Shown piece by piece: positions 1 to 64,000 of a stretch of DNA of 64,000 bases (position 1 is the first letter of the stretch; every line of letters starts with the position of its first letter). The translations under genes were made by a program, and so were the position numbers. A model generated the notes under the pieces. That model had not been told where the DNA came from. It searched no databases and saw only the letters and a program-made list of their open reading frames with translations. Source of the DNA: Polyangiaceae bacterium (GTDB taxonomy: Bacteria; Myxococcota_A; Polyangia; Polyangiales; Polyangiaceae); NCBI GenBank assembly GCA_009780955.1, contig WQZB01000013.1, positions 1 through 64,000 of the forward strand, read 5' to 3'.

Positions 1-123
1 AAAGTCCGTTTTGGGATCGGCGAATGCCGGCCGGGCCATGACTCAACACCTAGCACACAAACGTTCGGTCCCTGGCTGGCCAGGCGGGAAATTATCCGCG
101 TCACTTGCGAGACGGAGTACTAG

Positions 124-470
124 CCTCATTGTCGTTGGGGTTGGCCATGGCCCCGGACGCTCGTAACGTCGCGGAACGAAGCCGCTACGCGGCGGCTGTT
201 GTTGTCGGTGGCGGCATTCCTCGGCAAGTCGGTGTTCGAGGCGGAGCGAGACGACGTGCGGGCCTATGTGGACGCACAAGCCGGCAACGGGAAAAGCGCC
301 GCGCAGAGGAGGAACCAGATTTGCGCGCTTCTGTTTCTCTTCCGACGGACGCTCGGTCGGCCGGAGTGCGTGTCGTTTCTCAAGCTGCCCAAGGTCCATC
401 ATGCGCTGCCGACGGTGCTCAGCGTCGAGGAGGTCAACATGCTGCTGCGCGCGATTCGCTCGCTTCCTTG
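124..470 (+). pseudogene. Tyrosine recombinase (integrase) N-terminal fragment
   Basis: The plus-strand frame starting after a TAG at 121 reads as the core-binding (SAM-like) domain of a tyrosine recombinase of the integron/XerC-like group. It contains AERDDVRAYVDAQ, RRNQICALLFLFRRTLGRP and LPTVLSVEEVNMLLRAI, which match the usual helices and the start of the catalytic domain (VLT.EEV..LL). After about position 470 the similarity stops, and none of the R..HxxR..Y catalytic residues follow, so no active enzyme can be made. There is no convincing start codon upstream. It is a remnant of a mobile element and helps mark 0-3 kb as accessory DNA. The family call is by motif recognition, not by a database search. 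Confidence 0.6.
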
Positions 471-630
471 CGATTCGGTGCGAATTCGCCATAGCCTGCC
501 AGCGCCTCACGCGCTGTCGCCGCCTCGCCGCTCCGGGCTTCGTTCCGCCGCGTTTCGTCGGTGGCCTATGCATGACTGCCAATGTCTACGCACCGACGAA
601 ACGCTCACAACACCATGGGGCATATCGATC
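471..630. other. Non-coding stretch after the integrase remnant
   Basis: Open frames exist here on both strands, but none shows a recognisable domain, a ribosome binding site or coherent codon usage. I see decayed sequence between the recombinase fragment and the tandem repeat that follows. Confidence 0.4.
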
Positions 631-801
631 GGTTGCGACCAGCGTCATCAACCCCTCGGGCATCCAGGGGGTCGGTTGGAACCGACCTTTTCATGCCTCC
701 GGGCATCCGAAGGGTCGGTTGGAACCGACATTTTCATGCCACTGGGCATTCGTGGGTCAGTCGCAACCAGCTTTTTCAAGCCCCCGGGCATCCGTAGGGT
801 C
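631..801. repeat. Four-copy tandem repeat, unit about 43 bp
   Basis: Four head-to-tail units occupy 631-673, 674-716, 717-758 and 759-801. Each carries a ggttg(g/c)(a)aacc-like start, a TTTTCATGCC-like middle and an end close to GGGCATCCGNAGGGTC. The unit length is not a multiple of three and one unit lacks a base, so the open frames that cross it are unlikely to be genes. It resembles a minisatellite-type array beside a mobile-element remnant. Confidence 0.8.
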
Positions 802-850
802 AGTCGCCCTCAATCCATTTGCGTCATTCGCGTGCGCATCTTCCGCCACG

Positions 851-1152
851 TCAGTTCCGAGGCGCATCGTGCGCGATTCGATAGTCGCCAAACATGACGG
901 ACAAATCGTCCGCGATCACACTCATGCCGCCATCTGCGAGAAGCGCAAGATGCAGCGCGTTCAGATCATCGCTGATTGTGTCGAGCGCACCGGTAGCGAA
1001 AGAAATGTGTAGACAGCCATCTATCTGATGCGCTTCTGCGCCGCCGTCAATGTTTTTCTTCGCATGGCCAAAGCCAATTTGTTTGCCGCCGCCTTCTCAA
1101 TTGCCGACACCACGTCGGCTTTGACCCGAGACTTCTTTGGTGCGCGTTTCAC
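851..1152 (-). pseudogene. Small unknown gene with a frameshift, third in the toxin cassette
   Basis: A GTG start at 1152 overlaps the TGA stop of the upstream immunity gene (GTGA), as in translationally coupled genes. The reading begins VKRAPKKSRVKADVVSAIEK. Near 1090 the convincing frame changes: the second frame (to TGA at 851-853) reads IGFGHAKKNIDGGAEAHQID, then LHISFATGALDTISDDLNAL, and ends in DYRIAHDAPRN. The join lies in a G/C-rich run (ggcggcggcaaac), a typical place for a one-base indel or an assembly error. The 302-bp length fits one frameshift in a gene of about 100 codons. I do not recognise the family; by position it could be a second immunity or accessory gene. Confidence 0.4.
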
Positions 1153-1481
1153 ACTTGCCGGTCGCGGCCGTCGCAGAATAACGCATACCGTTCGAGTGCG
1201 TCGATGAGCCATTCGGTGGGCAGCTCGCATGTGCGCTCGGGCTCTTCCCATGTGGCGATAAGCTTTGTGGTTTCGCCGTTCGCGTAGATGGTGAGCGCAT
1301 TTCCAACACCGCCCCAGCGCTTGGAGGGATCGCCCCCAAGCGCACGAAGCCCCGCTAGCACATAACGCGTACCAGCAGCCGTCTCACCCTCGACGGTCAA
1401 AAAGATACCAACGAGGTCATAGGGCGGGTCAACGGTAACGGGATCGAATTTGGATTCGGGATGAAAATGAAGGGTCAACAT
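1149..1481 (-). CDS. Probable immunity protein for the adjacent EndoU toxin
   Basis: This 110-residue cytosolic protein begins 3 bp after the stop of the EndoU toxin gene on the same strand, the usual order in polymorphic toxin cassettes. It has no signal peptide or membrane segment. It contains PYDLVGIFLTVEGETAAGT, a GGDPSKRWGGVGN loop and an acidic C-terminal half (EEPERTCELPTEWLIDALE), which suits binding to a basic nuclease domain. I recognise no named family, so the role rests on gene order and size. The downstream frameshifted gene overlaps its stop codon by 4 bp. Confidence 0.6.
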   Translation of the reverse strand: MLTLHFHPESKFDPVTVDPPYDLVGIFLTVEGETAAGTRYVLAGLRALGGDPSKRWGGVGNALTIYANGETTKLIATWEEPERTCELPTEWLIDALERYALFCDGRDRQV

Positions 1482-1484
1482 CGC

Positions 1485-2612
1485 TTACATCCTTGGATAA
1501 GCGGTAATGATTTCGCCGGATGCACTAACGGTTCCTTCGATCTCAATACCGGAGCTGGAAGTACCCCGCCAGCGGTTCCCAACAGTAGGCTTGCTATTCG
1601 CGTATGCCTCTTGAATGGCAGATTCAACTTGTGCCTTGTCCCAGTGGTCCGGGAAAAAGGTGGATGCTGGGTCCTTTTCAACCCACTGGCCCGTTTGTGG
1701 ATTCTTGATCTCCACTTTTGCCCTATAAACGCCTTGTGTGTTCGGGCCATCGAGAATCTGTTTAACCTTTGCATTTTCGTTTTCGCAACCCTTCCCCCTC
1801 CAATGAAAACCAACGGCCTCGCCTTTTTCATTGATTCCGCCATTGAGAATATGGTCAAGGTCAATACGTGGTTTGCCATCCGGTGAAACCGGCTTGGCAA
1901 CAGGCGCAGCTCCTCTCGACATGAGAATGCCCGCGCCAACGGCGAGCGCGCCCGCAGTGACCACCGTTTGCGCGCCTGCAGCCGCAAGGGGCACTGCCAC
2001 TTCCGATGCTGCGCCGCCGCTTCCGCCTTCGACGGCAACGCCAGCACCAACCCCTGCAAGGCCCGCCGCGCCGGTAACCACGGCTCCAACCATTTGGCCG
2101 GCACCGTATGCGTATTTGTCTTCTTTTGTGCCCACTCTATCGACGACAGCATCGATTCCGAGTTGTGCCACCGCACCTGGTGGGCCAAGCGCCCCGCTCA
2201 CAACACTTGTGACCAGCCCGATCTCTCCCATGACTTGCGCGTGATGGTCTTGCGCCAAGCTGTCAAATTCTTTGACTCCTGGGATGGCTTCCGGAATTTT
2301 TCGGAGTAATTCTCCAGATTTATTGAGTAATTCTTTCGACTTTTTGTGTAAGTCGACTGGATTGTAAATGGGGAGGGTGGAAGGCGAGTTGGGTGGAATG
2401 GTTGACAGCTGCGCGTTGACCATGGCGGTGATGTCGGCACCGAACTGCTCGTCCATCGCCTTCGATGGCTCGGGCAGCGGGGGCGGCTCGGCCCGGCGAG
2501 CGACCGAGTTGACGGCTTCTTTTGCTTTTGAAATGGCGTTGTGGGCTCCTTCTTCAGCTTGGGTAAAGGTTTCGCGAGCACGTAATGAAACGGAGTCGAT
2601 CCAATTGCTCAT
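1485..2612 (-). CDS. Polymorphic toxin with C-terminal EndoU-type RNase domain
   Basis: The 375-residue protein ends in a domain (about 250-375) matching the bacterial EndoU nuclease family: DLDHILNGGINEKGEAVGFH with two conserved His (254 and 270), then STFFPDHW, GNRWRGTSSSGIEIEGTV and a terminal ITAYP. EndoU toxins cleave RNA, often tRNA, in a competitor cell. Residues 1-120 are polar and helical with a proline-rich patch (AEPPPLPEP). Residues 125-240 are Gly/Ala-rich with hydrophobic stretches and GALGPPGAVAQ, like the pre-toxin regions of injected effectors. There is no Sec signal, Rhs core, PAAR or filamentous repeat, so delivery probably depends on another system such as a type VI or phage-like injector; that is inference. 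A probable immunity gene follows directly. Codon use is looser than in neighbouring housekeeping genes. Confidence 0.8.
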   Translation of the reverse strand: MSNWIDSVSLRARETFTQAEEGAHNAISKAKEAVNSVARRAEPPPLPEPSKAMDEQFGADITAMVNAQLSTIPPNSPSTLPIYNPVDLHKKSKELLNKSGELLRKIPEAIPGVKEFDSLAQDHHAQVMGEIGLVTSVVSGALGPPGAVAQLGIDAVVDRVGTKEDKYAYGAGQMVGAVVTGAAGLAGVGAGVAVEGGSGGAASEVAVPLAAAGAQTVVTAGALAVGAGILMSRGAAPVAKPVSPDGKPRIDLDHILNGGINEKGEAVGFHWRGKGCENENAKVKQILDGPNTQGVYRAKVEIKNPQTGQWVEKDPASTFFPDHWDKAQVESAIQEAYANSKPTVGNRWRGTSSSGIEIEGTVSASGEIITAYPRM

Positions 2613-3026
2613 GACGGCTTAAGTCGGCCGCTTTCGACGCGAGTTGCGTCGATGAACCAAAAATCGTCAGGCGCTCGTTATCAATTCAGTAACGTCACAA
2701 TATTGCAGTGAGCATGCACCGGACCTGCGCACAGCTACTTCCGCATGGGCGGAGCGCCGTACTTTTCCGCCGGCGCAAAACGCGCTCCGCCGGCATCGCC
2801 AAGACGGGGCGAGACTGCAACAGATGCCGTTGGCCACGGCTCGCGCACGATCTCGAAGCGCCCGTAATCAAAGGGCATACCTGGCGCCGTGGCCACACGA
2901 ACGATGCGTTCGCGCTCGCCCTGTTCCTTCAACGTCAGCGCGCGATGATGGCAAAGGGGATTGTCGCCGATCTTGCCGAAATCACTCGGTTAGGCACGAG
3001 TGCTAAGGGCTCTCGCTGGCGCAGGG
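2613..3026. other. Intergenic stretch with repeat end and gene remnant
   Basis: This 414-bp stretch separates the toxin gene from tamB. At 2626-2646 it holds ccgctttcgacgcgag, a degenerate copy of the terminal repeat found elsewhere in the window (family B). At 2735-2989 a minus-strand frame looks coded but lacks a start (separate entry). I see no intact gene in it. Confidence 0.5.
2735..2989 (-). pseudogene. Possible 3' remnant of an unknown gene
   Basis: On the minus strand the frame opened by a TAA at 2990-2992 reads FGKIGDNPLCHHRALTLKEQ, then APGMPFDYGRFEIVREPWP, and ends APAEKYGAPPMRK. The composition and codon use look like a real protein C-terminus, but there is no ATG or GTG in frame and the reading starts just after the end of tamB. 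It may be a truncated gene left by a rearrangement; a TTG at 2932 could also start a 65-residue protein. I do not recognise it. Confidence 0.3.
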
Positions 3027-6000
3027 CTAATTGAATTCGAAGCGCCAGCGGAGATCGACACCAAAATTTCCTACGTTGCTAAACGATGTGGTGTTCATGC
3101 GATCGTACGATGGTTCAACGGTGAACGAACGATTAAGACGCCACTCGATGCTCGATCGAAGCTGAGGATCTTCCGACAAGCCGCTCGTGATGCGCGCCCG
3201 CACATTTTCTGTCAGGCGGCGGCCAACTGTGATGTTTGGCTCGACGCGCCCGGTAATCGGTGAGTACGCCGTACCTGTTCGGAAGTCATCGATCACGGGA
3301 ATAACCTGCTTTACCGCTCGATCGACTCCGCTCACGGTTCCAATCGCCTCGAACGCAGCGCTCGCGTACACCGAGCCCGCGCGCACTTGATCGACTTCCG
3401 CACGTGTCAGGCCGATGGTCAGGAGAAAAAAAATGTCCTCACGGCTCAACGCCGGATCGCTCGTCATGTCGATGGAGAGCTCTTCGAGATCGCCGTAAGC
3501 ATGCAGCGTGATGCGCCACAGATTTCCGCCGCTGCCTCCGCTCGAAAGGGTGCCAACACCAGCGGCAGCACCCGAAGCGCCGCCTGCGGCCGATCCGCCC
3601 GTAGCAAGCGTGCTGTAGCGCCGATAATCGGTCACGGCAACGACGTCGACATGCGGAACGATGCGTGTCGGATCGTCGAAGCGTATCTGTGCCGTACGTA
3701 TGTCGAAATCGTTGGCGAATACACGGAAATGTCCGCCAGGCAACGCGCTGAGTTCACCGCGCAGGCCGATGCGCTGGTTGGTGCCGGAGACGTGAATGCC
3801 GTGCGAGTCAATCCGCAATTGCGTTTCAACGAGGTTGTTGCGGATGCGCAGCGGCGAGCTTGCGCGCACATCGAAGCCAAAGGCGACGACATCGAGCGAA
3901 GGATCATAAGACTCGACCACGGTGCGTTTCGTGCGGCCTCGCAAATCCGTCAGGTTGAGGGAGAAAGGCTTGTTCGCGTCGAACGACTTGATGTCGACAT
4001 ACCCACCAACGAAAGGCAGCCGGCCCACGGCCGTCGTGGCGCGGGGGTTCTCCGTCACCTCGAGATTCGCGTCGAGCGTAGCCCTTACCCCTTCAACGGG
4101 TGTAAAATACAAGTTTCGCGCGGTGACGTTGGCTACGGCGACACCGAGCGCGCCTTCGTGGATGGGCATTCGAGCCGTGGCGCTGACGTCGCCGCCGAGC
4201 ATTTTTCCTTTTGCGCGTGTCACGCGAGCCTCGTTTTCGTCGACCACGGCGTCGACGTCGACCTCGGTGATGCCGCCGGGAAGGCCTTTGATGGCGAACT
4301 CGCCCGCACGAACCTTGAGCTGACCGTCGAACTGCGGGCTCATCGCCTTGCCGCCAAGGCGCACCTTGCCGCTCAAGGTGCCTTGTGCACGCGACAGGCG
4401 CGGGACGACACCCACCAGAACGCCGAGATCGATCGGCGAAAGCTCCGCGTCGAGCGAAAGTTCGGCTCCGCGTGTTACTTGTTTTACCGCACCGTTGATT
4501 GAGAACGCGCCTTTGAGACCGTTCGGTGCCGTGATTTCGAAGGTCAATGCAGGCACCGTGAGCACGTCGCCCGTGAGGGAAAGCGCACCGAGCTGGGAGC
4601 GCAATTCGAGCTGCTCGCCGCCGCGCGTAACGCGTATTTCCTTTGGGGTGAAAACTGCTTTGGCGTGCGCCAGATCGCTCGTGGCAATGCGCTCGAGAAC
4701 GAGATCACCAGAAACTTCGCCGCCGAAGGGTGATTCAGCCGCGCCGGGTTCGTCGCTTTGGTCGGTCGCCACGTTCGCCACGGTCGCGAATGCCCTGCCG
4801 ACGGGTCCGAGATCGAAGCGAACCATCTCGACACGCCCCGCAATGACCGGCGCTTTCTGTCGTGTCATGGTCAACCCGTCAAGATTCACCTGGCCGCCGA
4901 AAAGCGCGCCAGAAACGGCAATGGCACCTTGCACGGATGTATCATACATATAAGCTTCTTTGTCGAACGGGGCTGTGACTGGCCCACCGCACGCGGTCTT
5001 TCCGACAATCTTCGGTGGCTCTGGCTTGTGCGTGAAAGCAACGTGGAGATCAGACCCGCCGAAAGGGGCACCGCGAATGCGCAAAGGCGTGAGGTTCACG
5101 TCGGCGTCGACAGCAAAGGCGTCCACCGTGCCTGTGAGACGTGCAACGCCGGAGGCTGACCCTTCAAGCCCCGCAGCCGATGGACCAAGGAGGTCGGCGC
5201 GCGCGAGCGGAAGCCCTTGCAACACGAAACTGCCTCGCATGTTGCCACCGCGGTGGATGAACACCGAGCCCAAAACCGAGCCGATGGCCACCCTGCCCTG
5301 CTTTTTGACTTTGGAGAGCGAGAGCGATCGCACGTCGATGTCGGCGCCGTAAATTCCGGCCTGCCGATCGCTCCAGCGATAGTCGAAATCGGCAACGCCT
5401 TCGTCAAACTTCTCGCCGTTGAGGAGCAGATCTCGGCCCGTGGTTGTCGCCGACACATCGACGTAACCGCCTTTGCACGCGTCGTCTGGGCCGCCGAGCG
5501 CGACGTGAACGCGCGCGCTCGTGCCGAGCACACCGCCGAGATCCGCAAATCGAGGATCGTCGTCAAACTTGAAGACGGACAAGAAATCGCGAACATCGAG
5601 GTTGCTCGATGTAACTTGCGCGTCGAGCACCATGGTGGCAGCAGTGCCAAAGTCGAGACGGCCCGTTGGCATCTCGTAGGTGCTGCTGCCCTTCTGCGCA
5701 TGCACATCGGTGAAACTCACCACCTCCTTGTCGAGGTGCTCAACGAGCACATGTGCCTCGGTAATGTTGCCGAAGGCGATCTCATTGGGTTTGTCGCCCA
5801 AGGTATAATTTTGGACGCTGAAATCACCGGCAATGCGTAGATCCCCAAATGGCCCCGTCACCGTGCCTTTTGCCTGTGCAATGCCGCCCATGGCCACACT
5901 GCCGATGGGAGAGATATCTCCGAGGTTGATCTTGGCATCCGCAACCTCTACGCGCAAAACCTCGTGGAAACCCAGCGAGACGAGCACGCCGCTGACCACG

Positions 6001-7547
6001 CCGCGAGCCGTGGTCACCGTGCAATTCTGGAAATCGATGGCTTGTGGGCGGAGCGCGATCTTGCCTTTGATGGTGTTGTCGCCCACGCCGATGGCGCGCG
6101 TGCGGTTCTTGTCATCGACCGGTGCATCGTAAACCGCAAAGTTGGTCGTGTGCGCGACGAAGTCGCCGTCGAGTTTCAAGTTGTCGAGCGTGCCGTGGAT
6201 GCCCGTTGCATGAACCTCCTTGAGATCCCAAGTTACGTGCGGTGATTGCGATACGCCGAGATCGCGCATGAGCGAGGTGAAGTTGACATCGCGAACATCG
6301 ATGTTCGCTTTGAGAGGAATGCCTTTGGCAAGCGGGCGCACCTCGATATCGCGAATGTCGGCAACGCCGTCGGCGATTTGAATGCGGGTCAGTGCACTCG
6401 TGACAACACCTTGTTTGACGGAGAAATCGCTTTTGATGGTGCGTGCAAAATGGTAGCGACCAATGCTGATTCCTTCGGCTTCGAGGTGCCCAATCACATC
6501 GGGAATGGGTGCGCCAGGTGCATAGTGCAAATCAGCATCGACCGAGACCCAGCCGTCCACTTCGGGCGCGCCTGCAAACCGATCGAGCAATGCGAGCGGG
6601 GCTCGCACCATCGCATGGCCGTCAAGGTAAGGGATGTCGCCTTTCGATGAAGGCATGGCAACCGTCAAGTGCCCAAGCGACAAGTCAAAATTACGCTTGT
6701 CGTCTCTGTCAAGGTTGCAATTGAGCGACGTTCCCTGTGCCGAATCGAGATCCACGGCGCCATGGGCCGACAAGCGCCGAACGACGATGCGCGAGGGCTC
6801 GATGCGCGCCCGACCATCGATTCGGCAGAACACGTCCTCGTCGACGGCGAACTTTCCTTCCTTCGGCTCGAGCATGCGAACCACATCGGAGCGTGCTTCA
6901 GCAACGCGAACGGCAACCTCGAATGCTGCCGCGCCGTGGCCGTCGTCGTCGATCGTGACGTCGGCATCGATTTCCTTGGCGTGCGCATGCACGCCGTCGA
7001 TGTCAATGTCGACGTCGGCGTCGCTCGCGGAGACAACCGAAATGGGCGGACGTTTCATTGGTCCGGTACCTTTCGACTCGGGCAGATTGAGCGTCAGGTT
7101 CTGGAGCTTTCCATTTCGCATCACCACGCGCACACGCGGCTCTTCCATCTCGATCTGATCGATTGTGATCTTTCCTGAAAGAAGGCCAAAAAGTTTGGGG
7201 CGCACCGTGACATGTCGCGCGGTAAGGAAAGGGCCGCCGTCGTCAGTCGAAGCAACCCGCAAGTTGCGCAGCGAAACCGCGAGCGGCCACAAGTCGACGA
7301 AAAGCTCATAGTTTGCGTCGATGCCGAGACCGGAGACGATCGCTGCGCGCGTTTCGCGCGTGGCTATGCTGCGGGCCCACTTGGTTTGCACAACGAGAGC
7401 GATCGATGCCGGCAAGATCCCAACCACGGCGAAGATCGCACATATGACGCGCGCCACGAGCCTGCCCCAATCGCGACGGTTGCGACGATTGCGACGCCGC
7501 ACGGGCGGGAGCGGAGGGAGTGAGGAACCAATACTTGGCGAATGCAT
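3027..7547 (-). CDS. tamB: TamB-like translocation and assembly module protein
   Basis: This protein of 1506 residues bridges the inner and outer membranes in the AsmA/TamB family, which moves lipids or assembles proteins between the membranes. An N-terminal anchor follows a basic start: RRNRRNRRDWGRL, then LVARVICAIFAVVGILPASI. The long middle consists of repeating beta-strand segments with few cysteines. The C-terminal third matches the DUF490/TamB domain, including DPALSREDIFFLLTIGLTR and the terminal VDLRWRFEFN with an aromatic end. No tamA (BamA-like partner) lies beside it in this window. It is divergent from trmH across about 100 bp. The length is within the usual family range. Confidence 0.85.
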   Translation of the reverse strand: MHSPSIGSSLPPLPPVRRRNRRNRRDWGRLVARVICAIFAVVGILPASIALVVQTKWARSIATRETRAAIVSGLGIDANYELFVDLWPLAVSLRNLRVASTDDGGPFLTARHVTVRPKLFGLLSGKITIDQIEMEEPRVRVVMRNGKLQNLTLNLPESKGTGPMKRPPISVVSASDADVDIDIDGVHAHAKEIDADVTIDDDGHGAAAFEVAVRVAEARSDVVRMLEPKEGKFAVDEDVFCRIDGRARIEPSRIVVRRLSAHGAVDLDSAQGTSLNCNLDRDDKRNFDLSLGHLTVAMPSSKGDIPYLDGHAMVRAPLALLDRFAGAPEVDGWVSVDADLHYAPGAPIPDVIGHLEAEGISIGRYHFARTIKSDFSVKQGVVTSALTRIQIADGVADIRDIEVRPLAKGIPLKANIDVRDVNFTSLMRDLGVSQSPHVTWDLKEVHATGIHGTLDNLKLDGDFVAHTTNFAVYDAPVDDKNRTRAIGVGDNTIKGKIALRPQAIDFQNCTVTTARGVVSGVLVSLGFHEVLRVEVADAKINLGDISPIGSVAMGGIAQAKGTVTGPFGDLRIAGDFSVQNYTLGDKPNEIAFGNITEAHVLVEHLDKEVVSFTDVHAQKGSSTYEMPTGRLDFGTAATMVLDAQVTSSNLDVRDFLSVFKFDDDPRFADLGGVLGTSARVHVALGGPDDACKGGYVDVSATTTGRDLLLNGEKFDEGVADFDYRWSDRQAGIYGADIDVRSLSLSKVKKQGRVAIGSVLGSVFIHRGGNMRGSFVLQGLPLARADLLGPSAAGLEGSASGVARLTGTVDAFAVDADVNLTPLRIRGAPFGGSDLHVAFTHKPEPPKIVGKTACGGPVTAPFDKEAYMYDTSVQGAIAVSGALFGGQVNLDGLTMTRQKAPVIAGRVEMVRFDLGPVGRAFATVANVATDQSDEPGAAESPFGGEVSGDLVLERIATSDLAHAKAVFTPKEIRVTRGGEQLELRSQLGALSLTGDVLTVPALTFEITAPNGLKGAFSINGAVKQVTRGAELSLDAELSPIDLGVLVGVVPRLSRAQGTLSGKVRLGGKAMSPQFDGQLKVRAGEFAIKGLPGGITEVDVDAVVDENEARVTRAKGKMLGGDVSATARMPIHEGALGVAVANVTARNLYFTPVEGVRATLDANLEVTENPRATTAVGRLPFVGGYVDIKSFDANKPFSLNLTDLRGRTKRTVVESYDPSLDVVAFGFDVRASSPLRIRNNLVETQLRIDSHGIHVSGTNQRIGLRGELSALPGGHFRVFANDFDIRTAQIRFDDPTRIVPHVDVVAVTDYRRYSTLATGGSAAGGASGAAAGVGTLSSGGSGGNLWRITLHAYGDLEELSIDMTSDPALSREDIFFLLTIGLTRAEVDQVRAGSVYASAAFEAIGTVSGVDRAVKQVIPVIDDFRTGTAYSPITGRVEPNITVGRRLTENVRARITSGLSEDPQLRSSIEWRLNRSFTVEPSYDRMNTTSFSNVGNFGVDLRWRFEFN

Positions 7548-7573
7548 CAGACGAAGCGACCGGTGAAGAGCAT

Positions 7574-7599
7574 AATTTTAGTCGGCGCCGCCTAAAATT
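7574..7599. promoter_or_regulatory. Inverted repeat in the tamB/trmH divergent region
   Basis: An 8-bp perfect arm pair, AATTTTAG and CTAAAATT, flanks a GC-rich centre (tcggcgccgc, itself nearly palindromic). It sits between two divergent genes, where a regulator could bind, but it could equally be a small hairpin. No regulator gene is adjacent. Confidence 0.3.
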
Positions 7600-7647
7600 G
7601 CCCGTTTCCGGAGCCCTTTCGACTACGAATGCCGCTGCGTAGAAACT

Positions 7648-8355
7648 ATGAGACGTGGCACCAAAGGGATGATCCCCGGCAACAAGCTTGTTCCGCCGCT
7701 CGTCGCACGCGCCGAAAGACTTGCGCCCGAGCAAGTCATCGCGCTGCTCGAACCTTTCGTGCTGCCACGGCGACGCGAGCGGCTTTGTGCCATGCTCGAC
7801 AAGCGACTGTCGAGCGTGCAGGTCCTTTTCGACGCGCCTCATGATCCGCACAATGGCGCGGCAGTGGTTCGCTCGTGCGAAGCTTTCGGCGTGCAGTTCG
7901 TCCACGTCGTCGAGCGCGGTGAGTCGTTCCTCGCATCCCCCACCGTCACGCGTGGCTCGGAAAAATGGATAGACTTGCGTGCGTGGACAACCAGCGGCGA
8001 TGCCATCGAGCACTTGCGCGCCCAGGGCCTCGAGCTTGTCGCAGCGCACCCCGACGGTGAGCTTTCACCTCTCGATCTCACCGGCATTCCGCGACTTGCG
8101 ATCGTTATTGGAAACGAGCACGACGGGATCGCGGTCGACCTTGCACGAGCGTGCAACCGTCGCGTTCGCGTGCCAATGCGCGGCTTCGTCGAGAGCCTGA
8201 ACGTCAGCGTGAGCGCCGCGGTTTTGCTCGCGCAAGCAACACTCGGGCGGCAGGGCGACTTGTCGGAAACCGACCGGCGCCGGCTTTATGCTCGCGGCTT
8301 GTATTTCTCCGTGGCCAAAGCCGAACAGATCCTCACCGAGCACTTCCCATTGTAG
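7648..8355 (+). CDS. trmH: tRNA/rRNA 2'-O-methyltransferase, TrmH (SpoU) family
   Basis: The 235-residue protein is a SPOUT-class methyltransferase that puts a methyl group on ribose 2'-OH of RNA, most likely Gm18 of tRNA. The three SpoU motifs are clear: HNGAAVVRSCEAFGV (motif 1, although the usual Asn is part of HN), AIVIGNEHDGIA (motif 2) and VPMRGFVESLNVSVSAAVLL (motif 3, knot and SAM site). The C-terminal LYARGLYFSVAKAEQIL resembles the TrmH-specific tail rather than the larger RlmB type. ATG at 7648 is chosen; ATG at 7669 is the alternative. A GTAGGGGCG repeat starts directly after the stop codon. Confidence 0.85.
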   Translation: MRRGTKGMIPGNKLVPPLVARAERLAPEQVIALLEPFVLPRRRERLCAMLDKRLSSVQVLFDAPHDPHNGAAVVRSCEAFGVQFVHVVERGESFLASPTVTRGSEKWIDLRAWTTSGDAIEHLRAQGLELVAAHPDGELSPLDLTGIPRLAIVIGNEHDGIAVDLARACNRRVRVPMRGFVESLNVSVSAAVLLAQATLGRQGDLSETDRRRLYARGLYFSVAKAEQILTEHFPL

Positions 8356-8356
8356 G

Positions 8357-8422
8357 GTAGGGGCGCGATTCATCGCGCCCTCGGGAAATGCCACGGTCGG
8401 GCGCCATGAATGGCGCCCCTAC
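8357..8422. repeat. GTAGGGGCG palindromic repeat, copy 1
   Basis: A 66-bp element runs from GTAGGGGCGCGATTCATCGC to ATGAATGGCGCCCCTAC with inverted ends. The copy at 27782-27848 shares its outer sequence and differs in the middle. It lies in the short convergent gap between trmH and the glutaredoxin gene, where its hairpins could also end transcription. Confidence 0.85.
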
Positions 8423-8428
8423 GAATTT

Positions 8429-8686
8429 TCACGCCAGCTTTTTTGCCAACTCACCCGACTGATCGAGCTCGCGCAGATCGTCGAACCCGCCAACGGGCTC
8501 ACCTTTGATAAAGATTTGCGGCACGGTGCGCCGGCCGCCAGTGGCTTGCACGAGCCACGCGCGCTTGTCGGGATCGCTCGTGACGTCAACCTCTTCGAAG
8601 GCAATGCCGCGGTCTTTCAAAAATGCTTTGGCACCAACGCAATACGGACAAACCCGAGTGGAATAAACAGTGACATCAGCGCTCAT
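8429..8686 (-). CDS. grxC: Glutaredoxin (GrxC-type)
   Basis: The 85-residue cytosolic thiol-disulfide oxidoreductase has the redox-active CPYC motif in VYSTRVCPYCVGAKAFL. It also has the cis-proline TVPQIF and the glutathione-binding GGFDDL segment. The ATG at 8686 gives a protein of normal glutaredoxin size; the open frame extends upstream, but the extra 52 residues have no glutaredoxin features. It faces trmH and is divergent from the clpB-like gene. Confidence 0.9.
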   Translation of the reverse strand: MSADVTVYSTRVCPYCVGAKAFLKDRGIAFEEVDVTSDPDKRAWLVQATGGRRTVPQIFIKGEPVGGFDDLRELDQSGELAKKLA

Positions 8687-8750
8687 GGCGAACAAAGTAT
8701 CATAGTCACGGACGTAACTTTCGCCAGGAGCGTGATAGCGTCGGTGGTTG

Positions 8751-11345
8751 ATGGCTGCCGAGCAGACAATCCACCTCGAGCGATATGCACCCGATGCGAA
8801 GGCCCTGGTGGCCGGCGCGCAAACTCTCGCCGACGAACGCAAGCACGTTCAGGTCGAGCCCATTCACCTGCTGGCGCGCGCGATCGATCGCGATCGAGGT
8901 GCGGCCGAAGTTTTCAAAAAGGCCGGCGCGGATCCAGCCGACGTCGCAGCCGAAGCAGAAGCGCAGCTCGCCAAGCTCCCCAAAGCGGGCTCTGGGCTCG
9001 CATACCTCTCGTCAACCATGCTTGCGCTGCTCGCGCGCGCCGAAAAAGAATCCGACAAAGCAACCGTTGGCGTCGAGCACCTGCTCAACGCGCTGTCGCA
9101 AGAAATTCGCGGACCCGCAGCCGTGGTGCTGCAAGCCTTTGCGCTCGGGCCTGGATCGCTTCGGCCGCACATGGCTGCACTCTACAGCGTGCCACGTGAT
9201 ACCGCGGCCGCCGGGACCGCCTCATCGAGCAGCGACGTGCTCGCACGTTACGTTCACGATCTCACGACGCGCGCTAGCCAGAGCGGGTTCGATCCGGTCA
9301 TCGGGCGCGACACCGAGGTGCGAAGGCTGCTTCAAATTCTTGAGCGCCGCCAGAAAAACCACCCGCTCGTGGTTGGCGAGCCAGGCGTCGGCAAAACCGC
9401 CATCGCTCGGGCACTCGCGATGCGCATCGCTGCGGGCGATGTCCCGCAGAACCTCGCGGCGTTGTCGATCCTCGAACTCGAAGTCGGCCAGCTTCTCGCC
9501 GGCGCGAAGCTGCGCGGCGAAATCGAAGATCGCCTCAAGCAAGTCATCTCGGCTATCTCGAAGCAAGACACGCTCTTGTACATCGCTGCGCTCGAGTCGC
9601 TCCTTGGTCAGGGCGGCGCCGGCAGCGGCGTGGGTGACTTGCTCAAGCCAATGCTCGCGCGAGGTGACGTGCGCGTGCTCGCATCCACAACGCCCGAGGG
9701 CATGCGCAAGCTCGCCGACAAAGACCCGGGGCTACTTCGCCGGTTCACGGTGCTCGCCATCGATCCACCGACGCCAGAACGAGCCATCGAAATTTTACGT
9801 GGAATAACGACACGTTACGAGCAGCACCACAAAGTCCAAATTGGCGACCCAGCGATCGTCGCGGCCGTGCGGCTCGCCAAGCGCTACGTGCAAGAGCGCG
9901 CGCTGCCCGACAGCGCCATTGATTTGCTAGACGAAGCAGCCGCCAGACAACGCGTCGAGATCGACGGTCTCCCTGCTGACATGGATGACGCGATCCGCCG
10001 CGTTGCTTCGCTCAAAGCGCAGCTCGCAGGCCTTGCCGATGACACCGACGCGATGAGCATGAAAACGCGCGACCGCATCACGAAAGAGATCGGCGAGCTC
10101 GAGCCGTCGGTCGCCGAGATGCGCGCGCAGCTCGAGTCGCGTCGCGGTGCGCTCGCCGCACAAGCCGCGATCGGCGAAGAGATGGCGCGGCTCACCATCG
10201 AGCTCGAACAGGCGCGCAAAGAGCAAAATTTCGCCAAGCTTGGTGAGCTCGAACACGTGCAAATTCCCGAGGTGCGAAGGCGCCTCGACGCAGCCAACGC
10301 GGCCGTCGACAAAGCAGGCCTAGCGGGCAGTGCATCGCGCGTTGTCACCGAACAGGGCGTGGCTCAGGTGCTCGGCGACTGGACAGGCATACCTGTCGCG
10401 AAAATGCTCGAAGCCGAAAGCGACAAGCTTCTCAAGATGGAAGAGCGTTTGGGCGCTCGCGTCGTGGGTCAAGGGGAAGCCGTCAAAGCCGTTTCAAAGG
10501 CTGTGCGACGCGGGCGCGTTGGATTGCGCGATCCGGGCAAACCCATTGGAAGCTTTCTTTTCCTTGGGCCTTCGGGCGTTGGGAAAACCGAGCTCGCCAA
10601 AGCACTCGCGGAATTTCTCTTCGACGACGAGCAGTCTATGACCCGCCTCGACATGAGCGAGTTCATGGAAAAGCACATGGCGCAGCGCCTCGTTGGCGCG
10701 CCGCCTGGCTACGTTGACAGCGAGGAAGGCGGATTTCTGACCGAAGCCGTGCGTCGTCGTCCATACAGCGTGCTTCTCTTCGATGAAGTCGAAAAAGCAC
10801 ACGTGGACGTTTTCAACCTGCTGCTCCAAGTGCTCGACGACGGAAGGCTCACCGATGGGCGCGGGCGCACGGCCGACTTTTCAAACACAGTCGTGATTAT
10901 GACGAGCAACATTGGCTCGCAGCGCATTCTCGAGACCGAACCCAAGCTTTTCGAATCCGACGAAGGCCGCGAAGCCTTGAGTGACGTGCTGCGCGAAGAG
11001 CTAAGAAATTTCCTGCGCCCGGAGTTTCTGAACCGCATCGATGATGTCATCATCTTCCGTCCGCTGTCGAAATTGGATCTTCGCGGCATCGTCGATATCC
11101 AACTTCGGCGGCTCGAAAAGCTAATGACCGATCGCGAATTACTCCTTGATTTGACCGAAGCCGCAAAGAAAAGGCTCGTCGAAATTGGCTACGAACCAGC
11201 CTTTGGCGCACGCCCGCTCAAACGCGCCATTTTGAAGTGCGTGCAAGATCCACTTGCCGAGGAAATTCTCGCCGGCGGCTACAAAAATGGCAGCACGGTG
11301 CACATCGACACCGAAGGCGAAGGCTTCAAATTCAACAAAGGCTAA
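8751..11345 (+). CDS. clpB: ClpB-type AAA+ disaggregase with altered first ATPase domain
   Basis: The protein has 864 residues from the ATG at 8751 and the ClpB layout: N domain (1-150), NBD1 (about 165-350), a shortened coiled-coil M domain (about 410-540, with RKEQNFAKLGELEHVQIPE) and NBD2 (about 560-760). There is no ClpP-binding loop. NBD2 is intact: GPSGVGKTE, VLLFDEVEKAH and pore loop GAPPGYV. NBD1 keeps Walker A (GEPGVGKT), but its Walker B reads LLYIAALESL where the family has an IDE core, so both acidic residues are Ala. Pore loop 1 reads AGAKLRGE where ClpB has KYRGE. The first ring therefore probably binds ATP without hydrolysing it and lacks the pore tyrosine. It leads into mpl with a 15-bp gap. 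A lineage-specific ClpB paralogue is likely. Confidence 0.85.
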   Translation: MAAEQTIHLERYAPDAKALVAGAQTLADERKHVQVEPIHLLARAIDRDRGAAEVFKKAGADPADVAAEAEAQLAKLPKAGSGLAYLSSTMLALLARAEKESDKATVGVEHLLNALSQEIRGPAAVVLQAFALGPGSLRPHMAALYSVPRDTAAAGTASSSSDVLARYVHDLTTRASQSGFDPVIGRDTEVRRLLQILERRQKNHPLVVGEPGVGKTAIARALAMRIAAGDVPQNLAALSILELEVGQLLAGAKLRGEIEDRLKQVISAISKQDTLLYIAALESLLGQGGAGSGVGDLLKPMLARGDVRVLASTTPEGMRKLADKDPGLLRRFTVLAIDPPTPERAIEILRGITTRYEQHHKVQIGDPAIVAAVRLAKRYVQERALPDSAIDLLDEAAARQRVEIDGLPADMDDAIRRVASLKAQLAGLADDTDAMSMKTRDRITKEIGELEPSVAEMRAQLESRRGALAAQAAIGEEMARLTIELEQARKEQNFAKLGELEHVQIPEVRRRLDAANAAVDKAGLAGSASRVVTEQGVAQVLGDWTGIPVAKMLEAESDKLLKMEERLGARVVGQGEAVKAVSKAVRRGRVGLRDPGKPIGSFLFLGPSGVGKTELAKALAEFLFDDEQSMTRLDMSEFMEKHMAQRLVGAPPGYVDSEEGGFLTEAVRRRPYSVLLFDEVEKAHVDVFNLLLQVLDDGRLTDGRGRTADFSNTVVIMTSNIGSQRILETEPKLFESDEGREALSDVLREELRNFLRPEFLNRIDDVIIFRPLSKLDLRGIVDIQLRRLEKLMTDRELLLDLTEAAKKRLVEIGYEPAFGARPLKRAILKCVQDPLAEEILAGGYKNGSTVHIDTEGEGFKFNKG

Positions 11346-11360
11346 AGAGGCTAAGTGCCA

Positions 11361-12833
11361 ATGCGTGTGCACCTCATCGGCATTTCAGGAACGGGAATGG
11401 GGCAGCTCGCGATGCTGATGCAGCAAGCGGGGCACGATGTTGGCGGCTCGGACGTGGCGTTCGATCCGCCCATGGGTCCGGCACTCGAAGCCGCCGGCAT
11501 TCGATGCTTTCGTGGCTATGATGCCACCCACATTTCCCCATCGCTCGATCGCGTGATTGTTGGCAACGCAATTCGCAGAGACAACCCCGAAGCCGCAGCG
11601 GCTAGCGAACTCGGCGTGTCTCGATATTCGATGTCAGCCGCGCTGCGCGAGCAATTCTTGATAGGGCGAAAACCGCTCGTCGTTTGCGGCACGCACGGCA
11701 AAACGACGACGAGTGCGATGTGCGCGTGGGTTCTGTCGCAAGCAGGGCTCGATCCGGGCTACTTCATCGGAGGATTGCCAAAGAATTTTCCTTCGGGCGC
11801 ATCCATTGGCAGCACGAAGCGAAGGCTTGACGCGACATTGGCGGCCGCACGAGCGCCGTTCGTTGTCGAAGGCGACGAATACGACGCCGTGTACTGGCAC
11901 AAGGAGCCCAAGTTTTTCGACTACATCGGCATTGGCCACGACGACGTCGTGATCCTTACGAGCGTCGAGCACGATCACGTCGACATTTATCCTTCTGCGC
12001 AGGTGTACGAGGCGCAATTCGCAGCACTTCTATCGCGCCTGCCGCCATCGGGCTTGCTCGTTTGCGACGCGCACGATCCGCGTGCTCGTGACATTGCCCA
12101 ACAGAGCGCGCGCGCTCCTATCGTGTATTATGCAATAGATGGCGACGATGCCGGCAATGTCACGCCAACTTGGCAAGGCGCGCTAGCTCCTTTCGACCGC
12201 GCGTCAGGCACGCAGCCGTTCGATCTTTACGCAGGCGGATCGTATTGCGGCCGCTTTTCACTCACGGTGCCCGGCGCACACAACGTTCGCAACGCCATCG
12301 CCGCCGTCGCGGCGTGCGCCGAAGGGTTCGGCGTGGGCGTGGCAACCGCACGAGCAGCCTTGGCATCGTTTGCGGGTGTTCGGCGGCGGCAAGACTTGCA
12401 AGGTATGCCTGGGGGCATCGCCGTTTACGACGACTTCGCGCATCACCCCACGGCTGTCGATGAAACACTTCGTGCGCTGAAATCGAAATATCCCGACGGG
12501 CAGCTTTGGGCTGTCTTCGAACCTCGCTCGGCCACCGCGTGCCGCTCGCTTCACCAAGCCAAATATGCTGCGGCTTTCAATGCTGCCGACCGTGTTCTGC
12601 TCGCGCCGCTCGGGCGAACGAACATCGCCGAATCCGAGCGGCTCGACGTTGAAAGGCTTGCGCGTGACATTGGCAACCGCGCCGAAGCCATGCCAAGCGT
12701 CGAGGCCATTGCTGCACGCATCAAAGGCGGCGCACGCTCGGGCGATGTCGTTGCCCTCTTGTCGAACGGCGCCTTTGGCGGCTTGCTCGCTCGGTTGCTC
12801 ACCTCGCTCGCGCCAGAAGGATCAGCCTCGTGA
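11361..12833 (+). CDS. mpl: UDP-N-acetylmuramate:tripeptide ligase (Mpl)
   Basis: This murein-recycling ligase joins UDP-MurNAc to L-Ala-gamma-D-Glu-meso-Dap, bypassing MurC-MurE. It is a Mur ligase of about 490 residues. The N-terminal UDP-binding motif is VHLIGISGTGMGQLA, the ATP P-loop is VVCGTHGKTTTSAMCAWVL, the metal/substrate segment is FVVEGDEYDAVYWHKEPKFF, and YDDFAHHPTAVDETLRAL belongs to the Mpl C-terminal domain. The ATG at 11361 follows an AAAGAGG ribosome site; a GTG at 11355 is in frame. Its TGA overlaps the GTG of the next gene (GTGA), which indicates coupled translation. Confidence 0.9.
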   Translation: MRVHLIGISGTGMGQLAMLMQQAGHDVGGSDVAFDPPMGPALEAAGIRCFRGYDATHISPSLDRVIVGNAIRRDNPEAAAASELGVSRYSMSAALREQFLIGRKPLVVCGTHGKTTTSAMCAWVLSQAGLDPGYFIGGLPKNFPSGASIGSTKRRLDATLAAARAPFVVEGDEYDAVYWHKEPKFFDYIGIGHDDVVILTSVEHDHVDIYPSAQVYEAQFAALLSRLPPSGLLVCDAHDPRARDIAQQSARAPIVYYAIDGDDAGNVTPTWQGALAPFDRASGTQPFDLYAGGSYCGRFSLTVPGAHNVRNAIAAVAACAEGFGVGVATARAALASFAGVRRRQDLQGMPGGIAVYDDFAHHPTAVDETLRALKSKYPDGQLWAVFEPRSATACRSLHQAKYAAAFNAADRVLLAPLGRTNIAESERLDVERLARDIGNRAEAMPSVEAIAARIKGGARSGDVVALLSNGAFGGLLARLLTSLAPEGSAS

Positions 12834-13714
12834 AGCACGGCAAGCTCGAACGCGTTCTCGATGTCTGCCGCAGTGCCGCGCACGACGCCGGTGCGTTGGT
12901 TTTACGCGGCTTTCGGCACAAGATGGTCATCGAGCACAAAAGTTCGGTAGAAGTTGTCACGAAGTTCGACCGCGAAAGTGAAACGTTACTGCGCTGTCGG
13001 CTCAGCAAAGGTTTAAATTTCCCGATTGTTGGCGAAGAACTTGGCGGCCGCCTTACCGAAGAAGCAGTTTTGTACGTTGACCCCATCGACGGCACGACGA
13101 ACTTCGTGCACGGTCATCCATTCTGGTGTGTGTCGATTGGGCTCGTGAGCCAAGGCGTGCCAATTCTCGGTGTGGTTGTTGCGCCAGCGCTCAGCATCGA
13201 GTGGTATGGCGTGTGCGCGAGCGACGCGCCGCCTGTTGCGAAACGCGTCGCTTCGAGCGCGCAGCAGCACACGCGCAATATGCAAGAGAGCAGCGCCAGC
13301 GCCGTCATCACCGAAGGGCCGTGCATCGTGAGCCCCACCGCGCGCTTTGAAGATTCGCTCCTTGCAACGGGTTTTCCCTACGACCGCGCCACAAGCCCAG
13401 ACAACAATTTCGATACATTCGTAGCGATCAAACGTCGTTGCCAAGCCGTAAGGCGTTGCGGCTCGGCGGCCATTGACTTGTGCCTTGTCGCCGACGGCAC
13501 CTACGAGGGCTACTGGGAACGCAAGCTGCGGCCTTGGGACATTGCTGGTGGCAGCGCAATCGTGCGAGCAAGTGGTGGCCAGGTTAGCGATTTTGACGGC
13601 GGCGGCGATTACATCACCACCGGTCACATCGTGGCCACCAATGGCGCCATCCATAACAAGCTTTTGCGCGAACTCGCCATGTCGCGTCCAAAATCAGGTC
13701 CAAAATCAGGATAG
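12830..13714 (+). CDS. Inositol monophosphatase family phosphatase
   Basis: The 294-residue Mg-dependent phosphatase carries the family metal site VDPIDGTTNFVHG, the upstream IVGEELGG (Glu ligand) and the C-terminal RPWDIAGGSAIVRASGG. The substrate cannot be decided from sequence: myo-inositol-1-phosphate (SuhB-like), histidinol phosphate or a related small sugar phosphate are all possible. The GTG start overlaps the mpl stop, so the two are probably one operon, and a cell-wall or phosphoinositide link is possible. The C-terminus has a small duplication (PKSGPKSG). A second member of the superfamily, cysQ-like, lies at 27845-28669. Confidence 0.85.
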   Translation: MKHGKLERVLDVCRSAAHDAGALVLRGFRHKMVIEHKSSVEVVTKFDRESETLLRCRLSKGLNFPIVGEELGGRLTEEAVLYVDPIDGTTNFVHGHPFWCVSIGLVSQGVPILGVVVAPALSIEWYGVCASDAPPVAKRVASSAQQHTRNMQESSASAVITEGPCIVSPTARFEDSLLATGFPYDRATSPDNNFDTFVAIKRRCQAVRRCGSAAIDLCLVADGTYEGYWERKLRPWDIAGGSAIVRASGGQVSDFDGGGDYITTGHIVATNGAIHNKLLRELAMSRPKSGPKSG

Positions 13715-13802
13715 GCGCGCTAACGCGGCTGCGACTAACGCGGCTAACGCGATAAGCCAACGCAACTCGTCAACACGGATATACCGCTTTCCAGTTGACG
13801 AG
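13715..13802. repeat. GCTAACGCG direct repeats and an inverted repeat
   Basis: Just after the phosphatase gene there are four close copies of (g/c)TAACGCG at 13717-13750. Then CTCGTCAAC (13766-13774) pairs with GTTGACGAG (13794-13802). The second half, ccgctttccagttgacgag, looks like a decayed end of repeat family B. The hairpin could act as a terminator for the upstream operon. Confidence 0.4.
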
Positions 13803-13876
13803 GGTAAACGAGATGTGCCTTAATTGAAGGCTCATACCTCGCAGTTGCGACGGCCAAGCCCGTTAAGGAGAAACGC

Positions 13877-14449
13877 ATGTCGACCACGCCGCCTGCACCG
13901 AAAGTCGCAAACCCCGGCCCCTTGGGGCTCTTGGGATTCGGGATGACCACCGTGCTTTTGAATTTGCATAACGCCAACATCATCGGGCTTTCGATCGTGA
14001 TTGTCGCGATGGGCCTCGCTCTCGGAGGTGCCGCGCAGCTCGTTGCAGGTATCACCGAACTGCGATTAGGCAACACGTTTGCTGGCACCGCCTTTACCGC
14101 CTACGGGTTTTTCTGGTGGTCCCTCGTGCTTATCTGGGCCAATCCATTCCAGGGTGGGAAGATCGTCGCCGCGGACGGAACCGCAGTAGGTTACTATTTG
14201 CTTCTTTGGGGTATTTTCACGCTTTTCATGTTCTTCGGCACCCTTACCCACAATCGAATCACCCAGATTGTGTTCGGAAGCTTGGCCGCACTCTTTTTCC
14301 TTTTGGCTGCCGGAGATTTTACGGGAAATAAAAGCATTACAGTTTTTGCCGGGTACCTGGGCATTTTCTGCGGTCTTTCCGCGATGTATTCCGCTGTGGG
14401 CCAGATTGTTCACGAGGAACACAAGAAGAAGTTTTTCCCATTGATATAA
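13877..14449 (+). CDS. satP: Acetate/succinate transporter, AceTr (GPR1/FUN34/YaaH) family
   Basis: This inner-membrane protein of 190 residues has six predicted helices and the family signature NPGPLGLLGFGMTTVLLNLHN near the N-terminus. Members move acetate or succinate with protons. The ATG at 13877 follows an AAGGAGAAACGC ribosome site. It is monocistronic and faces the PHP-domain gene, with one GTAGGGGCG repeat between them. The C-terminus ends in a short basic tail (EEHKKKFFPLI). Confidence 0.9.
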   Translation: MSTTPPAPKVANPGPLGLLGFGMTTVLLNLHNANIIGLSIVIVAMGLALGGAAQLVAGITELRLGNTFAGTAFTAYGFFWWSLVLIWANPFQGGKIVAADGTAVGYYLLLWGIFTLFMFFGTLTHNRITQIVFGSLAALFFLLAAGDFTGNKSITVFAGYLGIFCGLSAMYSAVGQIVHEEHKKKFFPLI

Positions 14450-14467
14450 GGTCGAGGCGGTCGACGT

Positions 14468-14496
14468 GTAGGGGCGCAGCATGCTGCGGCCCCTAC
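14468..14496. repeat. GTAGGGGCG palindromic repeat, copy 2 (short form)
   Basis: A 29-bp near-perfect palindrome, GTAGGGGCGCAGC / GCTGCGGCCCCTAC around ATG, lies in the convergent gap after satP. Its right end contains the stop codon of the minus-strand gene (CTA at 14493-14495 read as TAG). Confidence 0.85.
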
Positions 14497-17006
14497 GGAT
14501 TTACGGCAGAAACGCCGGTGAACCAAATTGGATTCGTAAACGCAAGCGGCTGAATCGGCATGAACGGCAATGCGTCGTCGAGTGGGCGATCGCCTCGAAC
14601 GATCGCAACAATCCAATGCGCATTTTCGGGGAGCACAACGTCGAGATCGGCTTCGAAGCGAATCGCTCTTTGGGCCGATTCTTCTCGTGTTCCTTCCTCT
14701 TTGCCGAGGAATGTCGGCCTTGATGGCACCGTTTCATGGAAGATCCCTTGCGTGATTCCAGGCGCCGGAGTCGAAATGCCGGCCACGAGATCGACCGATG
14801 TAACATCAACCCAAGGCGCCGCGCGCACGCGCAGCTTCCCCAAAAGCTTGCCGTGGGGCAGTGGCAACTCATCACCAGGTGTTGCGGTTTTGCCGGCCGT
14901 TCGGAGAGAAAGCTCAATGACTGGTCCGCTTGAAACGAAGCTTCGTCCCTTTTTTACGGCAGCAACGACTTCGCGCGTATCGATGGGAAGGCCAGTGTCA
15001 CCCGCCGCCGTCGGGTCGATGAGCGCGAACGTGCGCGGGTAGCCTGCCCATTGGTATTGAATGCGATGCGAGTCGCTGCTGCCCGTGGCGGCGTAGTGCT
15101 TGCCAAGGTTTAGTAGCGCAAACCAATCTTCCATGACACGCAAAACCTCGGCAATGTGGTGTGACTCATATCCATTATAAACTTCGAGCGTGTCGAAGTT
15201 GTCTTGCATGCCCTCTGGAATGTGCCCCGACTTTGGATCGAAGCCGGCCATCTCGAAGTAGCCAATCCCCATTTGCATACGCGGGTGGTTGACTTGCACA
15301 ATGCCATTGGGTTCTCCGCGTCGGGCTGCCGAAAAAACGGCGCTGGCCGTGGTTCCGACGAACGGAGGAACCTCCAAACCCAGCGGATACGGGAAAACGC
15401 CGAAATGCCCAATGCTTGGACTTTCGGTCGTCACTTCGACGCCGGTTACGAACGAAAACTGCCGGCCCATATTTAGATAACGAGCCGCCGGGCCGTAATC
15501 GCCTACGATGTTGTGCTCGCTTGGCACCGCGAAGTCGATGCCTGCTGCAACGAGCGACAACACGCGATCTTCCGGCGTCACGGGCGAGTCGAAGCTTGGG
15601 CTCGCGTGTACGTGCAGATCGCAACCAACCATTCCCGGTGTGGGAACGACATGGCGAAGCTCGAGCTCGACGTCGGTTGTCTGGTTGCTGGTAATTTCAA
15701 TGGTTTGCGCGTCGATGCTCCACTCGATGCCGTGAGTGGCCGCAACGCGGTAATGCCCAACAGGCAATGGAGTGGTCACAGGGCCGCCCAGGACGTCCAT
15801 GAGCGGGCCGGCGCCCGACGCGCGGTAATCCGGCCCGAAGTTCGGGTCTATCGTACCGTCGATTCCCTTGACGAGCAGGCGTGCAACGATTGGCTCTTTC
15901 GTGTCCACATCGACAACGCGCGCGCGGAGCTCGCCTGGCGGCGAAACATCGAGAGTCAAGTCCCCCGGCGCTCCAGGCAAAAAGCGAATCGGGGGGCTTT
16001 GCGCGCCAGAGTCGAGCTCGGCGGAAAAGCTCGTCGCTGTTTTCGGAGTGTCGATCCTGAATCGTCCCTTTTCATCGGTTGAGGCGCGGACATTCGGCCG
16101 TCCATGGTCGTCGCGAGCAACGACTCGTGTGCGCGTGCGTGCCCCGGTGACCATGCCCGAGACCAAGGCCGTGTCCACGTGAAGAAGGCTGTAAACGGGT
16201 CCCCAAATCGCCTGGCTCGACGAACCCACGAGAAGACTGAGATTGAGCCGCACGGGCCTGGCAGCTGCGCCGGCTCCTTTCTCGTGCGCCTCGGGCGCAT
16301 TCTCGGTGCTGCTCGAGACAACGAGCCGTGGTCGCGCGCCGGCTTCGTCAACGTCTGGCGCTCGCAAGCTTATCTTTGGCATTGCTTGCGTGGGATCCGC
16401 GGAAGCCATCGCGAAAGGATGCACGTCATCGTCAAGGACAACGGCTCGCGCCGTCACATCGCCCAGATCGGAAAGCAAACCCGTGCCCGGCACAAACACC
16501 GCGCGCGAGCCGGGCGCCATACCAAGGCTAAGCGCATACGAATGCGCGACACTTCTTCCATCAGGCGTAACAACGAGGCTTATCGCAAGCCCTTGGGATA
16601 AAGAGGAAGACGAATCCATCTTGAGTTCGAGAAAACCCACGGAGTGCTCGTCGCCAATTGGGATTGGAAAAGTCGCTGACCATCGTCCTTGTTGCAGCTC
16701 AATGTCACTCTCCGGCACGCGAAAGGGCCGCTCGGCGCCGTCGACAACAAGTGACAATTCGACATCGAGCTCACTTCGGCCATCCAAAGTCCGCATCGTG
16801 AGGTGACCCAACGCCGGCGAGAAGAGCGCACGTGCGAGCGGCCCGCCGAGCTCGACGACTTCGCCCGTGCGCGCATGACGTGACAACCCCTGGAAGTCTC
16901 TCAGCACGACGATGGCGATGGCAGCGGTAAAGAGAATGGGCAAAACCACGCCGAGAATGTCTTTCGGACGCAGGCGCGCGGACTTTTCGCGATCGAGCAC
17001 GGCCAC
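14493..17006 (-). CDS. CehA/McbA-family metallohydrolase with PHP domain
   Basis: The protein of 837 residues has one N-terminal membrane helix (LGVVLPILFTAAIAIVVL) and a large exported part. The middle contains beta-sandwich, carboxypeptidase-regulatory-like segments. A PHP-type metal-dependent hydrolase domain starts near residue 465 with GCDLHVHASPSFDSPVTPED and continues with DFAVPSEHN and GSSDSHR, which supply His/Asp metal ligands. The natural substrate of this family is usually unknown; phosphoester or carbamate-type hydrolysis is the general expectation. It follows tsaE on the same strand with a 15-bp gap. The stop codon lies within a GTAGGGGCG repeat. Confidence 0.75.
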   Translation of the reverse strand: MAVLDREKSARLRPKDILGVVLPILFTAAIAIVVLRDFQGLSRHARTGEVVELGGPLARALFSPALGHLTMRTLDGRSELDVELSLVVDGAERPFRVPESDIELQQGRWSATFPIPIGDEHSVGFLELKMDSSSSLSQGLAISLVVTPDGRSVAHSYALSLGMAPGSRAVFVPGTGLLSDLGDVTARAVVLDDDVHPFAMASADPTQAMPKISLRAPDVDEAGARPRLVVSSSTENAPEAHEKGAGAAARPVRLNLSLLVGSSSQAIWGPVYSLLHVDTALVSGMVTGARTRTRVVARDDHGRPNVRASTDEKGRFRIDTPKTATSFSAELDSGAQSPPIRFLPGAPGDLTLDVSPPGELRARVVDVDTKEPIVARLLVKGIDGTIDPNFGPDYRASGAGPLMDVLGGPVTTPLPVGHYRVAATHGIEWSIDAQTIEITSNQTTDVELELRHVVPTPGMVGCDLHVHASPSFDSPVTPEDRVLSLVAAGIDFAVPSEHNIVGDYGPAARYLNMGRQFSFVTGVEVTTESPSIGHFGVFPYPLGLEVPPFVGTTASAVFSAARRGEPNGIVQVNHPRMQMGIGYFEMAGFDPKSGHIPEGMQDNFDTLEVYNGYESHHIAEVLRVMEDWFALLNLGKHYAATGSSDSHRIQYQWAGYPRTFALIDPTAAGDTGLPIDTREVVAAVKKGRSFVSSGPVIELSLRTAGKTATPGDELPLPHGKLLGKLRVRAAPWVDVTSVDLVAGISTPAPGITQGIFHETVPSRPTFLGKEEGTREESAQRAIRFEADLDVVLPENAHWIVAIVRGDRPLDDALPFMPIQPLAFTNPIWFTGVSAVNP

Positions 17007-17021
17007 TCCACTAAAACGGCA

Positions 17022-17507
17022 TTACGAACTTACCAGAAGAGCCTTCGGCCCGGACACTGTGGCCTCGCGCACTTCCTTTTTGATTGCAAGCTGCACATTG
17101 AGCGCAACGTGCCCGCCGAGCTCGGATTCAAAGCCTTCACCCCATTCGACAACGAGGATGACGCCGTCGCCACGTCGCTCCGCGAGACCAAGGCGTGAGA
17201 TTTCCAAGGCAGTCCGCTCACGGTTCGCGCCTTGTTCGCGTAACCGAAAAAGATCGGCATGCGCAAAAACGACGTGCGGCGTTTCGTATTCTTGCATCAG
17301 CGTGAAAGTCGGGCTCGCGATGGCAACACTTGGCGGCACACCAAGGGCGCGAGCCATGGCGCGCGCCAGAAACGTTTTCCCTGCGCCGAGTGGACCGGAA
17401 ATCATGACGAGATCGGTCGGCTCGAGAGCTTTCGCGATGCGCGTTCCCAAGCGCGTCGTATCGCGGCGTGTGGCAAGGCGAACGAGATACGATTCAAAGA
17501 TCCGCAT
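17022..17507 (-). CDS. tsaE: tRNA N6-threonylcarbamoyladenosine biosynthesis ATPase TsaE
   Basis: This 161-residue cytosolic P-loop ATPase supports TsaB-TsaD in making t6A37 on ANN-decoding tRNAs. Diagnostic segments are MISGPLGAGKTFLARAMARA (Walker A), ASPTFTLMQEYE and VVEWGEGFES. Length is normal. The downstream PHP-domain gene starts 15 bp after its stop, so they are probably co-transcribed. Upstream is the hairpin-rich element at 17522-17692. Confidence 0.92.
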   Translation of the reverse strand: MRIFESYLVRLATRRDTTRLGTRIAKALEPTDLVMISGPLGAGKTFLARAMARALGVPPSVAIASPTFTLMQEYETPHVVFAHADLFRLREQGANRERTALEISRLGLAERRGDGVILVVEWGEGFESELGGHVALNVQLAIKKEVREATVSGPKALLVSS

Positions 17508-17521
17508 CGTCGCGAAGAGAC

Positions 17522-17692
17522 TAGCAGGCTGCTGAAAAACGAAGTTTTGAAGCAGCTTACCAAATCAAGCGGAGCGCTCGCGTGGGGTGGGGACCCCGAA
17601 AGACCGCGCTCTTTCGGGGCGGGGAGGCGCGTGCCTCCCCGAGATGAAACGTGAATAGCAGGCTGCTGAAGACCTTTTCAGCAGCCTGCTAT
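17522..17692. mobile_element. MITE-like element made of hairpins
   Basis: The 171-bp stretch begins with TAGCAGGCTGCTGAAAA and ends with a strong hairpin: ATAGCAGGCTGCTGAA at 17655-17670 pairs with TTCAGCAGCCTGCTAT at 17677-17692. Inside are two more hairpins, ccccgaaag/ctttcgggg and ggggaggc/gcctcccc. There is no transposase frame. It sits in the divergent gap between tsaE and the pilT-like gene, so it may affect both promoters. Non-autonomous MITE or a REP/BIME-like element are both possible. Confidence 0.65.
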
Positions 17693-17763
17693 GTGCTCCG
17701 AACTTTTCTGTCTCGCCGTTTTCCTGGCAAAGCGCATATCCTTCGAATTCGGAGGTATTCCTC

Positions 17764-19230
17764 TTGTCCAGTTGGCCGCCTCTGTTCGCCATGTTCGAGA
17801 GCGAATCTGCCGACGAGCTACGCCTCGTTCCGGGCGACGTCCCACACGTCATCGCTGGAGGGAAACGGCGCGATCTCGCAACGCAGCCGATGAGTGCACA
17901 CCTCATCTTTCAGGCTGCATCCGAGCTTCTTTCGCAGGAAGAGATAGACGAGTTACCCAGAAATCGGCCACGCATCGTGCGTCACGACCATGGCGACACC
18001 TCGTACCTCGTCGAGGTTGGGCGCGCTGCCAACGGCATTTGCCTTGCCATTCGCCCTTCACGCGGCCCGGCCTCGCGACCGCCCGGCGCCGGCGCAAAAC
18101 CACCCACCGTGGCGGCGCGTGCCATCAGCATCACAACGTCAGCGGGAAGCATACGCCGCATCGATGCGCTGCTGGCGCACATGCAACAAATCAAAGCTTC
18201 CGATTTGCACCTATCAGCCAACAATTCACCCGCTATGCGTGTGGACGGCGAAATTCACTTCCTAAAGCAATATCCAGCTCTCGCTTCGAGCGACATCGCC
18301 GCAATGGTCGACGAGATCATGACACCCAAGGCTGCGGCCGACTTCGAAGAGCTTCACGACGCCGCCTTCGCCTACGAGCTCGCTGGCAAAGGTCGCTTCC
18401 GCATCAATGTTTTTCAAGACCAAAACGGCGTAGGCGCCGTGCTTCGCCACATTCCGATCGACATTCTATCGGCCGAAGAGCTCGGTTTGCCGAAAGCATG
18501 CCTTGACCTCTGCGCGCTGCCTAAAGGCCTTGTTGTCGTCACGGGCCCCACGGGCTCGGGCAAGTCGACCACGCTGGCAGCCATGATCCATCATATCAAT
18601 AAAACCCGATCGGATCACATCCTTACAATTGAAGACCCTATCGAATTTGTGCACAAGAATAACCTTTGCCTCGTCAACCAGCGGGAAGTCGGCCGGCACA
18701 CGAAAAGCTTCAAAAGCGCTCTTCACGCGGCGCTCCGGGAGGATCCAAACATCGTGCTCGTCGGCGAAATGGACGATTGCGACACCCTCGCCATGGCCAT
18801 TGAAACAGCAGAAAAAGGTCCGCTCGTTTTTGGCACTCTGCACATCACTTCTGCCGTTGGCACCGTCCAGCGCATCGTCGACCAGTTCCCCAAAGACCGC
18901 CAGGCGCTCGTCCGCGTGATGCTCAGCGAGTCGCTCAAAGGCATAATCGCACAAGCACTTTGCAAAAAGATAGGCGGAGGCCGCACCGTTGCGCACGAAA
19001 TTCTGCTTGGCACCTCGGCGATAGCCTCGCTCATCCGCGACGGCAGAACTCTCGAGATGCCAAGCGTCATGCAAGCGTCGAAGGCGCAGGGCATGCTGAC
19101 CATGAACGAATCGCTTTTGTCGCTGGTTCAGCGTGGCGAAATCGAACCCAAAGAAGCGTGGCTCAACGCCATCGACAAAAGCGAACTCTTAAGCATGTTT
19201 CAAGCTTCGAACATCGCGACAACGTTTTAG
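17764..19230 (+). CDS. PilT-like ATPase with N-terminal extension
   Basis: This secretion/retraction ATPase of the PilT family has 488 residues, against about 350 for standard PilT. The TTG at 17764 is supported by a GGAGG about 8 bp upstream. Residues from about 135 give the PilT core: KASDLHLSA, GKGRFRINVFQDQNGVGAVL, VVTGPTGSGKSTTLAAMI (Walker A), LREDPNIVLVGEM (Walker B) and LVFGTLHITSAVGTVQRIVD (His box). Two positions differ from standard PilT: the segment after GEM is DDCDT rather than R.LET, and the His box has HI instead of HT. Residues 1-100 resemble a second PilT-type N-terminal domain. No other pilus gene is near. It may be a PilT/PilU-like paralogue. The stop overlaps the lgt stop by 4 bp. 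Confidence 0.8.
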   Translation: MSSWPPLFAMFESESADELRLVPGDVPHVIAGGKRRDLATQPMSAHLIFQAASELLSQEEIDELPRNRPRIVRHDHGDTSYLVEVGRAANGICLAIRPSRGPASRPPGAGAKPPTVAARAISITTSAGSIRRIDALLAHMQQIKASDLHLSANNSPAMRVDGEIHFLKQYPALASSDIAAMVDEIMTPKAAADFEELHDAAFAYELAGKGRFRINVFQDQNGVGAVLRHIPIDILSAEELGLPKACLDLCALPKGLVVVTGPTGSGKSTTLAAMIHHINKTRSDHILTIEDPIEFVHKNNLCLVNQREVGRHTKSFKSALHAALREDPNIVLVGEMDDCDTLAMAIETAEKGPLVFGTLHITSAVGTVQRIVDQFPKDRQALVRVMLSESLKGIIAQALCKKIGGGRTVAHEILLGTSAIASLIRDGRTLEMPSVMQASKAQGMLTMNESLLSLVQRGEIEPKEAWLNAIDKSELLSMFQASNIATTF

Positions 19231-20636
19231 CCAGCTTTGTCGATGCGGGGATCCTGCTCCGGCTCGTCATCACTTTCGTCCTCCTCGTCGTCGTCATGAG
19301 GCTTGCTATGCACGTCGTCGGTGGGCCTTGGGTTGATGTCGCCAAGCGATTCGGCGCTCATCGCAAGCTTTGGATTCCTTCTCGCGATGTCCCAGAACTT
19401 CGCGTAGAAAAAGGGCACGATCATCGCGGTAAAAAAGCCAATCCATTGGCTGGTTGACGGGTGCATGAGCACGCTCGCGCCGAACGTCGCGGGCCGAAGC
19501 GCCAAGTAGGCAACGATCGGTGGCACAAACGCAATCACACGTGCCATCGTGCGAACGTGGCGATTTCGAATGCCGAGCGCCATGCCGAACGTGAATGCGA
19601 TTCCCATTGCCAAGAGCGCGCCTGGCACGAACAGGTGTTCGGTGAACGTGCCAAGTTCACCGCGCTCTGCGTCGTCGCGAAGCATTTCGAGGAGAAAGCG
19701 AATGTAGCCATAGGCAAACGCAAACAGAAAAAAGACTTGCCCGCGAAATTTCTGATTTTTGCGCTGCCAAAGCAACACCGCGAGCAGCGCAAGACCCACG
19801 AGCGACTCGTAGATCTGCGTTGGATGAACCGGCAGCGAGTGGTTCAACTTCCATAATTCGGCAGCCGCGGGCGTTCCGCGTCCTGCTACGTCGAGCTGCT
19901 TGATGAAAGCCGGCGCGCCGTCGCCGCCATCGAGCATGCCTGCACCCCAGTGCGGAAAGGTGCCAAGCTTTTTGAGCGCCTCGGGCGCTGCCTCGGGCAG
20001 GCGCTTGCCGAAATCGCAACCGAACAGGTAGCAGCCGATGCGCGTGACGAACAGACCCGAGGCAAGGCTCGGCACCGCAACATCGGCCCATGGCATAAGG
20101 CGAATTCTATGGCGTGCAAGATACAACCAGCTGCCAACGAAGCCTCCGAGAAAGCCCCCGTAAGCCACCAGCCCGCCGCGGCGCAGCGCAAAGAAGCTTG
20201 AGAACAGAACGCTGCTGCTCGGATCGTGCGGGTTCACGCGGAACTCGTCGAGGTTCGTAATAATGTACAATACACGCGAACCGACAATGGCAGCCAGGGC
20301 GGTCACCACGTAGCAGTTGGCCATTGTCTCTTTCGGCAAACCATCTTTGTCGGCGAGCGTTAGCGTCAAATACCAGCCAACGAGGAGCGACAAGCCGAGC
20401 ATCACGCCGTACGAATAGATGGGTAGATTCGGCGCCTCGAACTTCACGTCTCGCAGCACAATGCCCGCGACAGTCGAAAGCGCGAGAACTATGGCGGCAG
20501 ATGCCATCGTAGCTCGGTCTTTTCGCCGTAAACCGATGAGCGCATAGATGGCGGCGACAACTGCAATGGCCGCGAGCGCCCACCAAAGTTTGAGCGGCAT
20601 GTGGGGCAGCGGAATACGAAAGAGAATCGGGTGCAT
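19227..20636 (-). CDS. lgt: Prolipoprotein diacylglyceryl transferase, long form
   Basis: This inner-membrane enzyme moves diacylglycerol from phosphatidylglycerol to the lipobox cysteine of prolipoproteins. Family motifs are present: IYSYGVMLGLSLLVGWYL, RRGGLVAYGGFLGGFVGSWL (the usual HGG is YGG), SGLFVTRIGCYLFGCDFGK and SLPVHPTQIYESL. At 469 residues it is much longer than the usual 270-300. The excess consists of extra N-terminal helices, an insertion of about 40 residues after FGCDFG, extra C-terminal helices and an acidic tail (DDDEEDESDDEPEQD). Several putative lipoproteins in this window would be its clients. Confidence 0.9.
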   Translation of the reverse strand: MHPILFRIPLPHMPLKLWWALAAIAVVAAIYALIGLRRKDRATMASAAIVLALSTVAGIVLRDVKFEAPNLPIYSYGVMLGLSLLVGWYLTLTLADKDGLPKETMANCYVVTALAAIVGSRVLYIITNLDEFRVNPHDPSSSVLFSSFFALRRGGLVAYGGFLGGFVGSWLYLARHRIRLMPWADVAVPSLASGLFVTRIGCYLFGCDFGKRLPEAAPEALKKLGTFPHWGAGMLDGGDGAPAFIKQLDVAGRGTPAAAELWKLNHSLPVHPTQIYESLVGLALLAVLLWQRKNQKFRGQVFFLFAFAYGYIRFLLEMLRDDAERGELGTFTEHLFVPGALLAMGIAFTFGMALGIRNRHVRTMARVIAFVPPIVAYLALRPATFGASVLMHPSTSQWIGFFTAMIVPFFYAKFWDIARRNPKLAMSAESLGDINPRPTDDVHSKPHDDDEEDESDDEPEQDPRIDKAG

Positions 20637-20713
20637 GACGTTCGCCGGGTTTTACCTCAATGTGCCCGTTCGCGACAGCCAATGGCTTGCTTCACGTGTG
20701 GTATAGCGACCTC

Positions 20714-21607
20714 GTGAAAGCGCTTTTTTCTCGAGCTCGCGTGCGGTTATTTGCGCCTTGCACCTTCATGCCCTCGTGGCCTGCCGCATGGGCGGCATGG
20801 ACCACATGCGCCGCCTGCGCCGCAGCTTGCGTTCCAACCGGAAATGCGCCGCCATTCGATGGTGGAACGACCTCCGCCACGCCGGCCGCTTCGTTCAAGC
20901 CGTCCGCGAACATCATGACGGCTCCGTTCGAAGACAACTTCGATCGCCCCAGCAGCGTCGAGTCTATACCAAACGGAGACGATGGCAACGACAGCGGTGA
21001 AAACGCGGAAATCGATGCTGCGAGGCGTGACGAAGACGCCGCCGACTCCGTAAGCTACCTTGGCCCGAACTGGGTAGCAGTCCGAACCTCGGCGTGGAAA
21101 ATTGAAAATGGAAGGCTCTGTGGCCAGGGCGCCCACAACCACCCCGTTTGGCTGAAACGCGTGCTGCCCGTCAACGCGCGCATCGAGTTCGACGCAATTG
21201 CGGAAAGCGACAACGGCGATCTCAAGGCCGAAGTTTGGGGCGACGGCCGTAGCGCAGCAACAGGCACGTCGTACACGAATGCGACGAGCTACCTCGTCAT
21301 TTTCGGCGGCTGGAAAAACTCGATGCAGGTTCTTGCGCGCCTGAACGAACACGGCACCGATCGAAAAGAAATCCGCATCGACAAAGACTCTGACGATCCC
21401 CGGCAGCGGCCGGTCGTAAAGGGTCAAGTGTACCGCTTCAAAATCGAACGCACCGACGGCAAGACCGTTCGTTGGTTTGTCGACGACGTCGAATACCTAA
21501 GCTGGGCGGATTCGGCACCGCTCGCCGGCCATGGCCACGACCATTTTGGCTTCAATGAATGGGAAGCCAAGGTGTGCTTCGATAACGTGAAAATAACGCC
21601 TCTATAA
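20714..21607 (+). CDS. Predicted lipoprotein/exported protein with LamG-like domain
   Basis: The start is taken as GTG at 20714, where VKALFSRARVRLF begins; a longer frame starts at 20660. The N-terminus is Ala/Cys-rich (TTCAACAAAC) and could be a lipoprotein signal, though it is not a clean one. A low-complexity acidic linker follows. The C-terminal 180 residues look like a concanavalin/LamG-type beta-sandwich: AWKIENGRLCGQGAHNHPVW, LKAEVWGDG, VYRFKIERTDGKTVRWFVDD and a terminal VCFDNVKITPL. Such domains bind sugars or simply act as surface modules. It is divergent from lgt. Confidence 0.6.
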   Translation: MKALFSRARVRLFAPCTFMPSWPAAWAAWTTCAACAAACVPTGNAPPFDGGTTSATPAASFKPSANIMTAPFEDNFDRPSSVESIPNGDDGNDSGENAEIDAARRDEDAADSVSYLGPNWVAVRTSAWKIENGRLCGQGAHNHPVWLKRVLPVNARIEFDAIAESDNGDLKAEVWGDGRSAATGTSYTNATSYLVIFGGWKNSMQVLARLNEHGTDRKEIRIDKDSDDPRQRPVVKGQVYRFKIERTDGKTVRWFVDDVEYLSWADSAPLAGHGHDHFGFNEWEAKVCFDNVKITPL

Positions 21608-21612
21608 AAGAA

Positions 21613-21780
21613 CCGCTTTCAAGTTGACGCGAGATCGAGGCGGCGGCGAGGTGCGTGTGCTTGTATAGCACACGCACACAGCCTCGCACGGCTCGGCTAG
21701 GAGCCCGCGTAAGCGTACGTTGTGGTACGTGCGCAGGCACCGCAGCCGCCAACGAAGAGATCGCGTCAAATCGAAAGCGG
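21613..21780. mobile_element. Family B repeat element, copy B1 (168 bp)
   Basis: The ends are ccgctttcaagttgacgcga (left) and the inverse of ccgctttcgatttgacgcga (right), 18 of 20 matching. Inside is an inverted pair gtgcgtgtgc / gcacacgcac. A 47-bp block, 21699-21745, is present in inverse orientation inside the MITE at 53069-53211. There is no coding capacity. It abuts the stop codon of the minus-strand gene that ends at 21782. Confidence 0.8.
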
Positions 21781-21781
21781 G

Positions 21782-22057
21782 CTAATGGACCGACGGTAGT
21801 GTGGGCCGGCTTGTGGATATAGGAGCGAGGGTTTCTTCCTCTTCGTCCAGCTCGTCACAGAACAGAATTGCGCAATACCGGTTGTCGCCTTGGCGAATGC
21901 GAGCGCAAAGCTCGGCAAGATCGTCGTCGGCATCGATGATTGTGCCCTCAACGGGCTGAGCCGTGCGAGCGTCGTAACGGCAGTTGTCGAGCGCAACCCA
22001 ACGGCCGCGATAAGCGTCGCTCGTCCGAATCTGAGGCCATGTCATGCGACTACCCAT
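21782..22057 (-). CDS. Small hypothetical protein, DUF5678-like
   Basis: The 91-residue cytosolic protein is acidic. The segment DAYRGRWVALDNCRYDARTA, followed by DADDDLAELCARIRQGDN and ILFCDELDEEEE, resembles the short DUF5678-type fold in which (Y/H).G.WVAL is the signature and a helix with G(D/H) follows. These proteins are common in plasmids, toxin-antitoxin regions and chromosomes, and their function is unknown. The start could be ATG 22057 or 22045. Its 3' end abuts repeat B1. Confidence 0.5.
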   Translation of the reverse strand: MGSRMTWPQIRTSDAYRGRWVALDNCRYDARTAQPVEGTIIDADDDLAELCARIRQGDNRYCAILFCDELDEEEETLAPISTSRPTLPSVH

Positions 22058-22246
22058 GAAGCTTCATCGAACCTTTTGCGAAAACAGCGCAGCACAAAAG
22101 CACTGTTCATCTTGGCCACCGTTCGCACATCCGCGCAACCGCACAGCCGACTGATGAACACGCCTGAGCGAAAAACTCCCCATGGGGTGGATCGCCTTGC
22201 TCACTTGATACATCGCTACAATGCGTTTCGCAGTTCGGTCAAGATG

Positions 22247-22272
22247 CAGGTGTTGTTTAAGTACAACACCTG
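22247..22272 (-). terminator. Perfect 10-bp hairpin downstream of aroG
   Basis: CAGGTGTTGT and ACAACACCTG pair perfectly around a 6-nt loop, 57 bp downstream of the aroG stop. There is no T-run on the minus strand, so intrinsic termination is uncertain. The rest of the 22058-22328 gap holds a solo family B end at 22307-22328 and no convincing gene. Confidence 0.4.
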
Positions 22273-22306
22273 AACATTTGATACGCACATCCAGTCGAGA
22301 GGTAGA

Positions 22307-22328
22307 CCGCTTTCAAGTTGACGCGAGT
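22307..22328. repeat. Solo end of family B repeat
   Basis: ccgctttcaagttgacgcgag matches the left end of B1 and B3 exactly. It stands alone and abuts the stop codon of the DAHP synthase gene. Confidence 0.7.
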
Positions 22329-23693
22329 TCACGGCGGCGAGGTCGGTCGTGGGCGGTTGCGTTTCATCCACTGCCCTACCCTAAACGCCATCTCTAACGC
22401 TTGGCGGTAGTTGAGCCGCGGATCGCAAACGCTTGCGTAATTCCGGTCGAGATCTTCTTCGGTAAGGCCACCGCCAATGCACTCGGTAACGTCTTCGCCG
22501 GTGAGCTCGAAGTGGACGCCGCCAAGGAATGTGCCGCAATCGTGATGAACGCCGAAGGTTTGTTCAATCTCGAAGAGAATGTCATCGAAGCTTCGCGTTT
22601 TGATGCTGCTCGCCGTAGAAATCGTGTTGCCGTGCATCGGGTCGCACACCCAGAGAACATGGCGCTCGGCGCGACGAACCGCGTCGACGAGCGGCGGCAG
22701 CGCGCGCGCAACGTGCGCCGACCCCATTCGAGTAATGACCACGATCTTGCCGACCTCGTTGTTTGGGTTGAGGCGCTCGATCAGGCTTAGCGCATCGGCC
22801 GGATCGACCTTTGGCCCGATTTTGATGCCGACGACATTTTCGATTCCGCGGAAAAGCTCGACGTGGGCTCCATCGACGGCGCGCGTGCGCTCGCCAATCC
22901 ACGGCAGATGCGTCGTAAGGAGGTAATAGCCCTTGCGCCGCGGAACCGCGCGCGTTTGCGCCGACTCGTAGTGCAGGTTCAAGCCTTCGTGGCTCGTGTA
23001 AAACTCGACGCGTGTGGCGTCGTCGATGGTTGTCTCGCCAAGTGCCTCCATGAAGTGCAACGCTTCAGCGAGCCTTTGCGAGGCTTGCGTGTATTCTTCA
23101 CGCAATTCCACGGGGAGATCGGCGCGCGAAAGAAAGGCAAGATCCCAGTATTCGGGATGGTGCAAGTCTGCGAAGCCCGCGGCCGACAGCGACCGCATGA
23201 AGTTCAACGTGAGCGCGGCGTGGCCATAGGCATCGACCATGGCGCGCGGATCGGCGTGGCGCGCTTCGGGTGTGAAGTCGGGGCGATTGACCAAATCGCC
23301 AAAGTAGCTTGGCAGAACGACGCCATCGCGCTCCTCGGTCAACTTGCTGCGCGGCTTGGCATACTGCCCAGCGAGACGCCCGACGCGCACCACGGGCATT
23401 TTGCCAGCGTGGACGAGCACGAGCGACATTTGAAGAAGGATCTTCAGCTTGTTCGTGATGATGTCAGGCTGGCAGTCGGCCAATGTTTCGGCGCAGTCGC
23501 CACCTTGAAGCAGGAAGCGCTTGCCCATCTGGGCCTCGGCAACGAGCTTCTTGAGGCGCTCGATTTCCCAAGATGTCACGAGCGGCGGAAGCCGCCTGAG
23601 TTTCGCAACGGCAGCTTCGACCCCCGCCGCGTCGTCATACCGGATTTGTTGCGCGCACAAGCGCGCTTTCCATGAATCTACGGACCACGTCAC
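22329..23693 (-). CDS. aroG: Class II 3-deoxy-7-phosphoheptulonate (DAHP) synthase
   Basis: This enzyme performs the first step of the shikimate pathway, joining phosphoenolpyruvate and erythrose 4-phosphate. The 454-residue length and motifs mark the plant/mycobacterial (class II) type: FLLQGGDCAETLADCQPDII, VRVGRLAGQYAKPRS, a TTHLPWIGERTR segment, VGIKIGPKVDP, WVCDPMHGNT and FELTGEDVTECIGGGLTEED. It starts with MTWSVDSWK, as is common in the family. It has no operon partner; the neighbour downstream on the same strand is a small hypothetical gene, and upstream is htrA. Confidence 0.93.
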   Translation of the reverse strand: MTWSVDSWKARLCAQQIRYDDAAGVEAAVAKLRRLPPLVTSWEIERLKKLVAEAQMGKRFLLQGGDCAETLADCQPDIITNKLKILLQMSLVLVHAGKMPVVRVGRLAGQYAKPRSKLTEERDGVVLPSYFGDLVNRPDFTPEARHADPRAMVDAYGHAALTLNFMRSLSAAGFADLHHPEYWDLAFLSRADLPVELREEYTQASQRLAEALHFMEALGETTIDDATRVEFYTSHEGLNLHYESAQTRAVPRRKGYYLLTTHLPWIGERTRAVDGAHVELFRGIENVVGIKIGPKVDPADALSLIERLNPNNEVGKIVVITRMGSAHVARALPPLVDAVRRAERHVLWVCDPMHGNTISTASSIKTRSFDDILFEIEQTFGVHHDCGTFLGGVHFELTGEDVTECIGGGLTEEDLDRNYASVCDPRLNYRQALEMAFRVGQWMKRNRPRPTSPP

Positions 23694-23727
23694 AACCGCC
23701 CACTCTAGCAGGGTGCTAAAAAAAAAT

Positions 23728-25206
23728 TTATTTGCTTCGGTCTATTGCCACATACAGCATTGCGCCTTCGCGCCTGACTTGAAGCAGTACCGGCTTGCCT
23801 TCGGGTGATGCTTTGACCTTGCTTGCAAGATCGCTTGTATTGCGCACACTCTCGCGGTTGACTTCGACGATGACGTCGCCAGGGAAAAGCGAGCCGTCGG
23901 CAGCGCTGCCGGGCGCAACACGCCGAACGACAACGCCACCTTCGGCGTCTTGCACCGAAAGGCCAAGCTCGCCGTGAGGCGATAAGGACGACGAACGCGA
24001 AGCCTTCGCGTTCTGCGCCTCGTCGTCTTTGATGGCATCGAGCGTTACCGCAACGACCTTTTCGGAGCCACCACGCAAAAGCTTGATATTGACCTTTGTG
24101 CCGGGGCTATGCGAGGCAATGAGGCGTGGAAGGTCTTGCGCGCGGCGGACCTCGGCGCTGTCAACGGCAACGATGATGTCGCCGTTCTTGACGCCTGCGC
24201 TGTCTGCGGGGCCGCCCTTCTCAACGTCGGCCGCAAGGGCGCCGCGCGGACTTGCAAGCCCCATGGCTTTGGCAAGCGGCTCGTCAATGGGCTGAATGCG
24301 TATGCCGATGCGACCGCGGCTCACGTGCCCTTCTTTGATGAGTTGCGGAAGCACGGCGCGCAGCGCGTCGGATGGGATGGCGAAGCCAATGCCGTGCCCG
24401 GCCGGGTTAATCGCGGTATTGATGCCGACCACTTGCCCTCGAGCATCGAAAAGCGGGCCGCCGCTGTTGCCTGGATTGATGGAGGCATCGGTTTGGATGA
24501 AGTCGTCGTACGGCCCGGCGCCAATGGTGCGCCCTTTGGCGCTGACAATGCCCATGGTCACGGTGTTGCCAAGACCGAACGGATTGCCAATGGCAACAAC
24601 GTACTCGCCCACCTGAACCGCATCGCTCGACCCGAGCGGCACGAATGGCAGATCTTTCGCACCTTCAATCTCGAGCACGGCGAGGTCGAGACGCGTGTCG
24701 CGACCACGCACTTTGGCCTTGAACTCGCGTTCGTCGACGAGCTTCACGCGCACGGTATCCGCACCATCGACAACGTGAGCGTTGGTCACGACGTGACCTT
24801 GCCCATCGACGAGAAAGCCTGAGCCCAGCGCTCGCTGCTTTCGCATGGCTCCGGGGCCTTGTGGAACGTCGCCCGGGCCGCCACGGAAAAAGAAATCGAA
24901 AGGCGACTCAGAATCGAAGGCGGGCATTTTCGCTTCATGCTCGACCGTGATGTTGACGACCGACAACTTGACCTTTGCAACGAGCGCCGCAACATCGGGT
25001 GCCGCACCGCTGCTGGCGACCTGTGCCGAGCTAGGCGAGGCAAGCGAACTAGGCGTTGTGGCTGCTGGCGGCGTGGCCGGCTGAGAGAGCTGAGAGCCTG
25101 TGGGCGGCGGCGGGGTCGACCGGCACGCGCCAAGGGCGAGCGTGCTCAGAACCAGAAGAGGAGCAACCTTGAGCGCATGGCTAGCGGAATTAGCGGAAAA
25201 TCCCAT
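23728..25206 (-). CDS. degP: Periplasmic HtrA/DegP-type serine protease, lipoprotein
   Basis: The 492-residue protease/chaperone starts with a signal peptide ending in TLALGAC, a lipobox, followed by a Pro/Ser/Thr-rich linker. The trypsin-like domain shows His in HVVTNAHVVDGAD, Asp in DTRLDLAVLEIEG and Ser in DASINPGNSGGPLFD. Two PDZ domains follow: GIRIQPIDEPLAKAMGL...GVKNGDIIVAVD and LGLSVQDAEGG...LFPGDVIVEVN. It should act on misfolded envelope proteins from a membrane-tethered position. The lipid anchor is unusual for DegP itself but is seen in some relatives. The CPBP gene lies upstream on the same strand, 70 bp away. Confidence 0.92.
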   Translation of the reverse strand: MGFSANSASHALKVAPLLVLSTLALGACRSTPPPPTGSQLSQPATPPAATTPSSLASPSSAQVASSGAAPDVAALVAKVKLSVVNITVEHEAKMPAFDSESPFDFFFRGGPGDVPQGPGAMRKQRALGSGFLVDGQGHVVTNAHVVDGADTVRVKLVDEREFKAKVRGRDTRLDLAVLEIEGAKDLPFVPLGSSDAVQVGEYVVAIGNPFGLGNTVTMGIVSAKGRTIGAGPYDDFIQTDASINPGNSGGPLFDARGQVVGINTAINPAGHGIGFAIPSDALRAVLPQLIKEGHVSRGRIGIRIQPIDEPLAKAMGLASPRGALAADVEKGGPADSAGVKNGDIIVAVDSAEVRRAQDLPRLIASHSPGTKVNIKLLRGGSEKVVAVTLDAIKDDEAQNAKASRSSSLSPHGELGLSVQDAEGGVVVRRVAPGSAADGSLFPGDVIVEVNRESVRNTSDLASKVKASPEGKPVLLQVRREGAMLYVAIDRSK

Positions 25207-25256
25207 CGTGACAGCAAGAACGATAGCAGGCCCAGATTCTTCCCACCTAAGCTGAT

Positions 25257-25275
25257 CGCTTTCGATTTAACGCGG
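25257..25275. repeat. Solo end of family B repeat (degenerate)
   Basis: cgctttcgatttaacgcg differs by one base from the right-hand end of B1. It abuts the stop codon of the CPBP gene at 25277. Confidence 0.55.
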
Positions 25276-25276
25276 T

Positions 25277-26053
25277 CTAAATGCTTGGTCCCCAAAGACG
25301 AAACATCATCAGAACGGTCCAGTCGAAAAGAATGTGAGAAATGACCCCAGGCAAAAGTCGCCCGTAGCGCCGAGCCAAAAAACCCCACACGAGCCCGCCG
25401 CCAAGCGCAGCAGCCATGACCGTGGGGTTGTATCCTGCAACTCGATCTTGCAGGGCGAATGCCGTTGGGGCATGCGCGATGGCGTAAAGCACCGCGGCCC
25501 AGACCCACGCGCGGCGTGACCCAATTTTCTCTGCAAGCAAGGTCGTCACGAACCCGCGCCAGAGAATTTCTTCGGCGATGGCCATCACGATGATCGCGCC
25601 AACCAAGACAGGCGCGTTTTTGCGAAGCATCGATGGATCGCCAAGCTGCAAGTACACGCGCGCAAGCCAGGGTTCGCGCGCGGATCCCACCGGGGCAACG
25701 ACTTTGGTGAAAACCCACGCCGCACCAAAGAGGACCGCTGCCCCCACGAAGCCACGCGTGAAATCGCCCGCGCGCATGGCCATCCAGTCTTTGAACACGC
25801 CATCGTAGTAGGCGCGCACGGCGCCAAACACCGCGAGGGCCACGGTTGGCCCCCCCATCCAAACCAACATGGACGGCTCGCCGGCACGCGCTGCGGCAAA
25901 AGCAAAATGAGTCGCGGCCGCAATGACGACAACGATGCCACCAACGGAGACGGCGGGAACAATGTAGAGCAATCGCATTTGCGTATTTGACGTGCGCTGA
26001 AGGGCAAGGTAAACGGCAAATTTGCGAGTTTCGGTGGCTGTTGCCGCTTGCAT
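25277..26053 (-). CDS. CPBP-family intramembrane metalloprotease (CAAX/Abi type)
   Basis: This polytopic membrane protein has the family motifs AEEILWRGFVTTLLAEKIGS (EExxxR), LYAIAHAPTAF (His) and GVISHILFDWTV (His). ATG 26053, preceded by GGGGCGAGGGCGAG, is the preferred start, giving about 258 residues; ATG 25978 is possible, and the frame also extends to 26167 without support. Members cut prenylated or other membrane proteins, or act in bacteriocin self-immunity; the substrate here is unknown. It is divergent from the HARE-HTH gene. Confidence 0.85.
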   Translation of the reverse strand: MQAATATETRKFAVYLALQRTSNTQMRLLYIVPAVSVGGIVVVIAAATHFAFAAARAGEPSMLVWMGGPTVALAVFGAVRAYYDGVFKDWMAMRAGDFTRGFVGAAVLFGAAWVFTKVVAPVGSAREPWLARVYLQLGDPSMLRKNAPVLVGAIIVMAIAEEILWRGFVTTLLAEKIGSRRAWVWAAVLYAIAHAPTAFALQDRVAGYNPTVMAAALGGGLVWGFLARRYGRLLPGVISHILFDWTVLMMFRLWGPSI

Positions 26054-26120
26054 CTCGCCCTCGCCCCGCATCTCGTCACATCGGTGGCGAGGTTGTGGGG
26101 CCAAAAAAGAACAGGCGAAC

Positions 26121-27728
<1,608 letters not shown>

Positions 27729-27734
27729 CCGAAT

Positions 27735-27848
27735 AGGGCAGGCACGGGGGCCTGCCCCTACAACCAACAAAACGCACATTCGTAGGGGCGCGATTCATCG
27801 CGCCCTCAGATCCCGCCGGCGGTCGGGCGCCATGAATGGCGCCCCTAC
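27735..27848. repeat. GTAGGGGCG repeats, copy 3 (two units)
   Basis: A short unit (agggcaggc...gcctgcccctac, 27735-27761) is followed 20 bp on by a long unit (27782-27848) nearly identical at its ends to copy 1. The stop codon of cysQ (CTA at 27845-27847, TAG on the minus strand) lies inside the right end. The array fills the convergent gap between two genes. Confidence 0.85.
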
Positions 27849-28669
27849 CTCTCAAAGGCGGTTAAACGGCGGACGGCTTCGGCGTGAAGCACTGGATTCG
27901 CAGCGAGCATTCCGTGCCCTTGCGAGACCGCACCGCGATAGTTGAAGGCTTGCCCGAGCGCGTCGGTAAAAATGCCGCTGGCTGCGCGTACAATGGCGTC
28001 GGGTGCACACGTGTCCCAAAGCTTCATGCAACCGCTCGTGGGGTGCGCGAAAATATCGAGCTGTCCGGCGGCAATGCGAACGCCTTTGACGCCAGCGCTG
28101 CCAACAGCAACGAGCTCTTTCACGGCAAGTGCTTTGAGCCGCGCGTCAGTGCCCTCGCTCCGATGGTGGCGCGAGACCGCGCAGCGACTGTTCGCGAGTG
28201 TGGCAACGTTGCCAACGCGGACGGGCGAACGCGCGCCTCGTGCATCGATCATGAAAGCGCCAACGCCTTCGGCACCAAGATACGTCTCGCCCAGCGCGGG
28301 GCATAGAATGACGGCTGCTGTCGGGCGGGCGTTCTCTGCGAAGCCAATCATGATCGCGAACTCGCCGTTGCGATCGATGAACTCGCGCGTACCATCGATG
28401 GGGTCGACGAAGAGCGCGGCCCGTTCCTTTTCGAAATTCGCGTACGCGCTTGCATGGCTTTCTTCGGCAACAATGGGCACGCTGGGAAAATCGCGGCCCA
28501 GGTGCTCGAGCAAAAGGGCGTTGGCTTCTTTGTCGGCACGGGTAACCGGATCGTTCGGCCCTTTGAGTTCGGTCCCGAAGTCGCCTTCGCCGTAGATGCG
28601 CATCACGACCTTCTCAGCCTCGCGGGCCGCGGAATGAAGCTTGTAAAGTACACTTTGGTTGTCGGTCAT
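27845..28669 (-). CDS. cysQ: 3'(2'),5'-bisphosphate nucleotidase, CysQ-like
   Basis: This 274-residue member of the inositol monophosphatase superfamily has the metal-binding motifs VAEESHA and LFVDPIDGTREFIDRNGEFA, and a C-terminal LWDTCAPDAIVRAASG. The DPIDGTREF form and length favour CysQ, which removes the 3' phosphate from PAP formed during sulfate assimilation, over true inositol monophosphatase. Its ATG overlaps the stop of the upstream aldo/keto reductase by 4 bp. No sulfate-assimilation genes are near, so the exact substrate is inferred. Confidence 0.8.
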   Translation of the reverse strand: MTDNQSVLYKLHSAAREAEKVVMRIYGEGDFGTELKGPNDPVTRADKEANALLLEHLGRDFPSVPIVAEESHASAYANFEKERAALFVDPIDGTREFIDRNGEFAIMIGFAENARPTAAVILCPALGETYLGAEGVGAFMIDARGARSPVRVGNVATLANSRCAVSRHHRSEGTDARLKALAVKELVAVGSAGVKGVRIAAGQLDIFAHPTSGCMKLWDTCAPDAIVRAASGIFTDALGQAFNYRGAVSQGHGMLAANPVLHAEAVRRLTAFER

Positions 28670-29619
28670 GATGCGATTCCTACCGTGTCGAGGGCGCGCG
28701 GCAGCGCACGCAAATCATCGTCTGAAAGGTAGCGCGGGCCGCTGCCCGTTTCGCGCACGAGCTGTTCGAGTTGAACAACCCTTCGCGATCCGAGAACTGC
28801 GCTCGACACGAGATGGTTTGCGAGCACGAAACGCACCGCGGCGCCGCGCATGGTGTGGACGTTGCCATGGACGAGATAACGGATGGCATCGAGCTGCGCG
28901 ATGCGGTGCTCGAGCTCCAATTTTGTCCATCGGTCTGCGCGGTGATCGCCCTCGGGGAATTCGTGGTCTTTGCTCCACGCGCCGGCAAGCATGCCGTAAG
29001 CGAGCACCGAGCGCGCAAGTACACCACAACCGGCAACCATGATGTCGCCCGACAAGCGGTGCATGTCGATCGGGTGCAGAAGGTTGTAAGCGAGCTCGAT
29101 GACTTCAGCGCCTTGGTCGATGGCAGCGCGTGCAACGTCTTCGTCACCCGCGCAGACGCCCCAGTGTGCAATCGTGCCGGCCTTCTTGAGGTCCTCCATC
29201 GCCCGAACGGCGTCGCCGATGGCGATCGTGTTCGGCGTTGGATGATGCAAAAGATAAACTGGGATTGTGGCTATGCCGAGGCGCTTGCACGACCGCTCTG
29301 CTGCGGCCACGAGGTAGTCGCGGGTGAAGTTTTTGCGCGCCGGATCGGTTGTACGATCAACGCCGCCTTTGGTGATCACCACGAGGTCGGGGTGATTGGC
29401 AAAAAGCTTTCCGATGAGCTGCTCCATCCGGCCGCCGCCATAGGCATCCGCGGTGTCGATTAGGTTGAAACCCATGTCGATCGCTCGGCGCAAAGTTCGC
29501 TCGCAATCGGCCTGTTCGACTTTTCCATAGCCGTCGCCTGCGAGCCCCCAGGTGCCAAGGGAAAGCTCGGAAACGAGCAGGCCCGTTTTGCCGAGAGGAC
29601 GCATTCTCAAAGCGGCCAT
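28666..29619 (-). CDS. Aldo/keto reductase
   Basis: The 317-residue NAD(P)H-dependent oxidoreductase has a TIM-barrel fold. Motifs are LGKTGLLVSELSLGTWG, FNLIDTADAYGGGRMEQLIG (catalytic Asp and Tyr), LVVITKGGV (Lys) and VYLLHHPTPNTI (His). The C-terminal part holds the NADP-binding VLGSRRVVQLEQ. The substrate is not predictable. It overlaps cysQ by 4 bp. The start at 29619 is followed by RMRPLGKTG, which is the normal N-terminus. Confidence 0.9.
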   Translation of the reverse strand: MAALRMRPLGKTGLLVSELSLGTWGLAGDGYGKVEQADCERTLRRAIDMGFNLIDTADAYGGGRMEQLIGKLFANHPDLVVITKGGVDRTTDPARKNFTRDYLVAAAERSCKRLGIATIPVYLLHHPTPNTIAIGDAVRAMEDLKKAGTIAHWGVCAGDEDVARAAIDQGAEVIELAYNLLHPIDMHRLSGDIMVAGCGVLARSVLAYGMLAGAWSKDHEFPEGDHRADRWTKLELEHRIAQLDAIRYLVHGNVHTMRGAAVRFVLANHLVSSAVLGSRRVVQLEQLVRETGSGPRYLSDDDLRALPRALDTVGIAS

Positions 29620-29664
29620 GTCTTACCATGCCATGCCACCTTGCAGATCGCGTTTGCCCGTGGC

Positions 29665-31728
29665 TCACAACGCGTCGGAAAACCACCAATGAAACGAGGT
29701 AAATGTGGTCCCGAGTGCGGTCACCTCAACGCTCATCGTGCCGCTAACGAGGCTCGCGGGAACATCCAAGACAATCTCGTGCCAACCATCTGGATCGAGC
29801 GCGGCGCGCCCGATTGCATGGCCATCAATCGCCACGTGCAGTGCGCCGAACTCTCGGGCCTCGACGCGAGCGATGACGCGGAGAGGTTTCCCGGCGCGGG
29901 CACGGGAAGGTGGCACATGCGCATCGAAGCGCTCGCGCGTGCGGTTCGTGCGCCCGCCATCGACAACGATGTTGCCGTTCGGCGCTTGGCCTTCGAAGGC
30001 AACTTGCTCACCGTTGCGAGCGCCGCCAAGCTCGTAGCGATGCTCGTCTTCGCTCTCGAGATCGGCCACATCGATCGTGTCGTGAATCGTGCCTACTTGT
30101 GTCCACGGCGTTTCGCCCGAGCCAAGGGAATCGTAGCGCGCTTGGTAGATGCCCATGACTTGACCGCCGAGAATCGTTGCATTGGTCACGATCGCCTCGT
30201 GCAGCAGAGGCCCAAGAACCGGATCGCACCCCATCCAATCAGGATACACAGCAAAGTATGTTGGCAATGACGCTGGAGCACGCGCGTGCATTCGCTCGTA
30301 GTGTTCGAGACGCGAGCCGGGGCCTGCAACCCAGTAGCGACCTTCTGTCGGCGTCGTGAGGCCGACGATGTCGAACGTTGGGCGATCGCCGAAGTAGGCG
30401 ATCGCACCAGCGTCGTTGAGCCCCACCAGGGCGCTATCGGGCAAGGCCCTCTCGATCCATCGGCCAAGGGCAACTTGCTGGCGATCAATGCCACTTGCCG
30501 ATTGCGCAACGTCCGCGATGACCCCGTCGAGTCGCGCGGCAAGCAAACCTGCGAATGCACCTGCCACGAGCGCGGTCACGGCCGGCTCGCTCTTTGGCTC
30601 GACGCGTGACGCAAGGGTCCCTAAAACACGGGCAAAGCACGCAAGGCCAACGAACCATCCCGTGGCGAACGGCCAAAGGTAACGCAGGCGATTCCATAGG
30701 AATGTTACATACATGCATGGTGCAAAGATGGTCAGCCCGAGGACAATCACGGCCGCGGCGCGGAAGATTCTCCCGCTCGCGCGACCGCGCCACGCAATCG
30801 CGACGAGACCCGCGCACGCAATCACCGCGCCGCCCTTTGGAAGGAACTCGGCGGCCCAGATTTCACCGTTCAAGATGACGCTGACAACGTCGCGGGCGTT
30901 GGCAAGCACGGCGCGTGCGAGCACGAAGCCTTGCAGCGGGTAGTATGGATTTCCCGGCAGCAGCTTGACTTGCATGGTGCTCGACGTTGCCTGGCCGGTG
31001 AGCGCAAGAAGAAAAAGGTTTGGCCCGATCGCGGCAAGAAGGAAAACGAGTGCTTTGGCGCGCGAGGCCCAATGCTGTTTGCGCGGAAAGAGAAAGACAG
31101 CGAAGCCAACCACGAGCGATGTCAGTGCGCCCTCGGGCCGCAAAAAGGGAGCCGCGACGGAGAGAACAACGAGCCAAACGAACCGCCGCAACGTGCGCGA
31201 TTGGGCGGAGGCTTCCGTCCACTCCGACGCGCATCGCGACGCGTACGCAATGAGCCAGGCAAAGGGCACCACCTCCATGCCGCTCGCCGCGCACCAGGCA
31301 AAGCCACCAAAGCCGAGCGTCATTGCACCTGCGCCGAGACCTGCGGCGCGCCCCGCAAGTGGCAGTGTCAGCGCATAGGCCTCGTAGGCAAGAGCCGCGA
31401 GCGCGGCGAACGACAACGCCCACGCAGCCCACATGAGTTGCTCGCCGTGCAGGCCGAACGCGTAAGGCACGGCAAGAAGTGCGGGCCAGAGAAAACTCGT
31501 CGAGCCCGTCGAGATCGGATCTTCTGGGTGATAGCGAAAGGGGTGCCCCTCGGCGATGGCCCGCGCATACTGGAAATGAATGTATGTATCATCGAGAGGA
31601 GCGCCCGGGTGACCAAGCTTCGTGAGCACAGCGAAGATGGTTGCGCGCGCCAACCACAAAGTCAGAGCAGCGAGCAGCAAGAAAGGCATCGTTGTGCGCA
31701 CACGCTTGCCCAAGCTGCCGAAATTCAC
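29665..31728 (-). CDS. GT-C-fold integral membrane glycosyltransferase-like protein
   Basis: The protein has about 687 residues from the GTG at 31728 (a longer frame to 31860 runs into the trmB region and has no membrane features). It has many hydrophobic segments, starting MPFLLLAALTLWLARATIFA. The first loop carries GAPLDDTYIHFQYARAIAEG, with the paired acidic residues expected in the catalytic site of GT-C enzymes using lipid-linked sugars. The C-terminal 200 residues are soluble, with LPTYFAVYPDW and a terminal beta-sandwich (LHVAIDGHAIGRAALDPDGW). The acceptor is unknown. It is divergent from trmB. Confidence 0.65.
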   Translation of the reverse strand: MNFGSLGKRVRTTMPFLLLAALTLWLARATIFAVLTKLGHPGAPLDDTYIHFQYARAIAEGHPFRYHPEDPISTGSTSFLWPALLAVPYAFGLHGEQLMWAAWALSFAALAALAYEAYALTLPLAGRAAGLGAGAMTLGFGGFAWCAASGMEVVPFAWLIAYASRCASEWTEASAQSRTLRRFVWLVVLSVAAPFLRPEGALTSLVVGFAVFLFPRKQHWASRAKALVFLLAAIGPNLFLLALTGQATSSTMQVKLLPGNPYYPLQGFVLARAVLANARDVVSVILNGEIWAAEFLPKGGAVIACAGLVAIAWRGRASGRIFRAAAVIVLGLTIFAPCMYVTFLWNRLRYLWPFATGWFVGLACFARVLGTLASRVEPKSEPAVTALVAGAFAGLLAARLDGVIADVAQSASGIDRQQVALGRWIERALPDSALVGLNDAGAIAYFGDRPTFDIVGLTTPTEGRYWVAGPGSRLEHYERMHARAPASLPTYFAVYPDWMGCDPVLGPLLHEAIVTNATILGGQVMGIYQARYDSLGSGETPWTQVGTIHDTIDVADLESEDEHRYELGGARNGEQVAFEGQAPNGNIVVDGGRTNRTRERFDAHVPPSRARAGKPLRVIARVEAREFGALHVAIDGHAIGRAALDPDGWHEIVLDVPASLVSGTMSVEVTALGTTFTSFHWWFSDAL

Positions 31729-31763
31729 GCGCCGGCACCGTAACAGACCTTGACCGCTTCTGC

Positions 31764-32444
31764 GTGCACGTCTATCGGGGCCGTTTCGTGTCCGTTCGCT
31801 CCGTTCGTTCCGATCCATACGAAAACGCGCCACGTCTTCCGCCCGCGGAAACGGCTGCACGCGTCGAGCTCGCGTCCGTTGTCCGCGGCGCGTGGTTCGA
31901 GATTGAAATCGGCCCTGGCCCCAAAGCCGGGTTTCTTATCGAGCGCGCCATGGCCGTGCCGCAAGCCGCGCTGCTTGGCCTTGAAATCCGGAAAAAATGG
32001 GCGACCGCTGGCGATGAGCACCTTGCGAAGGCTGGGCATGCCGCCCGGGCGCGTGTGCTTTGTGAGGACGCGCGCCTCGCACTTGGGCGCCTTGGTCCCG
32101 ATCACTGCGTGCGTCGCGCCTTTGTACTCTTTCCCGATCCGTGGTGGAAAAAGAGGCACCACAAGCGTCTTCTTATGGGCGAAGTTTTTTTGAACGAAAT
32201 GGCACGCCTGCTCGAACCTGGGGGAGAGCTTTTCGTGCAAACCGATGTCGACGAGCGTAGAGCGCAATACGAGCACCTTGTCTTGGCGCACGGTGCATTC
32301 GAGCCCGCAGGCGATCAGCCTTGCTCGCCCGTGCTGCTCGACAATCCGTACCACGCCCGAAGCCCGCGCGAACATCGCGCGATCGCCGACGGCCTTCCGG
32401 TTTATCGCCTGCGCTTCCGCCGCCTCAACCTCCCGCCAACCTGA
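31764..32444 (+). CDS. trmB: tRNA (guanine-N7)-methyltransferase
   Basis: This SAM-dependent enzyme makes m7G46 in the tRNA variable loop. Rossmann and family motifs are EIGPGPKAGFLIERAMAVP, ALLGLEIRKKW, RRAFVLFPDPWWKKRHHKRL (the catalytic PDPWxKxRHxKRR-type segment) and GGELFVQTDVDER. The start is uncertain: GTG at 31764 or 31788 gives a normal size of 220-227 residues, and an ATG at 31641 would overlap the divergent membrane gene. It converges on the HicB-like gene 3 bp after the stop. Confidence 0.88.
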   Translation: MHVYRGRFVSVRSVRSDPYENAPRLPPAETAARVELASVVRGAWFEIEIGPGPKAGFLIERAMAVPQAALLGLEIRKKWATAGDEHLAKAGHAARARVLCEDARLALGRLGPDHCVRRAFVLFPDPWWKKRHHKRLLMGEVFLNEMARLLEPGGELFVQTDVDERRAQYEHLVLAHGAFEPAGDQPCSPVLLDNPYHARSPREHRAIADGLPVYRLRFRRLNLPPT

Positions 32445-32447
32445 AAG

Positions 32448-32651
32448 TTAGGCTGGAACAAGTTCGATGGGCTCCTGATTCACTTCAGGCGGAGGCGCGA
32501 CAGCGTCAGGGCGGAAAAGTCGCTCAACCAATGCTTCGCGCAGCGATGCAATGGCTTCGCCGCGCGTCATGCCCTCACCCATGGCATTGGTCTCCTGACA
32601 CTCGGCAGTCCAGTAGCCCGCCCCTTCAACGAGCAGGTAGGTGAACCTCAT
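32448..32651 (-). CDS. HicB-like small protein without a HicA partner
   Basis: The 67-residue protein begins MRFTYLLVEGAGYWTAECQE, the partial RNase-H-like HicB strand pattern, followed by MTRGEAIASLREALVERLF, the family helix. HicB proteins usually neutralise the mRNA-cleaving toxin HicA, encoded next door. No HicA-like gene (about 60 residues, with GS/DH motif) is visible here. It has a good ribosome site (AAGGAG) 8 bp upstream of the ATG. It may be a solitary regulator or decayed antitoxin. Confidence 0.6.
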   Translation of the reverse strand: MRFTYLLVEGAGYWTAECQETNAMGEGMTRGEAIASLREALVERLFRPDAVAPPPEVNQEPIELVPA

Positions 32652-32663
32652 GGTGCTCGCTCC

Positions 32664-32843
32664 TTATGTCTTATGCCCTTCACTTATGGGCTGCTTCGGA
32701 TCCGTACCCTCTTGGATTGAGCGCGCCGGAGGTGGAGCGGCGCGATGAATTGGATGAGACTTTGGATCGGGATTGACGCGCGGGCGCGGATGTGGGTGCT
32801 GCTGCTGGTATTGCGACGGCGGTTGCGACGGGCCCGAGATCAT
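32664..32843 (-). CDS. Possible small proline/histidine-rich protein
   Basis: The frame reads MISGPSQPPSQYQQQHPHPR, is rich in Pro, Gln and His, and ends PISEGHKT 12 bp before the HicB-like ATG, so the HicB ribosome site lies directly after its stop. No domain is recognised. Low complexity makes it hard to separate from chance; the spacing is the main reason to list it. Confidence 0.3.
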   Translation of the reverse strand: MISGPSQPPSQYQQQHPHPRPRVNPDPKSHPIHRAAPPPARSIQEGTDPKQPISEGHKT

Positions 32844-32933
32844 GGTTGATGTCGCTTGCACGACCAATGCCTGACAACCTAACAATTGAGGCCCCGATAA
32901 CGAGGCTAAGTCTCATGGATTGAAAGGCGAAGA

Positions 32934-33485
32934 ATGCGTCTTAGCGCGGTGCTCACGAAAGACGATCTGCTTGGGGCGATCGAACAAATCACGCCACTCG
33001 ACGTCGAAATTAGCCGCCGCCCAAAGCGCGTGATCTCGCTTGGTCGTCCTAATCGCGCCGAGCTTGTTGCAGGCGCTGGGCTTCGCGCTTGCGGCTTTGC
33101 ACATTTGCGTTGGGAAGTGGCCGGGCTCACCATTCCCGTCACAGTGCGATCATGGCAGATCCTGCTTGTACCCGCGGTGGCCATGAAAGACGGAGCCCAG
33201 GTGCTCGCATTCGATCCGATCCTCGAGGCCCTCGACTTCAAGCACGTTCCTGGTTTTCTCGACGAACGCATCGTCGAAACGGTGAACGAGATGCTTTCTG
33301 CCCAGAAAAGCAAGCTCGTGTGGAATTTCACCAAAACGCTCTCGCTTCACCGACCCTTGCCCGACAAGCTCACGCCGCACCGGAGGTTCGATCTGTTACC
33401 CGTGGATGGTGAGGTAACGGTTACGGCAAATGAGTTGTGGTTCACCCTCCATTTCAACGCGCACATTGGACCTCTTTCGATTTGA
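32934..33485 (+). CDS. Hypothetical protein of 183 residues
   Basis: The frame has consistent codon use and an ATG at 32934. The protein has alternating hydrophobic strands such as LTIPVTVRSWQILLVPAVAM and ends VTVTANELWFTLHFNAHIGP followed by LSI. There is no signal peptide or cysteine-rich motif, and I do not recognise the family. The last codons and the TGA stop are formed by a family B repeat end (ctttcgatttgacgcgag), so the native C-terminus may have been replaced. Confidence 0.6.
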   Translation: MRLSAVLTKDDLLGAIEQITPLDVEISRRPKRVISLGRPNRAELVAGAGLRACGFAHLRWEVAGLTIPVTVRSWQILLVPAVAMKDGAQVLAFDPILEALDFKHVPGFLDERIVETVNEMLSAQKSKLVWNFTKTLSLHRPLPDKLTPHRRFDLLPVDGEVTVTANELWFTLHFNAHIGPLSI

Positions 33486-33493
33486 CGCGAGGG
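33475..33493. repeat. Solo end of family B repeat supplying a stop codon
   Basis: ctctttcgatttgacgcgag matches the right-hand end of B1 with one change, and its internal TGA ends the preceding gene (LSI-stop). Confidence 0.65.
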
Positions 33494-33500
33494 TATCACT

Positions 33501-34262
33501 CTAATTTCTGCGCAAAGCGGTACGTACTGCTGCCTTCGCAAAATAGGGCACATCGCGCATGATGTAGCGCGGGAACAGGCGCCGCGGCTGCTGCGCGAAG
33601 CGGTATGCCCACTCGAGCCCGACCTTCTGCATCCACACCGGCGCGCGCTTGAGCAAACCGGCTGCCATTTCGAACGATCCGCCAACACCGATTGCAACGG
33701 GCACGCCGAGCTTTTCGCGGTTCTCTGCGATCCACTTTTCTTGCTTTGGCGCGCCAAAAGCGACGAGAAGAACATCAGGATTTGCCTTTTTCACTTCTTC
33801 GCGAATGCGATTTTGCTCGGCCTCGGTACCGAACGAGGCGAACGGCGGGCAATACGTTCCGACGACACGAGCGCCGGAGTAGCGCTTCTCGATCACGGCC
33901 TTTGCCATCTCCGCCGCGCCTTCGACACCTCCAAGAAAGAAAAGCGTAATGCCATGTTCGGCCGACGCTTGCCCAAGGGTCCAAAACAGATCGCTGCCCG
34001 CAATGCGCTCTTTGAGCGGATGGCCGCCAAGGCGTGAAAGCCAGACAACAGGCGCTCCGTCAGCAACAACGAGATCGGCGTCGTTGTACGCCGCAAGGAA
34101 CGCAGGATCGGTCTCCGCTATCGCAAGATGATCGAGGTTACCCGTACAAACGTAACGTGCCTTGTCGCGCATTTTTGCGTAGTTCACGATGCGCGCAGTA
34201 GCTTCCCCCATCGTCATGTCGTCGAACACGAGCCTGCCAATGTTCACTTTCCGCATGCGCAA
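33501..34262 (-). CDS. WecG/TagA/CpsF-family glycosyltransferase
   Basis: This GT26 enzyme of 253 residues adds a sugar to a polyprenyl-linked intermediate in surface polysaccharide synthesis. Characteristic segments are YVCTGNLDHLAIAETDPAFL, VVADGAPVVWLSRLGG, ITLFFLGGVEGAAEMA and LLVAFGAPKQEKWIAENREK. It is peripheral, with no membrane segment. It is divergent from the GT4 gene across 55 bp, which suggests shared control and a common polysaccharide role. Confidence 0.9.
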   Translation of the reverse strand: MRMRKVNIGRLVFDDMTMGEATARIVNYAKMRDKARYVCTGNLDHLAIAETDPAFLAAYNDADLVVADGAPVVWLSRLGGHPLKERIAGSDLFWTLGQASAEHGITLFFLGGVEGAAEMAKAVIEKRYSGARVVGTYCPPFASFGTEAEQNRIREEVKKANPDVLLVAFGAPKQEKWIAENREKLGVPVAIGVGGSFEMAAGLLKRAPVWMQKVGLEWAYRFAQQPRRLFPRYIMRDVPYFAKAAVRTALRRN

Positions 34263-34317
34263 TGGTGGATGTTACACGATTTGATTAAGGGTGGGGTACG
34301 CTAACCTGAAGCGCGTC

Positions 34318-35553
34318 ATGAGAGTGCTCCACCTCACAACAGATTTTCCGTGGCCTGCAACGAGCGGCGGCTCGGTGCGCACAGTTTCGCAGCTCCGAAT
34401 TTTAGCGTCCTTGCCAGAGGTCCAGACGATCACCATGCTCAGCGTCGCCGAAAACCCGGTTGACGCAAGCGCTTGCCGTGCACTTGCCAATGCCATTCCG
34501 AAGCTCTCTGTTGTGCCGCCTGTGTTTCATCCAGTGCACTTGTTCGACTTTGCGCGCTATGTGCCGCGTGTCGTTGCGCTCCGAGCTCTACGCGGCGTGC
34601 CGTACCTCGCGGGCAAGTGGGATTCGCGTGTGTTGCGGCAGACCCTTCGTCGTGAATTGCACGCCGCACCGATAGATGTGGTGTACATCGATCATTTGGG
34701 CATGGCCCGTTACCTTCCAGAAATCAAAGCCGCGCGGCCAAATGCCCACCTTGTGCTCGACCAGCACAACGTCGAAAGTGATTTCTTCAAGCAGTTCGCC
34801 GAAAGGCAAACGGGGCCAAAAAAGCTTATTGCATGGGCCGAGCATCGCGCGAGCGTTCGGTTCGAAAAGCGCGCGCTCCGCGGTGTCAACGCCGTGGTCG
34901 CGATCTCGAAGGAAGATGCCTCCCACTTCACATCGCTTGCGCACGTGCATGCCGAAGTTGTTCCCATGGTACTGCCCTTCGAACGCCGAACGCGTCCCGA
35001 TCCCGGCAAGCCGAATCTCTGTTACGTCGGCAACCTTCGCTGGCGACCCAACGTCGAAGGGCTCGATTGGTTTTGCAAAGAAGTGTGGCCGCTGGTGCGC
35101 GCTCGCACGGGCGCAACATTGCAAATTGCAGGCATTGGGCTCAAGCCCGACGCATCGGGCACGCTCCCGGTGCCCGATGCATGGCGCACCGACGGCGTCG
35201 AAGTACTCGGCTTCGTCGAAGATCTCGAGCCGCTTTACGCTCGCTCCATAGCCATGATCGCGCCCGTCATCGGAGGCTCGGGCGTGCGCGTGAAATTGCT
35301 CGAAGGCTTTCGCGCCGGAATGCCCATCATCACAACGCCCGACGGCGCGTTTGGCCTAACGCTCACCGACGGCCGCGAGGCGCTCATCGCCAAGGAGCCG
35401 CACGCATTTGCTGACCGCATTGAGCGCATCGTCACCGATTGTGCACTCCGCGACCAGATCCGCAACGGCGCCTACAGCTATCTCGACGAACACCATTCGC
35501 TGGCGGTTGCACAAAAGATCATGCGCCGCGTCCTCGGACTGCTTTCGATTTGA
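34318..35553 (+). CDS. Glycosyltransferase family 4 (GT-B) protein
   Basis: The 411-residue GT-B enzyme begins MRVLHLTTDFPWPATSGGSV (ATG 34318; a longer frame starts 34291). It has LVLDQHNVESDF, a segment common in exopolysaccharide GT4 enzymes with Asn-Val-Glu, and a C-terminal donor-binding domain: NLCYVGNLRWRPNVEGLDWF and VIGGSGVRVKLLEGFRAGMP with the GSGxR and E residues of the nucleotide-sugar site. It probably works with the divergent WecG-family gene. The C-terminus LGLLSI-stop is created by the family B element B2. Confidence 0.88.
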   Translation: MRVLHLTTDFPWPATSGGSVRTVSQLRILASLPEVQTITMLSVAENPVDASACRALANAIPKLSVVPPVFHPVHLFDFARYVPRVVALRALRGVPYLAGKWDSRVLRQTLRRELHAAPIDVVYIDHLGMARYLPEIKAARPNAHLVLDQHNVESDFFKQFAERQTGPKKLIAWAEHRASVRFEKRALRGVNAVVAISKEDASHFTSLAHVHAEVVPMVLPFERRTRPDPGKPNLCYVGNLRWRPNVEGLDWFCKEVWPLVRARTGATLQIAGIGLKPDASGTLPVPDAWRTDGVEVLGFVEDLEPLYARSIAMIAPVIGGSGVRVKLLEGFRAGMPIITTPDGAFGLTLTDGREALIAKEPHAFADRIERIVTDCALRDQIRNGAYSYLDEHHSLAVAQKIMRRVLGLLSI

Positions 35554-35707
35554 CGCGATCTCTTCGTTGGCGGCTGCGGTCCGGCCTCTGACGGAGCCGT
35601 GCGACGGCGTGTGCGTGTGCTATACAAGCACACGCACCAAAGCCGAAGCAGGCTGTTCCGGTCCGCTCCTCGCCGCCGCCTCGACCTCGCGTCAACTTGA
35701 AAGCAGT
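35539..35707. mobile_element. Family B repeat element, copy B2 (inverse orientation)
   Basis: The element runs from ctgctttcgatttgacgcga to gcgtcaacttgaaagcag, the reverse of B1. It includes the internal inverted pair around ctatacaag (gtgtgcgtgtg / cacacgcac) and the caacgaagagatcgcg-type subterminal block in inverse. Its left end contains the stop codon of the GT4 gene. Confidence 0.8.
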
Positions 35708-35757
35708 CTTTTTCATTTGCCGCGTCACATGGCCCCACTTTCGCATCACAATGCCGC

Positions 35758-36321
35758 ATGGCCATGACAAAGCTCGCCAACAAGAAGGTTGCGATTGTCG
35801 TAGCCGATGGTTTTGAACAGGTCGAGCTGACCGAACCGAAAAAGGCGCTCGAGGCAGAAGGTGCATTGTGCGACGTTGTGGCGCCGAAGGCAGGCAAGGT
35901 CAAAGGGTGGAACGGCACCGACTGGGGCATGGAGATTACAGTCGACGTGGCTCTAGCCGAGGCCGACGCAAGCGCCTACGACGCGCTCGTGCTTCCCGGT
36001 GGCGTGATGAGCTCGGACACCCTACGCATCTTGCCGGGCGTGAGGAGTTTGGTCCGAAGTTTCTTCGCGGCGGGCAAGCCTGTTGCGTCCAGTTGCCATG
36101 GCCCGTGGACGCTCATCGATGCAGGCGTCATCGAAGGCGTGACCATGACGTCGTGGCCAACGCTCGAACAAGATCTCGTCAATGCAGGCGCCAGGTGGAA
36201 AGACGCGCCGGTGGTGTTCGATCAAGGGCTCGTAACAAGCCGCACACCTGCTGATCTTATCGCCTTCGACGCGAAAATGATCGAGGTGTTCTCAGGGCAA
36301 GCGGGGCAAACGGCGGTCTAG
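35758..36321 (+). CDS. DJ-1/PfpI-family protein (YhbO/type 1 glutamine amidotransferase-like)
   Basis: The 187-residue cytosolic protein has the PfpI signature: KKVAIVVADGFEQVELTEP with the acid residue, DALVLPGGVMSSD and VASSCHGPWTLIDAGV with the nucleophilic Cys and adjacent His. Members act as stress-response deglycases, chaperones or proteases. ATG 35758 is used, with ATG 35764 an alternative. It stands alone between repeat B2 and the RRM gene leader. Confidence 0.9.
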   Translation: MAMTKLANKKVAIVVADGFEQVELTEPKKALEAEGALCDVVAPKAGKVKGWNGTDWGMEITVDVALAEADASAYDALVLPGGVMSSDTLRILPGVRSLVRSFFAAGKPVASSCHGPWTLIDAGVIEGVTMTSWPTLEQDLVNAGARWKDAPVVFDQGLVTSRTPADLIAFDAKMIEVFSGQAGQTAV

Positions 36322-36354
36322 GCTTGCCGCAAGACGCCCCACTGCTATTCTCAC

Positions 36355-36540
36355 ATGTTACGAACGACGTCACGGGCACGGATCGAGACTCTCTCTTGGG
36401 GATCGGGCACGACTCGCAGACGCACGACGGAAGTGGCAATGGCGCAGTTCCTCCCCCGGCTCCTCCGAACGGCTCCACGCGGGTGGTGGACTGAGTTGAT
36501 TGAGTATCGAGTGGTGCCGTTGGAAAGTGAATCGAGATGA
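36355..36540 (+). promoter_or_regulatory. Leader with short ORF overlapping the RRM gene start
   Basis: The 215-bp gap before the RRM gene contains a 61-codon frame (MLRTTSRARIETLSWGSGTT...) whose TGA overlaps the ATG of the RRM gene (ATGA). This could mean translational coupling or a regulatory leader, as seen for some cold-shock RNA-binding genes. The peptide itself looks random, so chance is not excluded. Confidence 0.25.
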
Positions 36541-36974
36541 GCTCGCGCCTCTACGTGGGAAATTTGTCCTACGAAACAGACACAGAGACGCTTCGTCAAG
36601 CCTTCGCAGGTAGCGGCGAGGTAACGGATGCGCACGTCGTTACAGATCGCGACAGCGGCCGGTCGCGCGGATTTGGCTTCGTCACCATGGCAACGCCGGA
36701 TCAGGCCAAAAAAGCCATCGAAACCATGAATGGTGCGAACATCGACGGGCGCGCCATTCGAGTCAACGAAGCCGAGGAGCGGCCACGTGGTGGTGGCTTC
36801 GGCGGTGGGGGCGGTGGCGGTGGTAGCTTCGGCGGTGGGGGCGGTGGTGGTCGTGGCTATGGTGGAGGTGGAGGCGGCTTCGGCGGTGGTGGTCGAGGTC
36901 GCGATTCGGGCGGCGGGGGACGCGGCGGTCGGGGGGGCGGGGGACGGGGGTTCAGCGGCAGCCGCGGCAGATAG
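36537..36974 (+). CDS. Glycine-rich RRM RNA-binding protein
   Basis: The 145-residue protein has one RNA recognition motif (2-80) with RNP2 LYVGNLSY and RNP1 RGFGFVTM, followed by a Gly/Arg-rich tail (GGGG runs, RGRDSGGGGRGGRGG). It resembles the Rbp proteins of cyanobacteria and myxobacteria, which bind RNA and often respond to cold. The upstream region of about 215 bp is long enough for a regulated leader. The gene is followed by a GTAGGGG repeat and convergent M16 peptidase. Confidence 0.93.
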   Translation: MSSRLYVGNLSYETDTETLRQAFAGSGEVTDAHVVTDRDSGRSRGFGFVTMATPDQAKKAIETMNGANIDGRAIRVNEAEERPRGGGFGGGGGGGGSFGGGGGGGRGYGGGGGGFGGGGRGRDSGGGGRGGRGGGGRGFSGSRGR

Positions 36975-36985
36975 AACGCGTATTC

Positions 36986-37043
36986 GTAGGGGCAGACCCC
37001 CGTGTCTGCCCCATCTAGGGCGGCCACAGGGGGCCGCCCCTAC
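36986..37043. repeat. GTAGGGG palindromic repeat, copy 4
   Basis: A 58-bp element, from gtaggggcagacccccgtg to gggggccgcccctac, is built of two adjacent hairpins. The ends match the family, and the inner sequences differ from copies 1 and 3. It lies in a convergent gap. Confidence 0.8.
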
Positions 37044-37058
37044 ACGATTTTAATGCGG

Positions 37059-38375
37059 TCACGCACCGCGGAAGTTGCAAACGACCTCTTCGAGGCGCTC
37101 GTCTTCGCCGTTATCGAAGAGCCCAACGGCAACCACATTGAGCCGATCGGGTTGCGCGAGCATTTGGGCAAGGGACTGAATTTCTTGTGGGGTCACTCGA
37201 AGGTTCGCAGCCATGCGCGCCTCTGGCGTTTCGAACCTGTCGACAAGAAGCCCACCCGCGTAGAAGCTTGCCAAATCTTCAGGCGAATCAAGCATCGCCT
37301 GAAGCTCCCACGCGTGTCGCCGCTGCGCTTTGTCAAGCTCGCTGCCTGTTGGCCCATGGCGAGCGATCTCGAGGAGAATTTCGAGGATCTCACGCGTAAC
37401 AATGGAACTTCGCGCATGTTGGACGCCGGCCGAAAAGTCGAGCACGCCATCGTCTTCGTACCCGTCGAACGACGCACCAACGTCGTAGCAAAGGCCTTTG
37501 GCGTCGACGATGCGATGGTAGAGACGCGTTGACATACCGTCATCGAGCAAGCGCATGAGCATGTCCATCGCAGGGCGGTAGGTCGAGCGCTCGGACACGG
37601 CGCGAAAGCACACGCGCAATTCGGTTTGGCTCGAGACATTCTCGACAATCGAAATGCGTGGCTTGGTTTGCGTATGAATGGGAGCTAGCGTCTCGATGGC
37701 TTTGCCACGCGGTAGGTCGACGAAATAGCGGCTCGCCAGAGCCACGGCCTCGTCCGGATCGATGGCACCCGAGAACGCGAGCACACTGCTCGTGGTTGCG
37801 TAGTGTTGCGCGTGATGTGCGCGCAGCATGGCCTGATCGAAAGAGAGAACACGCTCCGCGTCGCCCGTAATAGTGAAACCAAGCGGATGCACTGGGTAGA
37901 TGAGTTGACGCGATAGGTTGTCAGCGTCGACCTGGCGACCGTCGTCATCGAGATCTTCGAGGATCTCCTCACATACAATGTCTTTTTCGATTTCGATGTC
38001 GGCAAAGATTGGACAAGTGATGATCTCGCCAAAAAGGGCGCTTGCCTCGGTGACGAGCTCGGGCGGTACGGTAACTGAAAAAATGCCGGAGTCGACTTGC
38101 GTTGCGGCGTAAAGGCAGCCGCCAAGGCTCTCGACAGCGAGGTTGACCTCGTGCGCGCTCTTCAATTGGGGTGTGCCGCGGTAGAGCATATGCTCCAGGA
38201 AGTGCGACAGACCGTTGGTCTTGCGCGACTCGAAGCGCGAGCCCACTCGAACGTAAAGGGCAACGTGTGCGCGATGCAGCGCAGGCTGCGCTGCGACCAC
38301 GACGCGAAGACCATGATCGAGGGTCGTAACGCGGAAAGGATGCTCGCCGCTCCGCTCACGAATGTCGCCGCCCAT
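37059..38375 (-). CDS. M16-family zinc peptidase
   Basis: The 438-residue pitrilysin/processing-peptidase-like enzyme has the inverse zinc motif HxxEH in LSHFLEHMLYRGTPQLKSAH and the following LAVESLGGCLYAATQVDSG. The distal Glu about 75 residues on is within EDLDDDGRQVDADNLSRQ. The C-terminal half is the non-catalytic M16 domain (SELDKAQRRHAWELQAML). No signal peptide is obvious. It follows the SurA/PpiD-like gene on the same strand, separated by repeat B3. Confidence 0.9.
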   Translation of the reverse strand: MGGDIRERSGEHPFRVTTLDHGLRVVVAAQPALHRAHVALYVRVGSRFESRKTNGLSHFLEHMLYRGTPQLKSAHEVNLAVESLGGCLYAATQVDSGIFSVTVPPELVTEASALFGEIITCPIFADIEIEKDIVCEEILEDLDDDGRQVDADNLSRQLIYPVHPLGFTITGDAERVLSFDQAMLRAHHAQHYATTSSVLAFSGAIDPDEAVALASRYFVDLPRGKAIETLAPIHTQTKPRISIVENVSSQTELRVCFRAVSERSTYRPAMDMLMRLLDDGMSTRLYHRIVDAKGLCYDVGASFDGYEDDGVLDFSAGVQHARSSIVTREILEILLEIARHGPTGSELDKAQRRHAWELQAMLDSPEDLASFYAGGLLVDRFETPEARMAANLRVTPQEIQSLAQMLAQPDRLNVVAVGLFDNGEDERLEEVVCNFRGA

Positions 38376-38396
38376 AGCTTATTTGGCCGCTTTCAA

Positions 38397-38505
38397 GTTG
38401 ACGCGAGGTCGAGGCGGGGCCGAGGAGCGGACCGGAACAGCCTGCTGCGGCTTTGAGGACCGCACCGCAGGCCCCAACGAAGAGATCGCGTCAAATCGAA
38501 AGCGG
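38397..38505. mobile_element. Family B repeat element, copy B3 (109 bp)
   Basis: ccgctttcaagttgacgcgag at the left and tcgcgtcaaatcgaaagcgg at the right are the same ends as B1, but the interior is shorter and contains gaacagcctgctgcggc. It lies between two genes of the same strand and ends right before the stop codon of the PPIase gene. Confidence 0.85.
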
Positions 38506-38506
38506 C

Positions 38507-40132
38507 TCATGGGCCTTCGTCTTCGTCTTGCTGTGGTTCCGCGCCCGCGTCGGCCTTCGCACCAAAGACGTTGTTCTCGTCGATTTTCACTTCTTGCTTT
38601 GAAGCTTCGCGGAGACGACGAATGTAGAACGCAAGGGCTTCGGCTTGCTTGACGGCAAGCATGTTGGCCTTGAACGAATCGCGATCTTTGTCGAAGTCGG
38701 CGCGTGTGGGCACTGTTCTACCCTTGAGCGCAACGACAACGAAACCGTCGCTGCTGCGGATAGGGTCGCTTACCTCGGAGCTTTTTGCATCAAAAGCAAA
38801 CTTCCTAACGGCTTCGTCGGCGTCGCGGGACAAATCCGAGATGGGTGGGCCATGGGGTGGGCCGTAGCGGCCGATCGAGGTGGATGCAACGAATTGCGGC
38901 CGCTGCGGATCGGTATCTGCGAATTGTGCCACGGCGGCCTTGACCGCACTTTCGCCTGGTGTGCCGCTTTTCATGTCATTCGCAATTTTTTGTGCGATTT
39001 GCTTGGAAAGCTCGAGGGACCGATCGTGCTTGTATGCTTTTACGATATCGTCGTTCGTGGCGTCGGCGCGCTTGATAACGTGATAGCCAAATTGCGTTTC
39101 CACGACGTCGGGCACAATCTCACCCGGCTTGACCGACTGAACGGCTTGCTGGAATGGCGCAACGAACTTTTCAATCGCATCGGCGGGGTATTCGCCGCCG
39201 TTGTCTTTGCTGCCCGGATCATCCGAAAATTCCTTGGCAAGCTTGGCGAAGTCTTCGCCTTTCTTCACTCGATCGAGAATGTCTACGGCTTTTTTTTTGG
39301 CCGCGGATTTGTCCTCGTCTTTCGTGCCACCAAATTTCACAAGAATGTGACGAACCGGCACTTTCACCTTGGCGAGATTCACCGTGTCTTTCGCCCACGC
39401 GGCAACATCTTTCGCGTCGGACGAAATGGCGTAATGTTCAAGCCAGCTTCGTCGGACAACAACGTAATCGACCGTTGCGCTCGTGCGTTCTTCCATGTAG
39501 CGACCGACGGCCTCGTCGTCGGCAACGCGCACCGGCGCGCGAATGAGATCGCGCATTTTCGCGGCCAAAATCTCGCGGCTTTGCCACTCGCGGAACTCTT
39601 TTGGTGAGCGACCGGTATATTGCTTGATGGCATTCCCATAGATTTTCAAATCAAACTGCTTGGTCTTCGGATCGGTAAACTGCATCATGATGCGACCGTC
39701 GTTGAAGCGAAGGTCGTTTATACGACGCATACTACGATCGTAGTTGAGCATTACATTGTCGGACGGAATGCTGACTCGAACGATCCCATGCATAATGGCG
39801 TCGGTGACTTCGTCGTCGCTCACGGTAAGGCCAAGGCGCGCGGCATCGTCCACGAGCAGCTCGCGTTCGATGAGCCCGTCGAGCACGATGCGCGACGCCA
39901 TCGACTGCCTCATTTTGCCTGTTCCGTTCGCGAAAATGAGGCGATAGGCAGCACGGTGGGCCTTGGGGTCGATGCATGAGCCCTTGACGCGTGCAACGCA
40001 GACTTCGCTGAGGCTTCCAAGCTTTTTCCCCGCGGTTGGATTGAAGCCGAGCACGAAGACCAGAACCAGGCCGAGGACAATGACGCCATAGACAGCGGAC
40101 CGAAGGCCCTTTTGCCGGAAAAAATCGAGCAT
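38507..40132 (-). CDS. SurA/PpiD-type peptidyl-prolyl isomerase
   Basis: The 541-residue envelope chaperone has an N-terminal membrane anchor (SAVYGVIVLGLVLVFVLGF), a SurA_N-like helical domain, and one parvulin domain: VPVRHILVKFGG, DFAKLAKEFSDDPGSKDNGG, VETQFGYHVIKR. It probably helps outer-membrane or secreted protein folding, tethered to the inner membrane like PpiD. The C-terminus is acidic and Gln-rich (AEPQQDEDEGP). It is likely co-transcribed with the two genes upstream and, across repeat B3, the M16 peptidase. Confidence 0.88.
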   Translation of the reverse strand: MLDFFRQKGLRSAVYGVIVLGLVLVFVLGFNPTAGKKLGSLSEVCVARVKGSCIDPKAHRAAYRLIFANGTGKMRQSMASRIVLDGLIERELLVDDAARLGLTVSDDEVTDAIMHGIVRVSIPSDNVMLNYDRSMRRINDLRFNDGRIMMQFTDPKTKQFDLKIYGNAIKQYTGRSPKEFREWQSREILAAKMRDLIRAPVRVADDEAVGRYMEERTSATVDYVVVRRSWLEHYAISSDAKDVAAWAKDTVNLAKVKVPVRHILVKFGGTKDEDKSAAKKKAVDILDRVKKGEDFAKLAKEFSDDPGSKDNGGEYPADAIEKFVAPFQQAVQSVKPGEIVPDVVETQFGYHVIKRADATNDDIVKAYKHDRSLELSKQIAQKIANDMKSGTPGESAVKAAVAQFADTDPQRPQFVASTSIGRYGPPHGPPISDLSRDADEAVRKFAFDAKSSEVSDPIRSSDGFVVVALKGRTVPTRADFDKDRDSFKANMLAVKQAEALAFYIRRLREASKQEVKIDENNVFGAKADAGAEPQQDEDEGP

Positions 40133-40209
40133 GTACGGGGCGTGGCCATAACACGTCGCCGCGGCGCTTTCTATGCGACCGCAAGATCAGGCTCCTATGC
40201 TTCCGCGGC

Positions 40210-40641
40210 TTACGCTTTGCTAACGGTTCGCTGTAGCGAGAGCGCAAATTGTAGCCACGGTACCGCATCGCTGAAGCTCGCCACTTCGCGTGTGAACGAG
40301 ACCTCGTAGGAAGTGTCGAGGATGCGTTCGGGATAGGCAGGATCTCGGATCGGGTTCACATGGGTCGAGATCTCGGCAAAGCCGCTCGCGAGCGCGGGCT
40401 CGGCGAGCCTGCGGACTCGTTCGAAAAGCATGGGCTCAGGCTCGGTTGGGAAGTCGGCACGCAGCGCGCCGAGCACGACGCGCACGCAAAAGCCGCTCGC
40501 AACGATACCGAGGCGCACGCCCGAATCGAGAATGAGGTTTTCGCGAACGCGCTCCGCGAGGACAACTTCCCCGGGCAGGGTGCGGAAAATCTCGAAGCCG
40601 CTCGCAACGAGCTCCTTCTTCAGTTGCGACAGGCTGGTCAC
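40210..40641 (-). CDS. Hypothetical protein of 143 residues
   Basis: The cytosolic protein begins MTSLSQLKKELVASGFEIFR and contains LILDSGVRLGIVASGFCVRV and LDTSYEVSFTREVASFSDAV. It has no domain I recognise. The ATG overlaps the stop of the HEAT-repeat gene by 4 bp and the PPIase gene follows after 77 bp, so it belongs to that run. Confidence 0.65.
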   Translation of the reverse strand: MTSLSQLKKELVASGFEIFRTLPGEVVLAERVRENLILDSGVRLGIVASGFCVRVVLGALRADFPTEPEPMLFERVRRLAEPALASGFAEISTHVNPIRDPAYPERILDTSYEVSFTREVASFSDAVPWLQFALSLQRTVSKA

Positions 40642-41378
40642 TGTTTGACCACCTTCCCAGCCCTACTCACACCAAACGGAGACGGCAAAACTTTGCGTAC
40701 GGCGTCGCGCTGGTCGGCTGGAATTTCCCAGCCAAGCAAGGCAAACATGTCCGCCATTTTCGTGCGGACGCGCACGCTTTCTTCGTCGACGAGCGCATTC
40801 ACGAGCGGCGGGATGCTCGCCGGATCTTTCTGCGCAAAGGTGGCAGCAGCGGCATGGAAGCGAGCCGGCTCGTTCACGTCTTGCAGAAACGGCTCGACAG
40901 CAGCACGAATGCTTGAATGCTCATGCTCTTCGAGTGCCGCGAGAATTTGCAACTTTGGATCGACGAATCTCGAATATTCGGTATCCCATCGCGAGAGCAA
41001 GGCTACGAGCTCTTCGACGAGCTCGTCTTCGGACAGGAGCTCTTTCATGATGCGCATTGGCCAGGCCAAACTTTCGGCATTCGCTGCAAATGCGCGCACA
41101 GGTTCCAGCGCTTCGCGGCCCACGGACACGATGCCTTCGAACACGGCGTCTTTCTCTTCTTGATCGGTGATGGATGGATCGATCGCAAATGAGAAGCGAC
41201 GCATGAGCCCCTCGACCGCGTCGGCCGTTTTCAACCTGCATAACTCCGCAATGGCTTCCTGGCGGTCGTAGGTCTGCGCGCGCTTGTTGCCAACGACGTC
41301 GGCCCACTTGGACGTCGCCGAGCTCACTCGCTTTTCGCCACCACCACTTTTGCTCTTGAACAAATCGAACAGTCCCAT
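40638..41378 (-). CDS. HEAT-repeat-like protein
   Basis: The 246-residue helical protein begins MGLFDLFKSKSGGGEKRVSS (ATG 41378). It then shows repeated helix pairs typical of HEAT/armadillo proteins: AIAELCRLKTADAVEGLMRR, YSRFVDPKLQILAALEEHEH, IPPLVNALVDEESVRVRTKM. The frame extends upstream to 42044 but overlaps the HDAC gene there, so that start is not credible. A protein-protein scaffold is the general expectation. Its stop overlaps the next gene (ATGA). Confidence 0.75.
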   Translation of the reverse strand: MGLFDLFKSKSGGGEKRVSSATSKWADVVGNKRAQTYDRQEAIAELCRLKTADAVEGLMRRFSFAIDPSITDQEEKDAVFEGIVSVGREALEPVRAFAANAESLAWPMRIMKELLSEDELVEELVALLSRWDTEYSRFVDPKLQILAALEEHEHSSIRAAVEPFLQDVNEPARFHAAAATFAQKDPASIPPLVNALVDEESVRVRTKMADMFALLGWEIPADQRDAVRKVLPSPFGVSRAGKVVKQ

Positions 41379-41391
41379 TGAAGCATCCAAC

Positions 41392-41435
41392 CTACCACAC
41401 GACTGCCGGACAGACTTCCGGCAGTCGTGTGGTAG
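41392..41435. promoter_or_regulatory. Perfect 18-bp palindrome between divergent genes
   Basis: CTACCACACGACTGCCGG pairs exactly with CCGGCAGTCGTGTGGTAG across an 8-nt loop. It lies 14 bp upstream of the HEAT-repeat gene and 49 bp upstream of the HDAC gene, which are divergent. It may be an operator, an mRNA hairpin for either leader, or a solitary MITE-like insertion. I see no second copy in the window. Confidence 0.6.
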
Positions 41436-41483
41436 GGCGCGGAAGTGGGTTCGCCGTCGTGTAAGATTTGGCGGTAGCAACGC

Positions 41484-42512
41484 ATGGTCGACGCGCTTCT
41501 TCTCTCCGACCCGAGATTTTTTCGTCACCGCTCGAGTGCCTATCACCCTGAACGTCCCGAGCGGCTCGACGCCGCGCAAGCTGGTATCGACCGCGCTCGG
41601 CGCGCCGCGGGGCTCGCGTTCTTGCACGTCGAACCGCGACCGGCAACCGACGAAGAACTCGTGCGCGTTCACGACCGCCAATTCATCGATTGGCTCGAAA
41701 CGCCACGTAGCGACTGCCGCCACATCGACGCAGATACCTACATTGGGCCGGCCAGCATCGCGACCGCCAAGCTCGCTGCAGGCGGCACCGTCAGCATGGT
41801 CGACGCCATTGTCACCGGGCCGATCTCCCGCGGCATCGCGCTCGTACGCCCGCCAGGGCACCACGCGCGGCCGAATCATGCCATGGGCTTTTGCCTTCTC
41901 AACAACGCGGCCATTGCCGCAGCCCATGCGAAAAGTAAAGGCTTGTCGCGTGTGGCCATCGTTGATTGGGATGCTCACCACGGCAACGGGACACAAGATG
42001 TATTCTACACAAGTCCGGAAGTCCTCGTTGTTTCGACGCACCAATATCCATTTTTCCCGGGCACCGGCGCGGCCGACGAAGTGGGTGCAGGCGAGGCAAA
42101 GGGATTCACGATTAACGTGCCGCTTCGCGCAGGTTGCGGCGACAGCGTGTACCGCGGAGCCTTCGAGCGCGTGATTTTGCCGGCTCTCGAGGATTACGCA
42201 CCAGAGCTCATTGTCATCAGCGCTGGATTCGACGCCTCGGCGCGCGATCCGCTGGCCGAAATGACGCTATCGGCCGAAGCCTTTGGATGGATGGCGCAAA
42301 AGCTTCGACACCAGGCCGACCGGAGCGCCAAGGGACGAATTTTGTTGGTTCTCGAGGGCGGCTACGACCTTGTGGCACTACAAGCCGGCGTTTGTGCTGC
42401 TGCGCGCGGCCTTGTCGAAGGCACGGCCGTCGAGATTGCGCGCGATGTCGATCACCCAGACATCGCACGAGCCAGCGAGATCGCGAAGGCGGCCTGGCCC
42501 AGCATCAGCTAG
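41484..42512 (+). CDS. Histone deacetylase superfamily protein
   Basis: The 342-residue zinc deacetylase of the acetoin-utilisation/HDAC class has YHPERPERLDA, RPPGHHARPNHAMGFCLLNN (two His), VAIVDWDAHHGNGTQDVFY (Asp/His zinc site), STHQYPFFPGTG and SAGFDASARDPLAEM (Asp). It probably removes acyl groups from lysine or from acetylpolyamines. The ATG start gives MVDALLLSDPRFFRHRSSA. It is followed by the unusual module at 42.6 kb. Confidence 0.92.
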   Translation: MVDALLLSDPRFFRHRSSAYHPERPERLDAAQAGIDRARRAAGLAFLHVEPRPATDEELVRVHDRQFIDWLETPRSDCRHIDADTYIGPASIATAKLAAGGTVSMVDAIVTGPISRGIALVRPPGHHARPNHAMGFCLLNNAAIAAAHAKSKGLSRVAIVDWDAHHGNGTQDVFYTSPEVLVVSTHQYPFFPGTGAADEVGAGEAKGFTINVPLRAGCGDSVYRGAFERVILPALEDYAPELIVISAGFDASARDPLAEMTLSAEAFGWMAQKLRHQADRSAKGRILLVLEGGYDLVALQAGVCAAARGLVEGTAVEIARDVDHPDIARASEIAKAAWPSIS

Positions 42513-42551
42513 ACCGCTTGAAAGCTGTAGAGGCAGAACTAACTGAAGAGG

Positions 42552-42581
42552 TTTCGATCACTTTCGATCACTTTTTATACT
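42552..42581 (+). promoter_or_regulatory. Candidate promoter/operator for the 42.6-kb module
   Basis: Two identical 10-bp units, TTTCGATCAC, lie head to tail at 42552-42571. They are followed by TATACT at 42576-42581, an acceptable -10 box, about 85 bp before the first gene. There is no clear -35. The pattern could be a binding site with a promoter, but it is inferred by eye only. Confidence 0.3.
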
Positions 42582-42666
42582 TTTCCTGGAAACTTTTGAC
42601 GTGACTGGCCGATGGGGAGGTTAGGCCACACTCACTGAAACACTCAGACCAAGTTAGGCACCTCCA

Positions 42667-42885
42667 ATGGACAACCGCAGTAGGCTTGAAGAGATCAAAG
42701 CCGAGTTAGCCCGCCAAGACGCGGCCATCGCGTCCGCCATGCGCCGGCTCGACAGGCTTGGCAATATCCAAATCATCTTGCCCGCAGAAATGCTTCAAGA
42801 GCTTCAAGGGCTCGAAGAAGCAGTCAAACAACACACGGCTTACGCAAACTCACCCACCACACCCACCTTTGGACTTCGCGCTTGA
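42667..42885 (+). CDS. Small helical protein, first gene of a two-gene module
   Basis: The 72-residue protein begins MDNRSRLEEIKAELARQDAA and continues with coiled-coil-like helices (LQELQGLEEAVKQHTAY). It is charged, has no signal peptide or membrane segment and is not one I recognise. Its stop is 13 bp before the ATG of the larger gene, whose ribosome site (AAAGGA) lies in that gap, so they are co-transcribed. Possible roles are chaperone, adaptor or antitoxin to the larger partner; none is shown. Confidence 0.55.
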   Translation: MDNRSRLEEIKAELARQDAAIASAMRRLDRLGNIQIILPAEMLQELQGLEEAVKQHTAYANSPTTPTFGLRA

Positions 42886-42898
42886 AAGGAAATCATCA

Positions 42899-43906
42899 AT
42901 GACAATCACACTGGCTGGCTTAAAAAGGGCCATGGACTTCATGGCCGCCACTGAGGCCTCTAACAATGCTACTGCTGACGCTGCTGCCGCCGGCGCCGAT
43001 GTTGACCCCACGCAGCTCAAAGACGCGCAGCAATATTTCACTGCGAGCCTGAAAGGCATCGACCAGAACATCCAGACTAACGCAACCCAAATAGACCAAC
43101 TGAACAAAGAGGAAGATGAGCTAAAGACACTTAAAAATGATATTGCGAATATGCCCAATCCCGCCGACCCTCAGACCAAGGAGCATATTCTCACAGAGAT
43201 GAAAACCATCTACGACAGCCTGCCGGCAGACGACCCCGCGCGTGCCCAGCTCGATGATCTTTATCGCACTTTCGCACAACGTATATGCAATGACAATTTC
43301 CAGCAAACCTTTACGCCTGGGATTGGGTTTGAGGCTGGAGACTCTTCACTCTCGAGCTTGGCCAACGTTTCGCTGGATCAGCCCTTCAATGGCGCCTCGA
43401 ATTTCGCCAATTATTTGGCTAATAAAAAGCCCGACAATCCATTCCAGAACGTTCCAGGAGTCAATACCCCGCCGCCCGACCCCACCGCGCCAAACCTAGC
43501 GCAGCCCCTGTGGTGCAACGTCATGTGCAACCAGGCAGACACCATCATCGCCGGCGTAGACACCAACATTCATAACAAAGCGAACGATCTCGCATCGCTG
43601 GTTTCGAAGCGCGCTGCGTATGCCGACAAGTTGACGGCGATTGCCGACGATCTCGAACGTGAAACAGGCGCGGCTGCATCGGACCCAACATCCACCGACA
43701 CCACAACTTCATCGGCTTCAACCGATGAAGCGGCCGACCCAACATCCGTCGACACCACAACCTCGTCGACTTCAACCGATACAACATCACCAGATGTGAC
43801 GCAGCAGCAGCTTGCCTGGATGCAAAAACGCCAGACACAAGAGCAGGATCAGCAGCAGCCACAGAGCCATCACCACCATCATCATCACTATTCTTCGCGG
43901 GCTTGA
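42899..43906 (+). CDS. Unknown protein with Ser/Thr repeat and polyhistidine tail
   Basis: The protein has 335 residues from ATG 42899. The first 75 are Ala/Asp-rich helices (AATEASNNATADAAAAGADV), then a coiled-coil (IQTNATQIDQLNKEEDELKT). A central domain has RAQLDDLYRTFAQRICNDNF and LPADDPAR, and a Pro-rich stretch precedes a second helical section with MCNQADTIIAGVDTN. A duplicated linker follows (DPTSTDTTTSSASTDEAA and DPTSVDTTTSSTSTD), then QQQ and a run of seven His at the end (QSHHHHHHHYSSRA). There is no Sec signal or membrane segment. Codon use is more A/T-rich than in neighbours. I know no family with this layout; a non-Sec secreted or metal-binding protein is a guess. Confidence 0.6.
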   Translation: MTITLAGLKRAMDFMAATEASNNATADAAAAGADVDPTQLKDAQQYFTASLKGIDQNIQTNATQIDQLNKEEDELKTLKNDIANMPNPADPQTKEHILTEMKTIYDSLPADDPARAQLDDLYRTFAQRICNDNFQQTFTPGIGFEAGDSSLSSLANVSLDQPFNGASNFANYLANKKPDNPFQNVPGVNTPPPDPTAPNLAQPLWCNVMCNQADTIIAGVDTNIHNKANDLASLVSKRAAYADKLTAIADDLERETGAAASDPTSTDTTTSSASTDEAADPTSVDTTTSSTSTDTTSPDVTQQQLAWMQKRQTQEQDQQQPQSHHHHHHHYSSRA

Positions 43907-43958
43907 AACGACGCAGGCTTGAAGCGAGCGCGGCCGCAGCGCGTCGAAATCGCCTCTT

Positions 43959-43983
43959 TTCAGCGCAACTCGGTTGCGCTGAA
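43959..43983 (+). terminator. Hairpin downstream of the two-gene module
   Basis: TTCAGCGCAAC and GTTGCGCTGAA form an 11-bp perfect stem with a 3-nt loop, followed by tttgataat. It is about 50 bp after the stop codon of the His-tailed gene and fits a weak intrinsic terminator. Confidence 0.5.
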
Positions 43984-44020
43984 TTTGATAATCTAACGGC
44001 GATGCACACACGACGCCCTT

Positions 44021-44087
44021 CGCTGAGCCCGACATCCGTGGCTCTTTGGCAGAAGCGGAGCGTGAGCCACGAATGTCGGGCTCAGCG
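44021..44087. repeat. 24-bp inverted repeat upstream of the AddB-like gene
   Basis: CGCTGAGCCCGACATCCGTG + GCTC pairs with GAGCCACGAATGTCGGGCTC + AGCG, one mismatch, around a 19-nt loop. It is 50 bp ahead of the chosen addB start. No other copy is seen in the window. It could be a MITE remnant or a strong leader hairpin. The rest of the 43907-44138 gap holds only the terminator. Confidence 0.65.
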
Positions 44088-44138
44088 CACGAGGGTGCCG
44101 CCATGGTCCTCCGCGCATCCCCTGTATCGAACCGTGGC

Positions 44139-47100
44139 ATGAGCCAGGCTCGCCGTGCCATTTTTCTCTGCCCGAGTGCAGCGACTCGGCTAGAGCGAGC
44201 CTCTGAGTTTCTCCGCACGCGACCGGCCGATGCACACGTCACCGTGGTCGGCCCGTCGATGAACGCGGCAGCCGAGGTTCTACGCCAAGCGCTGACAACT
44301 TCGGAAACCCACGCCTATTTCGGTTGGCAACGCACAACGCTTGGCGTGCTTGCCGTCACGCTCGCGCGTCCGGAACTCGCTCGCCGCGGCCTCATGCCGG
44401 CAACGCCACTCGCGATCGAAGCCGTGTGCGCTCGCCTGGTGCACGAACACCGCAACGAACTAGACCGCTTCGCACCGATCGACGACATGCCAGGGCTTCC
44501 GCGCGCGCTTGCCCGCACGCTCTCTGAACTGCGCCTCGCCCGGATCGCGGAAGCCCAAGCTCCGACCGATAGCGATCTCACCCGGTTGCTTCATGCATTC
44601 GACCATGAGCTCGACAGGTTAGGCCTGGCCGATCGCGCACGCATCCTCGAGCTCGCAACAGAGGCCGTTGCGCAAAAAAACGGAGAAACGGCTCTCGGGG
44701 CGGTCCTCTTTTATGATTTGCCAATCCATTCGCGCATGGAGGCCGATTTCCTTCGCGCCATCGTAGCCGCAGCACCGGCAGCCATGGCAACGGTGCCCTT
44801 GGGCGATGAGCGCACGCTCGCATTCACGAAAGAGGCTTTCGGCCCGGCCATCGCGATCGATACGATCGATTCATTGTATGGCACAACGAATCTCGGGCGG
44901 CTACACGCAGGTCTATTTGCAGACCACACGCCGGCCTCCCCCGCATGGACCAACGAAATCACCGTGCTCTCGGCTCCAGGCGAAAGCCGCGAGGCCGTTG
45001 AAATCGCGCGCCTCGTACTCCATCACGCCAGCCTCGGCACACCGCTCGACAAGATGGCGGTGCTCATGCGCACGCCGTTGTATAGTGCACACCTCGAAGA
45101 AGCCTTTCGCCGCGCCAAAGTGCCGGCGTTCTTCGCCGAAGGCCTAAAAGTGCCTGATCCGAATGGGCGCGCCATGCTCGCACTGCTCGCGTGCGGCGCG
45201 GAGGGGCTCTCGGCGCGCAGGTTCGCCGAATACTTATCGCTTGGCTCGCTTGGCTCGCTCGGCCCCGACCATGACATCGCCGAATGGGAGCGACTCATCG
45301 CGCAGGCGTCGGTCATCGGCGGCGTCGATCGTTGGGAGCGCAGGCTCGCGGGCCTTGCCGATAAATTCACCAAAGATCTGCATGCCTACGAAGACAAGGG
45401 TGAGAGCGTTCTCGGCGACGGCGTAAGGCGCGATCTCGACGCGCTCGAAGCGCTTCGGCGCTTCGCGCTGCCACTCATCGACAAGCTCGCATCGCTGCCT
45501 GGTGGCCCCCGGTCGACGCGCGCTACGGCGAGCTGGGGCGAGTGGCTCGATTGCCTTTGCGATCTTGCCGCAAGCGGCGTGCGCGAACCCGAGCGCATCA
45601 TCGAACTATGTTCCGAGCTCCGGCCAATGGCCACGGTAAAATCTGTCGATCTCACTGAGCTGCGGCGCGTACTCGAGCCGCGCCTATCCGAACGCACTGT
45701 GCCGCAAGACGGTCATCATGACGGAAACCGCTACGGAAAGGTGTACATTGCAACCATCGATGAGGCGCGCGGCATGTCTTTCGACGTGGTCTTCGTGCCA
45801 GGTCTCGCCGAAAAAGTTTTTCCGCAGAAGGTCGTCGAAGATCCCCTCCTTCTCGACGATGCTCGCCACACGATCTCGCCCGATCTGCCAACGAACGATG
45901 ACCGAACCGAGCGCGAGCGCCTCGCGCTGCGCCTTGCCGTCGGAGCAGGAAGTAAGAAACTTGTCCTTTTGTACCCGCGCCTCGACGTCGAACAATCAAG
46001 ACCACGCACGCCATCGTTCTACGGGCTCGAAGTTCTTCGCGTTGCCGAAGGCGAGCTTCGTGGCTTCGAGCACATCACCGAAACTGCCGCCCGCCACGTC
46101 AACGCACGCATTGGTTGGCCCGCGCCAGCAAAAGCCAAAGACGCCATCGACGAAGCCGAGCACGATCTCGCGCTGCTCGATTCGATCCTCAAAAAGCCGG
46201 AAGCCGAAGGCATTGGCGAAGCGCACTACCTGCTCACCGCCAACTGTCACCTCGCGCGCGCGCTGCGCTTTCGCGGCCGGCGGTGGCTCAAACCATGGCG
46301 GGCATGCGACGGCCTCGTTGACCCAGCGAGCGAAGCCCTTGCGGCAATCCGCGAGCATGCGATGGGCCAGCGCTCGTTTTCGCCAACGGCACTGCAGAAT
46401 TTCGCGGCGTGTCCTTACCGCTTCTTCCTTTCGGCCATCCATAAGCTTGCGCCGCGAGAAGATCTTGCGCCCACCCAAGACTTGGATCCATTAGCGCGCG
46501 GATCGCTCGTTCACGAGGTGCAGTTTCTGCTGCTCACGAAGCTGCATGCCGAAAAGCTTCTGCCAGTCACGCCGGCGCGCCTCGATGCGGCGCAAGCCAT
46601 GCTCGATGTCGTATTGCGCGAAGCTTCAGCCGAAGCGAAAGACCGCCTTGCCCCGTCGATTGACCGCGTTTTTGCCGATGCCATCGACAGCATCGGAGTC
46701 GATCTGCGCGAGTGGCTAAGGCGCATGGCCGACGAGCCCGACTGGGTGCCCGCATTCTTCGAACTCTCGTTCGGCCTCAAAGACCGTCGCGATCAAGACC
46801 CCCACAGCAAACACGATCCCGCCGCGCTCGATGTCGGCATTTTGCTTCGTGGTTCGATCGATCTGGTCGAGAAACACACCAGCGGAAAGCTGCGAGCCAC
46901 GGATCACAAAACCGGCAAAGTTCGCGCGAAGCTTGGCGAAACAGTCATTGGCAAAGGCGAAGTTTTGCAGCCGGTTTTGTATGCACTCACCATCGAAAAA
47001 CTCTTTTTTAATACGAAGATCGAAGGCGGACGGCTTTATTACTGCACAACTCTTGGCGGCTTTACGAAAGTCGATATTCCTCTCACCCAAGAAGCGCGCA

Positions 47101-47291
47101 CTGCTGCCAGGCTCGTCGCGACAACCGTGGGCGACGCCATCCAAACCGGCTTTCTGCCCGCCGCGCCAGCCGAAGGCGCATGCAAGTACTGCGACTTTCG
47201 CCCCGTTTGCGGCCCCTACGAAGAGATCCGCACGCGCCGCAAAGCCCGTGAACGCATGGGGCCTCTCATGGAACTTCGCAACCACCGATGA
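44139..47291 (+). CDS. addB: AddB-like PD-(D/E)XK nuclease, recombination repair
   Basis: This is the large partner of an AddAB-type helicase-nuclease that processes double-strand breaks. From ATG 44139 (MSQARRAIFLCPSAATRLER) it has 1050 residues. The open frame extends to 44046 and has an ATG at 44103, but part of that lies in a palindrome. The N-terminal 600 residues resemble a degenerate UvrD-like helicase, with DVVFVPGLAEKVFPQKVVED. The C-terminal nuclease shows FAACPYRFFL, DPLARGSLVHEVQFLL, RATDHKTGKVR (catalytic D and K) and CKYCDFRPVCGPYEE. The spaced Cys probably form a 4Fe-4S site with the Cys of CPYRF, as in AddB. Its stop overlaps the AddA-like ATG by 4 bp. Confidence 0.85.
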   Translation: MSQARRAIFLCPSAATRLERASEFLRTRPADAHVTVVGPSMNAAAEVLRQALTTSETHAYFGWQRTTLGVLAVTLARPELARRGLMPATPLAIEAVCARLVHEHRNELDRFAPIDDMPGLPRALARTLSELRLARIAEAQAPTDSDLTRLLHAFDHELDRLGLADRARILELATEAVAQKNGETALGAVLFYDLPIHSRMEADFLRAIVAAAPAAMATVPLGDERTLAFTKEAFGPAIAIDTIDSLYGTTNLGRLHAGLFADHTPASPAWTNEITVLSAPGESREAVEIARLVLHHASLGTPLDKMAVLMRTPLYSAHLEEAFRRAKVPAFFAEGLKVPDPNGRAMLALLACGAEGLSARRFAEYLSLGSLGSLGPDHDIAEWERLIAQASVIGGVDRWERRLAGLADKFTKDLHAYEDKGESVLGDGVRRDLDALEALRRFALPLIDKLASLPGGPRSTRATASWGEWLDCLCDLAASGVREPERIIELCSELRPMATVKSVDLTELRRVLEPRLSERTVPQDGHHDGNRYGKVYIATIDEARGMSFDVVFVPGLAEKVFPQKVVEDPLLLDDARHTISPDLPTNDDRTERERLALRLAVGAGSKKLVLLYPRLDVEQSRPRTPSFYGLEVLRVAEGELRGFEHITETAARHVNARIGWPAPAKAKDAIDEAEHDLALLDSILKKPEAEGIGEAHYLLTANCHLARALRFRGRRWLKPWRACDGLVDPASEALAAIREHAMGQRSFSPTALQNFAACPYRFFLSAIHKLAPREDLAPTQDLDPLARGSLVHEVQFLLLTKLHAEKLLPVTPARLDAAQAMLDVVLREASAEAKDRLAPSIDRVFADAIDSIGVDLREWLRRMADEPDWVPAFFELSFGLKDRRDQDPHSKHDPAALDVGILLRGSIDLVEKHTSGKLRATDHKTGKVRAKLGETVIGKGEVLQPVLYALTIEKLFFNTKIEGGRLYYCTTLGGFTKVDIPLTQEARTAARLVATTVGDAIQTGFLPAAPAEGACKYCDFRPVCGPYEEIRTRRKARERMGPLMELRNHR

Positions 47292-50200
47292 ATGACACAA
47301 TGGCCCAAGCCACCCATCCGCTCATCGACCCGCTCATCGACGAGAGCGCCCGCCGTAGCATCGCTTGCGATCTCGACGCAACGCTCGTTGTCGAGGCCGC
47401 TGCGGGCACGGGCAAAACAACGGCGCTCGTTGAGCGCATCTTGTCCCTTTTGCGGTCCGGCAAGGCAACGCTCCGAAGTCTGGTCGCAGTCACTTTCACC
47501 GAGAAGGCCGCAGGCGAAATGAAGCTGCGCCTGCGCACAGAGATCGAAAAAGCCAGAAGCGCAGCAAGCCAAGGAAGCCAAACGAATGCCGAAAACGAGC
47601 GAGTGAACCTAAACCGCGCGCTTTCCGAGCTCGAGGCCGCACACATTGGCACAATACACGCATTTTGCGCTGATTTGCTTCGCGAAAGGCCTGTTGAAGC
47701 GAAAGTGGATCCGCTTTTCGAGGTCGCATCCGAAAGCGAATCTGAGCGCATTTACGGTGAGGCTTTCACGCGTTGGTTCCAAAATACATTGAAAGATCCC
47801 GGCGAGGGTGTAGCGCGCGTGCTAAGGCGCGCGAGCCGCGAGCGCGAAGACGACGGCCCCCAAAAAGCGCTCTACTTGGCCGGACTCAACATCGTTGGCC
47901 AACGCGATTTCCCAACGCCGTATACGCAACCGGCGTTCGACCGCAAAGGGGCCATCGATGCCGCCGTAGAGAGGCTTCGATCGCTTGTCGATTATGCGCC
48001 AAAGGGTTCGCCGGAAAGCTGGCTCACCCAAAGCCTGCTCGAAATAGGCCGCATCTTGTTCGAGATCGATCGTCGCCAAGGGCCGCGCGATCACGATGCA
48101 GTCGAAGCTTGGCTTCGCATGCTCGCGCGAAGCAAGTGCTGGGGCTGGAAGGGCTCTGGGCAATGGTTCAATCGCGCAGAAGGCGTCACACGCCAGAGTG
48201 TGCTCGACCTTCGTGCAGCCGTGAAAGAAGATCTCGATCGCGTGCTCGACGCAGCCGATGCCGATCTTGCGGCGCTCCTTTTCCGCGAGCTGTGGGCTGC
48301 GCCAAAAGGCGATCCGCATTTGGCGCGCGATGGCCAAAGCGGCCATGCCGAGCGTGGCATCGTGCACGCGTACGAAGAGCTCAAAGCGCGCGCGGGAAAA
48401 CTCGACTTTCTCGACCTGCTCGCACGAACGCGCGATTTGCTCGTCACAGGCAATGCTGTCCGCCGCGAGCTTCAAGCGCGCTTTACACACTTGCTCGTCG
48501 ACGAATTTCAAGACACCGATCCCCTGCAGGCCGAAATCCTCCTCTTGCTTGCCGCGAGCGATCCAAAAGCTATCGATTTTCGTCAGGTGCGCGTCGTGCC
48601 AGGCAAGCTTTTCGTCGTCGGCGATCCGAAGCAATCGATCTACCGCTTCCGGCGCGCCGATATCGCGCTCTACGAAACAATCAAAGAGCAGCTTTTGCGT
48701 GATGGCGCGAGCCTCGTGCATCTGCAAACGAGCTTCCGGAGCGCGCCGTCGATCCAACGGTTCGTCAACGCCGCGTTCGCGCCGCTCATGCAACCAAACG
48801 AGCAGCGCTCGCAGGCAGCCTACGTTCCGCTCGCGCCGTTTCGCGCCAATCCCGAAGGGCAACCAACCATAATCGCCTTGCCTGTGCCGCGCCCATACAC
48901 CGATTTCGGGCGCATCATGAATTTCAAGATTGACGAGTCTCTGCCCGATGCCGTTGGTGCATTCATCGATTGGCTCGTCACGAAAAGCGGTTGGACCGTA
49001 ACCGACCGAGGATCGACCGAGCGCGTGAAAGTCGAATCACGCCATGTGTGCCTCTTGTTCAAGCGCCTTCAAAGCTTCGGTACCGACGTGACAAGGCCCT
49101 ACGTACGCGCTCTGGAAGCGCGGCGTTTGCCGCACGTGCTCGTTGGGGGCAAAAGCTTCCACGAGCGCGAAGAAGTCATTGCCATCCGCAATGTGCTGTC
49201 GGCCATCGAGTGGCCCGACGACGCAATGAGCGTGTACGCAACACTTCATGGCCCATTTTTCGCGTTTTGCGACGATGCGCTGCTCGCGTTCAAGCACACG
49301 CAAAAACACCTTCACCCGCTGCGCGAACGAAACGATGGCGCATTGACCGATCTCACGCGCCCTGTCGCAGATGCCCTCGATGTGCTCGCGCGACTGCATG
49401 CGGGACGAAACGAAAAACGCATTGCCAACACCCTCGCGCAGTTTTTGGAAGCCACACGTGCACACGCAGGAGTAGCGATTTGGCCTACTGGCGAGCAAGC
49501 TCTCGGCAACATCCTTCGCGTGCTCGACATGGCACATCGCTTCGAGCAAAAAGGTGCAACATCGTTCCGTGGCTTCGTGACGAGCCTCGATGACGAGGCC
49601 GAGCGCGGCGGCGCCAGCGAAGCGCCGGTCGTCGAAGAAGGCACCGACGGCGTTCGCATGATGACCGTGCATCGTGCCAAAGGCCTTGAATTTCCTGTTG
49701 TGATCCTTGTCGATCCCACGGCGAACGCAACGTTCCGCGCGCAGCCCTCGCGCTACGTCGACTCTTCGCTGAAGCTATGCGCAATGCCACTTTGCGGAGC
49801 AAGCCCAAAGGATCTCACAGACCGGCGCGACGAGCTTCTTTCTGCGGATCGCGCTGAGGCCGTGCGCCTGCTCTATGTTGCGACGACACGCGCACGCGAT
49901 CTCCTCGTGGTGCCAGCTTTGGGCGACGAGCGCGACGAAGCAACCGATGGCTGGCTCGAACCGCTCACGCCAGTCCTGTACCCACAGTCGACCAAACGGC
50001 GTGCCTCGTTGCCGGCCCCGGGCTGTCCGCCCTTCGGGCAAGACACTGTCGTTGACCGACCCGAACGCGCACGGCGCAGCACGGCGCAGGCCATTAGGCC
50101 AGGGCTGCACCGACCGAGCGCGGGCCAACACAACGTTGTGTTCTGGGATCCGTTGGCCCTCAAACTTGGTGTTGAACAAGACGCGGGCTTACGCCAGCAG

Positions 50201-50896
50201 CGGGTGCTTTCGGTCGACGAAAAAGGCACCGTGGCCCAAGACGGCATCGAGCAGCATGCAGCTTGGCTGCGTGCACGAAGCGACGCCATCGCCGCGGCGT
50301 CAGCGCCGAGCATCGCGGTCTGCACCGTAACCGACATGAAAGACGAAGCCTCGGCAGACATTGCGATGCCGGTGAGCTTTCTTGCAACCGACGCATCACG
50401 CTTGGCCCGCCCGAATGGACAGCGTTTTGGAACTCTGGTTCACGCCATGCTCGCGACCGTTGCGCTCGACACGGATGTGCAATCGATTGCTGACGCCGCG
50501 CGCATTCAGGGCTGCATCGTGGGCGCATCCGGCGAGGAAATGAACGCGGCGCGCAGTGCAGTGGCAAGCGCGCTCGAGCATCCGATCTTCGCCCGAGCAC
50601 GCAGCGCAAGACGCGTTGAGCGCGAAGCGTCGGTGATGATGCGCAGCGAAGATGGCACTATCGTTGAAGGCGTGGTCGATCTCGCGTTCGCCGAGGCGGG
50701 CGAGGCGGGCGAGGCGGGCGAGGCGGGCGAGACTGGTAATACGGATCCGCCAAACTGGGTAGTCGTTGACTTCAAAACCGACCCAGACATTACCGCGCGC
50801 AAAGATTCGTACATCAAGCAAGTCAATGCCTACGCACGCGCCGTCGCGATGGCCACGGGCACCAAACGCGTTACTGCCATCATCTTGTCGGTATGA
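47288..50896 (+). CDS. addA: AddA-like UvrD-family helicase-nuclease
   Basis: The 1202-residue superfamily 1A helicase has EAAAGTGKTTALVERIL (motif I), VAVTFTEKAAGEMKLRL, LLVDEFQDTDPLQAEILLLL (motif II), FVVGDPKQSIYRFRRADIAL (motif III), MMTVHRAKGLEFPVVILVDP (motif V) and LLYVATTRARDLLVVP (motif VI). The C-terminal PD-(D/E)XK nuclease has GQRFGTLVHAML and WVVVDFKTDPD. An unusual GEA tandem run, GEAGEAGEAGE (about 50698-50730), sits just ahead of the nuclease motif. It is coupled to addB before and to the M3 peptidase after by ATGA overlaps. Confidence 0.92.
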   Translation: MNDTMAQATHPLIDPLIDESARRSIACDLDATLVVEAAAGTGKTTALVERILSLLRSGKATLRSLVAVTFTEKAAGEMKLRLRTEIEKARSAASQGSQTNAENERVNLNRALSELEAAHIGTIHAFCADLLRERPVEAKVDPLFEVASESESERIYGEAFTRWFQNTLKDPGEGVARVLRRASREREDDGPQKALYLAGLNIVGQRDFPTPYTQPAFDRKGAIDAAVERLRSLVDYAPKGSPESWLTQSLLEIGRILFEIDRRQGPRDHDAVEAWLRMLARSKCWGWKGSGQWFNRAEGVTRQSVLDLRAAVKEDLDRVLDAADADLAALLFRELWAAPKGDPHLARDGQSGHAERGIVHAYEELKARAGKLDFLDLLARTRDLLVTGNAVRRELQARFTHLLVDEFQDTDPLQAEILLLLAASDPKAIDFRQVRVVPGKLFVVGDPKQSIYRFRRADIALYETIKEQLLRDGASLVHLQTSFRSAPSIQRFVNAAFAPLMQPNEQRSQAAYVPLAPFRANPEGQPTIIALPVPRPYTDFGRIMNFKIDESLPDAVGAFIDWLVTKSGWTVTDRGSTERVKVESRHVCLLFKRLQSFGTDVTRPYVRALEARRLPHVLVGGKSFHEREEVIAIRNVLSAIEWPDDAMSVYATLHGPFFAFCDDALLAFKHTQKHLHPLRERNDGALTDLTRPVADALDVLARLHAGRNEKRIANTLAQFLEATRAHAGVAIWPTGEQALGNILRVLDMAHRFEQKGATSFRGFVTSLDDEAERGGASEAPVVEEGTDGVRMMTVHRAKGLEFPVVILVDPTANATFRAQPSRYVDSSLKLCAMPLCGASPKDLTDRRDELLSADRAEAVRLLYVATTRARDLLVVPALGDERDEATDGWLEPLTPVLYPQSTKRRASLPAPGCPPFGQDTVVDRPERARRSTAQAIRPGLHRPSAGQHNVVFWDPLALKLGVEQDAGLRQQRVLSVDEKGTVAQDGIEQHAAWLRARSDAIAAASAPSIAVCTVTDMKDEASADIAMPVSFLATDASRLARPNGQRFGTLVHAMLATVALDTDVQSIADAARIQGCIVGASGEEMNAARSAVASALEHPIFARARSARRVEREASVMMRSEDGTIVEGVVDLAFAEAGEAGEAGEAGETGNTDPPNWVVVDFKTDPDITARKDSYIKQVNAYARAVAMATGTKRVTAIILSV

Positions 50897-53022
50897 AAAA
50901 ATTGATTTTACTCCTCCTGGTTACCGTAGCCGCGTGCACCGCGTGCCATGGCGAAGCGCAAGTGCCCACGCATGCCGCGGCCAATGCCGGCGCCACCGAC
51001 ACCGATAGCGCTGCCCCGCCAAGTGCTCGTGTGGCCATGGCTCTGGCGCCGCTCGATGTCGATCCGGTTGCCGTCGGCCTTGCCGGCATCGAGCATCTCT
51101 GCGACGCAAGCCTCGCACGCGCGGAAAGCTTGCTTGCCGGCATTCGAGCGATGACATCAAAGCCCGACGCGGAGCTCACCTGGGAGACCACGCTCGGCAA
51201 ATTCGATTACGCAAAGGCAGCGCTGGGCAACGCCGGTGACTTCCCTGCCCTCATGGCCGTCGCACACCCCGACGCAGCCGTCCGGCAAAGTGCCAAAGCC
51301 TGCGAGCCGAAGATCGACGCATTCGAAACAAGCATGTGGCTCGACGAGGCGCTCGCGAATGTCGTCAAACGCTATGCTGCAAAGAGCGAGCCGCTCAGCA
51401 CGCCGAAAAAACGCTTTTTGGAGCGCGTTTTGCGCGAGTTCCGACGCAACGGTTTGGAGCTCGACGAAAAGGGACGAGCGCGTCTGCGCGAGTTGAACGA
51501 AGAGCTCACGAAACTCGGGCAAGACTTCGAGGCCAACGTGGCCGCCTCACGCCTCATTGTGGAAGCGTTGCCGAACGAGCTCGTGGGCTTGCCAAACGAG
51601 TGGCTTGCCGCGCATAAGCCAGGGGCCAACGGCAAAATTGAAATATCCACGGATTATCCGGATTACTTTCCGGTCATCACGTATGCCAAAAACCGAAAGC
51701 TGGCACTTCGACTTTTCAAGCAATTCGAGAACCGCGCGGCCGACAAGAACGTCGACATCATTGAAAAAATCCTCGTTTTGCGAAGCGAAAAGGCAAAGCT
51801 TCTCGGCTATCCAACGTGGGCCGATTACGTGCTGCAAGAGCGTATGGCGAAAAGTCCAAAAGCCGTCGCCGAATTCCTCGAAGGGTTGCGCAAGCACCTC
51901 GCGAAAAAGTCAGAAGCCGAACTCAAAGAATTCCGCGCCATGCACGTTTTGCTCGGCGGGAAGAGAAACGACGTATTGCCGCCATCCGAGCGCCTCTATC
52001 TCGAAGACCAAGTGCGGCAAGCGAAGTACGGTGTCGATTCGAAAGAGATCAGCCAATATTTCGAAGTCAGTCGAGTCAAAAAAGGCCTTCTCGAAATCAC
52101 CTCAAAAATGTTTGGCATCCAATTCCGGCCGGCACCTTCGCTACCAACCTGGCACCCGGACGTCGAGGCCATGGAGGTAACCGACGCAAACAACCAGCTG
52201 CTTGGGCGTTTCTACTTCGACCTTTACCCGCGTGAAGGCAAATACAAGCATGCGGCTGTTTTTGGCATTCGCGACACGGTAAAAATGTCCGACGGCTCGC
52301 GTCTTTTTCCTATTGCGGCCATCGAGTGTAACTTCCCCAAGCCTGGCGGCGCTGCGCCGGCGCTCATGACCCACCACGATGCGGTCACGTTCTTTCACGA
52401 ATTCGGCCACGTTTTGCATCACGTGCTCAGCACGTCGGAGCTATCAACCTTTGCGGGCACGAACGTCGCACGCGACTTCGTTGAATCGCCATCGCAGTTG
52501 CTTGAAGAGTGGGCATGGTCGAAAGAGGTGCTCGATCTCTTTGCACGGCACTATGAATCTGGCAAAGCCATGCCCGAAAAGCTCTATGCATCGCTCGTGC
52601 GCTCGCGCAGCTTTGGTCGCGCGCTAGCAACGGAGCGGCAGCTTTTCCTCGCTGCACTCGATCAGGCCTACCACACGCGCCAGCCTCAAAATGGCAAAAG
52701 CATTGACAGCACTCGAGTGCTCGCTGAAATCAACAATGCTTACACCGCATTCCAATACGTGGAAGGGACCCACTTTCAGGCAAGCTTCGGTCATCTCATT
52801 GGCTACGACGCTGGCTACTATGGGTATCAGTGGGCGCTCTCCATCGCGCAAGATCTCTTCACGCGATTCAAAAAAGAAGGCATGATGAATTCGAAAACAG
52901 CCGCCGAATTCCGTGCCGCAGTGCTCGAGCCAGGCGGCTCGGACGACGAGTCGAAGCTCGTAGAGCACTTCCTCGGCCGCCCACCCAACGACGCGGCCTA
53001 CAAAGCTTTTTTGCTCGAGTAG
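50893..53022 (+). CDS. M3-family oligopeptidase, predicted lipoprotein
   Basis: The 709-residue zinc peptidase of the thimet oligopeptidase/OpdA type has the HExxH motif in TFFHEFGHVLHHVLS. Typical M3 stretches are FVESPSQLLEEWAWSKEVL, TGVNV-like DYPDYFPVITYAKN and YDAGYYGYQWALSIAQDLF. The N-terminus MKKLILLLLVTVAACTACHG carries a lipobox, so it is probably anchored in the periplasm; most M3 enzymes are cytosolic. It overlaps addA by 4 bp, but a functional link is not apparent. Its stop TAG lies in a GTAGGGGCG repeat. Confidence 0.9.
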   Translation: MKKLILLLLVTVAACTACHGEAQVPTHAAANAGATDTDSAAPPSARVAMALAPLDVDPVAVGLAGIEHLCDASLARAESLLAGIRAMTSKPDAELTWETTLGKFDYAKAALGNAGDFPALMAVAHPDAAVRQSAKACEPKIDAFETSMWLDEALANVVKRYAAKSEPLSTPKKRFLERVLREFRRNGLELDEKGRARLRELNEELTKLGQDFEANVAASRLIVEALPNELVGLPNEWLAAHKPGANGKIEISTDYPDYFPVITYAKNRKLALRLFKQFENRAADKNVDIIEKILVLRSEKAKLLGYPTWADYVLQERMAKSPKAVAEFLEGLRKHLAKKSEAELKEFRAMHVLLGGKRNDVLPPSERLYLEDQVRQAKYGVDSKEISQYFEVSRVKKGLLEITSKMFGIQFRPAPSLPTWHPDVEAMEVTDANNQLLGRFYFDLYPREGKYKHAAVFGIRDTVKMSDGSRLFPIAAIECNFPKPGGAAPALMTHHDAVTFFHEFGHVLHHVLSTSELSTFAGTNVARDFVESPSQLLEEWAWSKEVLDLFARHYESGKAMPEKLYASLVRSRSFGRALATERQLFLAALDQAYHTRQPQNGKSIDSTRVLAEINNAYTAFQYVEGTHFQASFGHLIGYDAGYYGYQWALSIAQDLFTRFKKEGMMNSKTAAEFRAAVLEPGGSDDESKLVEHFLGRPPNDAAYKAFLLE

Positions 53023-53046
53023 GGGCGCAGCATGCTGCGCCCCTAC
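53019..53046. repeat. GTAGGGGCG palindromic repeat, copy 5 (short form)
   Basis: GTAGGGGCGCAGCA / TGCTGCGCCCCTAC is a perfect 28-bp palindrome, nearly the same as copy 2. Its first TAG is the stop codon of the M3 peptidase. Confidence 0.9.
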
Positions 53047-53068
53047 TGCGCACCGCCCGCTAGTCTCA

Positions 53069-53211
53069 GAGCATGTTTACCAGCCTGCTGCGCGAATCGA
53101 TGCGTCGGTTGGGCGCTGCGGTGCCTGCGCACGTACCACAACGTACGCTTACGCGGGCTCCTCGCGTCCGCCCTAGCCTCAATTCGCTCGCGACGGCTGG
53201 TAAACATGCTC
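53069..53211. mobile_element. MITE-like element, 143 bp with 17-bp terminal inverted repeats
   Basis: GAGCATGTTTACCAGCC at 53069-53085 is mirrored exactly by GGCTGGTAAACATGCTC at 53195-53211. The interior carries, in inverse orientation, the 47-bp block also found inside B1 (around cgtaccacaacgtacg). No transposase is coded. It abuts the stop codon of the PhoH-like gene at 53212. Confidence 0.8.
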
Positions 53212-54636
53212 TCAGAGTAGGTTTGCTGCGAGCTCCGCGAGCTCACTTCGTTCGCCGCGCGTGAGTACGACGTGTGCGGCGACACGCTGCCCGCGAAATC
53301 GATCGGCTGCGACCGATAGACCGTTCGACAAACTATCGACGTAAGGATTGTCGATTTGCTCCGGATCGCCTGTGAGCACGATCTTCGTGCCGTCGCCCGA
53401 GCGCGTGATAATCGTTTTTACCTCGTGCGGCGTGAGGTTCTGCGCTTCGTCGACGATGATGTACTGCTGCGGCAGCGAGCGACCACGGATGTAAGTGAGA
53501 GGCTCGACTTGAAGTTGCCCACTTTCAAGCAGCTCGGCATACGCGCGCGGTCCCATTTTTTTGCCGCTGGTACCGCTCGAAAAAAGAAACTCGAGATTGT
53601 CGAAAATCGGTTGCATCCACGGATTGAGCTTTTCGTCGACGTCGCCAGGCAAAAAACCGATGTCACGGCCGAGCGGCATGACGGGACGTGAAACGAGCAT
53701 GCGCGTGTAGAGGCAATCTTCCACTGTGCTTTTGAGGCCCGCGGCAAGAGCAAGAAGTGTTTTGCCTGTTCCTGCTTTTCCGACAAGCGTGACAAGACGG
53801 ATTTGTTCGTCGAGAAGCAAGTCGATGGCGTGGCTCTGTTCTTTGTTGCGCGGACGAATACCGACAATTCCTTCTCGAGGTGTGCGCAAACTTACGATTT
53901 GGCGCCTCGCCGCGTCGTACCGGCCAAGAGCCGTGCGCTCGCCGCTCGCTCGATCGCCTCGATCGCGCAGGAGCACGGACATGTTGGCAACGAGAAACGC
54001 ACCAGCAGCGCGCGCAGCAGCATGGCCGTCGCCCGATGAGAGCGACGAGGTGCTTGGTCGTTCAGCCTTCTCGCCCTTTTCGGGTGCAAGGAACGACGGC
54101 GGCGGCGTGTAGCGGCCTTCTTGAAAAAACATGTCCATGTCGCCCGTCGAAACTTCGAGCTCTCGGCTGCCCGTTTCGAGACGCTGAGGCTCGACACGCT
54201 GGTTTTCGTACGTTTCGGCCACCATGCCGAGCGCGTCGGCACGGATGCGCAGGTTCGTGTCCATCGTGACGAAAACCGTTGGCGTATTCAGATCGGCTTC
54301 GCGCACGTCAAATGCGGTTTGGAGAATGGCTGCATCCATGGCCGCCTTGTCGATGGCGCTTGGCAACTCGGGATGAAGCTCTGGAACGGCCACTTTGAGA
54401 AAGCCGCCCGTGGCGAGCGTTACGCCCGTGGCAAGCGACTCGCCCGACTCGCGCAGCTCGTCGAGCAACCGAACGACCTGGCGCGCATTTCGGCCGCGTT
54501 CGGTTCCTTCGCGCTTGAACTGGTCGACTTCTTCGATGACGAAGATTGGAATAATGACGTTGTTGTCGTCAAACTTGCAGATCGCATACGGATCGTGAAG
54601 CAGTATATTCGTGTCAAGAACGTAGTTTTTTTTCAT
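53212..54636 (-). CDS. PIN-PhoH fusion protein (PhoH2-like)
   Basis: The 474-residue protein begins MKKNYVLDTNILLHDPYAIC, a PIN-type RNase domain (1-145) with its Asp residues. It then has the PhoH ATPase/helicase: VTLVGKAGTGKTLLALAAGL (Walker A), YIIVDEAQNLTPHEVKTIIT (Walker B) and KIVLTGDPEQIDNPYVD. PhoH2 proteins unwind and cleave RNA. ATG 54636 is used; the frame continues upstream to 54951 without PIN features. The middle has a poorly conserved linker (EKAERPSTSSLSSGD). The 3' end abuts the MITE at 53069-53211. Confidence 0.93.
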   Translation of the reverse strand: MKKNYVLDTNILLHDPYAICKFDDNNVIIPIFVIEEVDQFKREGTERGRNARQVVRLLDELRESGESLATGVTLATGGFLKVAVPELHPELPSAIDKAAMDAAILQTAFDVREADLNTPTVFVTMDTNLRIRADALGMVAETYENQRVEPQRLETGSRELEVSTGDMDMFFQEGRYTPPPSFLAPEKGEKAERPSTSSLSSGDGHAAARAAGAFLVANMSVLLRDRGDRASGERTALGRYDAARRQIVSLRTPREGIVGIRPRNKEQSHAIDLLLDEQIRLVTLVGKAGTGKTLLALAAGLKSTVEDCLYTRMLVSRPVMPLGRDIGFLPGDVDEKLNPWMQPIFDNLEFLFSSGTSGKKMGPRAYAELLESGQLQVEPLTYIRGRSLPQQYIIVDEAQNLTPHEVKTIITRSGDGTKIVLTGDPEQIDNPYVDSLSNGLSVAADRFRGQRVAAHVVLTRGERSELAELAANLL

Positions 54637-54650
54637 ACGGCGGCACCAAC

Positions 54651-55733
54651 TTGCGCTTATCACGCTTTCAAGTCGAGCACCTGCTTGCCACGGCCATGCG
54701 CACGGTGCGCCTGCTTGGCTCGGTTGTCCCACGCAATGCTCTCGAAGAGCGCGCACGCATACTCGCGGCGTTGAAAGCCGGACGCATCGCGATGCCGCGC
54801 TGGACCTATGCGCGGCATTCTCACACAACGGTTCAACGGGCCCTCGAGCACGCAGGCGAGCACCTGATGCGGCTCGACCACGAGGCCCACCCCATCGCCC
54901 AGCTCTACGCAGCACGAGCACGCGAGCTTGCGATCGAAGCAGCCATTGCAAGCGCGGCGGGCACGTCGGCCGTGCGGACGCTCGGGCGGGCGCGCTTCGG
55001 CACGGTGAGTCCGAAAGCTACCCGTCTCGCACGCTCTTGGATCGCTGAAAGCTGCGAGGCCAAGCGGCCAAGCCGCGAACGCACAATCAACAGCGATGCA
55101 CCGGAAGCCGGATCGCTGCTCACGCGCATGCGCGAAGAAGTGAGCCGGCAACACCTTGCGTTTGCGGTCGTCGTAGAACCATCTTTGTCTGCGCTTGCGG
55201 CAACAGGAGAGCGTGCCATTTTCGTCGCCTCTGGGCGGCGCGTTACCGCCAACGATGTCGAGCGCACAGTCATGCATGAAGTCCTTGCCCATGCGATCCC
55301 ACGTGCGCGCGCCATGCGCGAGCGCCTGGCGATTTTCGAGATTGGCACGGCCCGCGGCATTGACCATCAGGAAGGTCTTGCGCTCGTGTTCGAAGAGCGT
55401 CGTGGCTTTCTCACGCCACGGCGCAAACGTGCGCTAGCCGCGCGCCACCTTGCGGTTCTTGCGATGGATGACGGCGCAAATTTTTGCGACGTTACGCGCG
55501 CGCTCGTAGAAAACTTCGGGCTTTTGCCAGAACAAGCCATTTTGGTTTCGGAGCGTGCATTCCGCGGAAGCGACGGCAGCAGCGGCGGCCTCGGACGCGA
55601 ACGCATCTACATGGAATCGTATGTGCAGATGCGCGACTACCTCGCGCAGCATCCGCAAGGCGAAGACATCCTCACGCGCGGGCAGGTTGCCATCGATGCC
55701 GTCGCCGTGCTTAACCGCTTTCGAACGCTATAA
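54651..55733 (+). CDS. QEGLA-motif/HExxxH metallopeptidase-like protein (DUF1704, MATCAP-like)
   Basis: The 360-residue protein (TTG 54651; ATG 54696 is a plausible alternative) has VMHEVLAHAIPRARAMRERL, where HEVLAH is the HExxxH metal motif, and RGIDHQEGLALVFEERRG, the QEGLA motif. Together they mark the DUF1704 family, described in bacteria as flavohaemoglobin-expression-modulating proteins and related to the tubulin carboxypeptidases MATCAP. The C-terminus has VYMESYVQMRDYL-like features (GRERIYMESYVQMRDYLAQH). Activity here is not known. It is divergent from the PIN-PhoH gene across only 14 bp and converges on lipB with a 6-bp overlap. Confidence 0.8.
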   Translation: MRLSRFQVEHLLATAMRTVRLLGSVVPRNALEERARILAALKAGRIAMPRWTYARHSHTTVQRALEHAGEHLMRLDHEAHPIAQLYAARARELAIEAAIASAAGTSAVRTLGRARFGTVSPKATRLARSWIAESCEAKRPSRERTINSDAPEAGSLLTRMREEVSRQHLAFAVVVEPSLSALAATGERAIFVASGRRVTANDVERTVMHEVLAHAIPRARAMRERLAIFEIGTARGIDHQEGLALVFEERRGFLTPRRKRALAARHLAVLAMDDGANFCDVTRALVENFGLLPEQAILVSERAFRGSDGSSGGLGRERIYMESYVQMRDYLAQHPQGEDILTRGQVAIDAVAVLNRFRTL

Positions 55734-56495
55734 ACCGAATTTGTCTTGAAGGTATTCCATGCAACCCTCACGCACATCGGCATCGAAGACACGCGCAAAG
55801 TGCGAGTGGGCTTGCTTTGCGAGTTCCCCCAGCGTGGGCACACGCTGACCAAGTGCTTTTAGCGACGTCACGCCGAGCTGACGGATCCCGCATGGCACGA
55901 TGAGGCCAAAGCCCTCGAGATCGGTCGCGACATTGAAGGCAAAGCCGTGCATGGTGATCCAGCGTGACAATCGCACGCCAATGGCGCCAATCTTTGCGAG
56001 ACGCATGCCGTTCGGTTCGCCCGCCGACGCCGCCAGAGCGCGCTCGCTGTCCCATTGTGCAGGATCGCTTTCGTCAACCCAAACGCCAATGTGCTTTTGC
56101 GATCCCGGAATGACACCCGCGCAAACACCGTGGTCGCGCGCAAGGCCGATCATGATGGTGGCGAGATCATGCACGTACTTGCGGACGTCGCAGCGATCGG
56201 GACAAAGGTTGATAATGGGGTAGCAAACAAGCTGCCCAGGGCCGTGAAAGGTGACGTCGCCGCCCCGGGCTGTTTCCACGAGCGCGACGCCCCGCTCACG
56301 CCGCTCGCTCGTGGTGGCGATGACGTTGTCTTTCTTCGCACCGCGACCGAGTGTGATGACCGGATCGTGCTCGAGCAAGAGCACGACGTCGCCAACATCG
56401 CCTTTGATGCGCGCCTCGAGCAGCTTCTCTTGAAGTGCATGCGCACGATCGTAGGCCATGCGCCCTAACCAATACGCCGTGATCGTGCGGCTCAT
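55728..56495 (-). CDS. lipB: Octanoyl-[acyl-carrier-protein]:protein N-octanoyltransferase
   Basis: LipB transfers octanoate from ACP to lipoyl domains, the first step of lipoate synthesis. The 255-residue protein has RGGDVTFHGPGQLVCYPIIN, KIGAIGVRLSRWITMHGFAF with the catalytic Lys, and IVPCGI with the catalytic Cys. The start MSRTITAYWLG is normal. The guaB stop is 12 bp upstream, so guaB-lipB is probably one transcript. No lipA is present in the window. Confidence 0.93.
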   Translation of the reverse strand: MSRTITAYWLGRMAYDRAHALQEKLLEARIKGDVGDVVLLLEHDPVITLGRGAKKDNVIATTSERRERGVALVETARGGDVTFHGPGQLVCYPIINLCPDRCDVRKYVHDLATIMIGLARDHGVCAGVIPGSQKHIGVWVDESDPAQWDSERALAASAGEPNGMRLAKIGAIGVRLSRWITMHGFAFNVATDLEGFGLIVPCGIRQLGVTSLKALGQRVPTLGELAKQAHSHFARVFDADVREGCMEYLQDKFGL

Positions 56496-56507
56496 GGGAT
56501 CGCCAGT

Positions 56508-58025
<1,518 letters not shown>

Positions 58026-59549
58026 CTAGTCGGGCACCTTGTTGCCTTTGGCGATTTCTGCCTCACGGTAGTCGTCGAGACCTGCGCAGAAGTCGTGCGA
58101 CAGTAGCGGATCGAATTGCGTGCCGGCACATCGCTCGATTTCGGCAACCGCGACCTCGTGTGGAAGCGCACGGCGGTAGGCGCGGTCGCTCGTCATCGCA
58201 TCGTAGGTGTCGGCAACCGCGATGATGCGCGCAATGAGCGGCACGTCGTGCCCCTTGAGACCGAGCGGATAACCCCGCCCGTCCCAGCGCTCGTGATGGA
58301 GATGCACGCCAGGAATGAGCGGATGCAAAAAGCGAATCGGCTCGAGGATATCGAGCCCAAAACCAGGGTGACGCTTGAAAGACTCGTACTCGATTTGCGT
58401 GAGCCTGCCAGGCTTGTTCAGATTGAGCACGCATCCAATTTTGCCGATGTCGTGCATCAGCGCGCTTTGCCGAATGATCTCGACTTGCTCCGGAGGCAAG
58501 CCTAAGCGCACAGCCAGATACACCGCATAGAGCGCCACGCGGTCGGAATGGCCAGCCGTGTAGCGATCCATCTTGTCGATCGCTTTGGCAAGGCCTTCGA
58601 TGGTCTGCTGAAAAGTTGCGCGGAGATCTTCATAAAGGCGCGCGTTTTCGATCGCTGCAGCGGCGCGTGAGGCGACAATCGACAAAAGCTTGCGCTGCCC
58701 TTCGTTGAAGCGCTTGCCGCTGGTGTAGCTGACGACACCTATCCATCCCAAAAGGCGCTGTTTCATGCGCAGCGGAGCCGCGATGAGAGACTGTATGGGA
58801 AAAGCCAGCTCGCTTTGGAGAAAGCGCGCGGCCTTGGCGCCGTGCTCGAGCAACGTGCTGTCGCGCGACAAGTGCTCACGAAACGCTGCTTGGTCGAAGG
58901 TGCCGAAGGCGCTGGCGCTCACGTCTTTCAGCGCGGCGGACCGAAGATGCTCGGGCGGCAAAAGGCGCTGGCGTTCGTAGTGGTTGCCCTCGCCGTCGTC
59001 GAGCCAGATCGCGACGAAGTCGCCGTGGATTTCGTGAATGGCCGCATCGCCAAGGGTGGTGAGCACTTCTTCGAGCGAGAGGCTCGCGGCAATGGCTTCG
59101 CTCACTTTGTAAAGAGACAGGGCTTCTTTGAGCCGGAGGTTTTCGGCTGCAAGGCGCTGCTTTTCAAGCCCGCGCTGCACGACGTGGATGACCTCTTCGA
59201 CCTTGAAGGGCTTCAAGATGTAGTCGTAGGCGCCGCGCTTCATTGCGTCGATCGCGGTCTCGACAGTGCCGAAGCCCGTCATCATGACGGTAAGCGCATG
59301 GGGCGCTCGGGTGCCAACGGCCTCGAGCAGCTCGATGCCGCCCATACGCGGCATTTTGAGATCGCTGATGACGATATCGTATTGTGCGTGCGACAGTTCG
59401 GAAAGAGCAGCCTGGCCGTCTTCGGCCGTGCGCACCACGTATCCTTCCATGCCGAGAAAGTCGGCAAGAATGTCCCGAATGAATTTTTCGTCGTCGACGA
59501 TGAGCACCCGCGGACATTCTTCGCTATTCGTGGTCATCGGTCGGGCCAA
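58026..59549 (-). CDS. Response regulator with GAF-like and HD-GYP domains
   Basis: The 507-residue protein has a receiver domain at 10-125 (VLIVDDEKFIRDILADFLG, phospho-Asp in DIVISDLKMPRMGG, Lys in YDYILKPFKVEEV). A coiled linker and a GAF-like sensor follow, then an HD-GYP domain with ALMHDIGKIGCVLNLNKPGR, HHERWDGRGYP and DTYDAMTSDRAYR. HD-GYP enzymes hydrolyse cyclic di-GMP. A cognate kinase is not adjacent. It precedes guaB with a 63-bp gap, but a functional link is not evident. Confidence 0.92.
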   Translation of the reverse strand: MARPMTTNSEECPRVLIVDDEKFIRDILADFLGMEGYVVRTAEDGQAALSELSHAQYDIVISDLKMPRMGGIELLEAVGTRAPHALTVMMTGFGTVETAIDAMKRGAYDYILKPFKVEEVIHVVQRGLEKQRLAAENLRLKEALSLYKVSEAIAASLSLEEVLTTLGDAAIHEIHGDFVAIWLDDGEGNHYERQRLLPPEHLRSAALKDVSASAFGTFDQAAFREHLSRDSTLLEHGAKAARFLQSELAFPIQSLIAAPLRMKQRLLGWIGVVSYTSGKRFNEGQRKLLSIVASRAAAAIENARLYEDLRATFQQTIEGLAKAIDKMDRYTAGHSDRVALYAVYLAVRLGLPPEQVEIIRQSALMHDIGKIGCVLNLNKPGRLTQIEYESFKRHPGFGLDILEPIRFLHPLIPGVHLHHERWDGRGYPLGLKGHDVPLIARIIAVADTYDAMTSDRAYRRALPHEVAVAEIERCAGTQFDPLLSHDFCAGLDDYREAEIAKGNKVPD

Positions 59550-59619
59550 TCACTATAACAAAGACGAAACTCCTTTGAGTCTTTCCCCGCGCATCTTGCG
59601 CCACCCGAGGCGCGAATCG

Positions 59620-60252
59620 GTGGTTCCACTTGCCATCTACATCGGCATGGCCGCCCTCGCAGTAGTCCTTGCGTTCGTCCGCGGCAGAAGCCCCATCGCG
59701 ACAACCGCGGCGTTGCCTGTGTCGCCGCTCGTTGGCCAAGCGCTGAGCCTCGTACTCGGCGTGGTGCTTGCGGTGGTAACGATCAGCACAACTCGCTACA
59801 GCGTGCGCCACTGGGGCTGGGCGCGCGTGCTTCATAGCCATCTTCAACCCGCCGTGCGCAGCATCAGCGAGAAAAATGTCGTTGTGCTGGGCGCTCTCGG
59901 CGGCGCTTCAGAAGAACTTTTCTTCCGCGGTCTGCTCACCGTTACCTTGGGCCTTTGGCTCTCGTCGCTCGTCTTCGGATTGCTGCATCAAGCACCTGGC
60001 CGCGCACGATGGATTTGGGCAGCGTGGGCGACTGTGATGGGGTTTGTCTTTGGTTTGATTTTTCTCGCAACCGGCAGTTTGCTCGGCAGCATTGTCTCGC
60101 ACGTGGCCATCAACGTCGTAAACTTACGTTTCGTACGCGACACCGATCTCGAGCCGCCAACGCCGCGTCTCGGCGGCCTGCTTATCGCATCAAATCGAAA
60201 GCAAGAGCCGAATCACGACATGGTTTCGGAAACTCCGAGGGCTTCGAGATAA
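59620..60252 (+). CDS. CPBP-family intramembrane metalloprotease, second copy
   Basis: The membrane protein has the family motifs ALGGASEELFFRGLLTVTLG (EExxxR), LVFGLLHQAPGRAR (His) and GSIVSHVAINVVNLR (His). The GTG at 59620 gives about 210 residues; TTG 59575 is the alternative and the open frame runs further upstream without support. The last residues, IASNRKQEPNH, are made from a degenerate family B end (60187-60203) and run 40 bp over the 3' end of glnE on the other strand. The native end may have been changed. Confidence 0.8.
   Translation: MVPLAIYIGMAALAVVLAFVRGRSPIATTAALPVSPLVGQALSLVLGVVLAVVTISTTRYSVRHWGWARVLHSHLQPAVRSISEKNVVVLGALGGASEELFFRGLLTVTLGLWLSSLVFGLLHQAPGRARWIWAAWATVMGFVFGLIFLATGSLLGSIVSHVAINVVNLRFVRDTDLEPPTPRLGGLLIASNRKQEPNHDMVSETPRASR
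60186..60203. repeat. Degenerate family B end inside a gene
   Basis: gcatcaaatcgaaagcaag keeps the tcaaatcgaaagc core of the right-hand end of B1 and B3. It lies in the 3' codons of the CPBP gene, close to the glnE stop. Confidence 0.45.
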
Positions 60253-63179
60253 GCGGCGCGCACCTCGCGCCTGACCGCCCGATAGCGTTCGATGAGCGTG
60301 TCCGCGGCAAGGCCATGGGAGCCATCATCGCGAAACCCCATGCGCCGAGCAAGCGAGGATAGCCCTGGTGCGCCTTCTTCAATGATGCTTCGGCTCGTGC
60401 CATGTACAATGCGCAGCGCCTGCTCGAGACGCCGCAACATTGCATAGCTTTCGCGCAGGACGGCCGCCGCGGCTGCATCGAGATAACCGCACGCCTCGAG
60501 TGCACCGAGCGCATCGTCGGTGTTCGTCGTGCGCACGCGCGGATCGCCACCGTATTTCATCTGGAGCCATTGCGCGGCGAACTCGATGTCGACGATGCCG
60601 CCGCGACCGAGTTTGACGTCGTAGCGCCTTGGTCCCTCGCGACCAAGTTCGTGCTCCATGCGCATACGAAGATGGTGCACACGAGCAGGATCGGGCGCGC
60701 CACGTCCGTAAGCGATCTTGGTGGCCATTGCGACAACGCGCTTGCCGACAGCAGCGTCGCCTGCGCACAGACGTGCTTTGATGAGTGCCTGACGCTCCCA
60801 GTCGTCCGCCTCGGGCTCGCTGCTGCCTTCATCCAGACCGTGGTCCAGGCCGTGGTAACGGGCAAAGCTATCGAGGCTTACGACGAGCAGCCCATGGCTG
60901 CCTGATGGCCTAAGCCGCGTATCGAGCTCGTAGCCAACGCCTTCGCCGTGCGGCATGCTCACCAAGCGAAGCACGCGCTGGGCCGCGCGCACGTAGCGCT
61001 CTTCGTCCCCACTTTTTTGATCGTAGACAAAGAAAATGTCGAGATCCGATCCGTAGCCGATCTCTTGACCGCCAAGTTTGCCCATGGCGATGACCGAGAG
61101 CCCGTCACGTAGGCACTTTTCCACGAGCGCCCTTTGCGTTGCGTGCTCGAGCGATGCATCGGCCAGAGCCGTGAGCACCCGCGTTGCCTCGCTCATGCGA
61201 AGCTCGCCAGAGAGCTCGGCGAGACCTACCTCCATGGTGATGCGAGCCTTGGCGCGACGAAGAGCTCCAACGAACGCGTCTTCTTCGTCGAGATCTTCGG
61301 CTGCAAGATGCGCAGGATCGATTGCGCTCGAGACTTCGGCATCGACCTCGCGACGAGCCCACTCGGGCGTTGGCGCCCCCTTTGAAAAGAGCACCCTCTC
61401 GACGAGCTCGGGGTGGTAAACGAGCGCCTCGCCAAGAAACACGCTGGCACCAAAAAGGCCCGTAAGCTTACGAAGAACCTGGCGATCGTCGGCCATTGCT
61501 TTCGCATAAACGCTAGGCGTCGCGAGCCGGCCGAAGAACGCCGCAAGCAAGCGCGTTGCTTGTTCAGGATCGGCGGCGTCTGCAAGAGCCTCGAGCAGCG
61601 TGCGTGAGAGTCCTGGGTGCTTGTCGCGCGCTACCGGGCCGAGCGGGAAATCGGGGCGACGTGCGAGCGCAAGCAGGTGGCGTACGAGATCGGGTGAGGC
61701 GCTTGCCGAAAAATCGATGCCGGAAGATCCATCGACGAGCGCCGCAAGAGCCGCGGACTCGCTACCCGAATCGATGGCAGCAAGCAGCGGTGCGAGTGCC
61801 GCCACGTCGTCTGTCCGAGCGCCTTGGTCCTTGGTAAGCGATGCGAAGAGACTCGTTACACGACGCCGCACCTTGTCCAGATCGCGCTCGAGATCGAGGC
61901 CGCTCGCGCAGTCCACGGTGCGTGCAATCGTTTCGAGCAGCTCGCCGCGCGGCAGCGTGTGGGTTTGGATACCGGTTGCATTCTGCACGCGATGCTCGAG
62001 CCGCCGAAGTGTGAGGTAGGCGCCCTCGAGATCGCGGCTTTCGCGATCGGTGGCGAGGCCCTTGGCGCGCAGGCGGCGCAGCGCCTCGAGGGTGTTCGGG
62101 TGACGAAGCGACGGCTCGCGGCCACCCCAAATGAGCTGGAGCGACTGCACGAAGAACTCGGCTTCGCGGATGCCGCCCGGACCAAGCTTCAAATCGCGCT
62201 CGGGATCGCTCGCGAGCTCGGCGCGTCCGCGCAGAACAAGCTCGGTCATCTCGCGCGCGATGCGCGGATCGACCACCTTGCGCCAAACGAACGGCGCCAG
62301 TGCGTCGAGCAGGCGCTCGCCAAATCCGAGATCTCCAGCCACGGGCCGAGCGCGAAGCAAGGCTGCACGCTCCCATGTGCGACCCCACGTTTCGTAATAA
62401 CGCTCTGCCGCCGCAAGCGCGTTGACGAGCGGCCCGCGCGAGCCCTCGGGACGCAGGCGCAGATCGACACGCCAGCATGTACCGTCTTCGGTGATGTCGT
62501 CGAGCGTCGCGGTAAAGCGCTGGGTGACGCGCGTGAAGTGCTCGTGCAAAGACTGGTCGGTAGCCACGTTACCCTGCACGACTTGCCCATCATCCGTCTC
62601 GTAGAACGGGATGAGATCGACATCGCTGCCGGCATTGAGCTCGCGACCGCCAAGCTTGCCCATGCCGAGCACGACAAACGAGCAACAATTGCCACTATTT
62701 GCCATTGGCACACCGAAGCGTGCCGCGGCCCAACCAAGGGCTTCGGCCACGGCGATTTCGATGCACACTTGGGCAAGGTCGGCCAGCTCGCGCGCCGTTA
62801 CATCGATGTCTTCGCCTTGCTCGGCAACGAGCTCGCGTGTGGCGACGCGAAGGCGTTCACGCTGTGCAAAGAGCCGAAGACCGCGGCGCACGCTGTCGGC
62901 ATCGCTGAGATCGCTGATGAACGAGGCTACGAGCTTACGGTATGCACGCAAATCGCGCGCGATGCGAAGATGGCTCTCTGCAAGGGCTACGACGTCTTCG
63001 GGTCGCGAGAGGATCTGAGCACGATAGGCCGGGTAAGCCGCTGATAGCAGACCTGCCAGAATCGCCGTATCGGCATCGTGCGCCACACCACGCTCGCGTG
63101 CAGCGTCTTCGAAGGCCGACGCGAGTGCGCCGGCTGCGTCGCCAGCGAAGGCCTGAAAAAGGCGCTTCGCAGGCGACAT
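60213..63179 (-). CDS. glnE: Bifunctional glutamine synthetase adenylyl-removing/adenylyltransferase
   Basis: The 988-residue GlnE controls glutamine synthetase by adding and removing AMP. Two nucleotidyltransferase domains are visible: SFVVLGMGKLGGRELNAGSD (N-terminal, removing) and SVIAMGKLGGQEIGYGSDLD (C-terminal, adding). Supporting segments are WRVDLRLRPEGSRGPLV, RLRPSGSHGLLVVSLDS and VKLGRGGIVDIEFAAQWLQM. Start ATG 63179 gives MSPAKRLFQAFAG; the frame extends to 63407 but overlaps asd there. It lies downstream of asd by 52 bp on the same strand. Confidence 0.93.
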   Translation of the reverse strand: MSPAKRLFQAFAGDAAGALASAFEDAARERGVAHDADTAILAGLLSAAYPAYRAQILSRPEDVVALAESHLRIARDLRAYRKLVASFISDLSDADSVRRGLRLFAQRERLRVATRELVAEQGEDIDVTARELADLAQVCIEIAVAEALGWAAARFGVPMANSGNCCSFVVLGMGKLGGRELNAGSDVDLIPFYETDDGQVVQGNVATDQSLHEHFTRVTQRFTATLDDITEDGTCWRVDLRLRPEGSRGPLVNALAAAERYYETWGRTWERAALLRARPVAGDLGFGERLLDALAPFVWRKVVDPRIAREMTELVLRGRAELASDPERDLKLGPGGIREAEFFVQSLQLIWGGREPSLRHPNTLEALRRLRAKGLATDRESRDLEGAYLTLRRLEHRVQNATGIQTHTLPRGELLETIARTVDCASGLDLERDLDKVRRRVTSLFASLTKDQGARTDDVAALAPLLAAIDSGSESAALAALVDGSSGIDFSASASPDLVRHLLALARRPDFPLGPVARDKHPGLSRTLLEALADAADPEQATRLLAAFFGRLATPSVYAKAMADDRQVLRKLTGLFGASVFLGEALVYHPELVERVLFSKGAPTPEWARREVDAEVSSAIDPAHLAAEDLDEEDAFVGALRRAKARITMEVGLAELSGELRMSEATRVLTALADASLEHATQRALVEKCLRDGLSVIAMGKLGGQEIGYGSDLDIFFVYDQKSGDEERYVRAAQRVLRLVSMPHGEGVGYELDTRLRPSGSHGLLVVSLDSFARYHGLDHGLDEGSSEPEADDWERQALIKARLCAGDAAVGKRVVAMATKIAYGRGAPDPARVHHLRMRMEHELGREGPRRYDVKLGRGGIVDIEFAAQWLQMKYGGDPRVRTTNTDDALGALEACGYLDAAAAAVLRESYAMLRRLEQALRIVHGTSRSIIEEGAPGLSSLARRMGFRDDGSHGLAADTLIERYRAVRREVRAAYLEALGVSETMS

Positions 63180-63231
63180 ACCATCGGCTCGCCGACTGTC
63201 GGGAAGCAATTCGGGGCGCCTAGATTCAGAT

Positions 63232-64000
63232 TCAGATGAGGCGCTCGGCGATTTGCACCGCGTTGAGCGCGGCTCCTTTTCGAAGATTGTCGGCAACCAC
63301 GAACATGTTGATGGCACCCTTGACAGCGAGATCGTCACGCACGCGACCCACGTAAACCGGATCCGTGCCAGAAGCGTGCACCGGCTGCGGGTGCTTGCCC
63401 GGAGCATACGCCTGGTCGACGAGCACGACGCCTTCGGCAGCGCGCAAAAGGCCCTTTGCTCGTTCGGCGGTCATGGGCTCGTGGAACTCCACGAAGATCG
63501 ATTCTGCATGACCGTTGAGCACCGGAACGCGCACCGTGGTGGGAGAAACGCCAATCGAATCGTCGCCCATGATTTTGCGCGTTTCGTTGACCATTTTGTG
63601 CTCCTCTTCGGAGTAGTCCATCTCGCCGGCCTTCCAGTCGCTCATGACGTTGAACGCCATTTGACCGGGGAAAACGCTTGGCGCCGGGAGCTTGCCATCG
63701 AGCACCGCCCGGGCCTGCGCCAAGAGATCTTCGACCGCCGCGTGCCCCTTGCCGCTCGTTGCCTGGTAGGTTGACACGACAATGTGCTTGATGCGCGACA
63801 CGTCATGCAATGGCTTCAGCGCAACGACCATTTGAATGGTCGAGCAGTTCGGGTTGGCAATGATGCCTTTTGGGCGAATGTTCGCGGCACCCATGTTCAC
63901 CTCGGGCACAACGAGGGGAACTTGGGGATCCATGCGCCACGCGCTCGAGTTGTCGATCACAATCGCGCCCGCCTTGGCTGCGATCGGAGCGAACTCTCGC
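63232..64000 (-). CDS. asd: Aspartate-semialdehyde dehydrogenase, 3' part
   Basis: This enzyme of the Lys/Thr/Met and diaminopimelate pathways reduces aspartyl phosphate. The frame is open to the window edge, so only the C-terminal 255 or so of about 340 residues are seen. Catalytic Cys is in IIANPNCSTIQMVVALKPL, and His in RVPVLNGHAESIFVEFHEPM. Other family segments are VIDNSSAWRMDPQVPLVVPE and STYQATSGKGHAAVEDL. The stop is 63232. The 5' end lies beyond the window. Confidence 0.95.
   Translation of the reverse strand, partial: REFAPIAAKAGAIVIDNSSAWRMDPQVPLVVPEVNMGAANIRPKGIIANPNCSTIQMVVALKPLHDVSRIKHIVVSTYQATSGKGHAAVEDLLAQARAVLDGKLPAPSVFPGQMAFNVMSDWKAGEMDYSEEEHKMVNETRKIMGDDSIGVSPTTVRVPVLNGHAESIFVEFHEPMTAERAKGLLRAAEGVVLVDQAYAPGKHPQPVHASGTDPVYVGRVRDDLAVKGAINMFVVADNLRKGAALNAVQIAERLI

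Follow-up and report, generated by a model that had tools for sequence, protein, structure and literature searches.

A ClpB paralog of one order of Myxococcota in which the first ATPase ring has largely lost its catalytic residues and the second is intact

The window, a stretch of 64,000 nucleotides from a Polyangiaceae bacterium (contig WQZB01000013.1), carries a ClpB-like gene on its forward strand and a divergent gene before it. Features are given below by position in the window, strand and description.

8429..8686, reverse strand: divergent glutaredoxin-like gene (CPYC, 85 aa), a neighbour conserved in part of the clade
8733..8741, forward strand: extended -10-like element TGATAGCGT, 9 bp upstream of the start codon
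8751..11345, forward strand: D1-dead ClpB paralog (ClpB-like Hsp100, 864 aa), from the open reading frame and its translation
8751..9194, forward strand: N-terminal (Clp_N) domain (Pfam PF02861, residues 23-73)
9228..9950, forward strand: D1 (NBD1) AAA+ domain, relaxed (3.0-fold the divergence of canonical D1 across the 37 genomes compared)
9375..9398, forward strand: D1 Walker A, GEPGVGKT, intact in the window copy
9507..9518, forward strand: D1 pore loop 1, KLRG (canonical KYRG/KFRG)
9573..9596, forward strand: D1 Walker B, LLYIAALE, acids lost at 9585-9590
9738..9743, forward strand: D1 arginine fingers R330 and R331 (first kept in 87/92 paralogs, second in 59/92)
9951..10355, forward strand: M domain, full length, with His at the Tyr503 equivalent
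10383..11324, forward strand: D2 (NBD2) AAA+ domain, ATPase intact
10707..10721, forward strand: D2 pore loop, GYVDS (canonical GYVGY)

The top NCBIfam match of the window protein was TIGR03346 (ClpB) at 940 bits, below the curated cut-off of 1232; TIGR03345 (TssH/ClpV) scored 667 bits, also under its cut-off (885). Pfam matches and an AF2 model gave the order Clp_N, D1, coiled-coil M domain and D2. The model, built from 43 sequences (mean pLDDT 84, pTM 0.59), aligned over D1-D2 to chains of ClpC, Hsp104 and ClpB (against E. coli ClpB 4ciu: Z 32.7, rmsd 8.1, 649 residues), so the D1 fold appears to be retained in the model, which is silent on nucleotide binding. The D1 Walker B reads LLYIAALESLLG, in which gct-gcg codons at 9585-9590 place A279-A280 where canonical ClpB has D-E. 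Both this double alanine and the KLRG pore loop had been described by a sequence-only reading and were found again, the pore loop just upstream of the range then cited. The protein thus has one complete AAA+ site (D2) rather than two, and the aromatic pore pair KYR (D1) and GYVG (D2) is replaced by KLRG and GYVD with the D2 Tyr kept. A ClpP-binding tripeptide of the LGF/IGL type was absent from the D2 loop after sensor 1 (TSNIGSQRILETEPKLFESDEG) when the window protein was read by eye.

Residues were compared between 92 paralogs, 48 canonical-type ClpBs of Myxococcota and 39 ClpBs from Alphaproteobacteria. In canonical D1 (Myxococcota, n = 48) the Walker B D, the Walker B E and the pore Y or F were each present in 48/48. 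The paralogs had no aromatic residue in pore loop 1 (0/92; L in 91, A in one), and only 15/92 had the catalytic D1 Glu. The D1 Walker A Thr was present in 39/92 paralogs versus 48/48 canonical proteins, and Walker A was broken (K or T/S lost) in 39/92. D1 had been lost in several forms, with SS, AA, RG, PD or ED at Walker B, or with GKR at Walker A and VDELH kept, and a nominally complete D1 site remained in only seven of the 92. Positions flanking the lost pore Tyr were mostly maintained (K250 as K/R in 82/92, R252 in 90/92, E254 in 70/92, E256 in 86/92); in E. coli ClpB, K250, R252, E254 and E256 staple the pore loops of adjacent subunits (PMC6546751). D2 was otherwise: K, T, D, E, sensor N, Arg finger and sensor-2 R were each found in 92/92 paralogs, as was the pore Tyr/Phe. 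The earlier view of NBD2 as normal therefore held for its catalytic residues and failed for its pore loop, where GYVGY has been re-fixed across the clade as GY[VAK]DS (Gly to Asp in 92/92, Tyr to Ser in 91/92).

The M region of the window protein, at 150 residues, is nearly as long as the canonical median (151), and the suggestion that it was short was not upheld. The Tyr503 equivalent was H in 56, F in 19 and T in seven paralogs, Tyr not being among the residues listed, versus Y in 44/48 canonical proteins; this loss is suggestive, and only that, as a sign on DnaK-dependent disaggregation. Ten relatives matched as M-less forms, eight in genus g16 (family f2) and two in genus g190 (family f1, the window's family), and in the nine that were aligned the M region had ~27-34 residues instead of ~150. 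The g16 and g190 sets fell into separate supported clades, the g190 set nested among ordinary paralogs; the M domain has therefore been lost at least twice, as read from the group table of the tree. M-less loci were L217, L218 and L220-L226 (also L208-L210 and L213), with L219 assigned by score only. D1 Walker A was also broken in M-less relatives (GTGRT, GVGRH, GVGRY).

In a tree from a quick search on D2 columns only, a single branch (SH-aLRT 99) set the 92 paralogs apart from the other sequences. The best tree has six or more changes in the state of the catalytic Glu; counting well-supported branches only, the minimum is four. Joint changes of the lost Walker B acids with the +2 acid, with the second Arg finger or with Walker A were clustered on the tree, with few independent pairs. 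Across 37 genomes with both copies, the ratio of paralog to canonical divergence was 3.01 for the large and 2.97 for the small subdomain of D1, versus 0.99 for N, 1.28 for M, and 0.88 and 0.89 for D2. Mean D1 dN/dS in close pairs was 0.061 for the paralog and 0.055 for the canonical protein. Since D1 dN/dS is ~0.06 and the excess divergence is confined to D1, paralog D1 is, judged by these sequence comparisons, a maintained fold under a different constraint and no decaying remnant.

The paralog was present in at least 88/115 sampled genomes of the window's order (74 by score, 10 M-less and four more divergent or partial copies), most sampled genomes being drafts. The alignment of Myxococcota members that had been proposed as a check placed the variant in a 92-sequence clade, and it is no one-off. 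A second check, for a canonical clpB elsewhere in the window genome (4.2 Mb, 112 contigs, 98.7% complete), found one (L002; KYRG, FIDE, GYVGY). Canonical ClpB, at least partial, accompanied the paralog in 86/88 genomes; it was not found at E 1e-40 in the paralog-bearing drafts G106 and G076 (97 and 99% complete). A scan of public genomes returned 41 relatives of the same clade, labelled Myxococcota-type MAGs (mostly Polyangia or Myxococcales), and the next matches were canonical ClpBs of Alphaproteobacteria. Within the phylum, 53/377 genomes matched the DNA pattern PPGY[VA]DS, 51 of the 53 in the window's order; the two outside it, with GYADW and GYADT, are likely to be chance matches. The ClpB duplicate was probably present early in this order of Myxococcota. 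In a 13.3 Mb two-contig genome (G336:C1), only ~84 kb separate the paralog (L155) from the canonical clpB (L131), which may be a relic of the duplication.

The glutaredoxin-like gene was divergent from the paralog, ~40-260 bp apart, in 24 distinct related loci, where a shared promoter and a link to redox stress are possible; an Mpl-like ligase lay directly downstream of the paralog in many related loci. Both neighbours recur in the window's family and are inconsistent across other families, and they are at most hints of regulation. No substrate or adaptor emerged from the paralog gene neighbourhoods of the window's family and the other families. In 32/91 paralog loci TGNTANNNT lay no more than 38 nt from the start, versus 0, 0 and 1 in upstream control windows; an extended -10-like element so near the start suggests a very short-leader or leaderless mRNA. 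No CIRCE-type operator was found close to the paralog or to the window genome's canonical clpB. The paralog of other families of the order is directly preceded, on its own strand, by a gene for a small conserved protein, perhaps DUF1844-like (L048, L164, L168, L169, L173, L178, L180, L181, L185-L187).

The window genome encodes three Hsp100 genes besides the paralog and canonical ClpB. One (L003, G000:C29), perhaps TssH/ClpV-like, has Met instead of Tyr in its D1 pore and seems to be without a D2 arginine finger (FKPALLARM) and a GARP motif (SGARNVD). Another (L005, G000:C39) keeps the Walker B acids, and its D1 pore loop (TAVRG) and D1 finger (SRCF) are altered.

The reading that we prefer, with fair though far from full confidence, is that the paralog is a duplicated ClpB turned into an Hsp100 that threads substrates with D2 as its only source of power, as a bacterial counterpart of Pex1/Pex6. 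D1 would persist as a non-hydrolysing assembly and spacer ring, still forming the channel entrance, and D2 would do the pulling. Control by the M domain and DnaK would be altered with the loss of Tyr503, and M-domain control would necessarily be absent in the two M-deleted lineages. The paralog would then act alongside canonical ClpB as a DnaK-independent or differently regulated unfoldase with its own substrates. Its residue pattern fits this division of labour between D1 and D2, from which we infer the mechanism. The original interpretation was supported in part: a natural D1-dead ClpB, conserved across the order and accompanied in the window genome by a canonical clpB, with D2 as the sole intact ATPase and D1 retained as a ring. 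Work on E. coli ClpB provides the background: AAA2 is the main motor, its pore Tyr, unlike that of AAA1, is essential, and derepression of the M domain makes up in part for AAA1 defects (E279A, Y251A; PMC6593972). Y503D ClpB is hyperactive and works without Hsp70 (PMC4023160). Pex1/Pex6 has a dead D1 assembly ring above an active D2 ring (PMC10518020). Several points temper the D2-powered reading. The AAA1 Walker B mutation strongly reduces disaggregation in E. coli, so a D2-only machine may be a weak disaggregase; the change of Y503 to His/Phe differs from the tested Asp; and seven paralogs keep a nominally intact D1 site, so that complete loss does not hold for the whole clade. Grip could also be affected by the conserved D2 pore substitutions (G to D, Y to S).

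The strongest competitor, which we nevertheless consider unlikely, makes the paralog a regulatory subunit that forms mixed hexamers with canonical ClpB and tunes it, the D1 arginine finger of the paralog serving canonical D1 sites. Such a role would suit the presence of both proteins in nearly all paralog-bearing genomes and the retention of the first D1 finger despite decay of the D1 site, and in vitro, mutant subunits can be mixed into hexamers of E. coli ClpB (PMC6593972). However, two nearly complete drafts have the paralog with no canonical ClpB found, a third of the paralogs have lost the second finger, the whole paralog D1 diverges threefold and canonical D1 does not, and the M-less members are a poor fit to the belt of canonical M domains. 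It is conceivable instead that D1 is alive, the acid two places downstream of the lost pair (E282 in the window) having taken over ATP hydrolysis. Position 282 is acidic in 33/36 members that lost both acids versus 7/31 with both acidic, but this pattern is clustered on the tree and independent pairs, which are too few, give no support. Many members lose the Walker A K or T as well, and some others without the catalytic Glu lack an acid there (PDLG, PDLS); we regard a surviving D1 hydrolase as very improbable.

The intact Walker A of the window copy, at which ATP could bind and stay, would also allow the function first proposed for this protein, a holdase or substrate trap in which D1 keeps ATP and substrate without release. 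The established E. coli trap requires Walker B mutations in both rings (E279A/E678A), whereas the D2 ATPase and the D2 pore Tyr/Phe of the paralogs are intact in 92/92; D1 Walker A is broken in 39/92, and loss of the D1 gripping aromatic would lower the hold on substrate. The trap was therefore given up as the main explanation and is accorded little credence. An assembly error, a recent mutation or a decaying pseudogene has nothing in its favour beyond the odd residues themselves, and the chance of it is negligible: the same state occurs in many independent assemblies, single-contig genomes included, and the frames are open over their full length with dN/dS ~0.06. Sequencing error or a pseudogene was accordingly ruled out by the relatives and by dN/dS.

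Beyond the D2-powered machine itself, we propose tentatively, as a reading somewhat less likely than not, that the clade is an independently evolved bacterial Pex1/Pex6-like Hsp100 which discarded D1 hydrolysis, D1 grip and, twice, the entire DnaK-binding M domain, re-fixed its D2 pore to suit its own substrates and became a DnaK-independent unfoldase with one driving ring. The role of the first ring in two-ring AAA+ unfoldases has so far been studied mostly with engineered mutants. Here, in many sequences of one order, D1 catalysis has been lost naturally by varied routes with the ring kept, in two lineages together with the M domain, and these ready-made proteins make the split of assembly, grip, regulation and power directly testable. 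They also reveal which D1 residues matter once hydrolysis does not. No report of a natural D1-dead ClpB was found in the literature (open-licence papers).

Disaggregation by a single D2-type AAA ring is known from Skd3 (human CLPB), a likeness to the D2-only reading; Skd3 differs in having no D1 at all and in carrying ankyrin repeats. Canonical ClpB/Hsp104 (TIGR03346; PDB 5ofo, 4ciu, 6qs4) shares with the paralog the order N, D1, M, D2, the length, an invariant D2 ATPase and the lack of a visible ClpP-binding LGF-type tripeptide. The paralog departs from it in lacking the D1 Walker B acids and pore Tyr, in its GYVDS D2 pore, in the loss of Tyr503, in two relative lineages without an M domain and in a window score under the curated ClpB cut-off. 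The ClpB laboratory mutants E279A and Y251A are altered at the same positions as A280 and L254 of the window protein (PMC6593972), but they are engineered single changes in an otherwise canonical protein, whereas the paralog spans many lineages and its D1 changes are linked to others in the D2 pore and M domain. ClpI of Actinomycetota is likewise a lineage-specific extra double-ring Clp beside ClpB, but its ATPase modules are reported to be intact (PMC10149685). A likeness in the way of working is to Pex1/Pex6, the yeast peroxisomal AAA+ machine, in which a catalytically dead D1 is used for assembly and D2 threads (PMC10518020). The same split of dead D1 and active D2 is found in the paralog, by residue conservation only, and the loss of the D1 pore aromatic is compatible with a D1 assembly ring of that type without tight substrate contact. 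Pex1/Pex6 differs in not being a ClpB, in forming a two-protein heterohexamer with other N domains, and in having a D1 that binds ATP without hydrolysis.
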